Origin: Bacteroidales bacterium
Lineage (GTDB): Bacteria; Bacteroidota; Bacteroidia; Bacteroidales; PUMT01
Reading direction: 5' to 3'
Assembly: GCA_007132225.1 (NCBI GenBank)
Contig: SLPB01000019.1
Coordinates: forward strand, 1-56,696
DNA length: 56,696 bases
Part shown: piece by piece, positions 1 to 56,696 of the stretch
Layout of the letters: each line of letters begins with the position of its first letter
How positions within the stretch are numbered: the first letter of the stretch is position 1
Notes under the pieces: generated by a model
The model's input: the letters and a program-made list of their open reading frames with translations, nothing else
The model's database searches: none
Told to the model about the DNA's origin: nothing
Translations under genes and position numbers: made by a program

Positions 1-751
1 GAACCCGCCCACATGGGGCTTCATTCGTATAAAGTATAGTTAGCAATTTGTTTAACAATGTGTTACCAATTCATGATTCGGATATTTTACTTTTCAATCC
101 ATGGAACCCGCATGCTTTATTCATGCTATTTTGTCTGCCGAAGGCTGATGCGGGTTTCATCCTAATAAAACAGGTTAATCAAATTAATAATCAGTTAATT
201 ATTTTTTGCAGGTAATTCATGTTAAATGTTTCAAATGGATGGATCCCCCTGTTTTATTTATTTTATTTTGTGAGACTTTAGTATCAGGGGAATTCATATT
301 GTGATAATTATTAAGGTTATGTTAATTTTATAATTATATTTTATGGGATTATAAACAACTTTTCAATAATAGCTTTAATGGGCTGATTTAACCGTAGTTC
401 CTGGTACGGGAGTTTAAATATTTATAATTGGAACAACTAAAAAAAATAAACCGGCCGGTTCAGTCAAAGTTATAATAAAATCCTTTGTTCTGTACAATTA
501 ACCTTTCCGGGCGATCGTAACTGAAGCGGCAATTTTATAATTAATTTTTACGTTAAAAAATATATGAATTAATCTTTTATTATGTTCGGAAAAATGAAGA
601 TATAATTTATATACCTTCATTCGCAATTATAAAGTCATGCTTTTTTCACAGTGGCAAAATCAGGTATAACAGAAAATGTTGATCAGGTTTCTCCAGGGAG
701 TTTATAAAATCTCAATTCACTTTTTTTATTAATAATATAAAGCATGTTATT
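1..751. other. Long AT-rich gene-free region
   Basis: No open frame with recognisable protein content is seen on either strand. The stretch contains an interrupted inverted repeat (AACCCGCAT at 105-113 and ATGCGGGTT at 148-156) and one copy of an intergenic repeat (about 136-290) that recurs at 39273-39424. The rest is AT-rich and could hold the promoter of the radical SAM gene at 752, but no clear TTTG/TAnnTTTG pair is visible just before it. Confidence 0.6.
136..290 (+). repeat. Dispersed intergenic repeat, copy A
   Basis: This copy shares an ordered set of identical words with 39273-39424: TGCCGAA (136), CAGGTTAAT (171), GGTAATTCATGTT (211), AATGGATG (234) and TCAGGGG (284). Relative to CAGGTTAAT the words sit at -35, 0, +40, +63 and +113. 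In the other copy they sit at -36, 0, +36, +63 and +109. The near-constant spacing argues for common descent and against chance AT-rich similarity. There is no coding potential. Function is unknown; it could be a degenerate mobile remnant or a structured RNA. Confidence 0.5.
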
Positions 752-1843
752 ATGGATGAAAAAATAAGGAGTCGCAGAAAATTTTGCAGAGAAATTACTT
801 CCCTTTCTCTGGTTGGAATATTGCCAGTGCCAGTTTTACATGCATGCTTTTCCGGGGAATCTGAAAATCCCGGAAACCAATTAATGACCGATATGTCAAA
901 AGCTGACCAAAAGAAAAATAATTTTTTTGAACCGGGTTATTTAAGGCTTCACCGCACCGGGGAACTTCGTGCACGTGCCGATGTTTTGTGGGAAATGATG
1001 AATGTTTGCAGATTATGTCCGCGTAAATGTGGAAGTGACAGGATCAGCGGACAGAAAGGGGCCTATTGCAAGGCAACTTCCCAGCTCAGGGTTTCTTCAT
1101 ATAATCCTCATTTTGGTGAAGAAAAGCCCCTGGTGGGAACCAATGGTTCGGGAACTGTTTTTTTCACGCATTGCGGACTGCTTTGCGTGTTCTGTATTAA
1201 CTGGGAGGTTAGTCAGGGAGGAATGGGTAAGGACACCGGCATTAAGCAGCTAAGCGATATGATGCTCAGGCTCCAAAAAATGGGGTGTCACAATATTAAT
1301 GTTGTTTCTCCGAGCCATTACTCGCCGCATATACTGCTTGCGCTCGATAGAGCTGCATCAGAAGGGTTAAGGTTACCGCTTGTTTATAATACAAGTGGTT
1401 TTGAAAGGCTTGAAATACTTAAAATTCTGGATGGAATTGTCGATATTTATTTGTCAGATTTTAAATATTTTGATTCAGAAATGTCTGCTAAATATTCACC
1501 CGGGGCTGAGACTTATCCTGAAGTGACCAAAAAAGCACTTATTGAGATGAACCGGCAGGTTGGAATTGCTGATCCCAAAGCAAACAGCGGCATATTGCAA
1601 AGGGGCCTGATTATCAGGCATCTTGTAATGCCCAACAATGTAGGTAATACTGATCAATTATTGGAATGGATTGCCGGCAATCTTCCCAGGAATACATATG
1701 TGAACCTTATGTCACAGTACACACCTGTTTTCAGGGCTGATGAGTATCCGGAAATAAACCGCAGGATTACGGTAAAAGAATACAGAAACGCTATAAAATC
1801 TGCAATAGGTGCCGGCCTCACCAATCTTGATATCCAGGGATAG
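752..1843 (+). CDS. PflX-like radical SAM protein with Tat-like lipoprotein signal
   Basis: The 363-residue product carries a radical SAM cluster motif C141-x3-C145-x2-C148, preceded by a second cysteine set C86-x2-C89-x3-C93-x12-C106. Phrases such as GSGTVFFTHCGLLC and NPHFGEEKPLVG match the PflX/COG1313 branch of pyruvate-formate-lyase-activase-like radical SAM proteins, whose substrate is generally unknown. Unusually, the N-terminus has SRRKFCR (residues 7-13), a twin-arginine-like motif, then a hydrophobic stretch ending in LHAC (29-32), a possible lipobox. This predicts export of a folded Fe-S protein and anchoring to a membrane. The ATG at 752 is required to include the signal. No partner gene is obvious: the next gene, a GNAT, starts 138 bp downstream. 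The family call is firm; the export prediction is inference. Confidence 0.85.
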   Translation: MDEKIRSRRKFCREITSLSLVGILPVPVLHACFSGESENPGNQLMTDMSKADQKKNNFFEPGYLRLHRTGELRARADVLWEMMNVCRLCPRKCGSDRISGQKGAYCKATSQLRVSSYNPHFGEEKPLVGTNGSGTVFFTHCGLLCVFCINWEVSQGGMGKDTGIKQLSDMMLRLQKMGCHNINVVSPSHYSPHILLALDRAASEGLRLPLVYNTSGFERLEILKILDGIVDIYLSDFKYFDSEMSAKYSPGAETYPEVTKKALIEMNRQVGIADPKANSGILQRGLIIRHLVMPNNVGNTDQLLEWIAGNLPRNTYVNLMSQYTPVFRADEYPEINRRITVKEYRNAIKSAIGAGLTNLDIQG

Positions 1844-1944
1844 GCGAATTTAACCGGACCTGCCGGGTTTTCTCAAATTATATTTTATCAAGAGCAGAGG
1901 CCCCCGCTGTACTCTCATTTGAATCAGATTAATTTTAGTAATTT

Positions 1945-1978
1945 GCGGATTATTATTTAATGATTTTAATTAGTCCGC
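1945..1978 (+). promoter_or_regulatory. Hairpin abutting GNAT start codon
   Basis: GCGGATTA (1945-1952) can pair with TAGTCCGC (1971-1978) over 8 bp with one G-U pair. The structure ends three bases before the ATG at 1982, so it would occupy the ribosome landing zone. A role in translation control is only a possibility. Confidence 0.3.
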
Positions 1979-1981
1979 GAT

Positions 1982-2434
1982 ATGACCCTAATAAGAAGGG
2001 CATCCCCTGATGATAGCATGATTATTTCCGGTTTTCAGAAAAAACTGGCATATGAAACAGAAAATATAAGTCTTGATCCCTGCACTGTTGAAAAAGGCGT
2101 TAGAGCTGTATTTTCTGATCCTGCCAAAGGTTGTTATTATATTGCTGAAATCGGAGATATAATTGCTGGATCCCTGCTCACAACCGATGAATGGAGTGAC
2201 TGGAGAAACGGACATATAATCTGGATCCAGTCTGTGTATGTATTGCCACTTTACAGAAATAAAGGTGTATTCAGGCGTTTATATTCACATATTAAGCAAA
2301 TTGTTGTGAATAATCCTGATTATATGGGTATACGTTTATATGTTGATAAAACTAACAGAACAGCCCTTGAAGTGTACAGACAAATCGGAATGAATGATGA
2401 ACATTACCAGATGTTTGAATGGATAAGTTCTTAA
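1982..2434 (+). CDS. GNAT family N-acetyltransferase
   Basis: The 150-residue protein has the GNAT fold pattern. It starts with the typical strand 'IRRASPDDSMIISGF'. The acetyl-CoA region is 'SVYVLPLYRNKGVFRRLYSHI' (about residues 84-104), where R/Q-x-x-G-x-G/A is represented by RNKGVF. The C-terminal part 'LYVDKTNRTALEVYRQIGM' contains the conserved N-x-x-A-x-x-x-Y/F-x-x-x-G-F/M signature. It probably acetylates a small molecule or an amino group in the cytoplasm; the substrate cannot be read from sequence. The glycosyltransferase starts 42 bp downstream on the same strand, so the two are probably co-transcribed. Confidence 0.85.
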   Translation: MTLIRRASPDDSMIISGFQKKLAYETENISLDPCTVEKGVRAVFSDPAKGCYYIAEIGDIIAGSLLTTDEWSDWRNGHIIWIQSVYVLPLYRNKGVFRRLYSHIKQIVVNNPDYMGIRLYVDKTNRTALEVYRQIGMNDEHYQMFEWISS

Positions 2435-2476
2435 TTGTATAACAGGTATTTTTAAATAATATTTTTTTACGGTACT

Positions 2477-3601
2477 ATGCAGGTGTGTTGGGTTATAGCA
2501 TTAAGCTTGGTATTCCTGTATTATGCATGGATCGGTTATTTTTATTACGGGTGGTTAAAAATTCCTTCTGATTTGCCTGGGCCTTTAAAAAACAGGAGAT
2601 ATGTTTCTATTATTGTTCCCGTTAGAAATGAAGAGAACAATATTGTATCACTGATCAAGTGTCTTACAACACTTGATTATCCAAAAAATTTTTTGGAAAT
2701 AATAATTATTGACGATCATTCAACTGATCATACTTACGATATCATAAAAGATTTCACTAAACTCAATGGGAACATCCGTTATTTCAAACTTGATAACAGT
2801 GAAACCGGAAAGAAATCAGCCATCAGAAAAGGCGTAACAGTCTCGCGGTTTCCTTTAATTCTGACAACTGATGCAGATTGCAAACCATCCCCATTATGGG
2901 TTAAAACCATGGTCAATTATTTTGAAACAAACTCCGTGGATCTTATAGCCGGTCCTGTGATAATGGAAGGAGACGGGGGGTTTTTTAACAGTTTTCAGCA
3001 GCTGGAATTTTTTAGTCTTCTGGGCTCAACAGCAGGTGCTATTTCTGTTGGCAATCCGGTGATGTGCAGTTCAGCAAATCTTGGATTCAAAAGAGATGCT
3101 TATCTTGAAAACAGTGACCCGGCATTAAAAAAGGTCACTTCAGGAGATGATGTATTTCTTTTATTTTCCGTACATAAAAATACAAATAGAAGCATCGGGT
3201 TTTTAAAATCCCGGGATGCATGTGTAATAACAAATGTGCAAAATAATCCTGATGATTTTATAAAGCAAAGACAAAGATGGGCATCAAAAAGTATTCATTA
3301 TACAACAAAAGCTTCAGTTTTTACCGCTTTGCTGGTTTTCACAATACATTTTTATGCAATTATCTGTTTATTAATTAGTTTGATCCTGCCCCAATTTTTA
3401 ATGATTGCAGTATTTATTTTCATTTTTAAATCATTTATTGATTTTCCATTTTTGTACAGTGTTGCAAGTTATTACGGGAAGAGGGGCTTAATGAAATATT
3501 TCCCCGCAATACAAGGGGCTTATTTTTTTTACATTGCCTATATTGCAATAACTTCAATTACCTGTGCTGTTAACTGGAAAGGACGAATTGTCAAATATTA
3601 A
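2477..3601 (+). CDS. Membrane-associated family 2 glycosyltransferase
   Basis: The 374-residue protein has an N-terminal membrane segment (about residues 4-20), then a GT-A domain starting 'YVSIIVPVRNEENNI'. It shows the DDHS motif (nucleotide binding), TTDADCKP (metal-binding DxD-type) and GDDVFLLF (catalytic acid region). The QRQRW motif near residue 264 is the Q-x-x-R-W signature of processive or polyprenyl-type GT2 enzymes. Two or three hydrophobic helices follow at the C-terminus. It probably transfers a sugar from a nucleotide donor to a lipid or polysaccharide acceptor at the inner membrane. It follows the GNAT gene by 42 bp, so a sugar-modification pair is plausible but unproven. Confidence 0.85.
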   Translation: MQVCWVIALSLVFLYYAWIGYFYYGWLKIPSDLPGPLKNRRYVSIIVPVRNEENNIVSLIKCLTTLDYPKNFLEIIIIDDHSTDHTYDIIKDFTKLNGNIRYFKLDNSETGKKSAIRKGVTVSRFPLILTTDADCKPSPLWVKTMVNYFETNSVDLIAGPVIMEGDGGFFNSFQQLEFFSLLGSTAGAISVGNPVMCSSANLGFKRDAYLENSDPALKKVTSGDDVFLLFSVHKNTNRSIGFLKSRDACVITNVQNNPDDFIKQRQRWASKSIHYTTKASVFTALLVFTIHFYAIICLLISLILPQFLMIAVFIFIFKSFIDFPFLYSVASYYGKRGLMKYFPAIQGAYFFYIAYIAITSITCAVNWKGRIVKY

Positions 3602-3768
3602 CGGATAACGGGAATGTCTTCATATTTTTTCTTATTCCTGTTTTTATTACTTTTGATGGTAGAAATATTTTCAATGTAAGAATATATTTTAAAAGAATTA
3701 TACATCGAAAAAGCAACGAAGTAATAAAACTTGAAATAATCTTTTTTATTAATTATATTTTTACTCAT

Positions 3769-5025
3769 ATGAAACTCACTAAACTTGTTTTTACTGCACT
3801 GGCACTTTTTTTAAGCAGCTTTACCGGTTATGCCATTTCAGATCCTGTTGCAACAATTAAAGTTGAATCAGGTGAATTTGAGCGGATTGATACGCCCTTG
3901 TCGCTTGAAATAGATGCTGTTACCAGGATAAATGAGGCAGAACTGAAATTGTATGAAGTTGTTGACGGCATTCATGTCCCCGTGGCTGTCCAATTCAGTC
4001 CGGGAGAACACAGGTATATGCACTGGATACTTACCGGAACAACAGGGCCAGATCAGATGAGGATTTTTGTACTTAAGAGAGAAAAAGCTGTTTTACCGGA
4101 GGGTGAAATGAGAATAGAAAAGGAGAATGGTGCGTATATATTTTTTTCCGGCAACAAACCTGTCCTGCAATACAATTCAGGAGTCACGATGCCCCCCGAG
4201 GGAACAAATCCTGCATATCAGCGCAGCGGGTATATTCATCCACTTTATGCCCCCAACAGTGCTGTTCTCACAAATATCCAACCATCCGATCATCTTCACC
4301 ACTATGGAATCTGGAATCCGTGGACCAAAACTACTTTCAGGGGAGAAGAAATCGATTTCTGGAATCTGGCCAAAGGAGAAGGAAGGGTCCGTTTTAGCGG
4401 GCTCATATCATTGAACCAGGGGGATGTATTTAGCTCCCTGCAGGTCCGCCATGAACATGTTGCCTGGCCATATTCGCTGCAAGAGACAGTAGCGATGAAT
4501 GAAATGCAGCAGATAAAAGTATTCAACAGAAATGATGGTTCCTTTTTGATTGATATATATTCCCGGCTTAGCCCTGTTGAAAAATTAATACTTGAAGAGT
4601 ACCGCTATGGAGGGTTTGTTCTGAGGGCTACTGAAAACTGGACCAATCAAAACAGCTATCTCTATACTTCTGAAGGACTGGACAGGGATAATGCCGACGG
4701 ACAAAGGGCCAGGTGGGTTGTAGTCAGCGGAGACAATCCTGAAGGCAAGGCAAGTATTATGATGATGGGTAATCCCTCCAATTATAATCATCCTGAACCT
4801 GTCAGGGTATGGAATTCTAATGCCAGAAGAGGAAGGGGTGATCATTTTATTAATTTTTCTCCTACAAGAAATACACAATGGATCCTTAATCCCGGCATTA
4901 ATTATTCACTGCGATACCGTATGCTCGTTTTTGACGGAGAAATGGATGATGAACAGGCAGAAAAGATCTGGAACGATTTTTCAAATCCCCCCGCCATATT
5001 AATTGAAAAGCAGCCCGGTAGATAA
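3769..5025 (+). CDS. DUF6807 (PmoA-like) exported protein
   Basis: The 418-residue protein starts with a Sec signal peptide (residues 1-22, hydrophobic core then GYA). The body matches the family annotated as 'methane oxygenase PmoA' or DUF6807, with SDHLHHYGIWNPW in the middle and GDHFINFSPTRNTQW near the C-terminus. Despite the name it is not a methane monooxygenase subunit. The family is common in Bacteroidetes and Planctomycetes near sugar-degradation genes, and its chemistry is unresolved. The paired histidines in HLHHYG could bind a metal or substrate. The gene downstream encodes an exported Gfo/Idh/MocA protein, a frequent companion of DUF6807, suggesting shared work on a periplasmic carbohydrate. 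Confidence 0.8.
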   Translation: MKLTKLVFTALALFLSSFTGYAISDPVATIKVESGEFERIDTPLSLEIDAVTRINEAELKLYEVVDGIHVPVAVQFSPGEHRYMHWILTGTTGPDQMRIFVLKREKAVLPEGEMRIEKENGAYIFFSGNKPVLQYNSGVTMPPEGTNPAYQRSGYIHPLYAPNSAVLTNIQPSDHLHHYGIWNPWTKTTFRGEEIDFWNLAKGEGRVRFSGLISLNQGDVFSSLQVRHEHVAWPYSLQETVAMNEMQQIKVFNRNDGSFLIDIYSRLSPVEKLILEEYRYGGFVLRATENWTNQNSYLYTSEGLDRDNADGQRARWVVVSGDNPEGKASIMMMGNPSNYNHPEPVRVWNSNARRGRGDHFINFSPTRNTQWILNPGINYSLRYRMLVFDGEMDDEQAEKIWNDFSNPPAILIEKQPGR

Positions 5026-5158
5026 TGAAAGTTGTGTTATTGTGGCTGACTGTTGATGATAAGAGTAAGTTGCAGATAAAAAGAGATTTTTACATAATGT
5101 CTCTTGTAGTATAGTTGAAAAAACAGGTTTTTTTATTTAATAATTAATTTATATTTAT

Positions 5159-6556
5159 ATGAAACATTTTATTGTCTACAGTACCAAATTGATCCTCATC
5201 TTATTGTTTATGAATGCATGTTCAGAAAGAGAACCGGCTCAGTTTACCGGCGAGCTTAATGAAGTTAAACTCATTACACTTAACCCCGGTCATTTTCATG
5301 CTTATCTTGTTCAGAAAGATATGTATCATCAGGTTGATCCCCGGGTGCATATTTATGCTCCCGCAGGCCCTGAACTTGAAAATCACATCTCAATAATTGA
5401 GAACTACAACACTCGCGGGGAGGATCCCACTTCCTGGGATCTTGAAGTTTATGCCGGCGATGATTATCTTGAAAGGATGCTTGAAGAAAAAAAGGGTAAT
5501 GTTGTTGTTCTTGCCGGCAATAACCAGCGTAAAACAACTTACATTAAGCATTCCGTTGACGCCGGTCTGAATGTGCTTTCTGATAAGCCAATGGCCATCA
5601 ACACCGGTAATTTTCAACTGCTAAAGGATGCATTTGAATCTGCTGAAAAGAACAATGTTCTTTTGTATGACATAATGACTGAGAGATATGAGATAACCAG
5701 CATACTTCAAAAGGAGATTATGCAGATGCCATTGATTTTTGGTCAGCTTGAAAAAGGTAGTCCGGATGATCCTGCTGTTATCAAGGAGAGTGTCCATTAT
5801 CTTTTTAAATATGTATCCGGACAGGTACTTCGCCGCCCACCCTGGTATTTTGATGTAACCCAGCAGGGAGAAGGTATAGTTGATGTTACCACCCACCTTG
5901 TTGATCTTGTTCAGTGGGCCAGTTTCCCGGAAAAGATAATTGATTATGAACGGGATATTGAAATGATCTCCGCCAGAAGATGGCCGACTGCCGTTACCAG
6001 GAGTCAGTTTGAAAGCATTACCAGGGTGCCGGAATTTCCCGATTATTTGCAACCCTATATTGAAAATGATACTGTATTGCAGGTTTATTGCAATGGAGAA
6101 ATGAATTACAGCCTTAATGGCGTTCATTCACGGGTAATTGTTAAATGGGATTACCGTGCCCCGGAAGGTACCGGCGATACGCATTATTCTTTTACCAGGG
6201 GCAGCAAGGCCAATCTTATTATCAGGCAGGGCCAGGAACAGAATTTCAAACCTGTCCTTTATATAGAACCCTCAGATAATGATAATTTGGATGAATTTGA
6301 AAAAGTGCTTTTGAGTGAATTTACCAAAATCTCAGAAAAGTTTCCCGGGGTAGAACTAAAGAAGCTGGATAATATATGGGAAGTTGTGGTACCTGAGGTT
6401 TATGATGTGGGACATGAAGCGCATTTTGCACAGGTTACTGAAAAATATCTTCGGTTTCTGGTTGACGGGAAATTGCCGGACTGGGAGGTGCCAAATATGA
6501 TAGCTAAATATTATACGACCACAAGGGCCCTCGAAATGGCCATGGAGTCTGAATAA
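5159..6556 (+). CDS. Lipoprotein Gfo/Idh/MocA-type oxidoreductase
   Basis: The 465-residue protein begins with a lipoprotein signal ending in NAC (cysteine at residue 21). It then has a Gfo/Idh/MocA layout: Rossmann-like N-terminus, 'VLSDKPMAI' at the position of the usual EKP motif, and the C-terminal domain found in Bacteroidetes 'putative oxidoreductase' lipoproteins (GEGIVDVTTHLVDLVQW). The usual G-x-G-x-x-G nucleotide loop is replaced by LNPGHFHA, so cofactor binding may be altered or lost. The predicted location is the periplasmic face or outer membrane. It lies 133 bp after the DUF6807 gene, in the same direction, and a strong hairpin follows. Substrate is unknown; carbohydrate is likely from family and context. 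Confidence 0.8.
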   Translation: MKHFIVYSTKLILILLFMNACSEREPAQFTGELNEVKLITLNPGHFHAYLVQKDMYHQVDPRVHIYAPAGPELENHISIIENYNTRGEDPTSWDLEVYAGDDYLERMLEEKKGNVVVLAGNNQRKTTYIKHSVDAGLNVLSDKPMAINTGNFQLLKDAFESAEKNNVLLYDIMTERYEITSILQKEIMQMPLIFGQLEKGSPDDPAVIKESVHYLFKYVSGQVLRRPPWYFDVTQQGEGIVDVTTHLVDLVQWASFPEKIIDYERDIEMISARRWPTAVTRSQFESITRVPEFPDYLQPYIENDTVLQVYCNGEMNYSLNGVHSRVIVKWDYRAPEGTGDTHYSFTRGSKANLIIRQGQEQNFKPVLYIEPSDNDNLDEFEKVLLSEFTKISEKFPGVELKKLDNIWEVVVPEVYDVGHEAHFAQVTEKYLRFLVDGKLPDWEVPNMIAKYYTTTRALEMAMESE

Positions 6557-6595
6557 ATCGAGGATTATTTTCAGGCTGCATAAACATTGAAGAAT

Positions 6596-6643
6596 TTATT
6601 TCAACTAATAACGGGCCGAAAGGCCCGTTATTAGTTGAAATAA
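6596..6643 (+). terminator. Perfect 22-bp hairpin with GAAA loop
   Basis: The left arm 6596-6617 and right arm 6622-6643 are perfect reverse complements. They are closed by a C-G pair around GAAA (6618-6621), a GNRA tetraloop. The structure lies 40 bp after the oxidoreductase stop and about 115 bp before the sigma-factor gene. There is only a weak downstream T tract, so it may end the upstream transcript, protect its 3' end, or be a mobile palindrome. Confidence 0.7.
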
Positions 6644-6693
6644 GCCGGGATAATTTTTATTTGATTTCTGAAACCTGAAATTTTACGAATCCT

Positions 6694-6715
6694 ATAAGTT
6701 ATAACTGTAACTTAT
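6694..6715. promoter_or_regulatory. Dyad-symmetric operator candidate before the sigma operon
   Basis: ATAAGTTA (6694-6701) and TAACTTAT (6708-6715) form a perfect 8-6-8 inverted repeat, 42 bp before the ECF sigma-factor start. Its position and symmetry suit a dimeric regulator. No matching regulator is identified, and the site could instead overlap the promoter. Confidence 0.4.
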
Positions 6716-6757
6716 GGGTACCAGTCAGCGTCATAATATAAAACTGCCGGGAAAAAA

Positions 6758-7243
6758 ATGAGTATAGAGCATTTTAACAGATGTGTTGATGATCATTCCG
6801 ACGGAGTGTACCGTTTCATCCTTAAAAACATAAAGGATGAGGAAAAGGCACGTGACATTGTCCAGGATGCCTTTGAGAAGCTGTGGCATAAACTCGAAAC
6901 TGTTGCTCCGGAAAAGATAAAATCATATTTGTTCTCAACTGCCTACCATACAATGATAGATGTAATAAGGAAGGATAAGCGTATGATAGGCATGGAGATT
7001 ATCCATGATGAAATGTATTCACATTCTGCTCAATACACTGATTTGAATGAAGTATTACATGAAGCAGTTGATAAATTACCTGAAATACAGCGGTCTGTGC
7101 TGTTATTAAGGGATTATGAAGGATATTCATATAATGAAATTGCTGTTATAACCGGACTGAATCAGTCACAGGTGAAAGTATATATTTACCGGGCCCGGGA
7201 GAGCATGAAAAAATATATCGGGAAAATGGAAATGTTAATATAA
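6758..7243 (+). CDS. ECF-type RNA polymerase sigma factor
   Basis: The 161-residue protein has the two-domain sigma-70 ECF organisation. Region 2 is at about residues 5-75 ('DIVQDAFEKLWHKL', then 'KIKSYLFSTAYHTMIDVIRK'). Region 4 is at about residues 105-155 ('LPEIQRSVLLLRDYEGYSY' and the helix-turn-helix 'NEIAVITGLNQSQVKVYIYR'). It directs RNA polymerase to a specific promoter set. The next gene, 71 bp downstream, encodes a single-span membrane protein of anti-sigma type, and an outer-membrane protein follows. An envelope-sensing module is the simplest reading. An 8-bp dyad lies just upstream. Confidence 0.92.
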   Translation: MSIEHFNRCVDDHSDGVYRFILKNIKDEEKARDIVQDAFEKLWHKLETVAPEKIKSYLFSTAYHTMIDVIRKDKRMIGMEIIHDEMYSHSAQYTDLNEVLHEAVDKLPEIQRSVLLLRDYEGYSYNEIAVITGLNQSQVKVYIYRARESMKKYIGKMEMLI

Positions 7244-7314
7244 TACTTTAATTAAATATCGGTAATAAAATATTTAATAAGTTATTAAGTGTTAAAAAAT
7301 ATTAGTTTATAGTT

Positions 7315-8448
7315 ATGCAAATCAACAGGTGGAACTACGAAGCTTATCTCCTCGACATGATCGAAGGAGAGCTTTCCCCGGAAAGGGAAGAAGAGCTAAT
7401 GCTGTTCCTTTCCCGGAATCCGGAACTGGAGGTATGTCCTGATTTGAAGGATATAACTCTCTCTCCGTCAAAACTGGATTTCCCTGTAAAAGAGGATATT
7501 AAAAAGGGTGCATCTGGTAATACAATCACCGTTGGGAATTACCAGCAGCACTGTATTGCCAGGGTTGAAGGCGATCTGTCAGCTGAAGGAGAAAGGGCAC
7601 TGGATAATTTTCTTTTAGAAAACCCCGAATGTGTTCCCACGGCCAGATTATATGAAAAGCTTGTGTTGCGGACTGATAAGAATATAAATTTTCCACATAA
7701 GCATTTGCTTAAAAGAAAATCTCCTGAGGTAAAATATTTGCCCGGATTTTTCAGTAAAAGAGTTGTTCGCCTTGCCGTTTCTGTTGCCGCATCTGTGGCC
7801 ATACTCTTGTCCGCTTCTGTTTATATTTGGAACAGCAAAAGGTATGACCAGCCATTTTCGAATTCAGATAAACTGGAAATTGCAATTTCACGGGAACGGG
7901 AATCATCCCTTAATTTATCTGTAATGCCGGTCAGAGAGATAGAACCTGAACGTATTACTGAAATTTATGCTAAATCAATACCATCCTCTTCCTTAGGCTC
8001 GGAGAACCTTCATGATAAAGGAACGGTTAAAGAATCCGGAGAAAAAACCGGCAACAGTTTCTCTGAAAGGGAACCTTTATTGCGCCCCATTCAGGCGAAA
8101 CTTTTAAGTAATATCGAAACATCCTCTCCCGGTAAAAATGCCAAAGGGTTGCAGCTTGCCGGGCTTTACCAGCCCCCTTTTGCATCAAATGAAAAAGAAA
8201 TCATTGGCAGAAGAAATATTATTAATGATGTTACAGGCATACTTGCCGGGGTTATTGACAGTTCCGGAGAACAGGAGAAACTTTCTTTCTGGGACCTTGC
8301 TGATGCAGGGGTCAGAGGCATAAACAAACTTGCAGGTACCGGTATGCAACTTGAGCGTGAATACAACCAAGAGGGAGATGTGGTTTCCCTGGCATTTAAT
8401 TCCGGATTAATCGAATTTAAACGGTCAACAAGTTCTTTTCGGGATTAG
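7315..8448 (+). CDS. Putative anti-sigma factor, single membrane span
   Basis: The 377-residue protein is not clearly assigned to a named family. The cytoplasmic part (1-148) carries two related motifs, EGELSPEREEELMLFLSRNP (17-36) and EGDLSAEGERALDNFLLENP (85-104), resembling the N-terminal sigma-binding segment of Bacteroidetes anti-sigma proteins. One hydrophobic segment (about 150-172) is followed by a roughly 200-residue low-complexity, probably periplasmic part. It lies directly after the ECF sigma gene. The role of sequestering that sigma factor is inferred from topology and position. No zinc-binding H-x-x-x-C-x-x-C motif is present. Alternative: a structural envelope protein of the same operon. 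Confidence 0.6.
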   Translation: MQINRWNYEAYLLDMIEGELSPEREEELMLFLSRNPELEVCPDLKDITLSPSKLDFPVKEDIKKGASGNTITVGNYQQHCIARVEGDLSAEGERALDNFLLENPECVPTARLYEKLVLRTDKNINFPHKHLLKRKSPEVKYLPGFFSKRVVRLAVSVAASVAILLSASVYIWNSKRYDQPFSNSDKLEIAISRERESSLNLSVMPVREIEPERITEIYAKSIPSSSLGSENLHDKGTVKESGEKTGNSFSEREPLLRPIQAKLLSNIETSSPGKNAKGLQLAGLYQPPFASNEKEIIGRRNIINDVTGILAGVIDSSGEQEKLSFWDLADAGVRGINKLAGTGMQLEREYNQEGDVVSLAFNSGLIEFKRSTSSFRD

Positions 8449-8522
8449 TTGTAACAAAGTATAGATTTTACACGTCATAGGTACAAATAAAAATTTAATT
8501 CACTGATATAAATTATAAAGAC

Positions 8523-9461
8523 ATGAAAAAGAAAAATCTATCCATATTTATCTTATGTATTGCTTTAGCCTTTGGAAGTTTTACCGGTGATCTTTTTGCC
8601 CGGGATTCTGAGAAAATGAAGGTTAAGGCTATGTTGCCAGAAGAACAGAAACAGATGGAGCATGATAATGATACTGCAACCATCATAGTTGAAGGAAGCG
8701 ATACTACTTCCATTGCCGTTGGCAACAGGCGGATTCTTATAATCGAAAAGGACGGGAAAACCGATATTAGCATCTATGACCGGACAGTTCCCGGGCCTGA
8801 TAATAATAAAGAGCGCACACTTCAATTTAAAGGTAACTGGCGCGGACTTGAGCTGGGTCTTAATAATTATCTGAGCAGTAGTTATTCTTTTTCACTGGGT
8901 CAGGATGATGATTTTATGGAGCTCAGCACTACCAGGTCAAGAAATGTCAATCTGAATGTTTTACAGTATGACCTCGGGATTTCCCGCGATAATATAGGAT
9001 TAGTTACGGGACTCGGTCTTGAAATTAATAATTACCGGTTTTCCAATAATGTCAGCATAACAAAGGAGAACAGGGAAATTGTTCCGGTGAATTATGATGA
9101 AAAGGGAATAAATGTTGAAAGAAGCCGGTTGAGAACATATTACCTTACTGTTCCCCTGCTGCTTGAATTTCAATCCACTCATGCCCGGCAGAGTCATCGG
9201 GCGTATTTTTCAGCTGGTGTAATTGCCGGATTGAATATCGGTTCCAATACACGAGTTGTATATCGTGATAATTCAGGTAAAAACAGGGACCGGGTCAGGG
9301 ATGATTTTTACCTTTCTCCGTTTCGCTACGGGATAACAGTACGTACCGGTTACCGGTCGCTTAATCTTTTTGCAAATTACTATCCCACACCTCTTTTCCA
9401 AAAGGATAAGGGCCCGGAGCTGTATCCAATTTCCATAGGATTTTCCATACTTGGATTTTAA
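8523..9461 (+). CDS. Outer-membrane beta-barrel protein
   Basis: The 312-residue protein has a signal peptide (about 1-22, hydrophobic then LFA). A polar acidic stretch follows, and from about residue 98 alternating hydrophobic/aromatic strands typical of a PorT-like small barrel: 'WRGLELGLNNYLSS', 'YYLTVPLLLEF', 'FRYGITVRTGYRS'. It ends in 'YPISIGFSILGF', a C-terminal aromatic strand as expected for BAM-dependent assembly. It is the third gene of the sigma/anti-sigma group, so it may be a regulon target or a signal source for the anti-sigma protein. Substrate or ligand is unknown. Confidence 0.75.
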   Translation: MKKKNLSIFILCIALAFGSFTGDLFARDSEKMKVKAMLPEEQKQMEHDNDTATIIVEGSDTTSIAVGNRRILIIEKDGKTDISIYDRTVPGPDNNKERTLQFKGNWRGLELGLNNYLSSSYSFSLGQDDDFMELSTTRSRNVNLNVLQYDLGISRDNIGLVTGLGLEINNYRFSNNVSITKENREIVPVNYDEKGINVERSRLRTYYLTVPLLLEFQSTHARQSHRAYFSAGVIAGLNIGSNTRVVYRDNSGKNRDRVRDDFYLSPFRYGITVRTGYRSLNLFANYYPTPLFQKDKGPELYPISIGFSILGF

Positions 9462-9584
9462 ACATCGGAACAGGTTTTTTAAGATAGAAGGGATACTGCA
9501 AAATTGCTCAGATTATTTGTGAAAAAGCGAATAATTACTAATTTCATAATTTAGTGTTTAATAGTAATTTAAATTCCCTGAATT

Positions 9585-10289
9585 ATGAGGTTATTGTTGA
9601 TTAGCAATTCCACAAATGCCGGTGAAGAATATCTTGCCTACCCAAAGGAGAATATTCGCAGCTTCCTTGGTGATTCCCGAATTAAAGCATTATTTGTTCC
9701 CTATGCCGGGATTACCATATCCTATGATGACTATGAGAAAAAGGTTAAGGAGCGGTTCAATGAAATCGGACACGATATTATTTCCATACATCATTATGAT
9801 GATCCGGTTCAAGCCGTTAAAGAAGCCGATGCAATTGTTACAGGCGGAGGAAATACCTTCCGGCTTGCTGAACTGCTTCAGAAAAATGGCCTGATAGAAA
9901 GTATCCGGAAAAGAGTACTTGATAATATTCCTTACATCGGCTGGAGTGCCGGAGCAAATATAGCCTGCCCCACCATCTGCACTACAAATGACATGCCGGT
10001 AGTCCAGCCTCCTGGCTTTGAAGGTTTTAATCTGGTAAACTTCCAGATTAACCCTCATTTTACAGATCTTCATTACAGTGATCATGCCGGAGAAACCCGT
10101 GAAATGCGCATATCTGAATTCATTGAAATTAACCCAGGGGTTTATGTAGTCGGGCTCCGGGAGGGGAGCATGCTGTTGTTGGAGAATGGTACAGTTAAAC
10201 TCATCGGACCCCATACCATGCGTATTTTCAGATACGGATACCCGCCCGTTGAAATTGGCCCTGATGATGATGCCGGGTTTTTAGCATGA
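9585..10289 (+). CDS. pepE: Dipeptidase E (peptidase S51)
   Basis: The 234-residue protein matches PepE in length and motifs. GGGNTFRL (87-94) leads to the nucleophile elbow GWSAGANIACPT with Ser121, and INPHFTD (155-161) supplies His158. PepE hydrolyses Asp-X dipeptides in the cytoplasm and thus recycles N-terminal aspartyl peptides. The gene is preceded by a 123-bp gap after the outer-membrane protein gene, so it is probably a separate unit. Confidence 0.92.
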   Translation: MRLLLISNSTNAGEEYLAYPKENIRSFLGDSRIKALFVPYAGITISYDDYEKKVKERFNEIGHDIISIHHYDDPVQAVKEADAIVTGGGNTFRLAELLQKNGLIESIRKRVLDNIPYIGWSAGANIACPTICTTNDMPVVQPPGFEGFNLVNFQINPHFTDLHYSDHAGETREMRISEFIEINPGVYVVGLREGSMLLLENGTVKLIGPHTMRIFRYGYPPVEIGPDDDAGFLA

Positions 10290-10353
10290 GCAATATAATT
10301 AGTCGGTTATCAGTTTAGTTAATCTCTTTTTACAGAAGAATGCCATGATACAA

Positions 10354-10361
10354 TAATTTTG
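10354..10361 (+). promoter_or_regulatory. Bacteroidetes -7 element (AsmA-like gene)
   Basis: TAATTTTG matches TAnnTTTG, 45 bp before the AsmA-like start. No clear TTTG partner lies 19-21 bp upstream, so this is a half-supported promoter. Confidence 0.35.
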
Positions 10362-10405
10362 GCCTGAGTTTTTCGTTTATTGTTAAATTCAGATACTTTT
10401 CCCGT

Positions 10406-13105
10406 ATGCCGCGTATTCTAAAATATTTAGCAGCCATATTTTTGTTGGTTATTGCTGTTGTCTCTCTGGGGGGAATGATCATTGCATGGTATTATCAGGA
10501 TGAGGTGAAACAATTGATGATCAGCCAGGTTAATAAGCATATAAGAACTGAGATCAGGGTCAGTGACATCTCCTTTTCTGTTTTAAGGAAATTTCCCCGT
10601 GCTTCCGTGGAGTTCAGGGATGTCCTTATAATGGTGCCCGAAGAGTTTGAACATGAAGGGACAGAAGAAATATATTCGGATACTCTTTTTACAGCTCAAA
10701 ACCTGTTTCTTCAATTCAACCTCCGGGATATTTTTAAAAGTGATTACAGGATAAACACCATTCATGCCCGTAATGGGGTCATTTACGTTGCTGTTAATTC
10801 CCGGGGGCAGGAGAATTACATATTCTGGGATGAATCCGGTTCACAGGCTGAGGATTTTGATCTGGATTTACAGGATGTGAGACTGGATAATTTTAGTTTT
10901 AAATTTTCCAACCATATAAAGGAGATACAACTTGATACAGATGTCAGGCGATTTGAACTAAAAGGCAATTTCAGCCGGTCTTACCACCAGATGAAAGCAT
11001 TTGTTTCAGGAAAAAACCGTTACCTCCGTTACCAGGGGCTAACTTTTTCGGAAATACCTGATATATCTGTGAGAACATCATTAAATATTGATAATAATCT
11101 GATAAGTATTGAAAAAGGGGCCATTGATCTTTCCGGGGTAAGACTTACAGCTGACGGGTTCTATGAAAAAGGTTCACCGGGCAGCGTGGACATAAATTTA
11201 GGGGGTTATGACCTGGACCTGGCCTCCTTAATTCATCTGTTACCTTCAAAAATTCAGAAAAGTACAGACCCCTGGAAAATTTCCGGCAAATTTGATTTTA
11301 CTGCCGCTGTTTCCGGCATTTATAGTAAAACTGTTTCACCATCTGTTGTAGCCTCTTTTAATTCAGAGTCTGGTGAGATTATCAGAAAAAGTACCGGAAT
11401 GAGTTTTAAGAATATCAATCTCACGGGCTATTATTCAAATGGGCGGTTTAATAATGCAGGATCATCAACAATTGCCCTTAGCAACTTCTACGCAGATTTA
11501 GGCAATGGCAGTTTCAGCGGTAAGGGCAGGGTTAATAACCTGGCTCAGCCCCAGGTGAGTTTTGATATAGATGTTTCAGTTTTACTTGAAGAAGTATCGC
11601 AATTTTATATTCCTTCCAATATACATAAGATGTCAGGCAGGTTAAACACCAGTTTCTCGATAAAAGGGCTGATGAATAAACCATTTACCTGGGATATAAA
11701 TGAACTGAACAAAATGGATATTGATGGTATGCTGGCAATTGAAAGCGGAAGCCTTGAAATGTCAGAAGGAAAATACCTTGCTTCCGGGATCGATGGAAAA
11801 CTTAATTTCGGGGAAACGCTGAGAACCCCGGGCCTGAGTTTTTTTATTGGCAGCGACCATTTTTCCATTAATGGTGAAATAAAAAACGGCCTTCCCTGGC
11901 TTTTGGGCGATGAAAAGACCATGCACATAGCAGGAGGGCTATATTCCAGGCAGCTTAATCTGGATAACTACATCCTTCCCGGTTCAGACAGGCAGCACGG
12001 GGAAGAAGATAAAGACTCTTTGCTCTTTCCGGCAAATCTCGAGCTGAATCTTGACTTTGTGGTTGACGATCTTAAATTCAGGAATTTCTCATCTTCCGGC
12101 TTTAACGGCAAATTGAGTTATAAGCCAAGAATGCTGGTTCTAAATGCAGTTGAGTTTGATGCCATGGATGGCGCTGTTTCCGGAAACGGAGTTATTCACC
12201 AGGGGATAACCGGTGATTTCATGGTCCAGTCCCAGTTGCAGATGCAGGAGGTGGATATGCAAAAACTATTTTTCACTTTCGGCAATTTCGGACAAACTTT
12301 TATTCATGGCGACAATCTCAGGGGAAATCTTTCAGGTAGCCTCGGCTTGATTTCAGAATGGAAGCCTGACCTCCGTGTCATCAGGGAAAAGTTAGTTGCC
12401 GACAGCAGGATTCTAATCCGGGATGGTGAACTTATCGGCTTTGAACCGATGCTTGGTCTTGGCCGCTTTATTGATGTTTCGGAATTACAGCACATTCGCT
12501 TTTCAACCCTTGAGAATGAAATATTTATACGCAACCAGGTGGTGACCATTCCCCATATGAGTATTAATTCATCTGCCTTTGATATAAGTGGTTCAGGGGT
12601 GCACCGTTTCGATGGTCATTTTGATTACCGCATGAGTATTCTTCTTTCCGATGTTCTTTATGGGAAGTCTTCCCGTAAAAGACCAAAGAATCAGGAATTC
12701 GGGATCGTAGAGGACGACGGACTGGGGAGAACCAGGCTCTACCTGCTTGTCTCCGGCACTTCCGGGGACTACAATGTGTCATACGATCACAGGGCAGTTA
12801 GGGATGTTATTAAAGACAACATTGCCAGTGAACGAAATGTATTAAGGCAGCTGTTGCATGAAGAGTTTGGCTGGTTCTCCGGGAGAGTTAATGCTGACGA
12901 CTCCGGCAGCCGGGAAGCACCTGGAAACAGTTTCATAATAACGTGGGATGAAGATGAGGAAGAGTGGGATAAGGATGGACAAGCCAGTCCGCCTGGCATT
13001 TCCCCCGAACCACCTGCTGGCAGGGAAAGTGAAAGCAAGGAACGAAGATTTGAAATTATCTGGGATGAAAAGGAGGAGCCGGCTGAAAATACCCGCCGAC
13101 ATTGA
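10406..13105 (+). CDS. AsmA-like inner-membrane protein
   Basis: The 899-residue protein has an N-terminal membrane anchor (about 8-29), then 'VNKHIRTEIRVSDISFSVLRKFPRASVEFRDV', which is characteristic of AsmA/TamB-like proteins. A long region rich in short beta strands follows, including repeated 'GxLSGSLGLISEW' type strands, and an AsmA C-terminal region near 640-790. AsmA-like proteins form periplasmic bridges now linked to phospholipid transport between membranes. The last 100 residues are acidic and hold two related pieces, FIITWDEDEEEW and FEIIWDEKEEP, a tail I do not associate with the family. A sensor kinase follows 51 bp downstream. Confidence 0.8.
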   Translation: MPRILKYLAAIFLLVIAVVSLGGMIIAWYYQDEVKQLMISQVNKHIRTEIRVSDISFSVLRKFPRASVEFRDVLIMVPEEFEHEGTEEIYSDTLFTAQNLFLQFNLRDIFKSDYRINTIHARNGVIYVAVNSRGQENYIFWDESGSQAEDFDLDLQDVRLDNFSFKFSNHIKEIQLDTDVRRFELKGNFSRSYHQMKAFVSGKNRYLRYQGLTFSEIPDISVRTSLNIDNNLISIEKGAIDLSGVRLTADGFYEKGSPGSVDINLGGYDLDLASLIHLLPSKIQKSTDPWKISGKFDFTAAVSGIYSKTVSPSVVASFNSESGEIIRKSTGMSFKNINLTGYYSNGRFNNAGSSTIALSNFYADLGNGSFSGKGRVNNLAQPQVSFDIDVSVLLEEVSQFYIPSNIHKMSGRLNTSFSIKGLMNKPFTWDINELNKMDIDGMLAIESGSLEMSEGKYLASGIDGKLNFGETLRTPGLSFFIGSDHFSINGEIKNGLPWLLGDEKTMHIAGGLYSRQLNLDNYILPGSDRQHGEEDKDSLLFPANLELNLDFVVDDLKFRNFSSSGFNGKLSYKPRMLVLNAVEFDAMDGAVSGNGVIHQGITGDFMVQSQLQMQEVDMQKLFFTFGNFGQTFIHGDNLRGNLSGSLGLISEWKPDLRVIREKLVADSRILIRDGELIGFEPMLGLGRFIDVSELQHIRFSTLENEIFIRNQVVTIPHMSINSSAFDISGSGVHRFDGHFDYRMSILLSDVLYGKSSRKRPKNQEFGIVEDDGLGRTRLYLLVSGTSGDYNVSYDHRAVRDVIKDNIASERNVLRQLLHEEFGWFSGRVNADDSGSREAPGNSFIITWDEDEEEWDKDGQASPPGISPEPPAGRESESKERRFEIIWDEKEEPAENTRRH

Positions 13106-13156
13106 ACGGCATGACAATAAGTTTTAATTTAACAGATAAGATTTCAGTTTTTTAAA

Positions 13157-14317
13157 ATGAACATCTACCTTAAAAAACAAAAATGGAAACAGGGACTTCT
13201 TGTTCTTGCTTTACTTATTGGAGCCTCTTCCCTGTGGGTTACCAACAGTCTTGTTAGCAGTCTTGCCATTGAGGAAAGGAAAAAGATGGAACTGTGGGCT
13301 GAGGCAACAAAAGAAATTGGTGATATAGACTCCGAAATAACTGATTTTACATTTTTTCTTAAAGTGATTCAGTATAATGAGACGGTTCCTGTTATTGTTA
13401 CAGATCAAAACGGAGTTATACTTGACCACAGGAATCTCAACCCCTCAAGGACCGGCAATCCTGAATACCTTCAAAGACAGCTTGCCCTGATGGAAAAGAA
13501 TAATGAGCCGATAGGTGTCGAATTCCTTGACGATGAAAATCTGTTTATCTATTATAACGATTCCAGGATCCTCCAGGGGCTGGCTTATTATCCTTATATA
13601 CAACTTCTGGTGATTGTGGTTTTTTTGCTAATAGCCTATTATGCCTTCAGTATTTCCCGTAAGGCTGAGCAGAACCAGGTTTGGCTTGGAATGTCAAAGG
13701 AGACAGCTCATCAGTTGGCTACCCCGACATCATCACTCATGGCATGGCTTGAGCTGATGAAGGAAAAAGATAGAGATGCAGTTATGCTTAACGAACTGGA
13801 AAAAGATATAAATCGCCTTGAAAAGATAACCGCGAGGTTCTCAAAGATCGGATCCAAGCCGGAACTGACAAAAGTTAATATAACAGATGTTATTGACAAT
13901 GCGCTTGAATATCTCCGTGCCAGGTCTCCCAGAATGATCACATTCGAGACAAATTATGAAATATCCGGGCATATGATGATCCCTCTTAATGTTCCATTGT
14001 TTGACTGGGTTATCGAGAATGTATGCAAGAATGCTCTTGATGCCATGGAAGGTAAGGGCAAAGTCACTATTAATCTGTATGAAAAAGCCCGGAACGTTTG
14101 CCTGGATATATCCGATTCCGGAAGGGGGATTCCCAGGGGTATGTTCAAAACCATTTTCAAGCCGGGTTACACAACGCGTCGTAATGGATGGGGACTGGGA
14201 CTGTCGTTGTCAAAGCGAATAATTGAGGAATATCACAGGGGCAGGATATTTGTGAGCCAGTCTGCGATAAGCGCTGGAACCACAATAAGGATTATACTTA
14301 GAAAACCGGCAGATTAA
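13157..14317 (+). CDS. Sensor histidine kinase
   Basis: The 386-residue protein has two membrane segments (about 12-32 and 146-164) flanking a roughly 110-residue periplasmic sensor. The phosphoacceptor region is KETAHQLATPTSSL with His185, a Bacteroidetes variant of the H-box. The ATPase domain has KNALDAM (N292), DSGRGIP (320-326) and GWGLGLSLSKRI (345-356). It lacks its own receiver, and no response-regulator gene is adjacent, so its partner lies elsewhere. It sits 51 bp after the AsmA-like gene and 21 bp before the U32 gene, suggesting one transcript. The signal is unknown. Confidence 0.9.
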   Translation: MNIYLKKQKWKQGLLVLALLIGASSLWVTNSLVSSLAIEERKKMELWAEATKEIGDIDSEITDFTFFLKVIQYNETVPVIVTDQNGVILDHRNLNPSRTGNPEYLQRQLALMEKNNEPIGVEFLDDENLFIYYNDSRILQGLAYYPYIQLLVIVVFLLIAYYAFSISRKAEQNQVWLGMSKETAHQLATPTSSLMAWLELMKEKDRDAVMLNELEKDINRLEKITARFSKIGSKPELTKVNITDVIDNALEYLRARSPRMITFETNYEISGHMMIPLNVPLFDWVIENVCKNALDAMEGKGKVTINLYEKARNVCLDISDSGRGIPRGMFKTIFKPGYTTRRNGWGLGLSLSKRIIEEYHRGRIFVSQSAISAGTTIRIILRKPAD

Positions 14318-14338
14318 TCTTTTATTATAATACTTTTT

Positions 14339-15604
14339 ATGCAGGTCACCAGTAAAAAAATAAACAAGCGCAGTATCCGGATAATGGCCCCCGCCGGCTC
14401 TTTTGAATCGCTTCATGCCGCGATACAGGGAGGTGCGGGGGCAGTCTATTTTGGAGTTGACAGGTTAAATATGCGTTCACGTTCGGCCGGCAACTTCTCT
14501 TTGAATGATATTGGAGCCATTTCTGAAATATGCCGTAAAAACAGTGTTAAATCCTGTCTTACGGTTAACACTCTATTATATGATGCCGACATGCCCCATA
14601 TGAGAGAAATGGTGTTAGAGGCAAAAAAACAGGATGTTTCAGCCCTAATTATATCTGATATTTCCGCTATTGAGTTTGCACGTAAAATGGGAATGGAGGT
14701 CCATTTGTCCACTCAGCTTAATATCGGCAACAGTGATGCCGTCAGGTTTTATTCACAATATGCCGATGTGATGGTGCTTGCCCGTGAATTAAACCTTGAG
14801 CAGGTACAACAAATATCAGAGACTATCGAAAAAGAGAATATTACCGGACCTTCCGGAAACAAAGTCCTGCTGGAAGTCTTTATTCACGGGGCCCTTTGTA
14901 TGGCAATTTCCGGTAAGTGCTACCTCAGCCTTCACCAGGCCGGCTTGTCTGCAAACCGGGGAGCCTGCATTCAGATCTGCAGAAGGGCCTATACTGTGCA
15001 GGAAAAGGAAACAGCACATCAACTTGAGATTGATAATGAGTATATAATGTCGCCCAGGGATCTGTGCACCATCCACTTTCTTAACAGGATTATTGATGCC
15101 GGGGCAACCATTTTAAAAATCGAGGGACGTGCCCGTTCACCCGAATACGTTAAAACTGTCACTACATGTTATTCTGAAGCGGTGGATTCAATATTTAATG
15201 AAAAATACACCTCTGAAAATATTGGCCAATGGAAGGAGAGGCTGGCCACAGTCTTCAACCGCGGATTCTGGGACGGATATTATCTGGGCCAAAGATTGGG
15301 TGAATGGAGCCATGTATATGGATCTAAGGCCACCTGTAAAAAAGTTTATTCCGGGAAAGCAAATAATTATTACTCAAAAATCGGGGTTGCTGAATTTTTT
15401 ATTGAAAATGAGCCGGTAAGGGAAGGGGATGAAGTTTTAATCACCGGTCCCACAACCGGAGTTATTCAGATGAAGGCCATTGACATTCGCAATGATAACG
15501 GACCCACAAAAATGGTGCGGCGGGGTGAAAAGTGTGCCTTTAAGGTAAGCCGGGAAATCAGGAGATCTGATAAGCTTTACAGATTAATTGACAGGAAGAA
15601 ATAG
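14339..15604 (+). CDS. trhP: U32-family protein, TrhP/YegQ-like tRNA hydroxylase
   Basis: The 421-residue protein has the U32 domain: 'IMAPAGSFESLHAAIQGGAGAVYFG' at the start, then the signature E-V-F-I-H-G-A-L-C-M-A-I-S-G-x-C-Y-L-S near residue 180. Cysteines at GACIQICRR continue the [4Fe-4S]-ligating pattern. Length and the short C-terminal beta domain fit YegQ/TrhP, which makes 5-hydroxyuridine at position 34 of tRNAs using prephenate. The longer RlhA type, which modifies 23S rRNA, is less likely. 'Peptidase' naming is historical. The gene ends only 28 bp from the convergent gene on the other strand. TrhP versus another U32 branch needs phylogeny. Confidence 0.75.
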   Translation: MQVTSKKINKRSIRIMAPAGSFESLHAAIQGGAGAVYFGVDRLNMRSRSAGNFSLNDIGAISEICRKNSVKSCLTVNTLLYDADMPHMREMVLEAKKQDVSALIISDISAIEFARKMGMEVHLSTQLNIGNSDAVRFYSQYADVMVLARELNLEQVQQISETIEKENITGPSGNKVLLEVFIHGALCMAISGKCYLSLHQAGLSANRGACIQICRRAYTVQEKETAHQLEIDNEYIMSPRDLCTIHFLNRIIDAGATILKIEGRARSPEYVKTVTTCYSEAVDSIFNEKYTSENIGQWKERLATVFNRGFWDGYYLGQRLGEWSHVYGSKATCKKVYSGKANNYYSKIGVAEFFIENEPVREGDEVLITGPTTGVIQMKAIDIRNDNGPTKMVRRGEKCAFKVSREIRRSDKLYRLIDRKK

Positions 15605-15632
15605 TCCCTCAAAACAATCTTTTCTGCCTTGT

Positions 15633-16349
15633 TTATTTGAGATGATCGGGGTGAGTTAATTCATAAAGATATTTCCCGCGAACGTATTGCAACTGATCTA
15701 TACTTAAATCCCTGGCATATATCCTTACCATATCCATGATGTCTTCCAGGCAAACAGTTGCAAGTGCCGCATCGAAAGAGTAACTATCAACGTTACCTCT
15801 TATATAGAAGGTTGTTTTTTTGAAAAACTGCCATTCGGGTTTTTCAGGGATTTCAAAATAATACATATCGGACCTGTAAAGATCTTTATATATATGTTCA
15901 TCAATTTTCTGAAAAGAGAAAAATTTCTGGATCATAATTAAAGCTTCGCCATTAATTTTTTTCTTTTTCATAAACTTAATACCTTCTCCGGCAAAGGCTT
16001 CCTGTAACCTGGCAATGCAGCCGAAGCAATTAATATCTCTTGCCCTTATGAAATAATAGGTTTTATTATATAATATAAATTTACCAAAACTTGCATCAAA
16101 ATTCTCCGGGAATACTTTTTTTATCTTTTTGGCTTTACGTAAAATATCCTCCCCGTCATATTTGGTATCAGTAACAAGATAAATGGTATTTGGCAGGGGT
16201 CTTTCAGGAAGGTTACTGCCATGGTATCCCGGGAATGGAAATGAGCTTTCAAGGACCAGGGTATTGGGCATTATGCAATGCTCAATATTAATAAGGGTTT
16301 CCTCTTTGGTAATTGTCCCAGTTGCTTTTATGATTTCAGCTTCCGGCAT
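15633..16349 (-). CDS. Uncharacterised protein downstream of hybrid kinase
   Basis: I do not recognise the family. The open frame extends to a TTG at 16370, but the first ATG is at 16349, giving 238 residues beginning MPEAEIIKATG. There is no signal peptide or membrane segment, so it is probably cytoplasmic. Visible features are NCFGC with two close cysteines, a basic KFMKKKKI patch and a C-terminal helical part (IMDMVRIYARDLSIDQLQY). The overall look is a conserved alpha/beta protein. It lies 58 bp downstream of the hybrid kinase in the same direction and may be co-expressed. Convergent end with the U32 gene. Confidence 0.6.
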   Translation of the reverse strand: MPEAEIIKATGTITKEETLINIEHCIMPNTLVLESSFPFPGYHGSNLPERPLPNTIYLVTDTKYDGEDILRKAKKIKKVFPENFDASFGKFILYNKTYYFIRARDINCFGCIARLQEAFAGEGIKFMKKKKINGEALIMIQKFFSFQKIDEHIYKDLYRSDMYYFEIPEKPEWQFFKKTTFYIRGNVDSYSFDAALATVCLEDIMDMVRIYARDLSIDQLQYVRGKYLYELTHPDHLK

Positions 16350-16407
16350 ATCCTTATGCTTTTTATACAAAAATATAAAATTAAGCCGGATAAATCAAAA
16401 GACCAGT

Positions 16408-19236
16408 TTATGATTTATTGGAGAACCTTTTTATGATAATATTTTTCAGAATATCCAGACTTACAGGTTTTGTGATAAACTCATTCATTCCCGCTTCAAT
16501 CGCCCCGGTCCTGTCACTTTCCCCGGCCTGGGCAGTCATGGCCACTATTGGCATGGTGCATCCGAGGTTTCTTATCTCATATGTTGCATCCAGACCATTT
16601 TTTTCAGGCATTTTAACATCCATAAAAATTATATCATATACATTTTCACGTGCTTTACTAACGGCATCTTTCCCGTTGACGGCAATATCTATCTCATAAC
16701 CAAGTCTTTTGAAAAGCGATTTTGCCACAACCTGATTGGCAGGATTATCTTCTGCAACAAGAATCTTAAGATTGCCTGCAGCTTGTTTCCATGATGTTTT
16801 TATTGATTCCGGGAATGTTATATTGCTAAAGTGCTTTTGGATTATTCCCGATATTTCAGAAGTCTCAAATGGTTCTGCAAGATAATAATCTGCACCAAAA
16901 CGCTTACTCTTAATAAAGTTCCCGGCCATATTTGCGGAACTGATAAATATTATCAGGAATTTCTGGTCGAGCTCATTTTTGTGGAGTTGTCGGGCAATTG
17001 AAAATCCGTTACTATCATCCGAATCAATTATAAAAATAATGGAGTAACCGGGGGGCGGACCGAAGAGTCTGCTTTTTATAAGCTCAATTGTCGAATAATT
17101 GAAGATTATGGTCTCACATGAGATTTTCAATGATTTGAGTTTGCTTTGAAGTTTTGATTTTTTCTTTCCTGAATCTGATAAAACAAGGGTTCTTAAATCT
17201 TTTAAACCGGAAATGTGATCAAAATTCAGATTTTTACCATTTACCTCGTTCGATAATACCTGCAGGCAGAATGTTACCTTTGTGCCGGGTCCCCCGGCCC
17301 CGGGATTGCGGGTCAAAGCACTCCCGATATTTATATCACCTTTCATAAGGTTGATGAGTTGGCGGATCCTGTTAAGCCCGTAACTGCCCCTGGACAAAAA
17401 TCCATGCAGATCTTCCTTTTTATTGAATTTATTGATCAGTTCTTCAGGCATACCGATTCCGGTATCTTCCAGGACAAATTCAAGGAGTAAAGCATCTGAT
17501 TGTTGTTTTTTTGTTTTTATGAACAGAGATATTTCTCCTTCAGATGTGTATTTTATTGAATTTCTTAAAAGCTTTGTCAATACCTGTCTTATGCGGAAGG
17601 GGTCTCCGATAATTTTTTCGGGAACATTAGCGTCAATAGTAAATTTTATATCGGTATTATTACTTTCGGCCTTTTTCAAAAAAGAATTTATTACCACACT
17701 AACTTCATCGGTAAGGGAAAAGGGTATTTCTTCTATCAGGATATTTCCTGCTTCAAAACTTGAAAAATCAATAATATCGTTTACCACGAGTACAATGTCT
17801 TCGCAACAGTTCCGGATTATTTCCAGGTTTTCTGCTTCCGGGGTTAGCGGCGGGGTTTCCAGCTTCATGGAATCTGTCAGATTAAGTATCGCGTTCAGAG
17901 GATTTCTGATATCATGACTTACCTGTTTAAGAAATTCAGATTTAGCTTCCCCCCACAAGAATTCACTTTTCCTTGAATCTTCCAGCGGGCTGATGTCAAT
18001 GAAGGCCTCTGCAATAAATTTCTCCCCGTTAATATTAACAGGGAGCTCTTTCTTGTACAATACTACCTCTTCTTCGTCAGCATCATAGTATATGTATTCA
18101 CTGGTGCTTTCTTTTTGCCCCGCAATAAAATTATCCTGATAATCCCTGCACAAAAAGAACATATTTGATAGGTCCTTTCCCAAAACACTTTGCGGAGTGT
18201 CAATTTTTAATATTTTAAGGGCGGTATTATTAATTAATTTAATTTTATTATCATGATCTTTTAATATTATTCCCACGGGGAGCATTTCAAAAATCTGCCT
18301 GATTTGATGTTCCGAGTTTTTTGATTCCTTCCTTTGTTTTCTCTCTTTCCTGATAAAGAAAAGGAAAAAGGCAATGATAAGTAAAAGTGCAAGAAAGGTG
18401 GCAACCGATATTGTTATTACGCTGTTTATAATATATGAAACAACAATACTGGTATCAAGAGAAAATACCACCAGCATATCCTGCTGCATCACCTTGATCG
18501 GGTAGTAGGTTGATATAACCCTGAGATCTTTCTCACCGGCGACCAGTCTGTGTATGAGGCTGCCACCGGAACCCCCCCCCGGATTATCTTGCAAAATATC
18601 TTCAAAGCCCTTAACATCGGCAATATCTGAAGGGAAAGTGCTGAAAACAATATCTCCGTTACTGTTTATAAGCCATTGAAAGAGTGTGTTTTTTATATGG
18701 TAATTTTCAAAGACGGTTTGAATATATTTCCTGGTGTCTATTTTCACTACAATGTTGCCAGTGACCTTACTATCAAGGAAATAGGGCAGAATGAAAACAG
18801 ATTCCCCGTTTTGCTCTTCAATGCTCTCCTTTTCAAAAAGGCCTTGTTGCTCTCTTGAAACGTATAAGTCAGTAACGGCATTATTGTTCCTGTCTTTGAA
18901 AATATTGAAAATATTTTTTTGATTGTCATATAATGAAAGGGTGGTAATCAGCTCTTTATATTTTTGAAAGAAGGTCTCAATTTTTCCTGTGCTGCTGGCT
19001 TTTATTTCGTGATTTGTAAAAAACAGGGGAAGATTTTCTGTAAAAAGAATAAAATTCAGTTCATTTATAAAGCCTGAAATATGCTGTTCCACCTCCCAGC
19101 TGCAAATTTCAGTTTGCCTCATCAGAATATTTTTTTGAAAATTTACCTGTTGTTTATAGATGTTTCGATAGTAGAAAATATTGGCTACTATGAGAACAAT
19201 GATAATGGCAAAAAGTGACAGATAAATTTTCCTCAT
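16408..19236 (-). CDS. Hybrid sensor histidine kinase/response regulator
   Basis: The 942-residue protein has membrane segments at about 5-22 and 271-295 bounding a 250-residue periplasmic sensor, and a PAS-like domain (about 310-420). HisKA contains QVSHDIRNPLNAI with His441. The HATPase has N559, DTGIGMP (591-597) and GSYGLNRI. A first receiver-like domain (about 680-800) is degenerate: the acidic pair of strand 1 is reduced to LVLSDSG. The final receiver (822-938) is intact, with AED near 828-830, phosphoacceptor Asp873 in FMDVKMP, and Lys923. An in-frame run of nine G residues on the coding strand encodes P-G-G-G at about 219-222. It probably phosphorylates its own receiver and passes the signal on by a separate Hpt or output protein. 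Confidence 0.92.
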   Translation of the reverse strand: MRKIYLSLFAIIIVLIVANIFYYRNIYKQQVNFQKNILMRQTEICSWEVEQHISGFINELNFILFTENLPLFFTNHEIKASSTGKIETFFQKYKELITTLSLYDNQKNIFNIFKDRNNNAVTDLYVSREQQGLFEKESIEEQNGESVFILPYFLDSKVTGNIVVKIDTRKYIQTVFENYHIKNTLFQWLINSNGDIVFSTFPSDIADVKGFEDILQDNPGGGSGGSLIHRLVAGEKDLRVISTYYPIKVMQQDMLVVFSLDTSIVVSYIINSVITISVATFLALLLIIAFFLFFIRKERKQRKESKNSEHQIRQIFEMLPVGIILKDHDNKIKLINNTALKILKIDTPQSVLGKDLSNMFFLCRDYQDNFIAGQKESTSEYIYYDADEEEVVLYKKELPVNINGEKFIAEAFIDISPLEDSRKSEFLWGEAKSEFLKQVSHDIRNPLNAILNLTDSMKLETPPLTPEAENLEIIRNCCEDIVLVVNDIIDFSSFEAGNILIEEIPFSLTDEVSVVINSFLKKAESNNTDIKFTIDANVPEKIIGDPFRIRQVLTKLLRNSIKYTSEGEISLFIKTKKQQSDALLLEFVLEDTGIGMPEELINKFNKKEDLHGFLSRGSYGLNRIRQLINLMKGDINIGSALTRNPGAGGPGTKVTFCLQVLSNEVNGKNLNFDHISGLKDLRTLVLSDSGKKKSKLQSKLKSLKISCETIIFNYSTIELIKSRLFGPPPGYSIIFIIDSDDSNGFSIARQLHKNELDQKFLIIFISSANMAGNFIKSKRFGADYYLAEPFETSEISGIIQKHFSNITFPESIKTSWKQAAGNLKILVAEDNPANQVVAKSLFKRLGYEIDIAVNGKDAVSKARENVYDIIFMDVKMPEKNGLDATYEIRNLGCTMPIVAMTAQAGESDRTGAIEAGMNEFITKPVSLDILKNIIIKRFSNKS

Positions 19237-19373
19237 GCAGTATTATTGGGCATTTAAATAATTTTGAAAGATAAAATAATATATGGATAAATTAAAATTA
19301 CCGGGACATCCTGATCTTTTGACAACAAAATCAGGCAACAGGTGGGGTGAACAAGGGGTTGAATAACAGGTGT

Positions 19374-20315
19374 TCAGTATTTTGACACCCTGTATTTACC
19401 TTTATCATCATAATAAAGGCTCAGATAACTCTCGTAACGGCTAATGCTCAAATTGCCCTTTTCTACTGCTTCTTTAACTGCACAATCGGGTTCATTGGTA
19501 TGCATGCAGTTATAATAACGGCATTTTTTGGAATATTTAAAAATATCGGGGAAAAAATGAAAAATTTCTTCCCTGTCCATGTCTATTATACCAAATCCCT
19601 TTATTCCGGGGGTATCTATGATAAAGCCACCCGAAGCAAGTTCAAACATTTCCGAAAAGGTAGTGGTGTGTTTACCTGTCTTATGTATCTCCGATACCGG
19701 AAGGGTTTTAAGATTCAGGGTTGGGTCCATTGCATTTATAATGGAAGATTTACCCACGCCCGAGTTGCCTGCTATAAGATTAATTTTATTATGCATTCTT
19801 CTTTTTAGCTCTTCGACGCCCTTTTTTTCCGGAGCCGATGTTTCAACAGAATCATAACCTATTGATCCATACATCTCTCTTAGTTGCTTCATTTCGGCTA
19901 TAAGCTCATCACTGTAAAGGTCTGTTTTGTTGAAAACCAGTATGGAAGGGATCTGATACGCTTCAGATGTTGCAAGAAACCTGTCGACAAACCTCAATGT
20001 TGTCCTGGGAGAAACAAGGGAAACCATTAAGAATGCCTGATCCAGATTGGCAGCAAGAATATGAGACTCTTTAGAAAGCTTGGATGATTTTCTGATTATA
20101 TAGTTTTTTCTTGCAAGGATATTGGTTATAATACCTGTGCTTTCATTTTCCATCCGGTAGAATTCCACGTTGTCGCCAACTGCTACAGGATTTGTGGTTC
20201 GTATACCCCTTTTCCTGAGCTTGCCCTTTATCCCGCACGGGACAATTGTTTTGTCGCCGGCCAGTACATTGTGCCAGCTTCCGGTTGTTTTTATTACAAG
20301 TCCTTTTTCCAGCAA
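19374..20315 (-). CDS. rsgA: Ribosome biogenesis GTPase RsgA
   Basis: The 313-residue protein has an N-terminal OB-fold, then a circularly permuted GTPase order: NKTD (129-132, G4) precedes the P-loop GNSGVGKS (183-190, G1) and DTPG (234-237, G3). The C-terminal zinc site is C265-x4-C270-x-H272-x5-C278. RsgA checks late 30S subunit maturation and releases RbfA. The start is TTG at 20315: no in-frame ATG lies before the conserved 'GLVIKTTGSW', so a non-ATG start is likely. It follows the cPGS-like gene by 55 bp. Confidence 0.95.
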   Translation of the reverse strand: MLEKGLVIKTTGSWHNVLAGDKTIVPCGIKGKLRKRGIRTTNPVAVGDNVEFYRMENESTGIITNILARKNYIIRKSSKLSKESHILAANLDQAFLMVSLVSPRTTLRFVDRFLATSEAYQIPSILVFNKTDLYSDELIAEMKQLREMYGSIGYDSVETSAPEKKGVEELKRRMHNKINLIAGNSGVGKSSIINAMDPTLNLKTLPVSEIHKTGKHTTTFSEMFELASGGFIIDTPGIKGFGIIDMDREEIFHFFPDIFKYSKKCRYYNCMHTNEPDCAVKEAVEKGNLSISRYESYLSLYYDDKGKYRVSKY

Positions 20316-20370
20316 TCTGTTTTATATAAATGAGGTTAAAGGCAATATGATATTTGCCATGACTGATATA

Positions 20371-21702
20371 TCAGCCTATCTTGTTTTTTGCCAGGAACCC
20401 GGCTATAAGTTCTTCCAAATCAGGCATTCCTATTTCCTGAAGTTCATATTCAACTTTTGTTGAGGGTTTATTTATTTTAATGATCCTGCTCAGATCAATG
20501 GGAGTGGCAATGACCACCGAATCACAATCGGTACCGTTTATGGTTTTCTCCAGGTCGCTTATCTGTACATCTCCGTAACCCATGGCCGGCAGTAATGTGC
20601 CGATCTCCGGATACGTCCTGAATGTCTCTTCAAGCTTGCCAACAACATAAGGCCGTGGATCTACAAGAAGGCTTGCACCATATTTTCTGGCAGCCACTGT
20701 ACCAGCCCCGATTTTCATATTCCCATGCGTAAGAGTGGGACCATCTTCAACAACCAGAACACGCTTGCCTCTTATTATTTCAGGGGAATCCACTGTCAGT
20801 GGAGATGCAGCATCTATTACTGTAGCCCGGGGGTTTGTTTTCTCAATATTTTCCCTGAGCTGCTGGATATTTTCAGGGGAAGAACTGTCAATTTTATTTA
20901 TAACAATGATATCCGCCAATCTTAGATTGACTTCGCCGGGATAATAGGAAAGTTCGTGTCCTGCCCTGTGCGGATCTGTAACAGTAATGGTGAGGTCTGA
21001 TTTGTAAAATGAGAAATCATTATTGCCGCCATCCCAGACAATGATGTCGGCTTCGGCCTCAGCCTCGAGGAGAATAGCTTCATAATCCACTCCGGAATAG
21101 ATTATGTTTCCCCTTACCACATGAGGTTCATATTCTTCCATCTCTTCAATAGTGCATTTATGCTTGCTCAAATCTTCAATTCCGGCATACCGCTGAACCT
21201 TCTGCGCCACCAGATCGCCATAGGGCATAGGATGACGGATTGCCACAACCTTTAGTCCGCGTTTAAGCAATATATCAATAACTTTTCTGGATGTCTGGCT
21301 TTTACCACAACCAGTCCTGACAGCACATACAGATATCACTGGCTTTTTGCTTTTGATCTGTGTATTACGGGGGCCCAAGAGTTGAAAATCTGCACCTGCT
21401 GAATTTACAACAGCGCTGACAGCCATAACCTCCTGATAAGAGATGTCTGAGTAGGAAAAAGAGCATATATCCACCTCAAATTCTTTTATCAGCTCAGGTA
21501 ATTTATTTTGAGAGAAAATGGGAATCCCTTCAGGATATAACTTTCCTGCAAGTTCGGCCGGATATTTCCTGTCTGCAATATCGGGAATCTGTGCAGCAGT
21601 AAAAGCAATAACATCGTATTGCCCTTTATTCCTGTAATATGTGTTGAAATTGTGAAAATCTCTGCCTGCGGCACCGATTATAATAACTTTTATTCTTTTC
21701 AT
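20371..21702 (-). CDS. cPGS-like P-loop NTPase
   Basis: The 443-residue protein starts 'MKRIKVIIIGAAGRDFHNFN', a Rossmann-type opening. A P-loop RTGCGKSQ (129-136) follows, then WDGGNNDFSFYKSDLTI and IVINKIDSS (an NKxD motif). This is the architecture of the cyclic 2,3-diphosphoglycerate synthetase-like family, annotated in bacteria as predicted GTPase. Authentic cPGS makes the thermoprotectant cyclic diphosphoglycerate in methanogens. Bacterial members have no agreed function, so activity should not be assumed. It heads a minus-strand run with rsgA, the hybrid kinase and the unknown gene. Confidence 0.75.
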   Translation of the reverse strand: MKRIKVIIIGAAGRDFHNFNTYYRNKGQYDVIAFTAAQIPDIADRKYPAELAGKLYPEGIPIFSQNKLPELIKEFEVDICSFSYSDISYQEVMAVSAVVNSAGADFQLLGPRNTQIKSKKPVISVCAVRTGCGKSQTSRKVIDILLKRGLKVVAIRHPMPYGDLVAQKVQRYAGIEDLSKHKCTIEEMEEYEPHVVRGNIIYSGVDYEAILLEAEAEADIIVWDGGNNDFSFYKSDLTITVTDPHRAGHELSYYPGEVNLRLADIIVINKIDSSSPENIQQLRENIEKTNPRATVIDAASPLTVDSPEIIRGKRVLVVEDGPTLTHGNMKIGAGTVAARKYGASLLVDPRPYVVGKLEETFRTYPEIGTLLPAMGYGDVQISDLEKTINGTDCDSVVIATPIDLSRIIKINKPSTKVEYELQEIGMPDLEELIAGFLAKNKIG

Positions 21703-22113
21703 AAATAAATATTAATTAGCAGGCCTGAATGACCTTACCATAACTATAGTTTCATGGCGGATTAATAAAACATTCTTTTTGCAATTAATTTTTTATGTAC
21801 ATGTTATGTAAAGATAGTTTTTTTCAATTTAACTGGGAATACTTAATATATCCGGGATATCTGTAAAACTTAATGTGATGAGATGAATATCAGTATAATT
21901 AATTTGTCAGTTTATTCTTTTCTTGAAGCTAACTTGCGTGCTTCCGGGATTGCAAAGATCTGCAGAAGTCTGAAAATATAAATTATTTTCACTCTACTTT
22001 AATCGAATATTATCTTAATGTGGTCAAAAAAAATCATTCAAACGGTATCTTGAATCATTTATCATTATCTTTATTGGGAAAAATATCGTTAAAATTTAAA
22101 CTTCAGGCTAGAA
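21703..22113. other. Divergent intergenic region, no gene seen
   Basis: This 411-bp AT-rich stretch separates the cPGS-like gene (minus) and the AcpH-like gene (plus), so it should contain two divergent promoters. I find no convincing TTTG/TAnnTTTG pair on either strand, no repeat matching the 136-290 element, and no small conserved frame. Confidence 0.5.
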
Positions 22114-22728
22114 TTGAATTTTCTTGCACATATTTATTTATCCGGAGAATCGGATGAGGTTAAGATCGGAAATTTCATTGGGGATTATGTGAAAGGCCGG
22201 AATTATGAGCAATATCCTGATCTGGTGCGCAAAGGGATATATCTGCACCGGCGGATTGACAGTTTTACCGATTCACATTATATTGTCTGTCAAAGTAAGA
22301 TGCATCTGAAAAAGCGTTTCAGGCGTTATTCGGGGGTGATTGTCGACATTTTTTATGATCATTTTCTTGCCAGCGAGTGGAGCTTATTTTCCAAACATCC
22401 GCTTCCCCAGTACGTAGTACAGATGTATGAGATCCTGGTGAATAATTATTTTATGCTCCCAAAGGAAATTAAAGTATTTCTCCCTTTTTTTATAATCAAT
22501 AACTGGCTCGAATCATATACAAGCATTGAAGGAATTGAAGGAGTATTGAGGAGAATGACAAAAAGAACATCGCTGCCCAATGAAACAACCTTTGCAATAT
22601 CGGAACTCAGGGGAAATTATAATTTGTTCAGGGATGAATTCATGGAATATTTTCCCCAGTTGATTGATTATGTGGAGGAGAATCATTGTATCGGTATCAA
22701 GACATTTCACTCACCAAAATATCTTTAG
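22114..22728 (+). CDS. Acyl carrier protein phosphodiesterase-like protein
   Basis: The 204-residue protein matches the AcpH/DUF479 family: 'NFLAHIYLSG' at the start, 'GNFIGDYVKG', 'GIYLHRRIDSFTDSH' and 'DIFYDHFLASEW' supply the His/Asp residues of an HD-like metal site. AcpH removes the 4'-phosphopantetheine group from acyl carrier protein, although activity in Bacteroidetes members is not generally tested. The start is TTG at 22114. An in-frame stop lies at 22090-22092, and there is no ATG before the conserved NFLAH, so TTG is the only sensible start. Its 3' end converges with rodA. Confidence 0.8.
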   Translation: MNFLAHIYLSGESDEVKIGNFIGDYVKGRNYEQYPDLVRKGIYLHRRIDSFTDSHYIVCQSKMHLKKRFRRYSGVIVDIFYDHFLASEWSLFSKHPLPQYVVQMYEILVNNYFMLPKEIKVFLPFFIINNWLESYTSIEGIEGVLRRMTKRTSLPNETTFAISELRGNYNLFRDEFMEYFPQLIDYVEENHCIGIKTFHSPKYL

Positions 22729-22788
22729 CAGACAAACCGGTGAATCTTTCATCTCCCGGATTTAAGATGGGGGTTAAAAAATGATTAT

Positions 22789-24213
22789 CTATCGCAAAGA
22801 TCCCATTCTGCCTGCATCGAGTTTAAGAAAAATAAACAGCATAATGGTAAATGCCCATAATGAAGAACCGCCATAGCTTATAAATGGCAGGGGTATGCCT
22901 ATTACAGGAACTACACCGATGGTCATTCCTATATTTATAACTATATGGAAAAAGAAAACAGCAATAACAGAATATCCATATATCCTGGCAAAATGGGATC
23001 GCTGACGTTCGGCAAGATATATCAGCCTGAACAACAGGAAAATAAAAAGGGCATGCAGCATCAATGATCCTGCAAATCCCCATTCTTCGCCTATCGTGCA
23101 GAAAATAAAATCTGTGCTTTGCTCGGGTACGAAATTAAACTTGGTCTGCGTTCCCTGCAAAAAACCCTTTCCCGCCAGACCTCCGCTGCCAATGGCTATT
23201 TTTGACTGATTTATATTGTAACTCTGTCCCAAAGGGTCATCATCAAAACCCAGAACTATATTTATCCGGCTCTTTTGATGGGGCATAAGAACATTGTCAA
23301 AAACATAGTCTACCGAATAGGTATATAATATTGCAGCTATAAGCAGACCTGCCAGCATGGCTGCATTATTCCTTCTGTATAGCAGGGCCAGCAAAAGCAA
23401 AATCAGGCTTCCCCCTGTAGCACCAATGATTAACTGAACATCCAGGACTGTATCGGGGGAGAAGAGCCGGAAAAATAAGAGGACGATAATAACACAAAAA
23501 AAGAATATCAAAATCGCTTTAAAGGCTACTTTAAATTTACCACTAACAGCAAAATAGCTTACAAATGAAGTCCCCACCAGAAGTGCCAGCATATTAATTT
23601 CATTCATCAAAAGAGCCAGTACTGAAAGTACTCCAAACAGGATCATTAAAAAGAGCACATACCCCGACAGCCCCTCACGGTAGAGTACCAGAATAAATGC
23701 AAAAAATACAAGGGAGGAGCCAACGTCGGGCTGGAGCAGGATAAACAGTACGGGAAGAAAAATAATTACGCCTGCGGTAAGCAGGTTCCTGACATCATGA
23801 ATTTTTCGTTTTGTTGTGCTGAGATACTGGGCAAGGGCCAGGGCAGTGGCAAGCTTGGCAAATTCGGCAGGTTGTATTTGTATTCCTGCGAAATTGAACC
23901 ACGATTGAGATGCGTTGACCTCGGTACCTAAAAACAGAACGGCTATCAGCAGGAAGATGGTAAAGGTGTAAAAGGGATAAGCAAAGAAAAAGAAAAATTT
24001 GTTGTCAGTCATCAGTACAGCTGCACCGACCAGCAATGCTGCTATCATCCAGATAAGCTGCTTGCCATATCGCTGGGAAGTATCGAAGATGCTTTGATGA
24101 TCATCATTATAAACTGCAGAGTATATGCTTACCCATCCGATAATGATCATTAAAAGATAAACCATAACGGTTATCCAGTCAATATTTGCCCAAAGGTTAA
24201 TTCTCCTGCTCAT
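22789..24213 (-). CDS. rodA: Rod-shape peptidoglycan glycosyltransferase RodA
   Basis: The protein is about 474 residues from the ATG at 24213 (an upstream TTG would add four). It is polytopic with around ten membrane segments and the SEDS signatures 'WFNFAGIQIQPAEFAKL' and the C-terminal 'GVVPVIGIPLPFISYGGSSL'. RodA polymerises glycan strands with PBP2 in the elongasome. The start overlaps the mrdA stop by 17 bp, as expected for translational coupling. Compared with E. coli RodA (370 residues) it has extra central segments between about 200 and 300, a length often seen in Bacteroidetes. Confidence 0.95.
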   Translation of the reverse strand: MSRRINLWANIDWITVMVYLLMIIIGWVSIYSAVYNDDHQSIFDTSQRYGKQLIWMIAALLVGAAVLMTDNKFFFFFAYPFYTFTIFLLIAVLFLGTEVNASQSWFNFAGIQIQPAEFAKLATALALAQYLSTTKRKIHDVRNLLTAGVIIFLPVLFILLQPDVGSSLVFFAFILVLYREGLSGYVLFLMILFGVLSVLALLMNEINMLALLVGTSFVSYFAVSGKFKVAFKAILIFFFCVIIVLLFFRLFSPDTVLDVQLIIGATGGSLILLLLALLYRRNNAAMLAGLLIAAILYTYSVDYVFDNVLMPHQKSRINIVLGFDDDPLGQSYNINQSKIAIGSGGLAGKGFLQGTQTKFNFVPEQSTDFIFCTIGEEWGFAGSLMLHALFIFLLFRLIYLAERQRSHFARIYGYSVIAVFFFHIVINIGMTIGVVPVIGIPLPFISYGGSSLWAFTIMLFIFLKLDAGRMGSLR

Positions 24214-26047
24214 CTGAAACTGCAATTACCCTGTTTATAAAATCTGCACTTAATATCCTGTCTTCAAGCCATTTTCTTGAAACCGAACCAGTGAGGTACT
24301 TTTCAATTATCAGGCTTGCAATCGGTGCTGCCATTGTTGAGCCCCATCCTGCATTTTCAGCATATACAGCTATGGCGATCTGAGGATTGTCTCTCGGAGC
24401 AAATCCAATAAAAACTGAATGATCATCCCCGTGTGGATTTTCTGCTGTTCCTGTTTTCCCGCATATATCAAGTCCCCGAACCTCAGCTAACCTTGCTGTA
24501 CCTCCATCAGGCCCGTTTACCGCCCTGAACATTCCTTCAATTACCGGCTCAAACCAGACAGAATCAATGCTGGTCATGGTTTTTTCCCTGAATGCTTTAT
24601 CTATCTCTGCATTTTCAATACTTTTGAGTATATGCGGTGTGAAATAGTAACCACGGTTGGCAATTGCAGCTGTCATATTGGCCATCTGAATGGGGGTGAC
24701 CGATAATTCCCCCTGCCCAATTGCCAAAGACACCAGCTGAAGTGATCTCCAGCGGTTTTCACCATAAAAGCGGTCATAATAGCTTGCCAGGGGAACGTTT
24801 CCTCTCAGTTCATTTGGAAAATCACCATCAAGCCTTTCCCCAAGTCCGAATGAACGTACATGATCGGCCCATACATTGAAGCCGTTGGTCACTGAGCCAT
24901 ATTTGGGATGATCAAGTAAGTTCCTGAAGATATGGCAGAAATAGGTGTTGCATGATACCTGGACGGCCCCGGACAATGCCTTGGGCGAAGAATGATAACG
25001 GCATCTTACGGTAAGCCGGCCGACAGTATAATGTCCGGGGCAAATATAGTCAGTATATTCGTCCACTATCCCTTCCTGCAAAGCAATGAGTCCGTTGATT
25101 ACCTTAAAAGCCGAACCTGCAGGGTAGTGGGCCATCAGGGCACGATTAAAAAGGGGATTCAGGGTATCTCCTGCCAGTTGGGAGAAATTCCTTGTACGTG
25201 CCCTTCCTACAAGCAGTTCAGGATGATAGGAAGGTGCTGATACCAGAGATATTATTTCACCGGTCGCTGGCTCAATAGCTACAATGCTGCCTATCTTGTT
25301 TTGCATGAGTTTTTCCCCGTATTCCTGGATAACAGCATCGATTGAAAGGGTGATATTATTACCCACAACAGCCGGAGCATCGAATCTGCCATCCTGGTAG
25401 GACCCCATAATACGGTTGTGAACGTCAACAAGAAATACATTTACTCCCTTTTCTCCACGCAGCTCCTCTTCATAGGTATTTTCCACACCTGTAATTCCTA
25501 TGTAATCTCCCTGGGAATAGTCCGGCTTCTCTGTTATAATTCTCCTGTTCACCTCACCAACATATCCCAGGACATGGGCGGCTATATCCCGGGGATAATT
25601 TCTCAGGGTTCTTGGCTGAACGTAAAATCCGGGGAACTTGTAAAGTTTCTCCTGTAAAACAGCGTAGGTGAGCGATGATATCTGCTTTAAAAAAACCGAT
25701 GAGCGGAACATGGAGTATTCTCTTGCCTTTCGGATCTCTGAATCAATATAATCCTTGTCAATTTCAAGTATTTGGGCGAATTCGGCAGTATCAAAAGGTG
25801 CCAGCTGCCCGGGAACTACCATAAGATCATATACGGGCTGATTTAAAACCAGCAATTCACCATTACGGTCGTATATGAGTCCGCGTGAAGGATACTGGGT
25901 CACATTTCGTAAAACATTACTGCTTGCGCTTAACTTATAGGAAGGATCTATTACCTGGAGGAAAAATAATTTTACAATGAAAAACATCACGGGCAAAAGG
26001 AATATTGCTCCTATAATATACTGTCTGTTGGAATAGCGGTCTTTCAT
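24197..26047 (-). CDS. mrdA: Penicillin-binding protein 2
   Basis: The 616-residue class B PBP has an N-terminal anchor (about 10-31), a dimerisation domain beginning YPSRGLIYDRNGELL and the transpeptidase domain. The active-site motifs are intact: S312-A-F-K315 with the nucleophile serine, S365-C-N367 and K531-T-G533. It crosslinks peptidoglycan during lateral growth, with RodA encoded next. It lies 85 bp after mreD and overlaps rodA by 17 bp. Confidence 0.96.
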   Translation of the reverse strand: MKDRYSNRQYIIGAIFLLPVMFFIVKLFFLQVIDPSYKLSASSNVLRNVTQYPSRGLIYDRNGELLVLNQPVYDLMVVPGQLAPFDTAEFAQILEIDKDYIDSEIRKAREYSMFRSSVFLKQISSLTYAVLQEKLYKFPGFYVQPRTLRNYPRDIAAHVLGYVGEVNRRIITEKPDYSQGDYIGITGVENTYEEELRGEKGVNVFLVDVHNRIMGSYQDGRFDAPAVVGNNITLSIDAVIQEYGEKLMQNKIGSIVAIEPATGEIISLVSAPSYHPELLVGRARTRNFSQLAGDTLNPLFNRALMAHYPAGSAFKVINGLIALQEGIVDEYTDYICPGHYTVGRLTVRCRYHSSPKALSGAVQVSCNTYFCHIFRNLLDHPKYGSVTNGFNVWADHVRSFGLGERLDGDFPNELRGNVPLASYYDRFYGENRWRSLQLVSLAIGQGELSVTPIQMANMTAAIANRGYYFTPHILKSIENAEIDKAFREKTMTSIDSVWFEPVIEGMFRAVNGPDGGTARLAEVRGLDICGKTGTAENPHGDDHSVFIGFAPRDNPQIAIAVYAENAGWGSTMAAPIASLIIEKYLTGSVSRKWLEDRILSADFINRVIAVSDEQEN

Positions 26048-26132
26048 TTCTGTAACTCAGATTTTCAACTATGGGTCTAAATAAATTTCCGGACAATGCC
26101 TGGATTTTATATCATTCAGTAATTACCAATTT

Positions 26133-26639
26133 CTATCGCCGGTATATAAAATACTGGCTTAATACTACCAAAAATAAGGTAAATATGGTGTTGAGAATTA
26201 CCCTGTAAAATGTAAGCAAAAAGTCGCTCAGGCGGAACACCTCCATATAAAACAGAAAAAAGTGATGTGCAAGTATAAGGATTGCCGAATATTGAAAAAA
26301 CCATCCTAAACCGTAATAGTAAATTCTTGGGAATGTGCCTGGTACATAACCCTCTCTTGGAGCAAAATAATCAAGAACCAGTGGCCTCAGAAAGGCCATG
26401 AAGACAGTTGCAGAGGCATGAAGCCCGGGGGTATTTGAAAAAATATCTATAGTGATTCCCAATATAAAACCAAGCGTCAGCAATAACCATCCGGGTGTCT
26501 CAAAAGGCAGCAGGATTATGAACAGGGTGTAGAAGTAAGGATTGACATACCCGCCGAACTGCAAATTATTCAGGATGAATATCTGGAAAAAGACAAGCAG
26601 AATAATTCTTATTATATTTCTTGATAAGATCTTAGTCAT
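26133..26639 (-). CDS. mreD: Rod-shape protein MreD
   Basis: The 168-residue hydrophobic protein has five or six membrane segments. It is weakly conserved but identified by size and place between mreC and mrdA. 'GFILGITIDIFSNTPGLHASATVFMAF' resembles MreD of Bacteroidetes. Its start overlaps the mreC end by 8 bp. MreD is an inner-membrane part of the elongasome, binding MreC. Confidence 0.88.
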   Translation of the reverse strand: MTKILSRNIIRIILLVFFQIFILNNLQFGGYVNPYFYTLFIILLPFETPGWLLLTLGFILGITIDIFSNTPGLHASATVFMAFLRPLVLDYFAPREGYVPGTFPRIYYYGLGWFFQYSAILILAHHFFLFYMEVFRLSDFLLTFYRVILNTIFTLFLVVLSQYFIYRR

Positions 26640-27462
26640 AGTCAGCGCTGTTATCCAATTCCATTAGTTCCTCCCTGAAAATATTATCAATTACATATAT
26701 AAAATTTAGTTTTCTGAAATCGGTTGATAGATTAACAGTTATGAAAAAAAAATTCCCGCCCTTAATCTCAAAGTCTTCTATTGTACCTATCATAATGCCC
26801 TCGGGAAAAATTGCCGAAAAACCGGAGGTGACAATTGTGTCATTACGGTGAAGGCTTACATGATGGGGTATGTCATGAAGTATTGCCGATTCAGGATTGA
26901 CCCCGTCCCAGTGCAGCGATCCGAAATAGCCCGTATTTTTAAGCTTGGAACTAATTCTGAGATCGGTGTTGAGCAAAGGTATTATTGTTGAAAAATTTTC
27001 AGATACTCCGGTAACGATCCCCACAGCACCCTGATGGGAAATTACCGCCATATCTGTTTGCACCCCGTGTAGCGAACCTTTATCGATACTGATAAAATTA
27101 TTTTGTTTATTAACTGAATTGGAGATTACCCGTGCCGGGATAAAATTGTATTGCTGTGTCCACGCAGAGTCAAATTCAATGTTGCCGGGATCAGGGACCT
27201 TTAATTTGTATGATGAAATCAGACTGTTTCGTAATCTGGTGTTTTCTTCAAGAAGAGCTTTATTTACTTCATCAAGATCAAGGTATTTACTAAAGGAGGA
27301 AATGTGTGAATTTATGTATCCGCTGATATTTCTGGATACATTAAATATAAAAGCCTTCTGATAGTTGTTGTTTTGAAAAACCAATGTCAGGGCTACAATT
27401 TCAAATAAAAGGAAAAGGAGAAAAAAATGGTTGTTAAGTATAAATTTTACTAGATTCCGCAT
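26632..27462 (-). CDS. mreC: Rod-shape protein MreC
   Basis: The 276-residue protein has one N-terminal membrane segment (about 10-30), a short coiled-coil stretch (KALLEENTRLRNSL) and a periplasmic beta domain with 'ARVISNSVNKQNNFISIDKGSLHGVQTDMAV' and 'GAVGIVTGVSENFSTI', typical of MreC. It activates PBP2-RodA from the periplasmic side. It lies 20 bp downstream of mreB and overlaps mreD by 8 bp. Confidence 0.95.
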   Translation of the reverse strand: MRNLVKFILNNHFFLLFLLFEIVALTLVFQNNNYQKAFIFNVSRNISGYINSHISSFSKYLDLDEVNKALLEENTRLRNSLISSYKLKVPDPGNIEFDSAWTQQYNFIPARVISNSVNKQNNFISIDKGSLHGVQTDMAVISHQGAVGIVTGVSENFSTIIPLLNTDLRISSKLKNTGYFGSLHWDGVNPESAILHDIPHHVSLHRNDTIVTSGFSAIFPEGIMIGTIEDFEIKGGNFFFITVNLSTDFRKLNFIYVIDNIFREELMELDNSADYD

Positions 27463-27482
27463 TACTTAAAAACAATTTTCCA

Positions 27483-28505
27483 TTATCTCATAAGAAAAGA
27501 AAACTTATCAACATTTTTCAATGCAATTGCGGTACCCCTTGCAACAGCATGAAGTGGATCTTCAGCTACATTGAACGGAATGTTGATTTTGTCGGTCAGT
27601 CGTTTGGACAGACCCCGCAACAATGCACCACCGCCGGCAAGATTAATTCCACGGCTAACTATGTCTGCATAAAGTTCAGGAGGAGTTTGCTCCAGGACAC
27701 TGAGGACCGCGGATTCAATTTTTGATATTGATTTATCCAGGCAGTGTGCAATCTCCTGATAGGACACAGGGATTTCAACAGGCATGGCTGTCATAAGATT
27801 GGGACCTCTTACGATATAGTCAGCAGGAGGAGTATCCAGGTCAGGCAAAGCCGATCCGACATTTATTTTTATATCCTCGGCTGTGCGCTCTCCAATTTTT
27901 ATATTGTGCTGGTGCCTCATATATGTTTGAATATCTGAGGTAAATCCGTCTCCCGCCACTCTTATCGATTTATTGCATACAATGCCTCCCAGTGCAATAA
28001 CTGCAATTTCAGTGGTTCCTCCTCCAATATCAATTATCATGTTCCCGTCAGGAGATTCTACATCTATTCCAATGCCTATACATGCCGCCATAGGTTCAAA
28101 TATCAGGAACACATCGCGTCCTCCTGCATGTTCAGAAGAGTCGCGGACAGCCCGTACTTCCACCTCTGTACTTCCCGATGGAATACATACTACCATTTTC
28201 AGGGAGGGAGAGAATAGTCTGGGCTTGTTGTTTATCATTTTTATCATTCCCCGTATCATTTGTTCGGCAGCATTGAAATCGGCAATTACTCCGTCTCTCA
28301 GGGGCCTGATAGTTTTTATATTCTCATGGGTTTTTCCGTGCATTTGCATGGCACGGGTCCCGGTTGCTATGAGGGTGCCTGTTTTTTGATCAACTGCCAC
28401 TATGGATGGTTCATCCACTACAATTTTGTCATTGTGTATAATAATTGTATTCGCAGTGCCAAGGTCAATAGCCAGTTCCTGCGTTAAAAATGAAAATAAG
28501 CCCAT
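27483..28505 (-). CDS. mreB: Actin-like protein MreB
   Basis: The 340-residue protein has the actin-fold ATP site: IDLGTANTII (phosphate 1), 'MIIDIGGGTTEIAVIALGG' (phosphate 2) and 'INLAGGGALLRGL' (adenosine). MreB filaments guide lateral wall synthesis under the inner membrane. First of the mreBCD-mrdA-rodA run, 75 bp after purH. Confidence 0.97.
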   Translation of the reverse strand: MGLFSFLTQELAIDLGTANTIIIHNDKIVVDEPSIVAVDQKTGTLIATGTRAMQMHGKTHENIKTIRPLRDGVIADFNAAEQMIRGMIKMINNKPRLFSPSLKMVVCIPSGSTEVEVRAVRDSSEHAGGRDVFLIFEPMAACIGIGIDVESPDGNMIIDIGGGTTEIAVIALGGIVCNKSIRVAGDGFTSDIQTYMRHQHNIKIGERTAEDIKINVGSALPDLDTPPADYIVRGPNLMTAMPVEIPVSYQEIAHCLDKSISKIESAVLSVLEQTPPELYADIVSRGINLAGGGALLRGLSKRLTDKINIPFNVAEDPLHAVARGTAIALKNVDKFSFLMR

Positions 28506-28580
28506 GTTATGATTTTTATTGTAAGTTTTCCTTTATTGTTGTAATTAAACGGCTGGAGTATATTAATTTCAATATTTTTG

Positions 28581-30101
28581 CTAATGTTTAAAGTGTCTTA
28601 CTCCTGTAAATACCATTTTTATTTGATTTTTGTTACAAAAATCTATTGAATCCTGATCCCTTACAGATCCTCCCGGCTGAATAACCGAAGTGACAGATGC
28701 TTTGCCGGCTATTTCAACTGAGTCGGAGAAGGGGAAAAATGCATCGGACGCCATTACCGCCCCCCTTGTGTCAAGACCGGCTGAGCGTGCTTTTTCAATT
28801 GCCTGTTTAAGTGCATCTATTCTGGATGTCTGCCCTACGCCGCTTCCGATTAACTGCTTACCCCTTGCCAGTACTATTGCATTGGATTTTGAATGTTTTA
28901 CGATTTTATTTGCAAATATTAGGTCACTGATCTCATTTTCATCAGGTCCCGTTTCTGTAACTACCCTGAGATCAGTTACGGACTCGGTTTTCTTATCCCT
29001 GTCCTGAACCAGTATCCCTCCCGCAGCACTTTTTATAACATGTTTTGGCACCTCAATATTGTTGTTTATAAGAATTATTCTGTTTTTTTTCTGTTTCAAA
29101 ACAGAAAGCGCATCTTCATGGTATGAAGGCGATATTATGACTTCAAAAAACAGCTTATCAATCTCCTCTGCACTATCCCTGTCCACTTCCCTGTTTGTAA
29201 CCAGAACTCCACCAAAGGCTGAAACCGGATCTCCTGCCAGGGCATCAAGCCAGGCCTGCTTTAAATTTTCCCTGGAAGCAACTCCGCAGGCATTATTGTG
29301 TTTTAAAATTGCAAAGGTTGGATCTTCAAACTCAGAAATCAGTTCGCAGGCAGCATCAATATCAAGAAGGTTGTTATATGAAATATCCTTGCCGTGTATC
29401 TGGTTGAATGGAAATTGTGTTGTATAATAATATGCATCCTGATGCGGATTTTCACCGTATCTTAGTTTTTTGCCCTCTGGAAAGCTTATTGAATAACTTT
29501 CCTGTTCATTGCTGAGAAAATAATTTTGTATAGCGGTATCGTAAAGGGAAGAGATCCGGAAAGCCATACCGGCCATTTTTCTTCTTTCTCCAATATCTGT
29601 CCGCCCCCCTCTTTGATTAAGAATACCTAAAAGCTCATTATATTGATCCCTTGAGGGTATAATCAGCACGTCATTAAAATTTTTTGCCGCAGCACGTATC
29701 AATGAAATACCCCCGATATCAATCTTTTCAATTATTTCCCCGGCAGATGCACCACTTGCGAGGGTTTCCCCGAAAGGATAAAGATCCACAATCACCAGGT
29801 CGAACTGCGGGATCTGGTACTTTTTCATATCTTCAATATCTGCTTTGACATCCCGCCTTGCCAGTATTCCTCCAAAAATTTTGGGATGCAATGTTTTAAC
29901 CCTGCCTCCGAATATGGAGGGGTAGCCGGTAATGTTTTCAACGCGGGTGACCGGGGAGTCCATTTTTTCAATAAAATCAGCTGTGCCTCCTGTAGAATAA
30001 ATTTGAATATCAAGTTTGCTCAAGGCCTGAATGATTTTTTCCAGTTTGTCTTTATGCCAGACAGAAATAAAGGCGCTGTTAATATTTCTTAATGTGCTCA
30101 T
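28581..30101 (-). CDS. purH: Bifunctional AICAR transformylase/IMP cyclohydrolase
   Basis: The protein is about 506 residues and catalyses the last two steps of de novo IMP synthesis. The N-terminal IMP cyclohydrolase part has 'YSTGGTADFI' and 'RVKTLHPKIFGGILARR'. The AICAR transformylase part has 'LRYGENPHQDAYYY' and 'LKHNNACGVA' with the catalytic K-H pair, and ends in 'VFTGVRHFKH'. The open frame extends to 30128, but that start overlaps a TACCTTTG promoter box at 30126-30133, so the ATG at 30101 (MSTLRNINSAF) is preferred. Confidence 0.96.
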   Translation of the reverse strand: MSTLRNINSAFISVWHKDKLEKIIQALSKLDIQIYSTGGTADFIEKMDSPVTRVENITGYPSIFGGRVKTLHPKIFGGILARRDVKADIEDMKKYQIPQFDLVIVDLYPFGETLASGASAGEIIEKIDIGGISLIRAAAKNFNDVLIIPSRDQYNELLGILNQRGGRTDIGERRKMAGMAFRISSLYDTAIQNYFLSNEQESYSISFPEGKKLRYGENPHQDAYYYTTQFPFNQIHGKDISYNNLLDIDAACELISEFEDPTFAILKHNNACGVASRENLKQAWLDALAGDPVSAFGGVLVTNREVDRDSAEEIDKLFFEVIISPSYHEDALSVLKQKKNRIILINNNIEVPKHVIKSAAGGILVQDRDKKTESVTDLRVVTETGPDENEISDLIFANKIVKHSKSNAIVLARGKQLIGSGVGQTSRIDALKQAIEKARSAGLDTRGAVMASDAFFPFSDSVEIAGKASVTSVIQPGGSVRDQDSIDFCNKNQIKMVFTGVRHFKH

Positions 30102-30125
30102 TTGTAGGATTTTGATTTGTTGGTG

Positions 30126-30133
30126 CAAAGGTA
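30126..30133 (-). promoter_or_regulatory. Bacteroidetes -7 element of purH
   Basis: On the minus strand this reads TACCTTTG, an exact TAnnTTTG, about 25 bp before the purH ATG at 30101. No good TTTG lies at the ideal distance upstream, so the -33 element is weak. The box rules out the upstream start at 30128. Confidence 0.55.
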
Positions 30134-30293
30134 TACAAAAAGTTAGATAATTTAAATTCTTCCAAATATAAAAACCAATAAAACAATTGTGGTTATTTTT
30201 GAGTTATTTTTATGAGTGGCCTGTTATAATCAGCAATTGATTTTTATCACCTGATTTTTAAAGTGGTTATAAAGGGATATAATAAAAAAATTG

Positions 30294-30301
30294 TAGGTTT
30301 G
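30294..30301 (+). promoter_or_regulatory. Bacteroidetes -7 element of the ABC permease gene
   Basis: TAGGTTTG matches TAnnTTTG, 46 bp before the start codon at 30348. A matching TTTG at -33 is not obvious. Confidence 0.4.
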
Positions 30302-30347
30302 TCTGCCCGGAATTTTCCGGGGAAACTCATATTAAGAGCCAGAGGAT

Positions 30348-31601
30348 ATGATGATATTGGTAAAACTTCTCAGGGAAAGTTTAATTTTTGCATACAGCTC
30401 GGTTACGGCTAACAAACTTCGCACATTGTTGTCCCTGCTTGGGATTACCATTGGAATTTTTGCAATTATCTCGGTTTTCACGATCCTTGATTCTCTTGAG
30501 AGGAATATTCGCGAAAATATTGCTGTATTGGGTGATGACGTCATTTATATACAGAAATGGCCATGGGCTTTTAGTGATGATTATCCCTGGTGGGTATATG
30601 CACGCCGGCCCAACCCCGATTTGCGTGAATATGATCAGGTGCGCCAGAGGGTAAAGTCTGCCGAGGCTGTTGTATTTTCCGTATCTACAGGTGCCCTTGT
30701 ACGACATGGAAGCACTTATCTTAGAAACACCCGTGTATGGGCCAATTCCCATGATTTCAATATTGTACGCCATTTTGATATGCGGCGTGGCAGATATTTT
30801 ACTCCCTTTGAATCTTCTGCCGGACGTAATGTTGCTATTCTGGGAGATGAGATTGCTCTCAGGCTTTTTGGGGATGAAGATCCCATTGGCAATGAAATCA
30901 GGGTCGAAGGAAGAAAGGTTATGGTCATTGGGGTTGCCCAAAGGGAAGGTTCAAATATGCTGGGGGGGGGCAGCCTTGATGAAATGATTCTTTTACCTCT
31001 AAATTTCGCTCGCAACATATGGAATATAAGATCTAACCAGCTAAGCCCGAATATCATGGTAAAAACACTGCCTGAAGTTTCCAACCAGGCACTTATTGAT
31101 GAGTTAAGGTTTATTTTGCGCTCCGCACGACGTTTAAGTCCCGCTACAGACGATAATTTTGCCCTCAACCAGGCAAGTGCAATAACCCGGGGCCTTGATC
31201 AGATCTTTGTAATGATAAACCTGGTTGGCTGGATAATTGGTGGATTTTCCATACTGGTGGGAGGCTTTGGAATAGCCAATATTATGTTTGTTTCGGTTAA
31301 GGAGCGTACCAACATTATCGGTATACAGAAATCTCTTGGGGCAAAAAATTATTTTATCTTGCTGCAATTCCTTTATGAAGCTGTATTACTTTCTCTGATT
31401 GGAGGTATTCTCGGACTTGTTTTTATTTTTTCCGGAACAGTTCTGGTAAGTAACTTTTCTGAATTTAACGTCACTCTCACAATCGGGAATATAGGCCTGG
31501 GATTGTTTATTTCGGCCATAATCGGGATTATGTCGGGTTACGCACCTGCCTACAATGCTTCGCGCCTTAATCCTGTTGAAGCAATAAACCATACCTTTTA
31601 G
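30348..31601 (+). CDS. MacB-type ABC transporter permease
   Basis: The 417-residue protein has the MacB/FtsX layout: one N-terminal membrane segment (about 22-45, 'LRTLLSLLGITIGIFAIISVFT'), a large periplasmic domain (about 50-270) and three C-terminal segments (about 285-310, 340-362, 378-400). The C-terminal FtsX motif is 'VKERTNIIGIQKSLGAKNYFIL'. Such proteins work with a cytoplasmic ATPase in mechanotransmission, for lipoprotein, peptide or antibiotic export. No ATPase gene is adjacent, so the partner is elsewhere. A G9 run (30962-30970) in frame encodes L-G-G-G near residue 206. It converges with rsmA. Confidence 0.88.
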   Translation: MMILVKLLRESLIFAYSSVTANKLRTLLSLLGITIGIFAIISVFTILDSLERNIRENIAVLGDDVIYIQKWPWAFSDDYPWWVYARRPNPDLREYDQVRQRVKSAEAVVFSVSTGALVRHGSTYLRNTRVWANSHDFNIVRHFDMRRGRYFTPFESSAGRNVAILGDEIALRLFGDEDPIGNEIRVEGRKVMVIGVAQREGSNMLGGGSLDEMILLPLNFARNIWNIRSNQLSPNIMVKTLPEVSNQALIDELRFILRSARRLSPATDDNFALNQASAITRGLDQIFVMINLVGWIIGGFSILVGGFGIANIMFVSVKERTNIIGIQKSLGAKNYFILLQFLYEAVLLSLIGGILGLVFIFSGTVLVSNFSEFNVTLTIGNIGLGLFISAIIGIMSGYAPAYNASRLNPVEAINHTF

Positions 31602-31662
31602 AAAATTGACTGATCAATGCCGCCCTTCTAATTAATCAATGATGGAAATCTTAGAGGGGCGT

Positions 31663-31738
31663 ACTTTTTAATTAAGAAGCCTCAATATGATTTTTACAGG
31701 GGAGCCCACTTTTTAATTAAGAAGCTTCAATATGATTT
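31663..31738. repeat. Tandem duplication of the rsmA 3' end
   Basis: A 31-bp core (31663-31693) recurs 45 bp away (31708-31738) with one mismatch (31681 versus 31726). The second copy is the last codons of rsmA and its stop. The first is a non-coding duplicate beyond the stop. Both copies include ACTTTTTAATTAAGAAGC. Confidence 0.85.
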
Positions 31739-32589
31739 GTCAGCCTGATAAACTCTTCAACAGAAAGCTGCTCGGGCCTTTTTGATAAAAGTTCGCTTAA
31801 GGGGTAATCTGAGTTACCCCGCCAAATGTTGTCTTTTCCAGCTGGTTGTTCCGCTTTGGGTGGACTTTTCATCAGTTCACCCTCACTTCCTGAGGTGAGC
31901 ATATCTGTTTTGCCGGCCAGAAAAGATTTTAAAGAATTGCGGAGCATTTTTCTTCTCTGGTTAAAAGCTGTTTTTACAACACTGAAAAACAGTTTCTCGT
32001 CGCATCCAAGTTCTAAAACCGGCCTGCGGGTAATTCTTATAACGGCAGACATGACATTGGGAGGGGGGGTAAATACCTGCGGATTCACACTGAACAAATA
32101 TTCAGTTTTATACCAGGCCTGGATCAGCACACTTAATATTCCGTAAACTTTAGAACCCGGCGGGGACACTATCCTTTCAGCCACTTCTTTTTGCAGCATG
32201 CACACAACCTCAGTGACCAGATGCCGATTATCCAATATTTTAAAAAAGATCTGGCTGGAAATATTATAGGGGAAGTTACCTATTATTGCCAGGGGGGAAG
32301 AATGTTCCTGCTCAAGCCGGTAATGCAGGAAATCCTGTTCATAGATATTATCCAGGGCATCCGGAAAGCGGTTTCTGAGATATTCTGCCGATTCCCGGTC
32401 AATCTCAATAAGAGTGGTGCTGAAGTTTTTGTTTTCAAGAAGGAAACCGGTCAGCACTCCCATTCCCGGGCCAATTTCAATAACCTGGTCGTAGCCTTTG
32501 CAGCTAAGTGCTCCGGTAATTTTACCGGCAATATTTTTATCGGTGAGAAAATGCTGGCCGAGACTTTTTTTTGGTTTAATGCTGAACAT
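31717..32589 (-). CDS. rsmA: 16S rRNA dimethyladenosine transferase RsmA
   Basis: The 290-residue protein (from the ATG at 32589) dimethylates A1518 and A1519 of 16S rRNA. It begins with the usual 'KKSLGQHFLTDKNIAGKI', then SAM motif I EIGPGMGV (38-45) and the catalytic N-F-P-Y (105-108). The open frame continues to 32676, but the extra 29 residues do not look like the family, so 32589 is preferred. Residues 224-262 are a hydrophilic insert (about 35-40 residues) before the conserved 'RPEQLSVEEFIRL'. The gene lies 106 bp after clpX. Confidence 0.93.
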   Translation of the reverse strand: MFSIKPKKSLGQHFLTDKNIAGKITGALSCKGYDQVIEIGPGMGVLTGFLLENKNFSTTLIEIDRESAEYLRNRFPDALDNIYEQDFLHYRLEQEHSSPLAIIGNFPYNISSQIFFKILDNRHLVTEVVCMLQKEVAERIVSPPGSKVYGILSVLIQAWYKTEYLFSVNPQVFTPPPNVMSAVIRITRRPVLELGCDEKLFFSVVKTAFNQRRKMLRNSLKSFLAGKTDMLTSGSEGELMKSPPKAEQPAGKDNIWRGNSDYPLSELLSKRPEQLSVEEFIRLTNHIEAS

Positions 32590-32695
32590 CGGATTTTTTG
32601 GTGAGTCTTGGAAAAAAGCAGACAGAAGGCCAGAAGTGCCTGTATCCGGGTATGCCGGATTAACTGATTGCCTCATAAAGAATGTTTATATTTTC

Positions 32696-33940
32696 TCAGG
32701 CTACTTTCAACTTTTTGAAATTGATCTTTTCCAGTTTTGCCTGTGCAAATTTCAGGTCAATATGAAGATCACCGGAATTGGAGGATGGCATTTCAAACAT
32801 GGGATCTATCATTATGGCCTCGCAAATGGAACGCAATCCCCGCGCCCCCAGTTTGAATTCGATTGCTTTGTCAACAATATACTCCATAACATTCTCATCA
32901 ATTTCAAGATTGATTCCGTCCATATTGAAAAGCTTGGTGTATTGTTTTATCATCGAGTTTTTAGGCTCGGTGAGGATTGAGCGAAGGATATCCCTGTCCA
33001 GAGGATTAAGGTATGAGAGCACCGGCAGCCGGCCGATTATTTCCGGAATGAGTCCGAATGACTTCAGATCCTGGGGAGCAATATACTGCAAAAGGTTTTC
33101 CCGGTCTATCTCCTCTGACTTTGATGAGGCTGTATAACCCACAACTTTTGTATTGAGCCGTGCAGCTATTTTTTTTTCTATGCCGTCAAAGGCCCCGCCG
33201 CAAATAAAAAGAATATTTTTGGTATTCACCGGGATCATTTTCTGATCGGGATGCTTACGGCCCCCCTGGGGAGGAACATTGACCACCGATCCTTCCAGCA
33301 GCTTCAGAAGTCCCTGCTGCACCCCCTCTCCGCTAACATCACGTGTTATTGAAGGATTATCGCTCTTCCTGGCTATCTTGTCGATTTCGTCAATGAAGAC
33401 AATGCCCCTTTCAGCCGATTCTACATTATAGTCAGCAACCTGAAGCAGCCTTGTCAGGATACTTTCGATATCCTCTCCCACGTAACCTGCTTCGGTGAGT
33501 ACCGTGGCATCAACTATGGTGAAGGGCACATGAAGCATTCGGGCTATTGTCCTTGCCAGTAATGTTTTTCCCGTGCCTGTCTCACCCACCAGGATAATGT
33601 TTGATTTTTCAATTTCAACATCCTTGTCCTCCTTGTAATCATCCTGCTTCAGCCTTTTATAGTGGTTGTAAACAGCCACTGAAATAAATTTTTTGGCATT
33701 ATCCTGACCGATTACGTACTCGTCGAGAAAATTCTTTATCTCTATTGGTTTTAGCAGCTTTATATGATTAAGGTCAAGTTCAGCTTTTGATTTTATCTCT
33801 TCTTTTACAATCCCGTGAGCCTGTTCAGCACAAGTGTCGCAAATATGTCCTGAAACACCGGCAATAAGCAGGTTGGTTTCCTTTTTGGTTCTGCCGCAAA
33901 AGGAGCACTTTTCCGATTTTTTATCGTTTGAATAAGCCAT
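32696..33940 (-). CDS. clpX: ATP-dependent Clp protease ATPase subunit ClpX
   Basis: The 414-residue AAA+ unfoldase has an N-terminal zinc domain with C12, C15, C34 and C37. Walker A is GETGTGKT, Walker B is '[13 protein letters not shown]', the pore loop GYVG is in '[10 protein letters not shown]', the RKH element is in GGRKHPDQ, and sensor 2 is GARGLRS. It feeds substrates to ClpP. The ATG at 33940 ([12 protein letters not shown]) is preferred to the TTG at 33946. It lies 246 bp downstream of clpP, so it could have its own promoter. Confidence 0.97.
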
Positions 33941-34186
33941 TTTCAATACTGTTAATCCTTATTTTAATTTCCTGTTTCCCCGGTGTTCTTTTACAATAAT
34001 TTCATGCCGGGGGAATGAGAAATGTAAAATTAAGCCATTTCCTCTGAATAGTGAAATTTTTTTTATAACAAAATGGATTAATTACCAGACACTTTGCCCG
34101 GGCACGACATAAATTCAGGGCGCACCTGATGAAGATAGTTAATGGTGCAGCTATTGATAGCCGGCTCCGTTTATTAAGGATAGCAG

Positions 34187-34873
34187 CTATTTTGTTTTCT
34201 TAATTTTCCTTTCAAGTACCTCATCGATCATTCCGTATTTCTTGGCCTCCTCGGAGGTCATCCAGAAATCACGGTCAGCATCTTTTTCAACCTTATTAAA
34301 AGGCTGGCTCGTATGCTCTGCAATTATATCATAAAGTTCTTTTTTAAGCTTCTGGATCTCGCGAACAGTTATTTCTATATCAGAAACCTGTCCCTGTGCA
34401 CCACCCATGGGTTGATGTATCATCATGCGGGAATGCCTGAGCCCTGAGCGTTTACCTTTGGTTCCCGCAGCCAGCAGTATTGCAGACATTGAAGCTGCCA
34501 TACCGGTACATATTGTGGCAACATCAGATCCTATGTACTGCATTGTGTCGTAAATACCCAGTCCTGCATGCACGGATCCGCCGGGACTGTTAATATATAT
34601 TTGAATGTCTTTTGACGGATCAGAAGACTCGAGGTAGAGCAACTGTGCCTGTACTATGTTTGCAACATACTCATCAATAGGCAGCCCCAGAAAAATTATC
34701 CGGTCCATCATCAAACGCGAAAAAACGTCCATGGAGGCTATATTGAGTTGCCTTTCCTCGATAATGGTAGGAGATATATATGAATTTAGAACTGACTGGT
34801 AGCTGTCAATCCGTGAGCCACTCATTCGGAGATGGCCGGTGGCATATTTACGAAAATCGTTATCCTTGCTCAT
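34187..34873 (-). CDS. clpP: ATP-dependent Clp protease proteolytic subunit ClpP
   Basis: The 228-residue serine protease has the catalytic triad Ser128 (GMAASMSA), His153 (MMIHQPMGG) and Asp202 (ADRDFW). It forms the barrel that works with ClpX. The first roughly 30 residues are longer than in E. coli ClpP and may be a propeptide. Encoded between tig and clpX. Confidence 0.97.
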   Translation of the reverse strand: MSKDNDFRKYATGHLRMSGSRIDSYQSVLNSYISPTIIEERQLNIASMDVFSRLMMDRIIFLGLPIDEYVANIVQAQLLYLESSDPSKDIQIYINSPGGSVHAGLGIYDTMQYIGSDVATICTGMAASMSAILLAAGTKGKRSGLRHSRMMIHQPMGGAQGQVSDIEITVREIQKLKKELYDIIAEHTSQPFNKVEKDADRDFWMTSEEAKKYGMIDEVLERKIKKTK

Positions 34874-34912
34874 TTTTATAGTTTTTTAGGGTTCCGTTAC
34901 AAAATTAATAAA

Positions 34913-34944
34913 CAAATTTAATCTATATAACAATCGTTATCAAT
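34913..34944 (-). promoter_or_regulatory. Candidate clpP promoter
   Basis: On the minus strand TAAATTTG (34913-34920) matches TAnnTTTG. ATTG (34941-34944) lies 20 bp upstream, near the expected TTTG spacing. It sits about 40 bp before clpP, so clpP can be transcribed without tig. A second box, TAATTTTG at 34900-34907, overlaps this region. Confidence 0.45.
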
Positions 34945-35027
34945 CAATTTAAAGGATGTAACGAAATACCATTGTCTATTATACAATACCTTGTATATGA
35001 TGTATATAACCCGTTTTTTGTACAGGT

Positions 35028-36383
35028 TTAATTTTCAAATAATTTGGTAAACTCCTCTTCTTTGACTTTCTTTTCATCCAGTTTAACAGTCTCCTTTACC
35101 AGGTGTGTTATTTTTTCCTGGAATTTTTGTTCGTAAAGCCTCCTTCGTTCCTGGTCTTTTTTCAGCATCTCTCCGGCATAGTTATTCAGATGCTCCTCGG
35201 GAACGTTTGCCATGCCATATTGCCGGAACTGCATAAGCACCTGTTGCTTTGCCAAATCTTCAACCTCCTGGGGCTCAACTTTCAGGTCAAACTTTTTGAT
35301 AAGGGCGTCCTGGATAAGCTGCCATTTAAGATCATCCTTAATTTTATCAAAGTCCTTTTCCAGCTCCTCATTGGTCAGCTTTCCCTTATTGGTTTCCAGC
35401 AGCCACCTCTTGACAAAGTCTTCCGGTAGTTCTGCCTTGACCTTGTCGAGCATTTTTGCTTTGGTATCAAGAAACAATTTGTAGTCACTGTTTTGAGCAT
35501 ACGCTTTTTCTATCTCTTCTTTCAGCCTGTTTCTGAATTCTTCTTCAGAATTTACCTCCCCTTCTCCAAAAGCCTTATCAAAAAACTCCTGATTTACCTC
35601 TGCTTTTTTCCAGCGGGTTATCTCATTAATGGTGAGCTGGAAAAGCATTGATTCAGTTTCAATCTTTTCCTTCTCTATGCCCAGTATTTGGGAAAGTTCG
35701 GTTTCATTGGGATAAGCTTTCTTAAGATCAATTTGCATAACTTCGCCGACTTTGGAACCGGTGAGCTGTTTTTTGATCTCCTCATCCTTTATAACCTTCA
35801 TAGAGAGAGTAGCATCTTCAACTGATATTCCTCCCTCAATTAATTCACCCTCAGGAGTTAACTGGCTGAGGTTCGCCTTGATAACATCCTCCTCCTCAAC
35901 CTCTTCGCCAGAGATCATTTCGCCGTATTGACCGGTATAACTGTCAGCATGCTTATCAATCAGGTCCTTGTCCGCGTCAATTACGTAATAGGGTAATTTA
36001 TCCTTTTCAGATATATCCACCTCAATTTCAGGAGCAATGGCGATATCAAAAACAAATTCAAAATTTTCCTGATTTTCAAAGTCAATTTCCTTTTGCTGTT
36101 CTTTGCTTGGCAATGGCTCTCCCAGGATATTAAGTTTTTCTTCCTCAATAAATTTTGTGAGCGATTCAGAGACAATTTTATTTATCTCTTCCAGAAGAAC
36201 CGGTTTGTAATACATACGCCGTATCATTCCCATTGGGACCATGCCTGGCCTGAAACCGGGCATGTTTGCCTGCTTTTTATGGTCTTTGAGTTTGGCAGTT
36301 ACCTGAGGGTCATAATCAGATTTTTCCACCTGAATCCTGATCATTGCATTAAGATCATCTATACTTTCTTTTTTGACTTGCAT
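35028..36383 (-). CDS. tig: Trigger factor chaperone
   Basis: The 451-residue ribosome-associated chaperone has the ribosome-binding signature GFRPGMVP at residues 43-50. A PPIase-like middle domain follows (about 150-250), then a long helical C-terminal domain rich in Lys and Glu. It binds nascent chains at the exit tunnel. The middle region is quite divergent from E. coli and may not retain prolyl isomerase activity, as in many Bacteroidetes. It opens the tig-clpP-clpX run. Confidence 0.94.
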   Translation of the reverse strand: MQVKKESIDDLNAMIRIQVEKSDYDPQVTAKLKDHKKQANMPGFRPGMVPMGMIRRMYYKPVLLEEINKIVSESLTKFIEEEKLNILGEPLPSKEQQKEIDFENQENFEFVFDIAIAPEIEVDISEKDKLPYYVIDADKDLIDKHADSYTGQYGEMISGEEVEEEDVIKANLSQLTPEGELIEGGISVEDATLSMKVIKDEEIKKQLTGSKVGEVMQIDLKKAYPNETELSQILGIEKEKIETESMLFQLTINEITRWKKAEVNQEFFDKAFGEGEVNSEEEFRNRLKEEIEKAYAQNSDYKLFLDTKAKMLDKVKAELPEDFVKRWLLETNKGKLTNEELEKDFDKIKDDLKWQLIQDALIKKFDLKVEPQEVEDLAKQQVLMQFRQYGMANVPEEHLNNYAGEMLKKDQERRRLYEQKFQEKITHLVKETVKLDEKKVKEEEFTKLFEN

Positions 36384-36502
36384 CTGATAATTATTTAATA
36401 TTCGATTATAAAATCATCCGGTAAGGCCTCTTTTACCCTGTTTTTTTAAAGGATCAGTGTCTGAAAAAACACTGCTATAATAAAAGCGGTTTAAACCATC
36501 AA

Positions 36503-36528
36503 AACTCCCTGTTAAAGAGGGAGTTTTT
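36503..36528 (-). terminator. Terminator of tRNA-Leu
   Basis: AACTCCCT and AGGGAGTT form an 8-bp stem around a short loop, with T runs following on both strands. On the minus strand it lies 16-40 bp after the tRNA, so it should end that transcript. Confidence 0.7.
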
Positions 36529-36543
36529 GACAGCTCAATATTG

Positions 36544-36625
36544 TGCGGATGAAGGGACTCGAACCCCCACGCCTTGCGGCACTAGATCCTAAGTCTAGCG
36601 CGTCTACCAATTCCGCCACATCCGC
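36544..36625 (-). tRNA. tRNA-Leu(UAG)
   Basis: Read on the minus strand, GCGGATG at the 5' end pairs with CATCCGC at the 3' end, with discriminator A. The anticodon loop CTTAGGA, closed by CTAGA/TCTAG, gives anticodon UAG, so it reads CUA and by wobble other CUN codons. A variable arm (GCCGCAAGGC-like) marks it as a class II leucine tRNA of 82 nt. CCA is not encoded. TATCTTTG (36640-36647, minus) is a -7 box 15 bp upstream. Confidence 0.95.
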
Positions 36626-36639
36626 GGAAAAATCAGGCG

Positions 36640-36647
36640 CAAAGATA
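36640..36647 (-). promoter_or_regulatory. Bacteroidetes -7 element of tRNA-Leu
   Basis: Minus-strand TATCTTTG matches TAnnTTTG and lies 15 bp upstream of the mature tRNA 5' end, an expected distance for a short leader. No TTTG is seen at the ideal 19-21 bp spacing. Confidence 0.5.
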
Positions 36648-36767
36648 TTAAAAAAATTGCAAACTGAAAATTTGTTAAAAAAAAGATATTTTTTAAAAAT
36701 ATTCATGGCCGTCCTTGAGAATTTTGATATTTAAGCTGTATATGCCAAACATGTTTTTAAGTCCGTT

Positions 36768-37259
36768 ATGACAGGTTTATTTATTTATCTTTGCCTTTTT
36801 ATTTTCAATTGGATGCTGGAGTATTTTTATAAATCTGTTACTGTATGGTTTATAGGCTTTTTCCCATGGGCAGAAATATATGTGGCTGTTCCTGCCGGAT
36901 TTGGCCTCGGACTGGACATTTATTCTGTTGTTTTCTGGAGTGCTTTCGGGAATTATATCCCTGCTGTAATTATATCCCTGTCATATGATACTCTTACAGG
37001 CTATCCTAAGATAAACCGTTGGCTGCAGAAATTTTCCTCACCAAAGATAAAGAGGAAAATTGATAAAAATGGAGTGTGGACTACGATCATTCTTACCCCC
37101 TGGCTTGGAGTATGGGCTATGGCGGCTACTGTAAAAATTTTCGGGATGAAGTCCCGGCCGTTTTTGTGGGCTTCTTTTGTGAGTATAGTTATTTATGCTC
37201 TGGTACTTGCCGCACTGATCAGATGGGGCTTTGATATTTTTTTTAAAGTGGCCCCTTAA
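36768..37259 (+). CDS. Small multidrug-export family membrane protein
   Basis: The 163-residue protein has about four membrane segments and 'WAEIYVAVPAGFGLGLDIYSVVFWSAFGNYIPAV', the pattern of the Sm_multidrug_ex family (Pfam PF06695). A Pro-Trp-containing 'IILTPWLGVWAMAAT' is also typical. Export activity is an old annotation with little evidence, and the role is unknown. Convergent with lptB. Confidence 0.75.
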   Translation: MTGLFIYLCLFIFNWMLEYFYKSVTVWFIGFFPWAEIYVAVPAGFGLGLDIYSVVFWSAFGNYIPAVIISLSYDTLTGYPKINRWLQKFSSPKIKRKIDKNGVWTTIILTPWLGVWAMAATVKIFGMKSRPFLWASFVSIVIYALVLAALIRWGFDIFFKVAP

Positions 37260-37407
37260 AAAATGTCTCCTGGATTTTACTTGCAGGAATTCGGGTGGAT
37301 CCCAGCATTACTATCTTAAAGGTGATCCCCTGCAAACAAGATATTTTCTCAAAAAAGGTGCATTTTTCTGAAGGCTAACCCTGGCGAAATGTTACCTGAA
37401 GTGCTGG

Positions 37408-38145
37408 TTACCTGATAAGTGAAAAGCTCTCTCCAAGGTATAATTTCCTTACCTGCTCGTCTTCAGCAAGCTCCTCTGCGCTTCCTGCCTTAAGTATTTT
37501 GCCCTCAAAAAGAAGATAGGCCCTGTCCGTTATGGAAAGTGTTTCGTGAACGTTATGATCGGTAATGAGAATGCCGATATTCTTTTCCCTGAGTTTCCGT
37601 ACAATATGTTGTATATCCTCTACTGCTATGGGATCAACTCCGGCAAATGGTTCATCGAGAAGGATGAAACTTGGCTTGAGTGCAAGCGACCTGGCGATTT
37701 CAGTCCGCCTTCTCTCTCCTCCCGAGAGTTCAATACCCATATTTTTCCGTATATGCTGCAACCCAAATTCCTCCAGCAGTGTTTCAACACGTTCTTTTTG
37801 CTCTGCTTTAGGGGTTTTTGACATTTCCAAAACTGCGGTGAGGTTATCTTCAACTGTCAGTTTGCGGAAGATTGAAGCTTCCTGGGCCAGGTAACCGATA
37901 CCTCTCTGGGCTCTCCTGTATACCGGTTCATCTGTAATGTTGGTATTATCCAGGTAGATGGAACCTTCATTGGGAGTAATAAGTCCCACTATCATGTAAA
38001 AGGAGGTTGTTTTGCCTGCTCCGTTGGGCCCGAGCAACCCCACTATTTCTCCCTGATTAACTTCTATTGAGACGTGGTCTACAACCGTTCTCTGACGGTA
38101 CCTCTTTACCAGGTTGCTGGTTCTCAATAACATTTTATGATCCAT
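37408..38145 (-). CDS. lptB: LPS transport ATPase LptB
   Basis: The 245-residue ABC ATPase has Walker A GPNGAGKT (39-46), the signature '[16 protein letters not shown]', Walker B FILLDEP and the switch His in ITDHNV. The signature and '[21 protein letters not shown]' are typical of LptB, which powers lipopolysaccharide extraction with LptF/G. Those permeases are not in the window. The gene lies 46 bp after tatC. Confidence 0.95.
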
Positions 38146-38191
38146 CTTATAAGGATGTTATTTTAATTTCAGCTTAGCAATAATTAAAATG

Positions 38192-39013
38192 TTAGTCATT
38201 TTGTTTTGCTTGCATTTCTTGTTGTCTGATAATTCGCCTTGACAACCTAATGCCGATTTCATAAAGAAACATTAGCGGAAAGGCAACAAGTATCTGGCTG
38301 AAAACATCAGGAGGTGTAATAATGGCAGAGAGTGCCAAAATAATCACCAGGGAATGTCTCCTGTATTTTTTAAGGAATTCAGGTGTTACCAGTCCAATTT
38401 TCGTAAGAAAAAATATAAGCACGGGCAGCTCAAATATGAGTCCTGCTGCCAGGGCTATGGCACTAACGGTCTGAATGTATGACATCAGGTTTATCTGATT
38501 TGTAACCTCCGCGCTTACCTGGTAGCTGCCAAGAAAATGGACAGACAGCGGAATTATGACAAAGTAGGCAAAGAGAACTCCCATTATAAATAGCATGGAA
38601 ATATAAAAAACAGCACCACGTGCATAGTTTTGTTCCTCATCGTAAAGCGCAGGCCCGATGAAACGCCATAATTCAAAAACAAGGTATGGGAATGACAGGA
38701 TCAGTCCGATGATCATGGAGACCATAATATGCGTTGTAAACTGACCGGCCATATTTATGTTGATCAGTTGAAAGGGCTCTATGTTTATGCAGAGGGCCTG
38801 GATGCCAATCCACGTGCCAAATGAGCAGAGCATGCGGTTGGTGAAAAACTCGGGTGTTTTGGGTGCAATTATAATGTTGGTGAATATGAATTCTTTGAAC
38901 ACAAAGGCCACTATTGCGAACACCACAATAGACATAATCGATCTCACCAGGTGCCACCTTAAGTCTTCCAGATGTTCAAGGAATGACATTTCGTTGTTAG
39001 TTTTTGCTGCCAC
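38192..39013 (-). CDS. tatC: Sec-independent translocase protein TatC
   Basis: The 273-residue protein has six predicted membrane segments and the conserved 'MSFLEHLEDLRWHL' and 'FELWRFIGPALYDEE' of TatC. It forms the receptor for twin-arginine signal peptides. The start is GTG at 39013: on the minus strand AAGGAGA lies six bases upstream, an unusually good Shine-Dalgarno site for this phylum. The internal ATG at 38989 (MSFLEHLEDL) lacks one. TatA is not in the window. Two products of this window carry Tat-type signals (genes at 752 and 45316). Confidence 0.95.
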   Translation of the reverse strand: MAAKTNNEMSFLEHLEDLRWHLVRSIMSIVVFAIVAFVFKEFIFTNIIIAPKTPEFFTNRMLCSFGTWIGIQALCINIEPFQLININMAGQFTTHIMVSMIIGLILSFPYLVFELWRFIGPALYDEEQNYARGAVFYISMLFIMGVLFAYFVIIPLSVHFLGSYQVSAEVTNQINLMSYIQTVSAIALAAGLIFELPVLIFFLTKIGLVTPEFLKKYRRHSLVIILALSAIITPPDVFSQILVAFPLMFLYEIGIRLSRRIIRQQEMQAKQND

Positions 39014-39272
39014 TGTTCTCCTTTTATTTTCTTACTTTAAAATTCACAAGTAAATATTTAAATTAAATCACTGGTCTTATGAACGGTTATTATAAATTAT
39101 ACTTGTTAAGAAAAAAATATTTTTTGTTACTGCCTGTACTTGAATGCCCTTCACGGGCAACTTATAAAAAATCGTGAAATAAATTGTTAAACCTGGATAA
39201 TTTATTTATTATATCAAAAAAAAATTGCAAATTAGAGTTGCAAAGGTATCTATTTATGGGTTAAAAAAATAG

Positions 39273-39424
39273 TGCCGAAAGGGCTTTTATAATGTCATAC
39301 CTGTAAATCAGGTTAATTAAGTTTATAATTAATTATATTGCTAAGGTAATTCATGTTCATTATTTGACTCTAATGGATGATGCATTTGTATAACATATTA
39401 TATACAAATTAATTATGTCAGGGG
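39273..39424 (+). repeat. Dispersed intergenic repeat, copy B
   Basis: The words TGCCGAA (39273), CAGGTTAAT (39309), GGTAATTCATGTT (39345), AATGGATG (39372) and TCAGGGG (39418) occur in the same order and nearly the same spacing as in 136-290. Between them the sequences have diverged. Strand is given as read; orientation is the same in both copies. Confidence 0.5.
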
Positions 39425-39451
39425 ATAAATTATTATCCGGGTTTTAAAACC

Positions 39452-39511
39452 CATGAAACTCCATGGTTTGTTCAAGTTAATTTTTTTGCCTGAATCTTAG
39501 GGAGTTTCATG
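39452..39511. repeat. 11-bp inverted repeat
   Basis: CATGAAACTCC (39452-39462) and GGAGTTTCATG (39501-39511) are exact reverse complements 38 bp apart. They lie just after repeat copy B and about 150 bp before recQ. It could be a protein-binding dyad or a long-loop hairpin. Confidence 0.5.
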
Positions 39512-39590
39512 AGAAGATTTTTTTGTTAAAAAAGTTTCATTTATATTCAACCAGGCAACATTTATCAAGAAAAACTGTTATTTAATAAAA

Positions 39591-39598
39591 TATATTTG
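39591..39598 (+). promoter_or_regulatory. Candidate -7 element of recQ
   Basis: TATATTTG matches TAnnTTTG, 60 bp before the recQ ATG. No clear TTTG lies at the right distance upstream. Confidence 0.35.
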
Positions 39599-39658
39599 TA
39601 GGTTATATTATTTTGCATGGTTTTTGATAAGAACGGGAATTTTTAATTTTTAATCTAT

Positions 39659-41854
39659 ATGGAAATAAAATCTGGAATATCATTGCCTGAAAGCTTGAAA
39701 ACAAACTTTGGGTTTACAAGCTTCAAAGGTAATCAGGAAGATATTATCCAGAACGTGATGGATGGGAATGATACTTTTGTGTTAATGCCTACCGGGGGCG
39801 GCAAGTCCCTGTGCTATCAGCTTCCTGCTATGTTACTTGATGGTACCGCCATAATAATATCTCCTCTTATTGCATTAATGAAGAATCAGGTAGATGCCAT
39901 CCGTGCTTTCAGTTCTGAAGACGGCATTGCTCACTTTATGAACTCATCCCTGACCAAATCGGCCTTGCTGAAAGTTAGGGAAGATCTGCTTTCAGGAAAA
40001 ACAAAAATGCTCTACGTTGCTCCTGAATCGCTTACAAAAGAGGATAACATTAAATTTTTAAGGCAGGTCAAAATCTCTTTTTATGCAATTGACGAGGCTC
40101 ATTGTATCTCTGAATGGGGTCACGATTTCAGACCTGAATACCGCCGGATCAGGGATATTATAAATGAGGTCGGTGAGGCTCCCATAATTGCCCTCACAGC
40201 AACTGCTACTCCAAAGGTGCAACATGATATTCAAAAAAACCTGGGGATGCTTAATGCTTCAGTTTTCAAATCTTCCTTTAACAGGGCAAATCTTTATTAC
40301 GAGATAAGACCCAAGGTTCATGCAACAAAAGAGATAATTAAATTTATAAAAGGTAATGCCGGCAAATCCGGGATTATTTATTGCTTGAGCAGGAAAAAAG
40401 TCGAAGAGCTTGCGGAAACATTAATTATCAATGGAATTAAAGCCCTTCCCTATCATGCCGGGATGGATTCCGCTACCAGATCTGCCAACCAGGATAGTTT
40501 TCTTATGGAAGATGCAGATGTGATAGTCGCCACCATAGCTTTTGGTATGGGTATTGATAAACCTGATGTGCGTTTTGTTATCCACTATGATATTCCAAAA
40601 AGCCTGGAAGGGTATTACCAGGAGACCGGCAGGGCCGGCAGGGACGGTGGCGAAGGAAAATGTATAACATTTTACCGCTATAAGGATATCCAGAAACTGG
40701 AAAAATTCATGCAGAACAAGCATATAGCGGAACAGGAAATTGGCAAACAGCTGCTGCTTGAAACAGTTTCCTATGCAGAATCTGCAGTTTGCCGCAGAAA
40801 ACACCTTCTTCATTATTTTGGAGAGGAGTACCATGAAGATAATTGTGAAAATTGTGATAACTGCCTGCAACCTAAAGCCAAATTTGAGGGGAAAGAAGAT
40901 ATAGTCCTGGTGCTTAAGACAGTTTTGGCAGTAAAAGAAAAATTTAAAGCTGAACATATTGCCGATATAATTTCCGGAAATTCGAACCAGTCAGTACAAA
41001 CTTATAAGCATCACCAATTACCGGTTTTTGGAGAAGGTGATGAGAAGCCCGCAAAATACTGGCAGGCTGTTATACGCCAGGCAATGATTGCCAGGTTTAT
41101 TATCAAGGAAATAGAGAACTACGGTTTGCTCCGAGTTAGCCAGCAGGGCCATGAATTTCTGAGCAATCCCGTATCATTCATGCTCATAAGGGAGCCGGAT
41201 AATGATGATGAAGATCAGCACGATTCAGAAGGATCATCTTCGGGCAAGACAAGTACAGTTGATATTGAGCTGTTACATATTCTCAGGGATTTAAGGAAAA
41301 AGATTTCAAAAAAGAATAATTTGCCCCCGTTTGTTATATTTCAAGATCCCTCTCTTGAAGATATGGCCCTCCAATACCCTGTGTCTATTGAGGAGATGCA
41401 GAATATAGCCGGTGTAGGTACAGGGAAGGCCAAACGTTATGGTAAGGAATTTGTTGAATTGATCAAGTCTTATGTGGATGAAAAGGATATAATCCGTCCG
41501 CAGGATATGATTGTGAAATCGGTTGTTAATAAATCGGGTGTAAAGGTTTCCATTATTCAGGCCATAGACAGAAAAATGAGCCTCGAAGATATAGCTTCCT
41601 CCAAAAATATGAATATGAGTGAGCTGATTGCTGAAATTGAAGCTATTGTAAATTCCGGAACCCGGCTCAACATAGATTATTATATTGACGGACTGATGGA
41701 TGACGACCGGCAGGCTGACATTTTTGAATATTTCAGGGAAGAAGCTGAATCGGAATCTATAGAGGAAGCGCTTGCTGAACTTGGCGAAGAGGAGTATTCT
41801 GAAGAGGATATCCGCCTTATGAGGATTAAATTTATTTCGGAAATGGGAAATTAA
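39659..41854 (+). CDS. recQ: ATP-dependent DNA helicase RecQ
   Basis: The 731-residue SF2 helicase unwinds DNA 3'-5' in recombination and repair. Walker A is PTGGGKS (44-50), Walker B D145-E-A-H148 is followed by the aromatic-rich 'CISEWGHDF', and motif VI is QETGRAGRDG. The RQC zinc site uses the cysteine cluster around 'CRRKHLLHYFGEE' and CENCDNC (about 379-405). An HRDC domain lies near 540-615 and an extra acidic C-terminal part extends to 731, as in Bacteroidetes RecQ. Confidence 0.96.
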   Translation: MEIKSGISLPESLKTNFGFTSFKGNQEDIIQNVMDGNDTFVLMPTGGGKSLCYQLPAMLLDGTAIIISPLIALMKNQVDAIRAFSSEDGIAHFMNSSLTKSALLKVREDLLSGKTKMLYVAPESLTKEDNIKFLRQVKISFYAIDEAHCISEWGHDFRPEYRRIRDIINEVGEAPIIALTATATPKVQHDIQKNLGMLNASVFKSSFNRANLYYEIRPKVHATKEIIKFIKGNAGKSGIIYCLSRKKVEELAETLIINGIKALPYHAGMDSATRSANQDSFLMEDADVIVATIAFGMGIDKPDVRFVIHYDIPKSLEGYYQETGRAGRDGGEGKCITFYRYKDIQKLEKFMQNKHIAEQEIGKQLLLETVSYAESAVCRRKHLLHYFGEEYHEDNCENCDNCLQPKAKFEGKEDIVLVLKTVLAVKEKFKAEHIADIISGNSNQSVQTYKHHQLPVFGEGDEKPAKYWQAVIRQAMIARFIIKEIENYGLLRVSQQGHEFLSNPVSFMLIREPDNDDEDQHDSEGSSSGKTSTVDIELLHILRDLRKKISKKNNLPPFVIFQDPSLEDMALQYPVSIEEMQNIAGVGTGKAKRYGKEFVELIKSYVDEKDIIRPQDMIVKSVVNKSGVKVSIIQAIDRKMSLEDIASSKNMNMSELIAEIEAIVNSGTRLNIDYYIDGLMDDDRQADIFEYFREEAESESIEEALAELGEEEYSEEDIRLMRIKFISEMGN

Positions 41855-41977
41855 TGTCTGTTTTTAAAGGCGGACTTATTTCAGCAACCTTCCGGGGTAT
41901 GTTAAATTTGAAATTTATTCTTCTCACAAAGAGGCCTGGTAATTTAACATAATACTCTTTTGCAATTTCTTAAACAG

Positions 41978-42862
41978 ATGATCCTTGAAATTAATCAGCT
42001 CACAAAACACTACGGCAGAATAAAGGCAATAGATAATCTCAGCCTGGAAGTTGAAAAGGGTCAGGTTTATGGCATTCTTGGCCCCAACGGTAGTGGTAAA
42101 ACCACTACCCTGTCGGTAATTATGGGTGTGATTCACCCGCATTCCGGCTCTTTTTCCTGGTTCGGGAATACAGGTAAATGCAGGGACCGGCAAATGAAAA
42201 TCGGGGGTCTGATCGAGGTTCCCAGTTTTTATCCTTACCTCAGCCTGGTTAAGAATCTGAAAGTTGTTGCATACATAAAAAATGCACCTTTTGATGATAT
42301 AGACCGGGTATTAAAAATTACCCGTCTCTACCATAGAAGGCATTCTCCTTACCGCACGTTGTCACTGGGGATGAAGCAGCGCCTTTCAATTGCCTCTGTT
42401 ATGCTTGGTAACCCTGAAGTAATGGTGCTGGATGAACCAACAAACGGGCTTGACCCTGAAGGTATTGCCGAGGTAAGAGATATTATTCAGAAGGAAGCGG
42501 AATTGGGTAAGACAATTATACTTGCCAGTCACATACTTGCAGAGGTTGAAAAAGTCTGCACACATGCTGCGGTACTTAAGGATGGAGTTCTTCTTGCCAG
42601 TGGGCGGGTAGATGAACTGCTTGGCAGCGGGCAGGCCTTTCTTATTTCTGCTCCTGATATTGAAAAACTCGAAGCACATCTTGTCAATTCAAAGATAATT
42701 AAATCCGTGTCCCGCAGGGATGATGAACTAGTGGTTAATTGTGCCGGCTCAACTACAGCCGGGGAATTGAATAAGTTCGCTTTTGATCATGATATTATAC
42801 TTACCAAACTAACCCCACTCAAAAAAAGCCTGGAATCACAGTTCCTTGAACTTGTTAAATAA
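41978..42862 (+). CDS. ABC transporter ATP-binding protein
   Basis: The product is 294 residues from the ATG at 41978; an upstream TTG at 41960 would add six residues. Walker A is GPNGSGKT, the signature is LSLGMKQRLSIA, Walker B is VMVLDEP followed by TNGLDPEG, and the switch His is in ASHIL. It pairs with the permease 41 bp downstream. The layout resembles bacitracin/gliding-type (DrrA/CcmA-like) exporters, but the substrate is unknown. Confidence 0.92.
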   Translation: MILEINQLTKHYGRIKAIDNLSLEVEKGQVYGILGPNGSGKTTTLSVIMGVIHPHSGSFSWFGNTGKCRDRQMKIGGLIEVPSFYPYLSLVKNLKVVAYIKNAPFDDIDRVLKITRLYHRRHSPYRTLSLGMKQRLSIASVMLGNPEVMVLDEPTNGLDPEGIAEVRDIIQKEAELGKTIILASHILAEVEKVCTHAAVLKDGVLLASGRVDELLGSGQAFLISAPDIEKLEAHLVNSKIIKSVSRRDDELVVNCAGSTTAGELNKFAFDHDIILTKLTPLKKSLESQFLELVK

Positions 42863-42903
42863 TCTTATGCCGCACTCTATAGTTAATATATAATATACTG
42901 GCA

Positions 42904-43731
42904 ATGCGTAAACTTCTTAACATAGAGCTGATCAAGCTGCTAAACTACAGATCATTCAGGGTTATCCTTGGTCTTCATCTTGCCATGTTTTCGCTGTTGG
43001 TTTTTGTCTCTTCAAGGATCGACATAACAATTCCTGGTTTTGACACGTCCAATCTTTTTAAATTTCCTCATGTATGGGATTTTTTTGCGTGGATAGCCAG
43101 CTGGTTTAATCTTCTGTTGGCCATTTTAATTATAATGCTTACGGGAAACGAATTTGCATACCGCACATACCGCCAGCATTTGATCGACGGACTGGACAGG
43201 TCTGAACTGCTCAAAGGGAAGCTGCTGGTTATCATAATTATATCCGTGTACGGATTTTTACTGGTGTTTTTAAGTGGAATGATCTACGGCCTTGCATATT
43301 CGAAAGGGTTGAATTTTGAACTCTTTTTTTCTAATATTGGGATACTGTTTGTTTATTTCTTGCAAAGCGTGGCTTATATGGTTGTCGGTCTCCTGCTTGT
43401 TATGCTACTGCGGACACCGGCCCTTTCCATTATCCTTTTTATATTGCTGAGATTTCCTCTGGAGCCAATAGTGAGAAGTTTTTTTAATCCGGCAGTACGG
43501 CCTTTTTTCCCTATGAAAGCTATTGGCGGATTAACACCAATGCCTGAATTCCTCAGTATTTCTGCAGAAAACACATATGAAACCCTGGAGGGTGCAAATG
43601 CCCTTAACCTTAGTGAAATGGGACTTGTTGCACACGGACTACCGTTATACGGCCAGGTTTTACTTGTTACTACTTATATTGCTGTGTTTCTTGTTATAAT
43701 TACCTCCTTATTAATAAGGCGTGATATGTGA
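42904..43731 (+). CDS. ABC transporter permease
   Basis: The 275-residue protein has six predicted membrane segments, for example 'VILGLHLAMFSLLVFVSS' and 'LLVIIIISVYGFLLVFLSG', and the early 'IELIKLLNYRSFRVI' typical of ABC-2 family permeases. It would form a homodimer with the preceding ATPase. Substrate is unknown. Confidence 0.85.
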   Translation: MRKLLNIELIKLLNYRSFRVILGLHLAMFSLLVFVSSRIDITIPGFDTSNLFKFPHVWDFFAWIASWFNLLLAILIIMLTGNEFAYRTYRQHLIDGLDRSELLKGKLLVIIIISVYGFLLVFLSGMIYGLAYSKGLNFELFFSNIGILFVYFLQSVAYMVVGLLLVMLLRTPALSIILFILLRFPLEPIVRSFFNPAVRPFFPMKAIGGLTPMPEFLSISAENTYETLEGANALNLSEMGLVAHGLPLYGQVLLVTTYIAVFLVIITSLLIRRDM

Positions 43732-43781
43732 TTTGTGATCTGCCATTGGCAGTTCATTTGATCATGATGGTCATCCACTGA

Positions 43782-43812
43782 TTTGTATACTTAAGCTGTT
43801 TTTATACTTTTG
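43782..43812 (+). promoter_or_regulatory. Bacteroidetes promoter of the symporter operon
   Basis: TTTG (43782-43785) and TACTTTTG (43805-43812) are separated by exactly 19 bp, the textbook spacing for a housekeeping Bacteroidetes promoter. They lie 29 bp before the symporter ATG. Confidence 0.75.
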
Positions 43813-43840
43813 CCTGAGTATAAATCATTAAAATATTTGT

Positions 43841-45283
43841 ATGCACTGGATTGATCTGTCTGTCTTCGTTCTTTATATGTTTCTGGTTCTGGGTATAGGT
43901 GCCTGGTTTTTAAAAAAGAACCGTGATGCTGATGATTATTATGTAGGCAGCAGGAAAATGGGTAGCGTGCATGTAGGCTTGTCTGTTGTAGCCACTGATG
44001 TTGGGGGAGGGTTTTCAATCGGGCTGGGCGGACTGGGCTTTGTAATGGGGCTGGCAGGTTCCTGGATGTTGTTCACCGGCCTGATAGGTGCATGGATAAG
44101 TGCCGTGGTGCTGATACCAAAAGTACATCCCCTGGGAAGGGAGATGAAGCTTTTCACATTCCCCGAAATTTTCAGGCACTTTTATAAACCGCGTGTAGCA
44201 ATGACGGCCGGTATAATCTCGGGAATTGGCTACCTGGGCTTTACCAGTTCACAGATACTGGCCGGAGCAAAGCTGGCTTCTGCCACATTTGTTGATCTTG
44301 ACATGAATACCGCCCTGATAATTATGGGAGTTATTGCCGTGGTCTATACTGTTATGGGCGGTATAAAGGCTGTTATTTATACCGACACCTTCCAGTGGAT
44401 CATCCTTATGGGCGGACTGGTCTTTATTGGTATCCCCATCGGATACAATGCCATTGGCGGAATGCCTGCCATTAGGGAAACCCTTGGACCTGAATTTCTC
44501 TCCTTCAGCAATGTTCCCTGGCAGACTATTGTGAACTGGAGTGTGACCATTATCCCCATATGGTTCGTAGGCATGACCCTTTACCAGCGGATATATGCCA
44601 CCAGGAGCGTGAAACAGGCACAAAAAGCCTGGTATATTGCCGGTATTTTTGAATGGCCTTTCATGGCGATGATGGGAGTGGTACTTGGACTTTTCTCAAG
44701 GGTAGCCTTTGAGAACGGCATGTTTGAATACCTTGGGTATATGGCCGGGGATGGAATGGATCCTGAGCAGGGACTGCCGATGCTGCTACGCACCATTCTT
44801 CCCGTCGGACTGATGGGACTTATGATGTCAGCTTATTTTTCAGCAATAATGTCAACTGCCGACAGCTGCATGATGGCTGCATCGGGTAACCTGCTGACCG
44901 ATGTACTTTCAAGGCTCTTCCGTATAGAAGGAAACCAGAAAGTTATGCTGAGGTTTTCACAGGGACTGACACTTTTTATCGGTGTGTTGGCCTTGCTGAT
45001 TGCCGCTACTATGGAAAATGTACTGGATCTTATGCTTTATTCCTATGCGTTCATGGTTTCAGGGTTACTTGTTCCCGTTATCGGGGCTTTTTTTCTTAAA
45101 AAACGGACATCTCTGGCAGCCTTCTGGTCGATGCTAACAGGCGGAGGAACGACATTGATTCTCACAGCAACAGGAGCATCACTCCCATTTGGCCTTGACC
45201 CCAATATATTTGGTATCACTGCCTCGGCCATTACGTTCTTATCACTGGTTGCACTTTTCCCGCCAAAAGGTAATGCTGTATAA
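43841..45283 (+). CDS. Sodium:solute symporter
   Basis: The 480-residue protein has about thirteen membrane segments. It has the SSS N-terminus 'ADDYYVGSRKMGSVHVGLSVVATDVGGGFSIG', the middle 'VYTVMGGIKAVIYTDTFQWIILMGG' and the sodium-site region 'MSAYFSAIMSTADSCMMAASGN'. It imports an organic solute using the sodium gradient. The next gene is 32 bp downstream and encodes a Tat-exported putative polysaccharide-active protein, so the substrate may be a sugar or oligosaccharide fragment made there. Confidence 0.93.
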   Translation: MHWIDLSVFVLYMFLVLGIGAWFLKKNRDADDYYVGSRKMGSVHVGLSVVATDVGGGFSIGLGGLGFVMGLAGSWMLFTGLIGAWISAVVLIPKVHPLGREMKLFTFPEIFRHFYKPRVAMTAGIISGIGYLGFTSSQILAGAKLASATFVDLDMNTALIIMGVIAVVYTVMGGIKAVIYTDTFQWIILMGGLVFIGIPIGYNAIGGMPAIRETLGPEFLSFSNVPWQTIVNWSVTIIPIWFVGMTLYQRIYATRSVKQAQKAWYIAGIFEWPFMAMMGVVLGLFSRVAFENGMFEYLGYMAGDGMDPEQGLPMLLRTILPVGLMGLMMSAYFSAIMSTADSCMMAASGNLLTDVLSRLFRIEGNQKVMLRFSQGLTLFIGVLALLIAATMENVLDLMLYSYAFMVSGLLVPVIGAFFLKKRTSLAAFWSMLTGGGTTLILTATGASLPFGLDPNIFGITASAITFLSLVALFPPKGNAV

Positions 45284-45315
45284 ACCGGGAACTTAAAATC
45301 TATAATAATTTGCTT

Positions 45316-47271
45316 ATGAATGAGAATCGTCGTGAATTCCTCAAAACCCTGGCATTCGGAGGAGTGAGTTTATCGGCCATGCCTGCCTTGAATATCTATG
45401 CACATAAACATGCTGAACCAGGGGATGCCCTTGTTGCCACCAGCTCAAATTTACTTGAGGAATGGTCCCTTGCACTATTAAACAGTCAGTTAAAAGGCAA
45501 GAAAAATAAATCTCTTAACGGCGGGTTTTTATGTCCGGCCTGCTGCAGGGTACATGGGCGAAGTTCAGATGCGATCTACCCTTTTATGTACATGGCACAA
45601 GTTAAGAATGATGAAAGATACCTGGCAGGTGCTAAAAACTTATTTGACTGGGCTGAACATAATGTCAGCTATCCTCAGGGCTTCTGGGTGAATGATGTAA
45701 ATATCAGTCTCTGGAGAGGAACTACTGTATTCAAAGCCATTGCCCTGGCTGAAGCCATTATTTACCATGGCAGTATACTGGATGCAACTACCCTGGATAG
45801 ATGGTCCAGCAGACTTTTCAAAGCAGCAGAGTATATATATAGCACCTTTGATATTGATTACGGGAACATCAACTATCCCGTTTCTGGTGCTTATGCCATG
45901 GCCCTGTCCGGCAGAATTTTTAATGAGAAAAAATTTACGGATAGGGGAGACGAACTGGCCGTTCAATGTATGGATTTTTTTTCTCCCAATGACCATCTTC
46001 TTTATGGAGAGGGACCGGGCAAATATGAAAAGACACCCAAGGGATGTGTGCCGGTAGATCTTGGATACAATGTCGGGGAGTCACTGCCGTTTCTTGCGCA
46101 GTATGCACATTTAACAACAAATGACGATATCAAAAACAGAGTGATCATCTCCTTGAAACAACACCTTGAGTTCATGATGCCTGATGGTGGTTGGGACAAT
46201 AGCTGGGGCACACGAAACTATAAATGGACTTACTGGGGAAGCCGCACCACCGATGGAAGTCCCCACGTTTATGCCATGTTATCCGCCGGAGAACCACTTT
46301 TTTATAAGGCAGCACTTCGCAATCTTGAATTACTTGAGAAATGTACCCATAGGGGACTGCTGCATGGTGGGCCTCATTATGTTTCGCACAACGTGAGCCC
46401 GTGCATTCATCATACCTTTTGCCATGCCAAAGCTCTCACTGCGCTTTTAAACCATAAATCACTGATACAAGCTTCAGATGTTGATCATACAGTGTTGCCA
46501 CGTGAAAAGATTTATGGAGCCAAAGAGTTCAAAGACCTTTATACCTGGTTGATCTCAACTGATTATTGGGCCGGGACAATCACCGGCTATGACTCTGAAT
46601 ATACCCGAAGAAACGGACATCCAACAGGGGGAAGCCTCTCAATTCTTTGGCACAGGAAAGCAGGGCTGATAATGGCGGCAAGCATGAATGAATATCAAAT
46701 GTGGGAGGCCTCAAACATGCAAATGGATAAAGACCCTTTCAGCATGCCTCTGACACCCAGGCTGGAATATCATGAAGGTGGCACTGCCTTTATGAGCATT
46801 AGTGATTTAGGAGCTCTGATAGAAAATACAAGTTATGATCACAATAATATCGTTTTCAGCGTAAAAGGAAGGTTGGTGGACAGAGATCAGAGAGACCCAG
46901 GCTCCGGCCCGTTAGCCTTTTCATTAACTTATAAATTTGAAAATGAAAAGTTGCGGATTAATTACAGTGTGAATGGAACTGAATTACATAAATACAATAC
47001 CGGAGGTCCATCAGATCTGCCTTGTGATGACAGAATTAAATTTGTAATGCCGGTAATTTCTGCATCCTCCGAAAATCAGGTTATGAATACCTTATATCAG
47101 ATGGTAATTATAAGGGAGAAATCAGTAAGATTAAGAATCAGTTCCAAAAACATCCTCCGGATAGCTCCGGCTTCAAACGGGAGGATATTTAACTACGTGC
47201 CGGGACTGTCGGCAATACCTGTGGTGGCAGATGGTGCACACAATGAAGTAGTGATAGAAGCAGATTGCTGA
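45316..47271 (+). CDS. Tat-exported putative alpha/alpha-toroid enzyme
   Basis: The product is 651 residues from the ATG at 45316; the open frame begins at a TTG two codons earlier. It starts with a clear Tat signal NRREFLK (residues 4-10) and hydrophobic core. Helical repeats over about 70-400 with Trp/Tyr/Gly/His-rich loops ('GGWDNSWGTRNYKWTYWGS') suggest an (alpha/alpha)n toroid, as in heparinase II/III-type lyases and several glycosidases. A beta-sandwich-like C-terminus follows from about 440. Tat export suggests a cofactor or prefolding. Exact family is not recognised. It is probably co-transcribed with the upstream symporter. Confidence 0.7.
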   Translation: MNENRREFLKTLAFGGVSLSAMPALNIYAHKHAEPGDALVATSSNLLEEWSLALLNSQLKGKKNKSLNGGFLCPACCRVHGRSSDAIYPFMYMAQVKNDERYLAGAKNLFDWAEHNVSYPQGFWVNDVNISLWRGTTVFKAIALAEAIIYHGSILDATTLDRWSSRLFKAAEYIYSTFDIDYGNINYPVSGAYAMALSGRIFNEKKFTDRGDELAVQCMDFFSPNDHLLYGEGPGKYEKTPKGCVPVDLGYNVGESLPFLAQYAHLTTNDDIKNRVIISLKQHLEFMMPDGGWDNSWGTRNYKWTYWGSRTTDGSPHVYAMLSAGEPLFYKAALRNLELLEKCTHRGLLHGGPHYVSHNVSPCIHHTFCHAKALTALLNHKSLIQASDVDHTVLPREKIYGAKEFKDLYTWLISTDYWAGTITGYDSEYTRRNGHPTGGSLSILWHRKAGLIMAASMNEYQMWEASNMQMDKDPFSMPLTPRLEYHEGGTAFMSISDLGALIENTSYDHNNIVFSVKGRLVDRDQRDPGSGPLAFSLTYKFENEKLRINYSVNGTELHKYNTGGPSDLPCDDRIKFVMPVISASSENQVMNTLYQMVIIREKSVRLRISSKNILRIAPASNGRIFNYVPGLSAIPVVADGAHNEVVIEADC

Positions 47272-47306
47272 TTGCGCTTTCCTGCTTCGTTGGAGGATAA
47301 AGTGGA

Positions 47307-49385
47307 TCAATCTATGTTAAAAATTTCATCTGCCAGTCCCTGGTTTATCTCGATCGATTTCACCTCCATCTCAAAAGATTGGGGGCCAACCTGCTGTTTC
47401 ATCAGTAACGGGAACTTCACCTTGTCAATTTCTCTGTAATTATCATAATCGGTTACCTGGGTAACTGGTCCCATGGGGGAATCCTGACTTGCCACGGTGC
47501 GCAGTTTCAGTCCGCTCTCAACTGCAAAAAATTCTGTAATACTTTTGTTTTGGGGACTGGTTATTAATACTTTGTAGGAATCTTCTCCGTTTATATTTTC
47601 AATTCCCTCCAGGGTCAGCGTGTAACCCCTTTTTTCATAAGAGAGTTCGGGATTAAGGGTTGCCTGTAACTTCAATTCATCAAGGCTGTCTCCCTCCAGC
47701 TCCGAGGTTCCCCGGATTCCGCTTGTTTTTCCCCGGCTGCCGTCAAATACCTGTTGCTGTATCACGTTGCCCCCCATGCTCATCATCGATTTGTACTTGT
47801 ATGGAGCCTTTTGCTGTATGGTCATATCAACTGCTATCCCCTGGATAGTTGCGCTCATATTGATGGTGATATCCTTGATATTTCTCATCGCCTCTTCTCC
47901 ACCAACAGCCTTTATATAGTTATTGATCACATCGCTTCCGGTAAGCCCTGCCGGCAGAACCCTTTCCGAATCTCTGATCCTTCGCCCAAAGGCATCATAA
48001 AACTCAACTTCTCCTTCCGGACTGAACTTTTCAAGTGTCTTTGCGACCTCCGTTTTATTCCCGGCCACAACAATATAGCTGTTTTCAGGCTTAATGTATT
48101 TTCTGGCCACCTGCTGAACATCATCTGCAGTTACCTGACTGAGCTTCTCAAGATAAGTGTCATAATAGTCAGACGCCAGGCCATATCGCTCTATATTGAG
48201 CGCAAAACCGGCTATTGTGCGCGGACTTTCCAGTGACCTTGCAAAGCTGCCGTTAAGAAAATTTTTAACCAGCTCAAGGCTTTCTTTCTCTACCGGTTCA
48301 GATCTTATCCTTTCCATCTCATAAAGAATTTCAGTAACCGTGCTGTCAGTTACATTGTTGCGAACCTCAGCGCGGGCATTGAAACTCCCCACCAGCCTGT
48401 CGGATGAAAGGCTGGAACGGGCACCATAGGTATAGCCTTTATCTTCCCTGAGGTTTTGCATCAATCTTCCGCTGAAAACCCCTCCGCCAAGTATGCTGTT
48501 CATAACGCTGGCTTTTATTGCATCCGGATCACCCGGGGTGAGCACAACGGGATGCGTTATGGAAACAACCGACTGAACTGCACCGCTCCTGTCTGCAACT
48601 GCTACCCTGTTGCCCTGGGGAGGCACTGGTGTATCATACTTGTTTGCGGGAACTTCCCCGGGCTGCCAGTGGCCAAAATACTTGTTCATCAGTTTTTTGG
48701 CTTCTTCAGTTTTAATGTCCCCCACGATAACCATGTAGGCAACATTTGGTTTAAAATAGCTGTTGTAATAATCAACCAGCATATCTCTTGTAATGTTTGA
48801 AACAGTCTCCCTGGTGGGCACTTCACCATAAGGATGATTCTTGCCATATAAAAGCACGGTTGACACATTACTTGCCATTGCGCCTGCATCTGTAGTAACA
48901 GCAGAAAGAGCGGTTATTGTCTGGGTAATTTCCCTTTCCATCTCCTCCTGTGGAAAGGTGGGGTTGAGAAGAATGTCTGACATCAGGTCCAGAAGCTTTG
49001 GGGAATGCCTGGTCAGAGATGAAGCGAACATTCCCCTTGAAGAAGTGCTCAGGGATGCACCGATAAAGTCGATCTCCTCATCTATCTCCTGCTTGCTGCG
49101 GCTGATTGTTCCAGACCTCATCAGCGAGCCGGCCATACTTACATACCCTTTAGCATCATACTCCATTACAGGGTCTGTGTCAAGGGTAAGCTGAAAGGAG
49201 ACTACCGGTATTTTGTCATTTTCCACAACAATTACTTTCATGCCGTTGTCAAGGACGAATGTCTGGTATTCGCCAATCTGAATAACCGGAGCAGGTCCTG
49301 GTTCCGGAGCTCTGGTACGGTCGATCTGGGAGTTTAGCGGAATCAGGAATACAGACAGGAGGGTAACTAATATAAGTTGTTTCAT
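47307..49385 (-). CDS. M16 peptidase-like protein, catalytic site lost, with C-terminal extension
   Basis: The 692-residue protein has a signal peptide (1-20) and two M16 half-domains (about 40-260 and 280-460). At the zinc site the H-x-x-E-H motif is replaced by SMAGS (83-87), so it cannot bind zinc there. A roughly 210-residue C-terminal domain ('GSDVINNYIKAVGGEEAMRNIKD' to the end) resembles the LolA/outer-membrane lipoprotein-sorting-like beta domain seen in Bacteroidetes proteins. Downstream partner of the active M16 gene by 50 bp, so it is probably the structural subunit of a heterodimeric protease. Confidence 0.85.
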   Translation of the reverse strand: MKQLILVTLLSVFLIPLNSQIDRTRAPEPGPAPVIQIGEYQTFVLDNGMKVIVVENDKIPVVSFQLTLDTDPVMEYDAKGYVSMAGSLMRSGTISRSKQEIDEEIDFIGASLSTSSRGMFASSLTRHSPKLLDLMSDILLNPTFPQEEMEREITQTITALSAVTTDAGAMASNVSTVLLYGKNHPYGEVPTRETVSNITRDMLVDYYNSYFKPNVAYMVIVGDIKTEEAKKLMNKYFGHWQPGEVPANKYDTPVPPQGNRVAVADRSGAVQSVVSITHPVVLTPGDPDAIKASVMNSILGGGVFSGRLMQNLREDKGYTYGARSSLSSDRLVGSFNARAEVRNNVTDSTVTEILYEMERIRSEPVEKESLELVKNFLNGSFARSLESPRTIAGFALNIERYGLASDYYDTYLEKLSQVTADDVQQVARKYIKPENSYIVVAGNKTEVAKTLEKFSPEGEVEFYDAFGRRIRDSERVLPAGLTGSDVINNYIKAVGGEEAMRNIKDITINMSATIQGIAVDMTIQQKAPYKYKSMMSMGGNVIQQQVFDGSRGKTSGIRGTSELEGDSLDELKLQATLNPELSYEKRGYTLTLEGIENINGEDSYKVLITSPQNKSITEFFAVESGLKLRTVASQDSPMGPVTQVTDYDNYREIDKVKFPLLMKQQVGPQSFEMEVKSIEINQGLADEIFNID

Positions 49386-49435
49386 TTAGGTGCGATTTGA
49401 TAATTTATGAATCGAAGATCGGCAATTTCAATTAA

Positions 49436-50764
49436 TCAGTTTTGGTTTTGATCCTTTGGCAAATAGTATAATACCACCCTGTTCTCTTCTGTAAAATACC
49501 GTTGTGCAACATCACGGATATCATCTCGGGTAACGGACAAATATCTTTCAATCTCCGTATTTATTAGACCGGCATCATTGAATAATGTATGATAGTTTGC
49601 CAGGCTGTTGGCTCTGCTAGCCATAGTTGTATTGTTATTTACAAACTGGCTTTCAAACTGGTTCCTGAGCTTTTCCATCTCCATCTCACTTATCAGGTTA
49701 TTTCTGACTTTTTCCAGTTCTTTGTTAATTTCATCTTCAAGTGTTTTGGGATCAACTCCCATATTGGGAAATGCATATATCATTGATATCCCCGGATCTT
49801 CAAGCCCCAGGGGCATGGCCATCACCTGGAGAGCCACCCGCTTTTCGTCTACAAGGCTGCGGTGCAGCCTGCTGCTTTGTCCACGGGAAAGAAGAGCTCC
49901 GAGCATATCAACTGCATAATAATCATCACTTCCTTTTGCAGGGATATTATAAGCCTGAATTACAAGCGGCAACTGGATATTATCGTAAATGGTGTCACGG
50001 ATTTCTGCATTACGTGCAGGTTCTATGATATTGGGGCGATAAATCTCTTTTGTCCCTTTGGGGATGTCACCGAAATAGGCATCAACAAGAACTTTTGTCT
50101 CTTTGGTATCAATATCTCCGGCAATTACCAGTACTGCGTTGCCGGGAACATAAAACATTTCATGAAACTCCCGGAATTCATGGTCTTCTGCCTCCCTGAT
50201 ATGATTTTCATCACCAATCGGAGTCCAGCGGTAAGGATGTTCGGCAAAGGCCCTTTTTACCGTTTCAATCAGCAGGGAGCCGTAAGGCTGGTTATCGTAG
50301 ACCTGTTTTTTCTCTTCAATTACAACATCCTTTTGTGTCCGGATCCCAACAGAATCTACCCTGGCATGCAGCAGCCGCTCAGATTCAAGCCACAGGCCCA
50401 GTTCCAGCTGATTGGAAGGAAGAAGCACATAGTAGTTTGTCACATCAAAGCTGGTATATGCATTCAGGGAACCTCCTGCCCGTTCAACGTATTCGGAAAA
50501 CTCTCCGCGCGGTATATTTTTTGAACCCTCGAACATAAGGTGTTCGAAAAAATGCGCAAAACCTGTGCGTTCGGGATTTTCATTCTTGGATCCCACATGG
50601 TACATGATATTGGTTACAACTATGGGGGTGGAATTATCCTGGTGCAAAATAACATGCAGGCCATTGTCCAGTTTATATTCAATAAATTCAATTTTTACAG
50701 CCTGGCCGTGGAGATACAATGATCCGGCAAGCCAGAAAAGGATTGCTAATAAAAGATGTTTCAT
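49436..50764 (-). CDS. M16 family zinc peptidase
   Basis: The 442-residue protein has a signal peptide (1-21) and an intact zinc site H71-F-F-E74-H75, with a third ligand in 'VVIEEKKQ' (Glu150 or Glu151). A second M16 lobe follows. It is predicted to be exported and to degrade peptides. The inactive M16-like protein encoded next is the likely partner, and an S9 peptidase gene lies 155 bp upstream: all three are peptidases acting outside the cytoplasm. Confidence 0.92.
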   Translation of the reverse strand: MKHLLLAILFWLAGSLYLHGQAVKIEFIEYKLDNGLHVILHQDNSTPIVVTNIMYHVGSKNENPERTGFAHFFEHLMFEGSKNIPRGEFSEYVERAGGSLNAYTSFDVTNYYVLLPSNQLELGLWLESERLLHARVDSVGIRTQKDVVIEEKKQVYDNQPYGSLLIETVKRAFAEHPYRWTPIGDENHIREAEDHEFREFHEMFYVPGNAVLVIAGDIDTKETKVLVDAYFGDIPKGTKEIYRPNIIEPARNAEIRDTIYDNIQLPLVIQAYNIPAKGSDDYYAVDMLGALLSRGQSSRLHRSLVDEKRVALQVMAMPLGLEDPGISMIYAFPNMGVDPKTLEDEINKELEKVRNNLISEMEMEKLRNQFESQFVNNNTTMASRANSLANYHTLFNDAGLINTEIERYLSVTRDDIRDVAQRYFTEENRVVLYYLPKDQNQN

Positions 50765-50919
50765 ATTTTTAAGATTTACTCCCCTGGGGAACTATTTCCT
50801 TCAGAATTAAGCGTTAATAAACTTAGCAAAAATTGGGCAATTAAAGAGTATAAAAAAGTTAATAAAATTTAAATCACTTTTCATTAAAGTTTATGTTATT
50901 GCCAGATAAGAACTTAGCG

Positions 50920-53535
50920 TTAGTAATTTTTTTCAGGATAGATGTTTTCCCACCATTCCGGTTGCTCTTTGAGCCATTTGTCAAACCATGCAAGCTTGGT
51001 GTTGCTCCAGGCAATCCTCTTGCTGTATGTGAGTATGTGGTGGTCTTCTTGTTCAATTTTGATAAGTTCAACAGGTTTACCAAGCAGTTTTAGGGCAGTG
51101 TACATCTGTATGCTTTCTCCCGGGGGAACATTGGTGTCGGATGAGCCATGCAGCAGAAGCAGGGGTGTGGTGATCCTGTCGGCACTAAAAAGAGGACTCT
51201 GGTCAACGTACAGTTCCCTGTTGTTCCATGGGAAACTTCCCGCACTGGCTACGGCACTGTACCCGTAACCCCAGTAACCCTGGCCCCAGTAACTTGATAT
51301 TGAGCTGATACCTGCATGGGAAATGGCTGCCGCAAATATATCAGTCCTTGTCTGCAGCAGCATGGTCATGAAGCCGCCATATGAAGCTCCCATGCAACCA
51401 ACACGTTCAGGATCTATAAATGAATGGTCATCCAGGAACAAGGTTGTTCCCCTTATTATCTCATCTGCAACTGTCCGTCCCCAGTTATTCACGTGCCTTG
51501 CGGAAAATTCCTGGCCGAAGCCCGTGGCCCCCGAAGGCTGAAGTACATAAACCACATAGCCGTTGGCAGCGTACATGTTGAAAGGATAACGGCCGCCGAA
51601 GCTCCTGGAAACAGGATTGGTTCCCCCGTAGTAATATACAATCAGGGGATATTGTTTTGACTCATCAAAATCTTCAGGCAGATATACCCTCCCGGGGATC
51701 CTGATGCCTTCGCTGTTTTCAAAATCCCATTCCATATTTTCTCCGAAAACCACATTTCTGTAATTGTGTTTTTCAGTGTTTTCAAGCTCCAGGGAACTGC
51801 CTGTATTAAGATCAAGAAGGGAGACCCTGGGCGGAGAAGACATTCCCGACCCTGAGTAAGTCGCGTAAGGCTCATTACCGGAAAGCCTAATCCAGTTAAT
51901 TACATCCTTCCCGGTATCAATTTTTGTAAAACTGCGGTCTTTGGTATTATACCGGAACAGATGCACATAATCTTCGTCTCCTGCTACCAGGTAAATGAAA
52001 TTATCAGACCTGCTCCATGCTGCCTGTGAAATGGACGGGGCAAACTGCCTGGTAAATGGATCTGCGCTATTTTTTTTAAGATCATAGATATATGCCTGGG
52101 TATCATAATTGTTGGCTATCATTCCCTCGGGAATATTTTCTCCTTTGGATCCAAAAGCAGAGGGGCCGCCGGTAAAAAGAAGCTGCTTTCCGTCCGGCGA
52201 AAACTGACCCGATACGCTCCATTGCATATCTTTAAAAAGTGTATCAGCCTTTTTGGTTGCAAGGTCCATTAAAAAAACATCCTGCCTGGAATAAGGCCTT
52301 TCCCGGTAGTCGGGACGGCTCTGGCTGAATAATATCATCTTGCCACAGGGACTGATATCATGAAGGGATGTTGTAAGAAAGCCATGGGTAAGCCGTTCTT
52401 TTATACCGCTCTCTATGTCGACCCTGTAAAGAAAAAACCTTGTCCGGTATCCCGGAATCCGGTCTCGCATTCCCAATAGCCTGTTCAGGTCGCCTTCATT
52501 ATCTGGGACCTCTTCCTTGATGGAATAAATTAGAAAGCTGCCGTCGGGCGACCAGGAATATGAACCAAAGTCCTCTACATCTTCCAGTAAGGCAAAATAA
52601 TCGCCAGTATCCAAATCATATATCCATATCGTGGATTTGTTTTCCCTGGTTGTCCTGTATGAAATTATATTTTTTTCCGGGGCCCATGAAAAGGCATGGA
52701 TGGAAGCATGCCTGAAAGAATGAACAATCTTGCTGTCGCTTACTCTTTTTATTTCCAGCCAGTTCTCAGATCTGTCAGAGGGTGGAAGTGTCCGTCTGTA
52801 ATTTACTGCATAGAATTTTGCATCGGGCGAAAGAGTGGTAAGTCCGGCTTTGATTCCGTCCAGGAGATGATTGATATTCTTTCCCTGTTTTGGATTTATT
52901 TCAACCGTTGCATCCTTCTCCCGGGAATAAGAAGGCAGATTGATCATGCCTTTGATCTGCCAGGGGTTTTCATCCTTCTCTTTTATAAATGTATGGATGA
53001 CCAGCAGATGTTTTCCCTTAGAGAGTTCCACCTCCCTGGTAAATTTTTTTGGTTCCGAACCGACTTTCTCACTGCCGCCGGAAAATCCCAAATTTGTTCC
53101 ATTAAGGTAAACTTCCATCATCTGGGGGCTCGATATTTCCAGTTCAACTTCCATCCACCGGCCGATTGTAATGTAAGCCGCCAGATATGCTCTTTCATAG
53201 CTATTATCGAGGGTCCTTTCCAGATTAACAAAACCTGAATCATCAATTCCTGCAGTTGACCATTTTTTTTCCCTTTCGCGTTCACTTATCAACACCTTAT
53301 TATATTCAGGATAATGGCCATTAAGATCAACAGGATTTAATTTAAAAAGGTCCTCTGCAGTGAAGGATTCTCCTTTAATGTTTTTTGTTTCTGAAAATGC
53401 AGGAAGATCAGGCCGGGGCCCTGAAACAACAAGCCATTCACTAACCGGTAGGCTACCTGCGGCCAGGTTAGAGGATAAAAGAAGGACAAAAGCCGGGAAT
53501 ATTAAACATCTTGAAATAAGGATGGAAAGTTTCAT
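50920..53535 (-). CDS. S9 family prolyl oligopeptidase-like peptidase
   Basis: The 871-residue protein has a signal peptide (1-26). An extended N-terminal beta-sandwich-like part precedes a TolB/WD40-like propeller (about 240-580). The C-terminal alpha/beta hydrolase domain has the nucleophile GASYGG (Ser718), HGSSDTNVPPGES (Asp) and EDHHI (His). It cleaves peptides in the periplasm or outside. It heads the minus-strand peptidase run and is divergent from dtd. Confidence 0.9.
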   Translation of the reverse strand: MKLSILISRCLIFPAFVLLLSSNLAAGSLPVSEWLVVSGPRPDLPAFSETKNIKGESFTAEDLFKLNPVDLNGHYPEYNKVLISEREREKKWSTAGIDDSGFVNLERTLDNSYERAYLAAYITIGRWMEVELEISSPQMMEVYLNGTNLGFSGGSEKVGSEPKKFTREVELSKGKHLLVIHTFIKEKDENPWQIKGMINLPSYSREKDATVEINPKQGKNINHLLDGIKAGLTTLSPDAKFYAVNYRRTLPPSDRSENWLEIKRVSDSKIVHSFRHASIHAFSWAPEKNIISYRTTRENKSTIWIYDLDTGDYFALLEDVEDFGSYSWSPDGSFLIYSIKEEVPDNEGDLNRLLGMRDRIPGYRTRFFLYRVDIESGIKERLTHGFLTTSLHDISPCGKMILFSQSRPDYRERPYSRQDVFLMDLATKKADTLFKDMQWSVSGQFSPDGKQLLFTGGPSAFGSKGENIPEGMIANNYDTQAYIYDLKKNSADPFTRQFAPSISQAAWSRSDNFIYLVAGDEDYVHLFRYNTKDRSFTKIDTGKDVINWIRLSGNEPYATYSGSGMSSPPRVSLLDLNTGSSLELENTEKHNYRNVVFGENMEWDFENSEGIRIPGRVYLPEDFDESKQYPLIVYYYGGTNPVSRSFGGRYPFNMYAANGYVVYVLQPSGATGFGQEFSARHVNNWGRTVADEIIRGTTLFLDDHSFIDPERVGCMGASYGGFMTMLLQTRTDIFAAAISHAGISSISSYWGQGYWGYGYSAVASAGSFPWNNRELYVDQSPLFSADRITTPLLLLHGSSDTNVPPGESIQMYTALKLLGKPVELIKIEQEDHHILTYSKRIAWSNTKLAWFDKWLKEQPEWWENIYPEKNY

Positions 53536-53589
53536 GATATTAGCATTGAGATTTCTGGAATTATTTATAACAGTGCTAAGTTAATATTT

Positions 53590-53620
53590 TTTGGTAATTT
53601 GGGTGAGGTGATTATTTTTG
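53590..53620 (+). promoter_or_regulatory. Bacteroidetes promoter of dtd
   Basis: TTTG (53590-53593) and TATTTTTG (53613-53620) are separated by 19 bp, ideal for the phylum. Transcription would start near 53627, excluding the upstream TTG frame start at 53618 and supporting the ATG at 53654. Confidence 0.7.
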
Positions 53621-53653
53621 ACCCTCATAAGCTTTATATTAAAATTTTCCATA

Positions 53654-54106
53654 ATGAGAGCAGTTATTCAGCGTGTAAAAAATGCCACCGTAATAATAGA
53701 TGAAGAAACAAAAACCTCTATAAGAGGGGGTTTGCTAATATTACTTGGAGTTGAACGTGAAGATAAACGGGAAGATGCGGATTGGCTGGCCAATAAGATT
53801 GCGGGACTTAGAATATTTGATGATGCCCGTGGAGTGATGAACCTTAATGTCTCCCAGACTAACGGGGACTTGATGGTGATCAGCCAGTTTACCCTGCATG
53901 CAAAAACCAGAAAAGGGAACCGTCCTTCCTATATACAGGCTGCACCTCCTGATCAGTCAGAGCCATTATATAGTTATTTTATTGAAAAAATATCCGGTGA
54001 ATCCGGAATTAAAGCCAAAACAGGGACTTTTGGGGCTGAGATGGATGTTAACCTGGTAAATAGCGGACCGGTAACAATTATCATTGATACAAAAAATAAG
54101 GAATAA
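53654..54106 (+). CDS. dtd: D-aminoacyl-tRNA deacylase
   Basis: The 150-residue protein begins MRAVIQRVKNATV. It has the catalytic SQFTLHAKTRKGNRP motif and the NSGPVTI motif that rejects L-amino acids. It removes D-amino acids from tRNA in the cytoplasm. The ATG at 53654 is chosen because the family starts here and a promoter box ends at 53620. Confidence 0.95.
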   Translation: MRAVIQRVKNATVIIDEETKTSIRGGLLILLGVEREDKREDADWLANKIAGLRIFDDARGVMNLNVSQTNGDLMVISQFTLHAKTRKGNRPSYIQAAPPDQSEPLYSYFIEKISGESGIKAKTGTFGAEMDVNLVNSGPVTIIIDTKNKE

Positions 54107-54224
54107 CCAAAATGAAAATTTATTGATTGCCAGAGCTATACCTGATTTTAGTTAAATAATTAGTCCAAATCAAAATTTAATATCTGGCTTTTTATTTAAC
54201 TCCTGTAAGTTTCAATATTTTTAT

Positions 54225-54232
54225 TAATTTTG
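54225..54232 (+). promoter_or_regulatory. -7 element of the DUF4271 gene
   Basis: TAATTTTG matches TAnnTTTG. It overlaps the TTG at 54230 that opens the frame, so the ATG at 54257 is the probable start. No clear TTTG partner upstream. Confidence 0.4.
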
Positions 54233-54256
54233 CAGCGAACTAGCAGCTGCATTTTC

Positions 54257-55567
54257 ATGTTGGATAAATTTTATTCCGGTATCATATCATATCAATCTGC
54301 TGATTCAGATGTTAACCTAAGATCTGCGGGTGATCTGTCAGCAGCACAGGATATCAATGCACCCGCGGAGGCTGACACTGCCGGCGTTGTTTTTCCTGCC
54401 GATACGCTTGATGTTACCCTGCCTGACAGTTCTGAGGCTTCCCTGCCCGATACGCTTGATGTTACCCTGCCTGACAGTTCTGAGGCTTCCCTGCCCGATA
54501 CGCTCGATGTTACCCTGCCTGACAGTTCTGAGGCTTCCCTGCCCGATACGCTCGATGTTACCCTGCCCGATTACCCACATGGTTATGTAAGTGAGGAAGA
54601 TGAAACAACCGGGGAGCCAATTATTGAAGTTCGTGATGAACTTCAACAAACAGATCAAATAATCCCTGCAAGTCAGCCAGAATCAGTCGAAAAGGAAAAG
54701 GTTTTTAAATATGATGCTTCATATTATTTGAACTCCGAACCCCAAACTCTCTTTTTAAGTGATCACCTTTTTCCTCCTTCATCCCGTACAAAGGTGACAG
54801 GACCTTCCGGGGGAGAGGTTTTTATTGGAAATGAAACCGGGGTTACAAGTGAATCATCACTCGAATACAAGGCCTACCTGCAAAGTGATATTCATATAAA
54901 GAACACCGATCTTTCATATTCCTCGTTAGCCTGGATGCCCGGACTAGTTATATTATCACTTTTACTGCTTACCTGGATCAAGGTTATATATATACAGTTC
55001 CTTACACCTGTTCTTGTTTCGGCATTCAATTACAAGACAGCGACAAAGCTTTATAATGAAAAAAATGCACCGGCCCAGAATGCATTTATAATCCTTCACC
55101 TCATATTTGCCATCAATGCCGGATTATTTATTTTGTTTGCTGCTGATTATTTTGATTTTAGAAATCCGGATAGCAGTCCCCTCCTTTTTTTCCTGGGAAG
55201 CTCCATAGTCATTCTCCTTTTATTTGCATTTAAATCTGTTGCTCTCACCACGATTGGTTTTTTGTTTGACAATTCGAAAATATTTTCCGAGTATAAACAC
55301 AATATCTCCCTGTACAGCAAGATATACGGAATAGTGCTTTTGCCTGTTGTTGTAGGAATAATTTACATGGATGATTTTATTCTCAGTGAACTTATTTACA
55401 CCGGTTTGATCCTGGGAGCAGCAATTTATTTATTCCAGCTGATAAGAGGGCTGGAGATCATTATTAAAAAAGGTGTTTCTGTTTTTTATTTGATTTTATA
55501 TCTTTGTGCATTCGAAATTTTACCAATACTCGTTCTTTATAAATTGTTTTTGGAATTATTTATTTAA
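54257..55567 (+). CDS. DUF4271 membrane protein with 16-residue repeats
   Basis: The protein is about 436 residues from the ATG at 54257. The N-terminal half is low-complexity, acidic and Pro/Ser/Thr rich, built from a 16-residue repeat DTLDVTLPDSSEASLP present three times plus a partial copy (54401-54567). The C-terminal half has about six membrane segments ('LAWMPGLVILSLLLLTWIK' onward) matching Bacteroidetes DUF4271, a family commonly found directly before hemD. Function is unknown. The N-terminal linker has no obvious signal peptide. Confidence 0.8.
   Translation: MLDKFYSGIISYQSADSDVNLRSAGDLSAAQDINAPAEADTAGVVFPADTLDVTLPDSSEASLPDTLDVTLPDSSEASLPDTLDVTLPDSSEASLPDTLDVTLPDYPHGYVSEEDETTGEPIIEVRDELQQTDQIIPASQPESVEKEKVFKYDASYYLNSEPQTLFLSDHLFPPSSRTKVTGPSGGEVFIGNETGVTSESSLEYKAYLQSDIHIKNTDLSYSSLAWMPGLVILSLLLLTWIKVIYIQFLTPVLVSAFNYKTATKLYNEKNAPAQNAFIILHLIFAINAGLFILFAADYFDFRNPDSSPLLFFLGSSIVILLLFAFKSVALTTIGFLFDNSKIFSEYKHNISLYSKIYGIVLLPVVVGIIYMDDFILSELIYTGLILGAAIYLFQLIRGLEIIIKKGVSVFYLILYLCAFEILPILVLYKLFLELFI
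54401..54567 (+). repeat. 48-bp coding minisatellite
   Basis: Units begin at 54401, 54449 and 54497, each 48 bp, with a partial fourth at 54545. Units 1 and 2 are identical; unit 3 differs by a C for T near its start. Each encodes 16 residues in frame. The near identity implies recent expansion. Confidence 0.95.
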
Positions 55568-55602
55568 TTAAAAGGACTGAACTGTTTTTCCACAAAAACT
55601 CT

Positions 55603-56370
55603 ATGGCCTTGAAGATAAAAAAGATATTGGTCTCACAACCGAAACCTGTGAATGACAAGTCTCCTTACAAGGAGCTGGCGGAACGAAATAATCTCAAAAT
55701 TGATTTCCGTCCCTTTATTAACGTTGAAGTAGTTTCAGCTAAAGAATTCCGGCAGGATCGTATTGACATACTTGAGCATACTGCCATTATTTTTACAAGC
55801 CGGACCGCCATTGATAATTTTTTCCGGATTTCCGAAGAATTGCGAATTACCGTACCCGATAGTATGAAGTACTTTTGCATGTCTGAATCTATCGCCCACT
55901 ATTTGCAAAAATATATTGTATACCGGAAACGTAAGATTTTTTATGGATCCAATGTGTTTAAAGATCTGGTTGAACAGGTAATAGTTAAACATTTGTCAGA
56001 AAAATTTCTGGTTCCTCTTTCAGATATCCATAAGCCTGAAATCCCCCGTATACTTGAAAAAAACAAGATCAGGTTTACTAAGGCCATTCTTTACAGGACC
56101 GTGAGCAGTGATCTTTCCGATCTGAGCGATGTCAACTATGATGTTCTGGTATTTTACAGTCCCTCCGGCATAAAATCATTATTTCAAAATTTCCCGGATT
56201 TTGAACAGAACAATACTAAAATCGCCTGTTTTGGCCCCCATACCGCAAAGGCGGTAAAAAAAGCCGGTTTGCGCCTGGATATCTCAGCTCCTTCACCAAA
56301 TGCTCCTTCCATGACTATGGCTCTTGAGCATTTCATTAAGGAATACAACAAAAACGGAAGTGCAAAATGA
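55603..56370 (+). CDS. hemD: Uroporphyrinogen-III synthase
   Basis: The 255-residue protein has the weakly conserved HemD bilobal pattern. One lobe starts 'KILVSQPKPVNDKSPYKELAERNN' and the second has 'VLVFYSPSGIKSLFQNFP' and 'IACFGPHTAKAVKKAGLRLDI' with the conserved serine/threonine-rich strand. It cyclises hydroxymethylbilane to uroporphyrinogen III in the cytoplasm. Its neighbour is DUF4271, as in other Bacteroidetes. Confidence 0.88.
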   Translation: MALKIKKILVSQPKPVNDKSPYKELAERNNLKIDFRPFINVEVVSAKEFRQDRIDILEHTAIIFTSRTAIDNFFRISEELRITVPDSMKYFCMSESIAHYLQKYIVYRKRKIFYGSNVFKDLVEQVIVKHLSEKFLVPLSDIHKPEIPRILEKNKIRFTKAILYRTVSSDLSDLSDVNYDVLVFYSPSGIKSLFQNFPDFEQNNTKIACFGPHTAKAVKKAGLRLDISAPSPNAPSMTMALEHFIKEYNKNGSAK

Positions 56371-56479
56371 TCTGACAATGTTTTAAGGGTGATATATTAT
56401 TGGGTTGTCGTATTTTTTATTTCACTGGCGTGATCCTGTTCCATGATCAATTTAAGCAGCTTCAGGATTAATTTCCGGA

Positions 56480-56696
56480 TCAGTTTTCCTGAACCGGCGA
56501 CATAACGATGTCTGAAATATGGCGCATCAGATCTATTGTATAATCACCCATATATGGGCCAAACCAGCCCATTGTTTTAGATTCGTATTCATCAAGATAA
56601 TAATACTTTCCGGGAACAATATACCCTACCATACCTCCATTGAAACTTGTGACATTAGAATCAAATCCCTTTGCGGCAAGGTAATTTTTAATCTGA
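56480..56696 (-). CDS. Partial C-terminus of ceramidase-like protein
   Basis: The frame is open from the window edge to a TGA at 56480-56482, giving 71 residues, so the gene is cut at its 5' side by the window end. It contains GYIVPGKYYYLDEYES and MGWFGPYMGDYTIDLM, a pattern I associate with Bacteroidetes neutral/alkaline ceramidase-like proteins. The family call is tentative. It converges with hemD. Confidence 0.5.
   Translation of the reverse strand, partial: QIKNYLAAKGFDSNVTSFNGGMVGYIVPGKYYYLDEYESKTMGWFGPYMGDYTIDLMRHISDIVMSPVQEN

Follow-up and report, generated by a model that had tools for sequence, protein, structure and literature searches.

Introduction

Radical SAM enzymes are held to be cytoplasmic, as SAM and low-potential electrons are found there. 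Pyruvate formate-lyase (PFL) activating enzyme (PDB 3cb8), the closest described system by fold, presumably has neither an export signal nor a four-cysteine N-terminal set, and the D-x-K motif is taken here as the SAM-site motif of PFL-activase-type enzymes. The family name PflX/COG1313, adopted from the sequence-only reading of this DNA and from general knowledge, presumably stands for uncharacterised radical SAM proteins. A literature search on radical SAM proteins with Tat signal, lipobox or signal peptide, on COG1313/PflX and on AmmeMemoRadiSam revealed no exported family; most subscription papers lay outside its scope, and novelty is not proven by it. Chorismate synthase and ClpX are usually cytoplasmic proteins. 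A radical SAM domain protein was reported among the proteins in the culture supernatant of Rhizobium etli, together with chorismate synthase and, in another growth phase, ClpX (PMC2964644); its occurrence beside these usually cytoplasmic proteins is read as leakage.

The window, i.e. the whole stretch of 56,696 nucleotides that was analysed, encodes at positions 752-1843 a radical SAM protein for which export and a lipid anchor had been proposed from the sequence alone. We estimate a probability of roughly 70 % that this protein is a member of an old exported PflX/COG1313-like clade and acts as a SAM-dependent radical enzyme outside the cytoplasm; export, taken alone, is highly probable. The basis is comparative: the export signals of the clade, Sec-type signals in genomes devoid of Tat genes, intact SAM-site residues and the fold. 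How SAM and electrons could be provided outside the cell is the puzzle raised in the sequence-only reading; it is a real one, and this gap is what makes an exported clade interesting.

Gene and protein layout

The gene (752-1843, forward strand, as are all features of the protein) starts with ATG and codes for 363 amino acids, a predicted exported radical SAM protein (PF04055 just below the cut-off, fold match 3cb8). The N-terminus, MDEKIRSRRKFCREITSLSLVGILPVPVLHACFSGES, presents in the translation a twin-arginine motif SRRKFC (residues 7-12, positions 770-787), followed by the hydrophobic region of the signal (h-region, residues 15-29, 794-838; best 12-residue hydropathy 2.32), a lipobox-like LHAC with Cys32 (residues 29-32, 836-847) and a tether (residues 33-56, 848-919). 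The tether is mostly disordered in the AlphaFold model (mean pLDDT 88.2), with pLDDT below 50 at residues 34-46 and 51-56, and a confident fold begins at about residues 57-61; the layout is thus read as signal, tether and enzyme. The enzyme part carries a four-cysteine motif, C86-x2-C89-P-R-x-C93...C106 (1007-1069), as possible second metal site, the radical SAM motif C-x3-C-x2-C in the form CGLLCVFC (residues 141-148 with C141, C145 and C148; 1172-1195) and a D-x-K motif (D236, K238; 1457-1465). All elements pointed out beforehand, SRRKFC, LHAC, C-x3-C-x2-C and the C86-C106 set, were found in the reading frame. The host genome comprises 3.3 Mb on 181 contigs and is 95.94 % complete; a search with the protein at E<=0.001 matched solely the protein itself.

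Export signals in the relatives

The rows compared were the best 80 of 109 relatives' loci, ranked by similarity to the window. The window's order contributed 29 loci and 20 stretches, and the phylum to which a Desulfobacterales genome belongs contributed 30 loci and 17 stretches with paralogues. For the first 130 rows, starts were picked by rule and signals scored by motif plus hydropathy; the remaining rows were judged by eye. Starts were set by hand for L010, L013, L063, L065 and L078. The class Tat-type takes in some KR or RK starts (L016, L064, L085, L078), L078 (SRKEFL) being assigned to Tat. A hydropathy of 3.68 led to the reassignment of L036 from Tat to Sec; all other Sec-type rows were assigned by eye. 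L021 was scored as unclear and the similar L171 as without signal; the latter score was also given to L124, the hydrophobic start of which is short (1.6). L086 and L158 extend beyond the ends of their contigs. At L021:1-230, an in-frame hydrophobic N-terminal stretch lacks a usual start codon upstream, either an odd start or a broken signal.

A strict test, RRx[FLIVMW] plus h-region, was applied to 93 N-termini (the window, the best 80 of 109 loci and 12 from the window's order). Seventy-four were positive, whereas 1000 residue shuffles of these N-termini yielded 1.0 positives on average and never more than 6; the Tat-type signals of this close set exceed chance. Among 36 outside rows there was no positive; most of these have a much shorter N-terminus. 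Tat h-regions are expected to be less hydrophobic than Sec h-regions. The observed hydropathy had a median of 1.77 (range 1.01-2.5) for Tat-type and values of 2.34-3.98 for the nine Sec-type rows, with a small overlap; the window protein is near the top of the Tat-type range. The NCBIfam Tat model TIGR01409 did not match the window protein at E<=1 or E<=10. Run against the full-length sequences of 81 members at E<=1, it recognised 8; against 81 N-termini at E<=10, it recognised 19.

Phylogeny and distribution

For the trees, sequences were cut to begin at the first cysteine of the four-cysteine motif, and so exclude the signal. L126, devoid of an anchor motif, was left out of both trees; the second also omitted L137 and L142, which duplicate L049 and L075. 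In the tree of 174 rows, the window protein fell into a clade of 113 rows with an SH-aLRT support of 94, just under the starred level; the first tree, with 129 rows, placed 93 of them in this clade, at a support of 97. Signals of either type occur in 108 of the 113 rows: 99 are Tat-type and 9 Sec-type, three lack a signal (L072, L090, L094) and two are unclear (L021, L086). Among the 61 rows outside the clade, drawn from one order and one phylum, 60 were scored as without signal and one is truncated (L158). On this tree, export versus none requires four changes, and Tat, Sec and none eight. One old gain of export with rare losses is the simplest reading, if a root among the signal-less rows is assumed.

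The export claim is strongly supported by these comparisons, since most homologues in the clade bear their own in-frame Tat-type or Sec-type signal. For the same reason the objection of an internal start fails for the clade: homologues starting internally without a signal, which had been named beforehand as indication of a cytoplasmic protein, amount to the three signal-less rows. The genomes of these three possess TatC. The clade spans many phyla in the sequence comparison, and the window protein is not a one-off. In the window's order, 124 of 295 genomes matched at E<=1e-10, not all matches being placed on the tree, the main unplaced ones at <=205 bits; 13 genomes hold a row of the clade, ten with signal, and the remaining three are the truncated L086 and the signal-less L090 and L094. 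Short extra matches at G007:C41:55944-56351 and C56:116315-116584, one with stops, may be copy remains; the main copy there is the signal-less L090. Relatives below 60 % identity were located on plasmids in eight records.

Translocation route

The window itself contains TatC (38192-39013, reverse strand; PF00902, 219.5 bits), and three TatA-type genes are on other contigs of the same genome. TatC was sought in 39 genomes (29 positive) and TatA in 23 of the genomes searched (15 positive). Draft gaps became apparent: the genomes of L001 and L026 have TatC and no TatA match, those of L019, L037, L021 and L065 have TatA and no TatC match. TatC alone is misleading, as the latter four show, and a test on two genes was used. 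Both genes were missing in six of 23 genomes (L015, L017, L018, L036, L052, L091); each of these has a Sec-type start, and a lipobox was scored in five of them. Absence of both genes thus concerned 6 of 9 Sec-type versus 0 of 13 Tat-type genomes (Fisher p 0.0011), the 13 having been selected among 26 Tat-type genomes, 24 of them with TatC; with L036 kept as Tat, the ratio was 5 of 8 versus 1 of 14 (p 0.011). TatC alone gave p 0.00017 with L036 as Sec and 0.0012 with L036 as Tat. This correlation is not independent of descent, with four phylogenetic pairs, two of them on starred branches, too few for a sign test. Among the Sec-type rows, the genomes of L051 and L092 have both Tat genes and that of L065 TatA only. 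Since the six genomes lacking both Tat genes all present a Sec-type signal, export seems to persist through a change of route; the direction of the correlation is as expected if export itself were selected.

Fold and SAM site

The best PDB fold match of the predicted model was PFL activase with SAM and peptide, 3cb8 (Z 19.4, rmsd 3.0, 224 aligned residues, 13 % identity), followed by NifB and viperins. The model thus predicts a radical SAM barrel, with C-x3-C-x2-C present. PF04055 scored 27.3 bits for the window protein, just below the cut-off of 29.5, and matched 81 of 81 members at E<=1 (best 3.6e-13). A PDB search by sequence found no match for the window protein, and the family profile reached PFL activase at E 0.4. 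Scores for the glycyl radical enzyme activase models TIGR02494 (12.5 versus a cut-off of 174.35 bits) and TIGR04395 (14 versus 360) and for TIGR04337, the AmmeMemoRadiSam radical SAM model (16.1 versus 220), were far below the cut-offs, so the protein was filed in neither group; TIGR04337 had no match in the window's genome at E<=0.001.

Seventeen residues were present in 100 % of 88 exported, 7 sister and 29 further signal-less rows: C86, C89, C93, C106, H120, E123, E124, C141, C145, C148, N150, D236, K238, R289, P294, M320 and Q322. Ile149, a glutamine in 36 signal-less rows, and Trp306 are typical of the exported rows. The extra cysteine set at 86-106, proposed earlier as a sign of a second cluster, does exist and may bind a second metal centre, but it is not special to this protein: occurrence in all 36 signal-less rows makes it a feature of the whole family. 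The invariance of the site residues in exported and signal-less rows indicates that the site has been kept after export, and SAM radical chemistry outside the cytoplasm by the exported protein is likely. Alternatively, the exported protein might use its Fe-S centres outside for non-SAM work, as redox sensor, electron carrier or structural element, the SAM site being a relic. We know of no SAM pool outside the cytoplasm, which favours such a role, and a literature search on SAM in the periplasm yielded work on mitochondrial carriers only. The SAM-site residues are, however, equally invariant in exported and signal-less rows, and we consider a non-SAM function unlikely.

Probable membrane anchor and orientation

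In LHAC the cysteine follows the h-region and histidine occupies position -2, which is atypical for a lipobox. A lipobox is located at this place in 8 of the 11 nearest rows (window, L001-L009, L083) and absent there in L007, L008 and L009; L001-L006 and L083, seven of the ten nearest relatives, have LAAC, LSAC, MAAC or FAAC. A lipobox-like cysteine was scored in 42 of 93 rows, that of L007 at a doubtful place and the by-eye cases L016, L078 and L091 not being included. Eight Sec-type rows look like lipoproteins. The lipid anchor proposed earlier is plausible for the window protein, but its generality is not borne out: an anchor is likely here and is not a defining family trait.

These signals also bear on a second alternative, in which the N-terminus is a cytoplasm-facing anchor or the protein acts in the cytoplasm before export, the outside being end point rather than workplace. 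SAM and reductant do sit in the cytoplasm, and some Tat substrates wait on the inner side for their cofactors. Against this stand the arginines ahead of the h-region, which according to the positive-inside rule orient the remainder of the protein outward, the lipobox-like cysteines together with the lipoprotein-like Sec-type rows, and signal-less paralogues in the same genomes: 17 genomes, chosen for two matches, all pair a first copy that starts Tat-type with a second copy scored as devoid of signal, L171 being doubtful. We regard a cytoplasmic workplace as improbable, at about one chance in ten. Translation from an internal ATG, e.g., Met45 or Met48, into a plain cytoplasmic protein would agree with the in-frame ATGs at these residues and with the three signal-less clade rows, but is very improbable, since 99 of 113 clade rows have a Tat-type signal in frame and since the start is Sec-type, and not lost, in the six genomes without TatA and TatC.

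Genomic neighbourhood

The next genes downstream code for a GNAT-type acetyltransferase (1982-2434, forward strand; PF00583) and a family 2 glycosyltransferase (2477-3601, forward strand; PF00535). Each belongs to a sequence cluster in nine loci including the window; clustering of neighbours revealed these two only in the window's own lineage, plus smaller sets. The pair at 1982-3601 behind the radical SAM gene may form an envelope-modification cluster. A conserved operon partner was sought among 66 same-strand near neighbours, selected out of the 152 ORFs that neighbour the best 80 of 109 loci, and rejected, no Pfam family occurring in more than 4 of the 66. As no partner is kept across phyla in this set, the function is not readable from the neighbours. 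Elsewhere in the window, at 5159-6556, a Gfo/Idh/MocA-type oxidoreductase (PF16490, PF01408) has by eye a lipoprotein-like start (..FMNAC); an enzyme type expected inside looks exported.

A second exported subclade consists of 13 loci of Desulfobacterota (L144-L152, L154, L156, L157, L160). An AmmeMemoRadiSam radical SAM gene adjoins the exported copy in nine of these; the other four had none within about 1.5 kb or less per side. Six of the nine neighbours were identified by hmmscan with TIGR04337 (356-377 bits versus 220), those of L146, L149 and L160 by genome search. The six have Tat-like starts, RR or KR (L145:1-1173, L150:5-1057, L151:2864-3955, L154:2599-3747, L156:165-1334, L157:254-1444). 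All eight neighbour starts that were read are Tat-like, four RR and four KR; the ninth, beside L146, is outside this count. Among the best-scoring 30 TIGR04337 loci of the phylum, 14 have a Tat-like start by eye; the 30 include L191 and L199, which run off contigs, and L198, the start of which was read from its neighbour. TIGR04337 matched in 139 of 148 genomes of the phylum at E<=1e-40; co-occurrence therefore says little, adjacency and a shared Tat-like start say more.

Discussion

An exported, SAM-dependent radical enzyme is the reading we prefer. The protein would fold and take up its iron-sulfur cluster or clusters in the cytoplasm, presumably before export, and the folded protein would pass the Tat translocon outward. 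A lipid or signal anchor and a flexible tether may keep it in the envelope or on the outer face of the cytoplasmic membrane. There, a barrel similar to that of PFL activase would perform SAM-dependent radical catalysis, perhaps on a polypeptide or another envelope component. The adjoining second radical SAM family with Tat-like starts counts for this explanation. The Sec-type members count against it: in their case cluster acquisition would have to take place outside, which is difficult to imagine.

Whether many phyla run SAM-dependent radical chemistry outside the cytoplasm by means of at least two exported families, this clade and the AmmeMemoRadiSam type of Desulfobacterota, is an evenly balanced question. 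Judged from names and habitats, the carriers appear to be mostly anaerobes with two membranes. If true, two exported radical SAM families imply that the envelope is supplied with SAM and low-potential electrons. For the clade itself, export signal and intact SAM site would mean either that such a supply exists beyond the membrane or that the radical SAM fold has found a new use. The clade offers testable candidates, with natural Tat/Sec swaps and signal-less paralogues of the same genome as controls.

Compared with known systems, the protein resembles the PflX/COG1313 group in the whole domain, with C-x2-C-P-R-x-C...C, C-x3-C-x2-C and D-x-K, and is 30-56 % identical to signal-less relatives; it differs by the export signal and tether and by Ile149 and Trp306 on the exported side. 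It shares with AmmeMemoRadiSam enzymes (TIGR04337) a similar N-terminal cysteine set, by eye, and with those of Desulfobacterota a possible Tat-like start, but is far below the model's cut-off, and its genome has no TIGR04337 match at E<=0.001. PFL activating enzyme is the best fold match (Z 19.4), whereas the identity is 13 % and the protein scores below the cut-off of every activase model.
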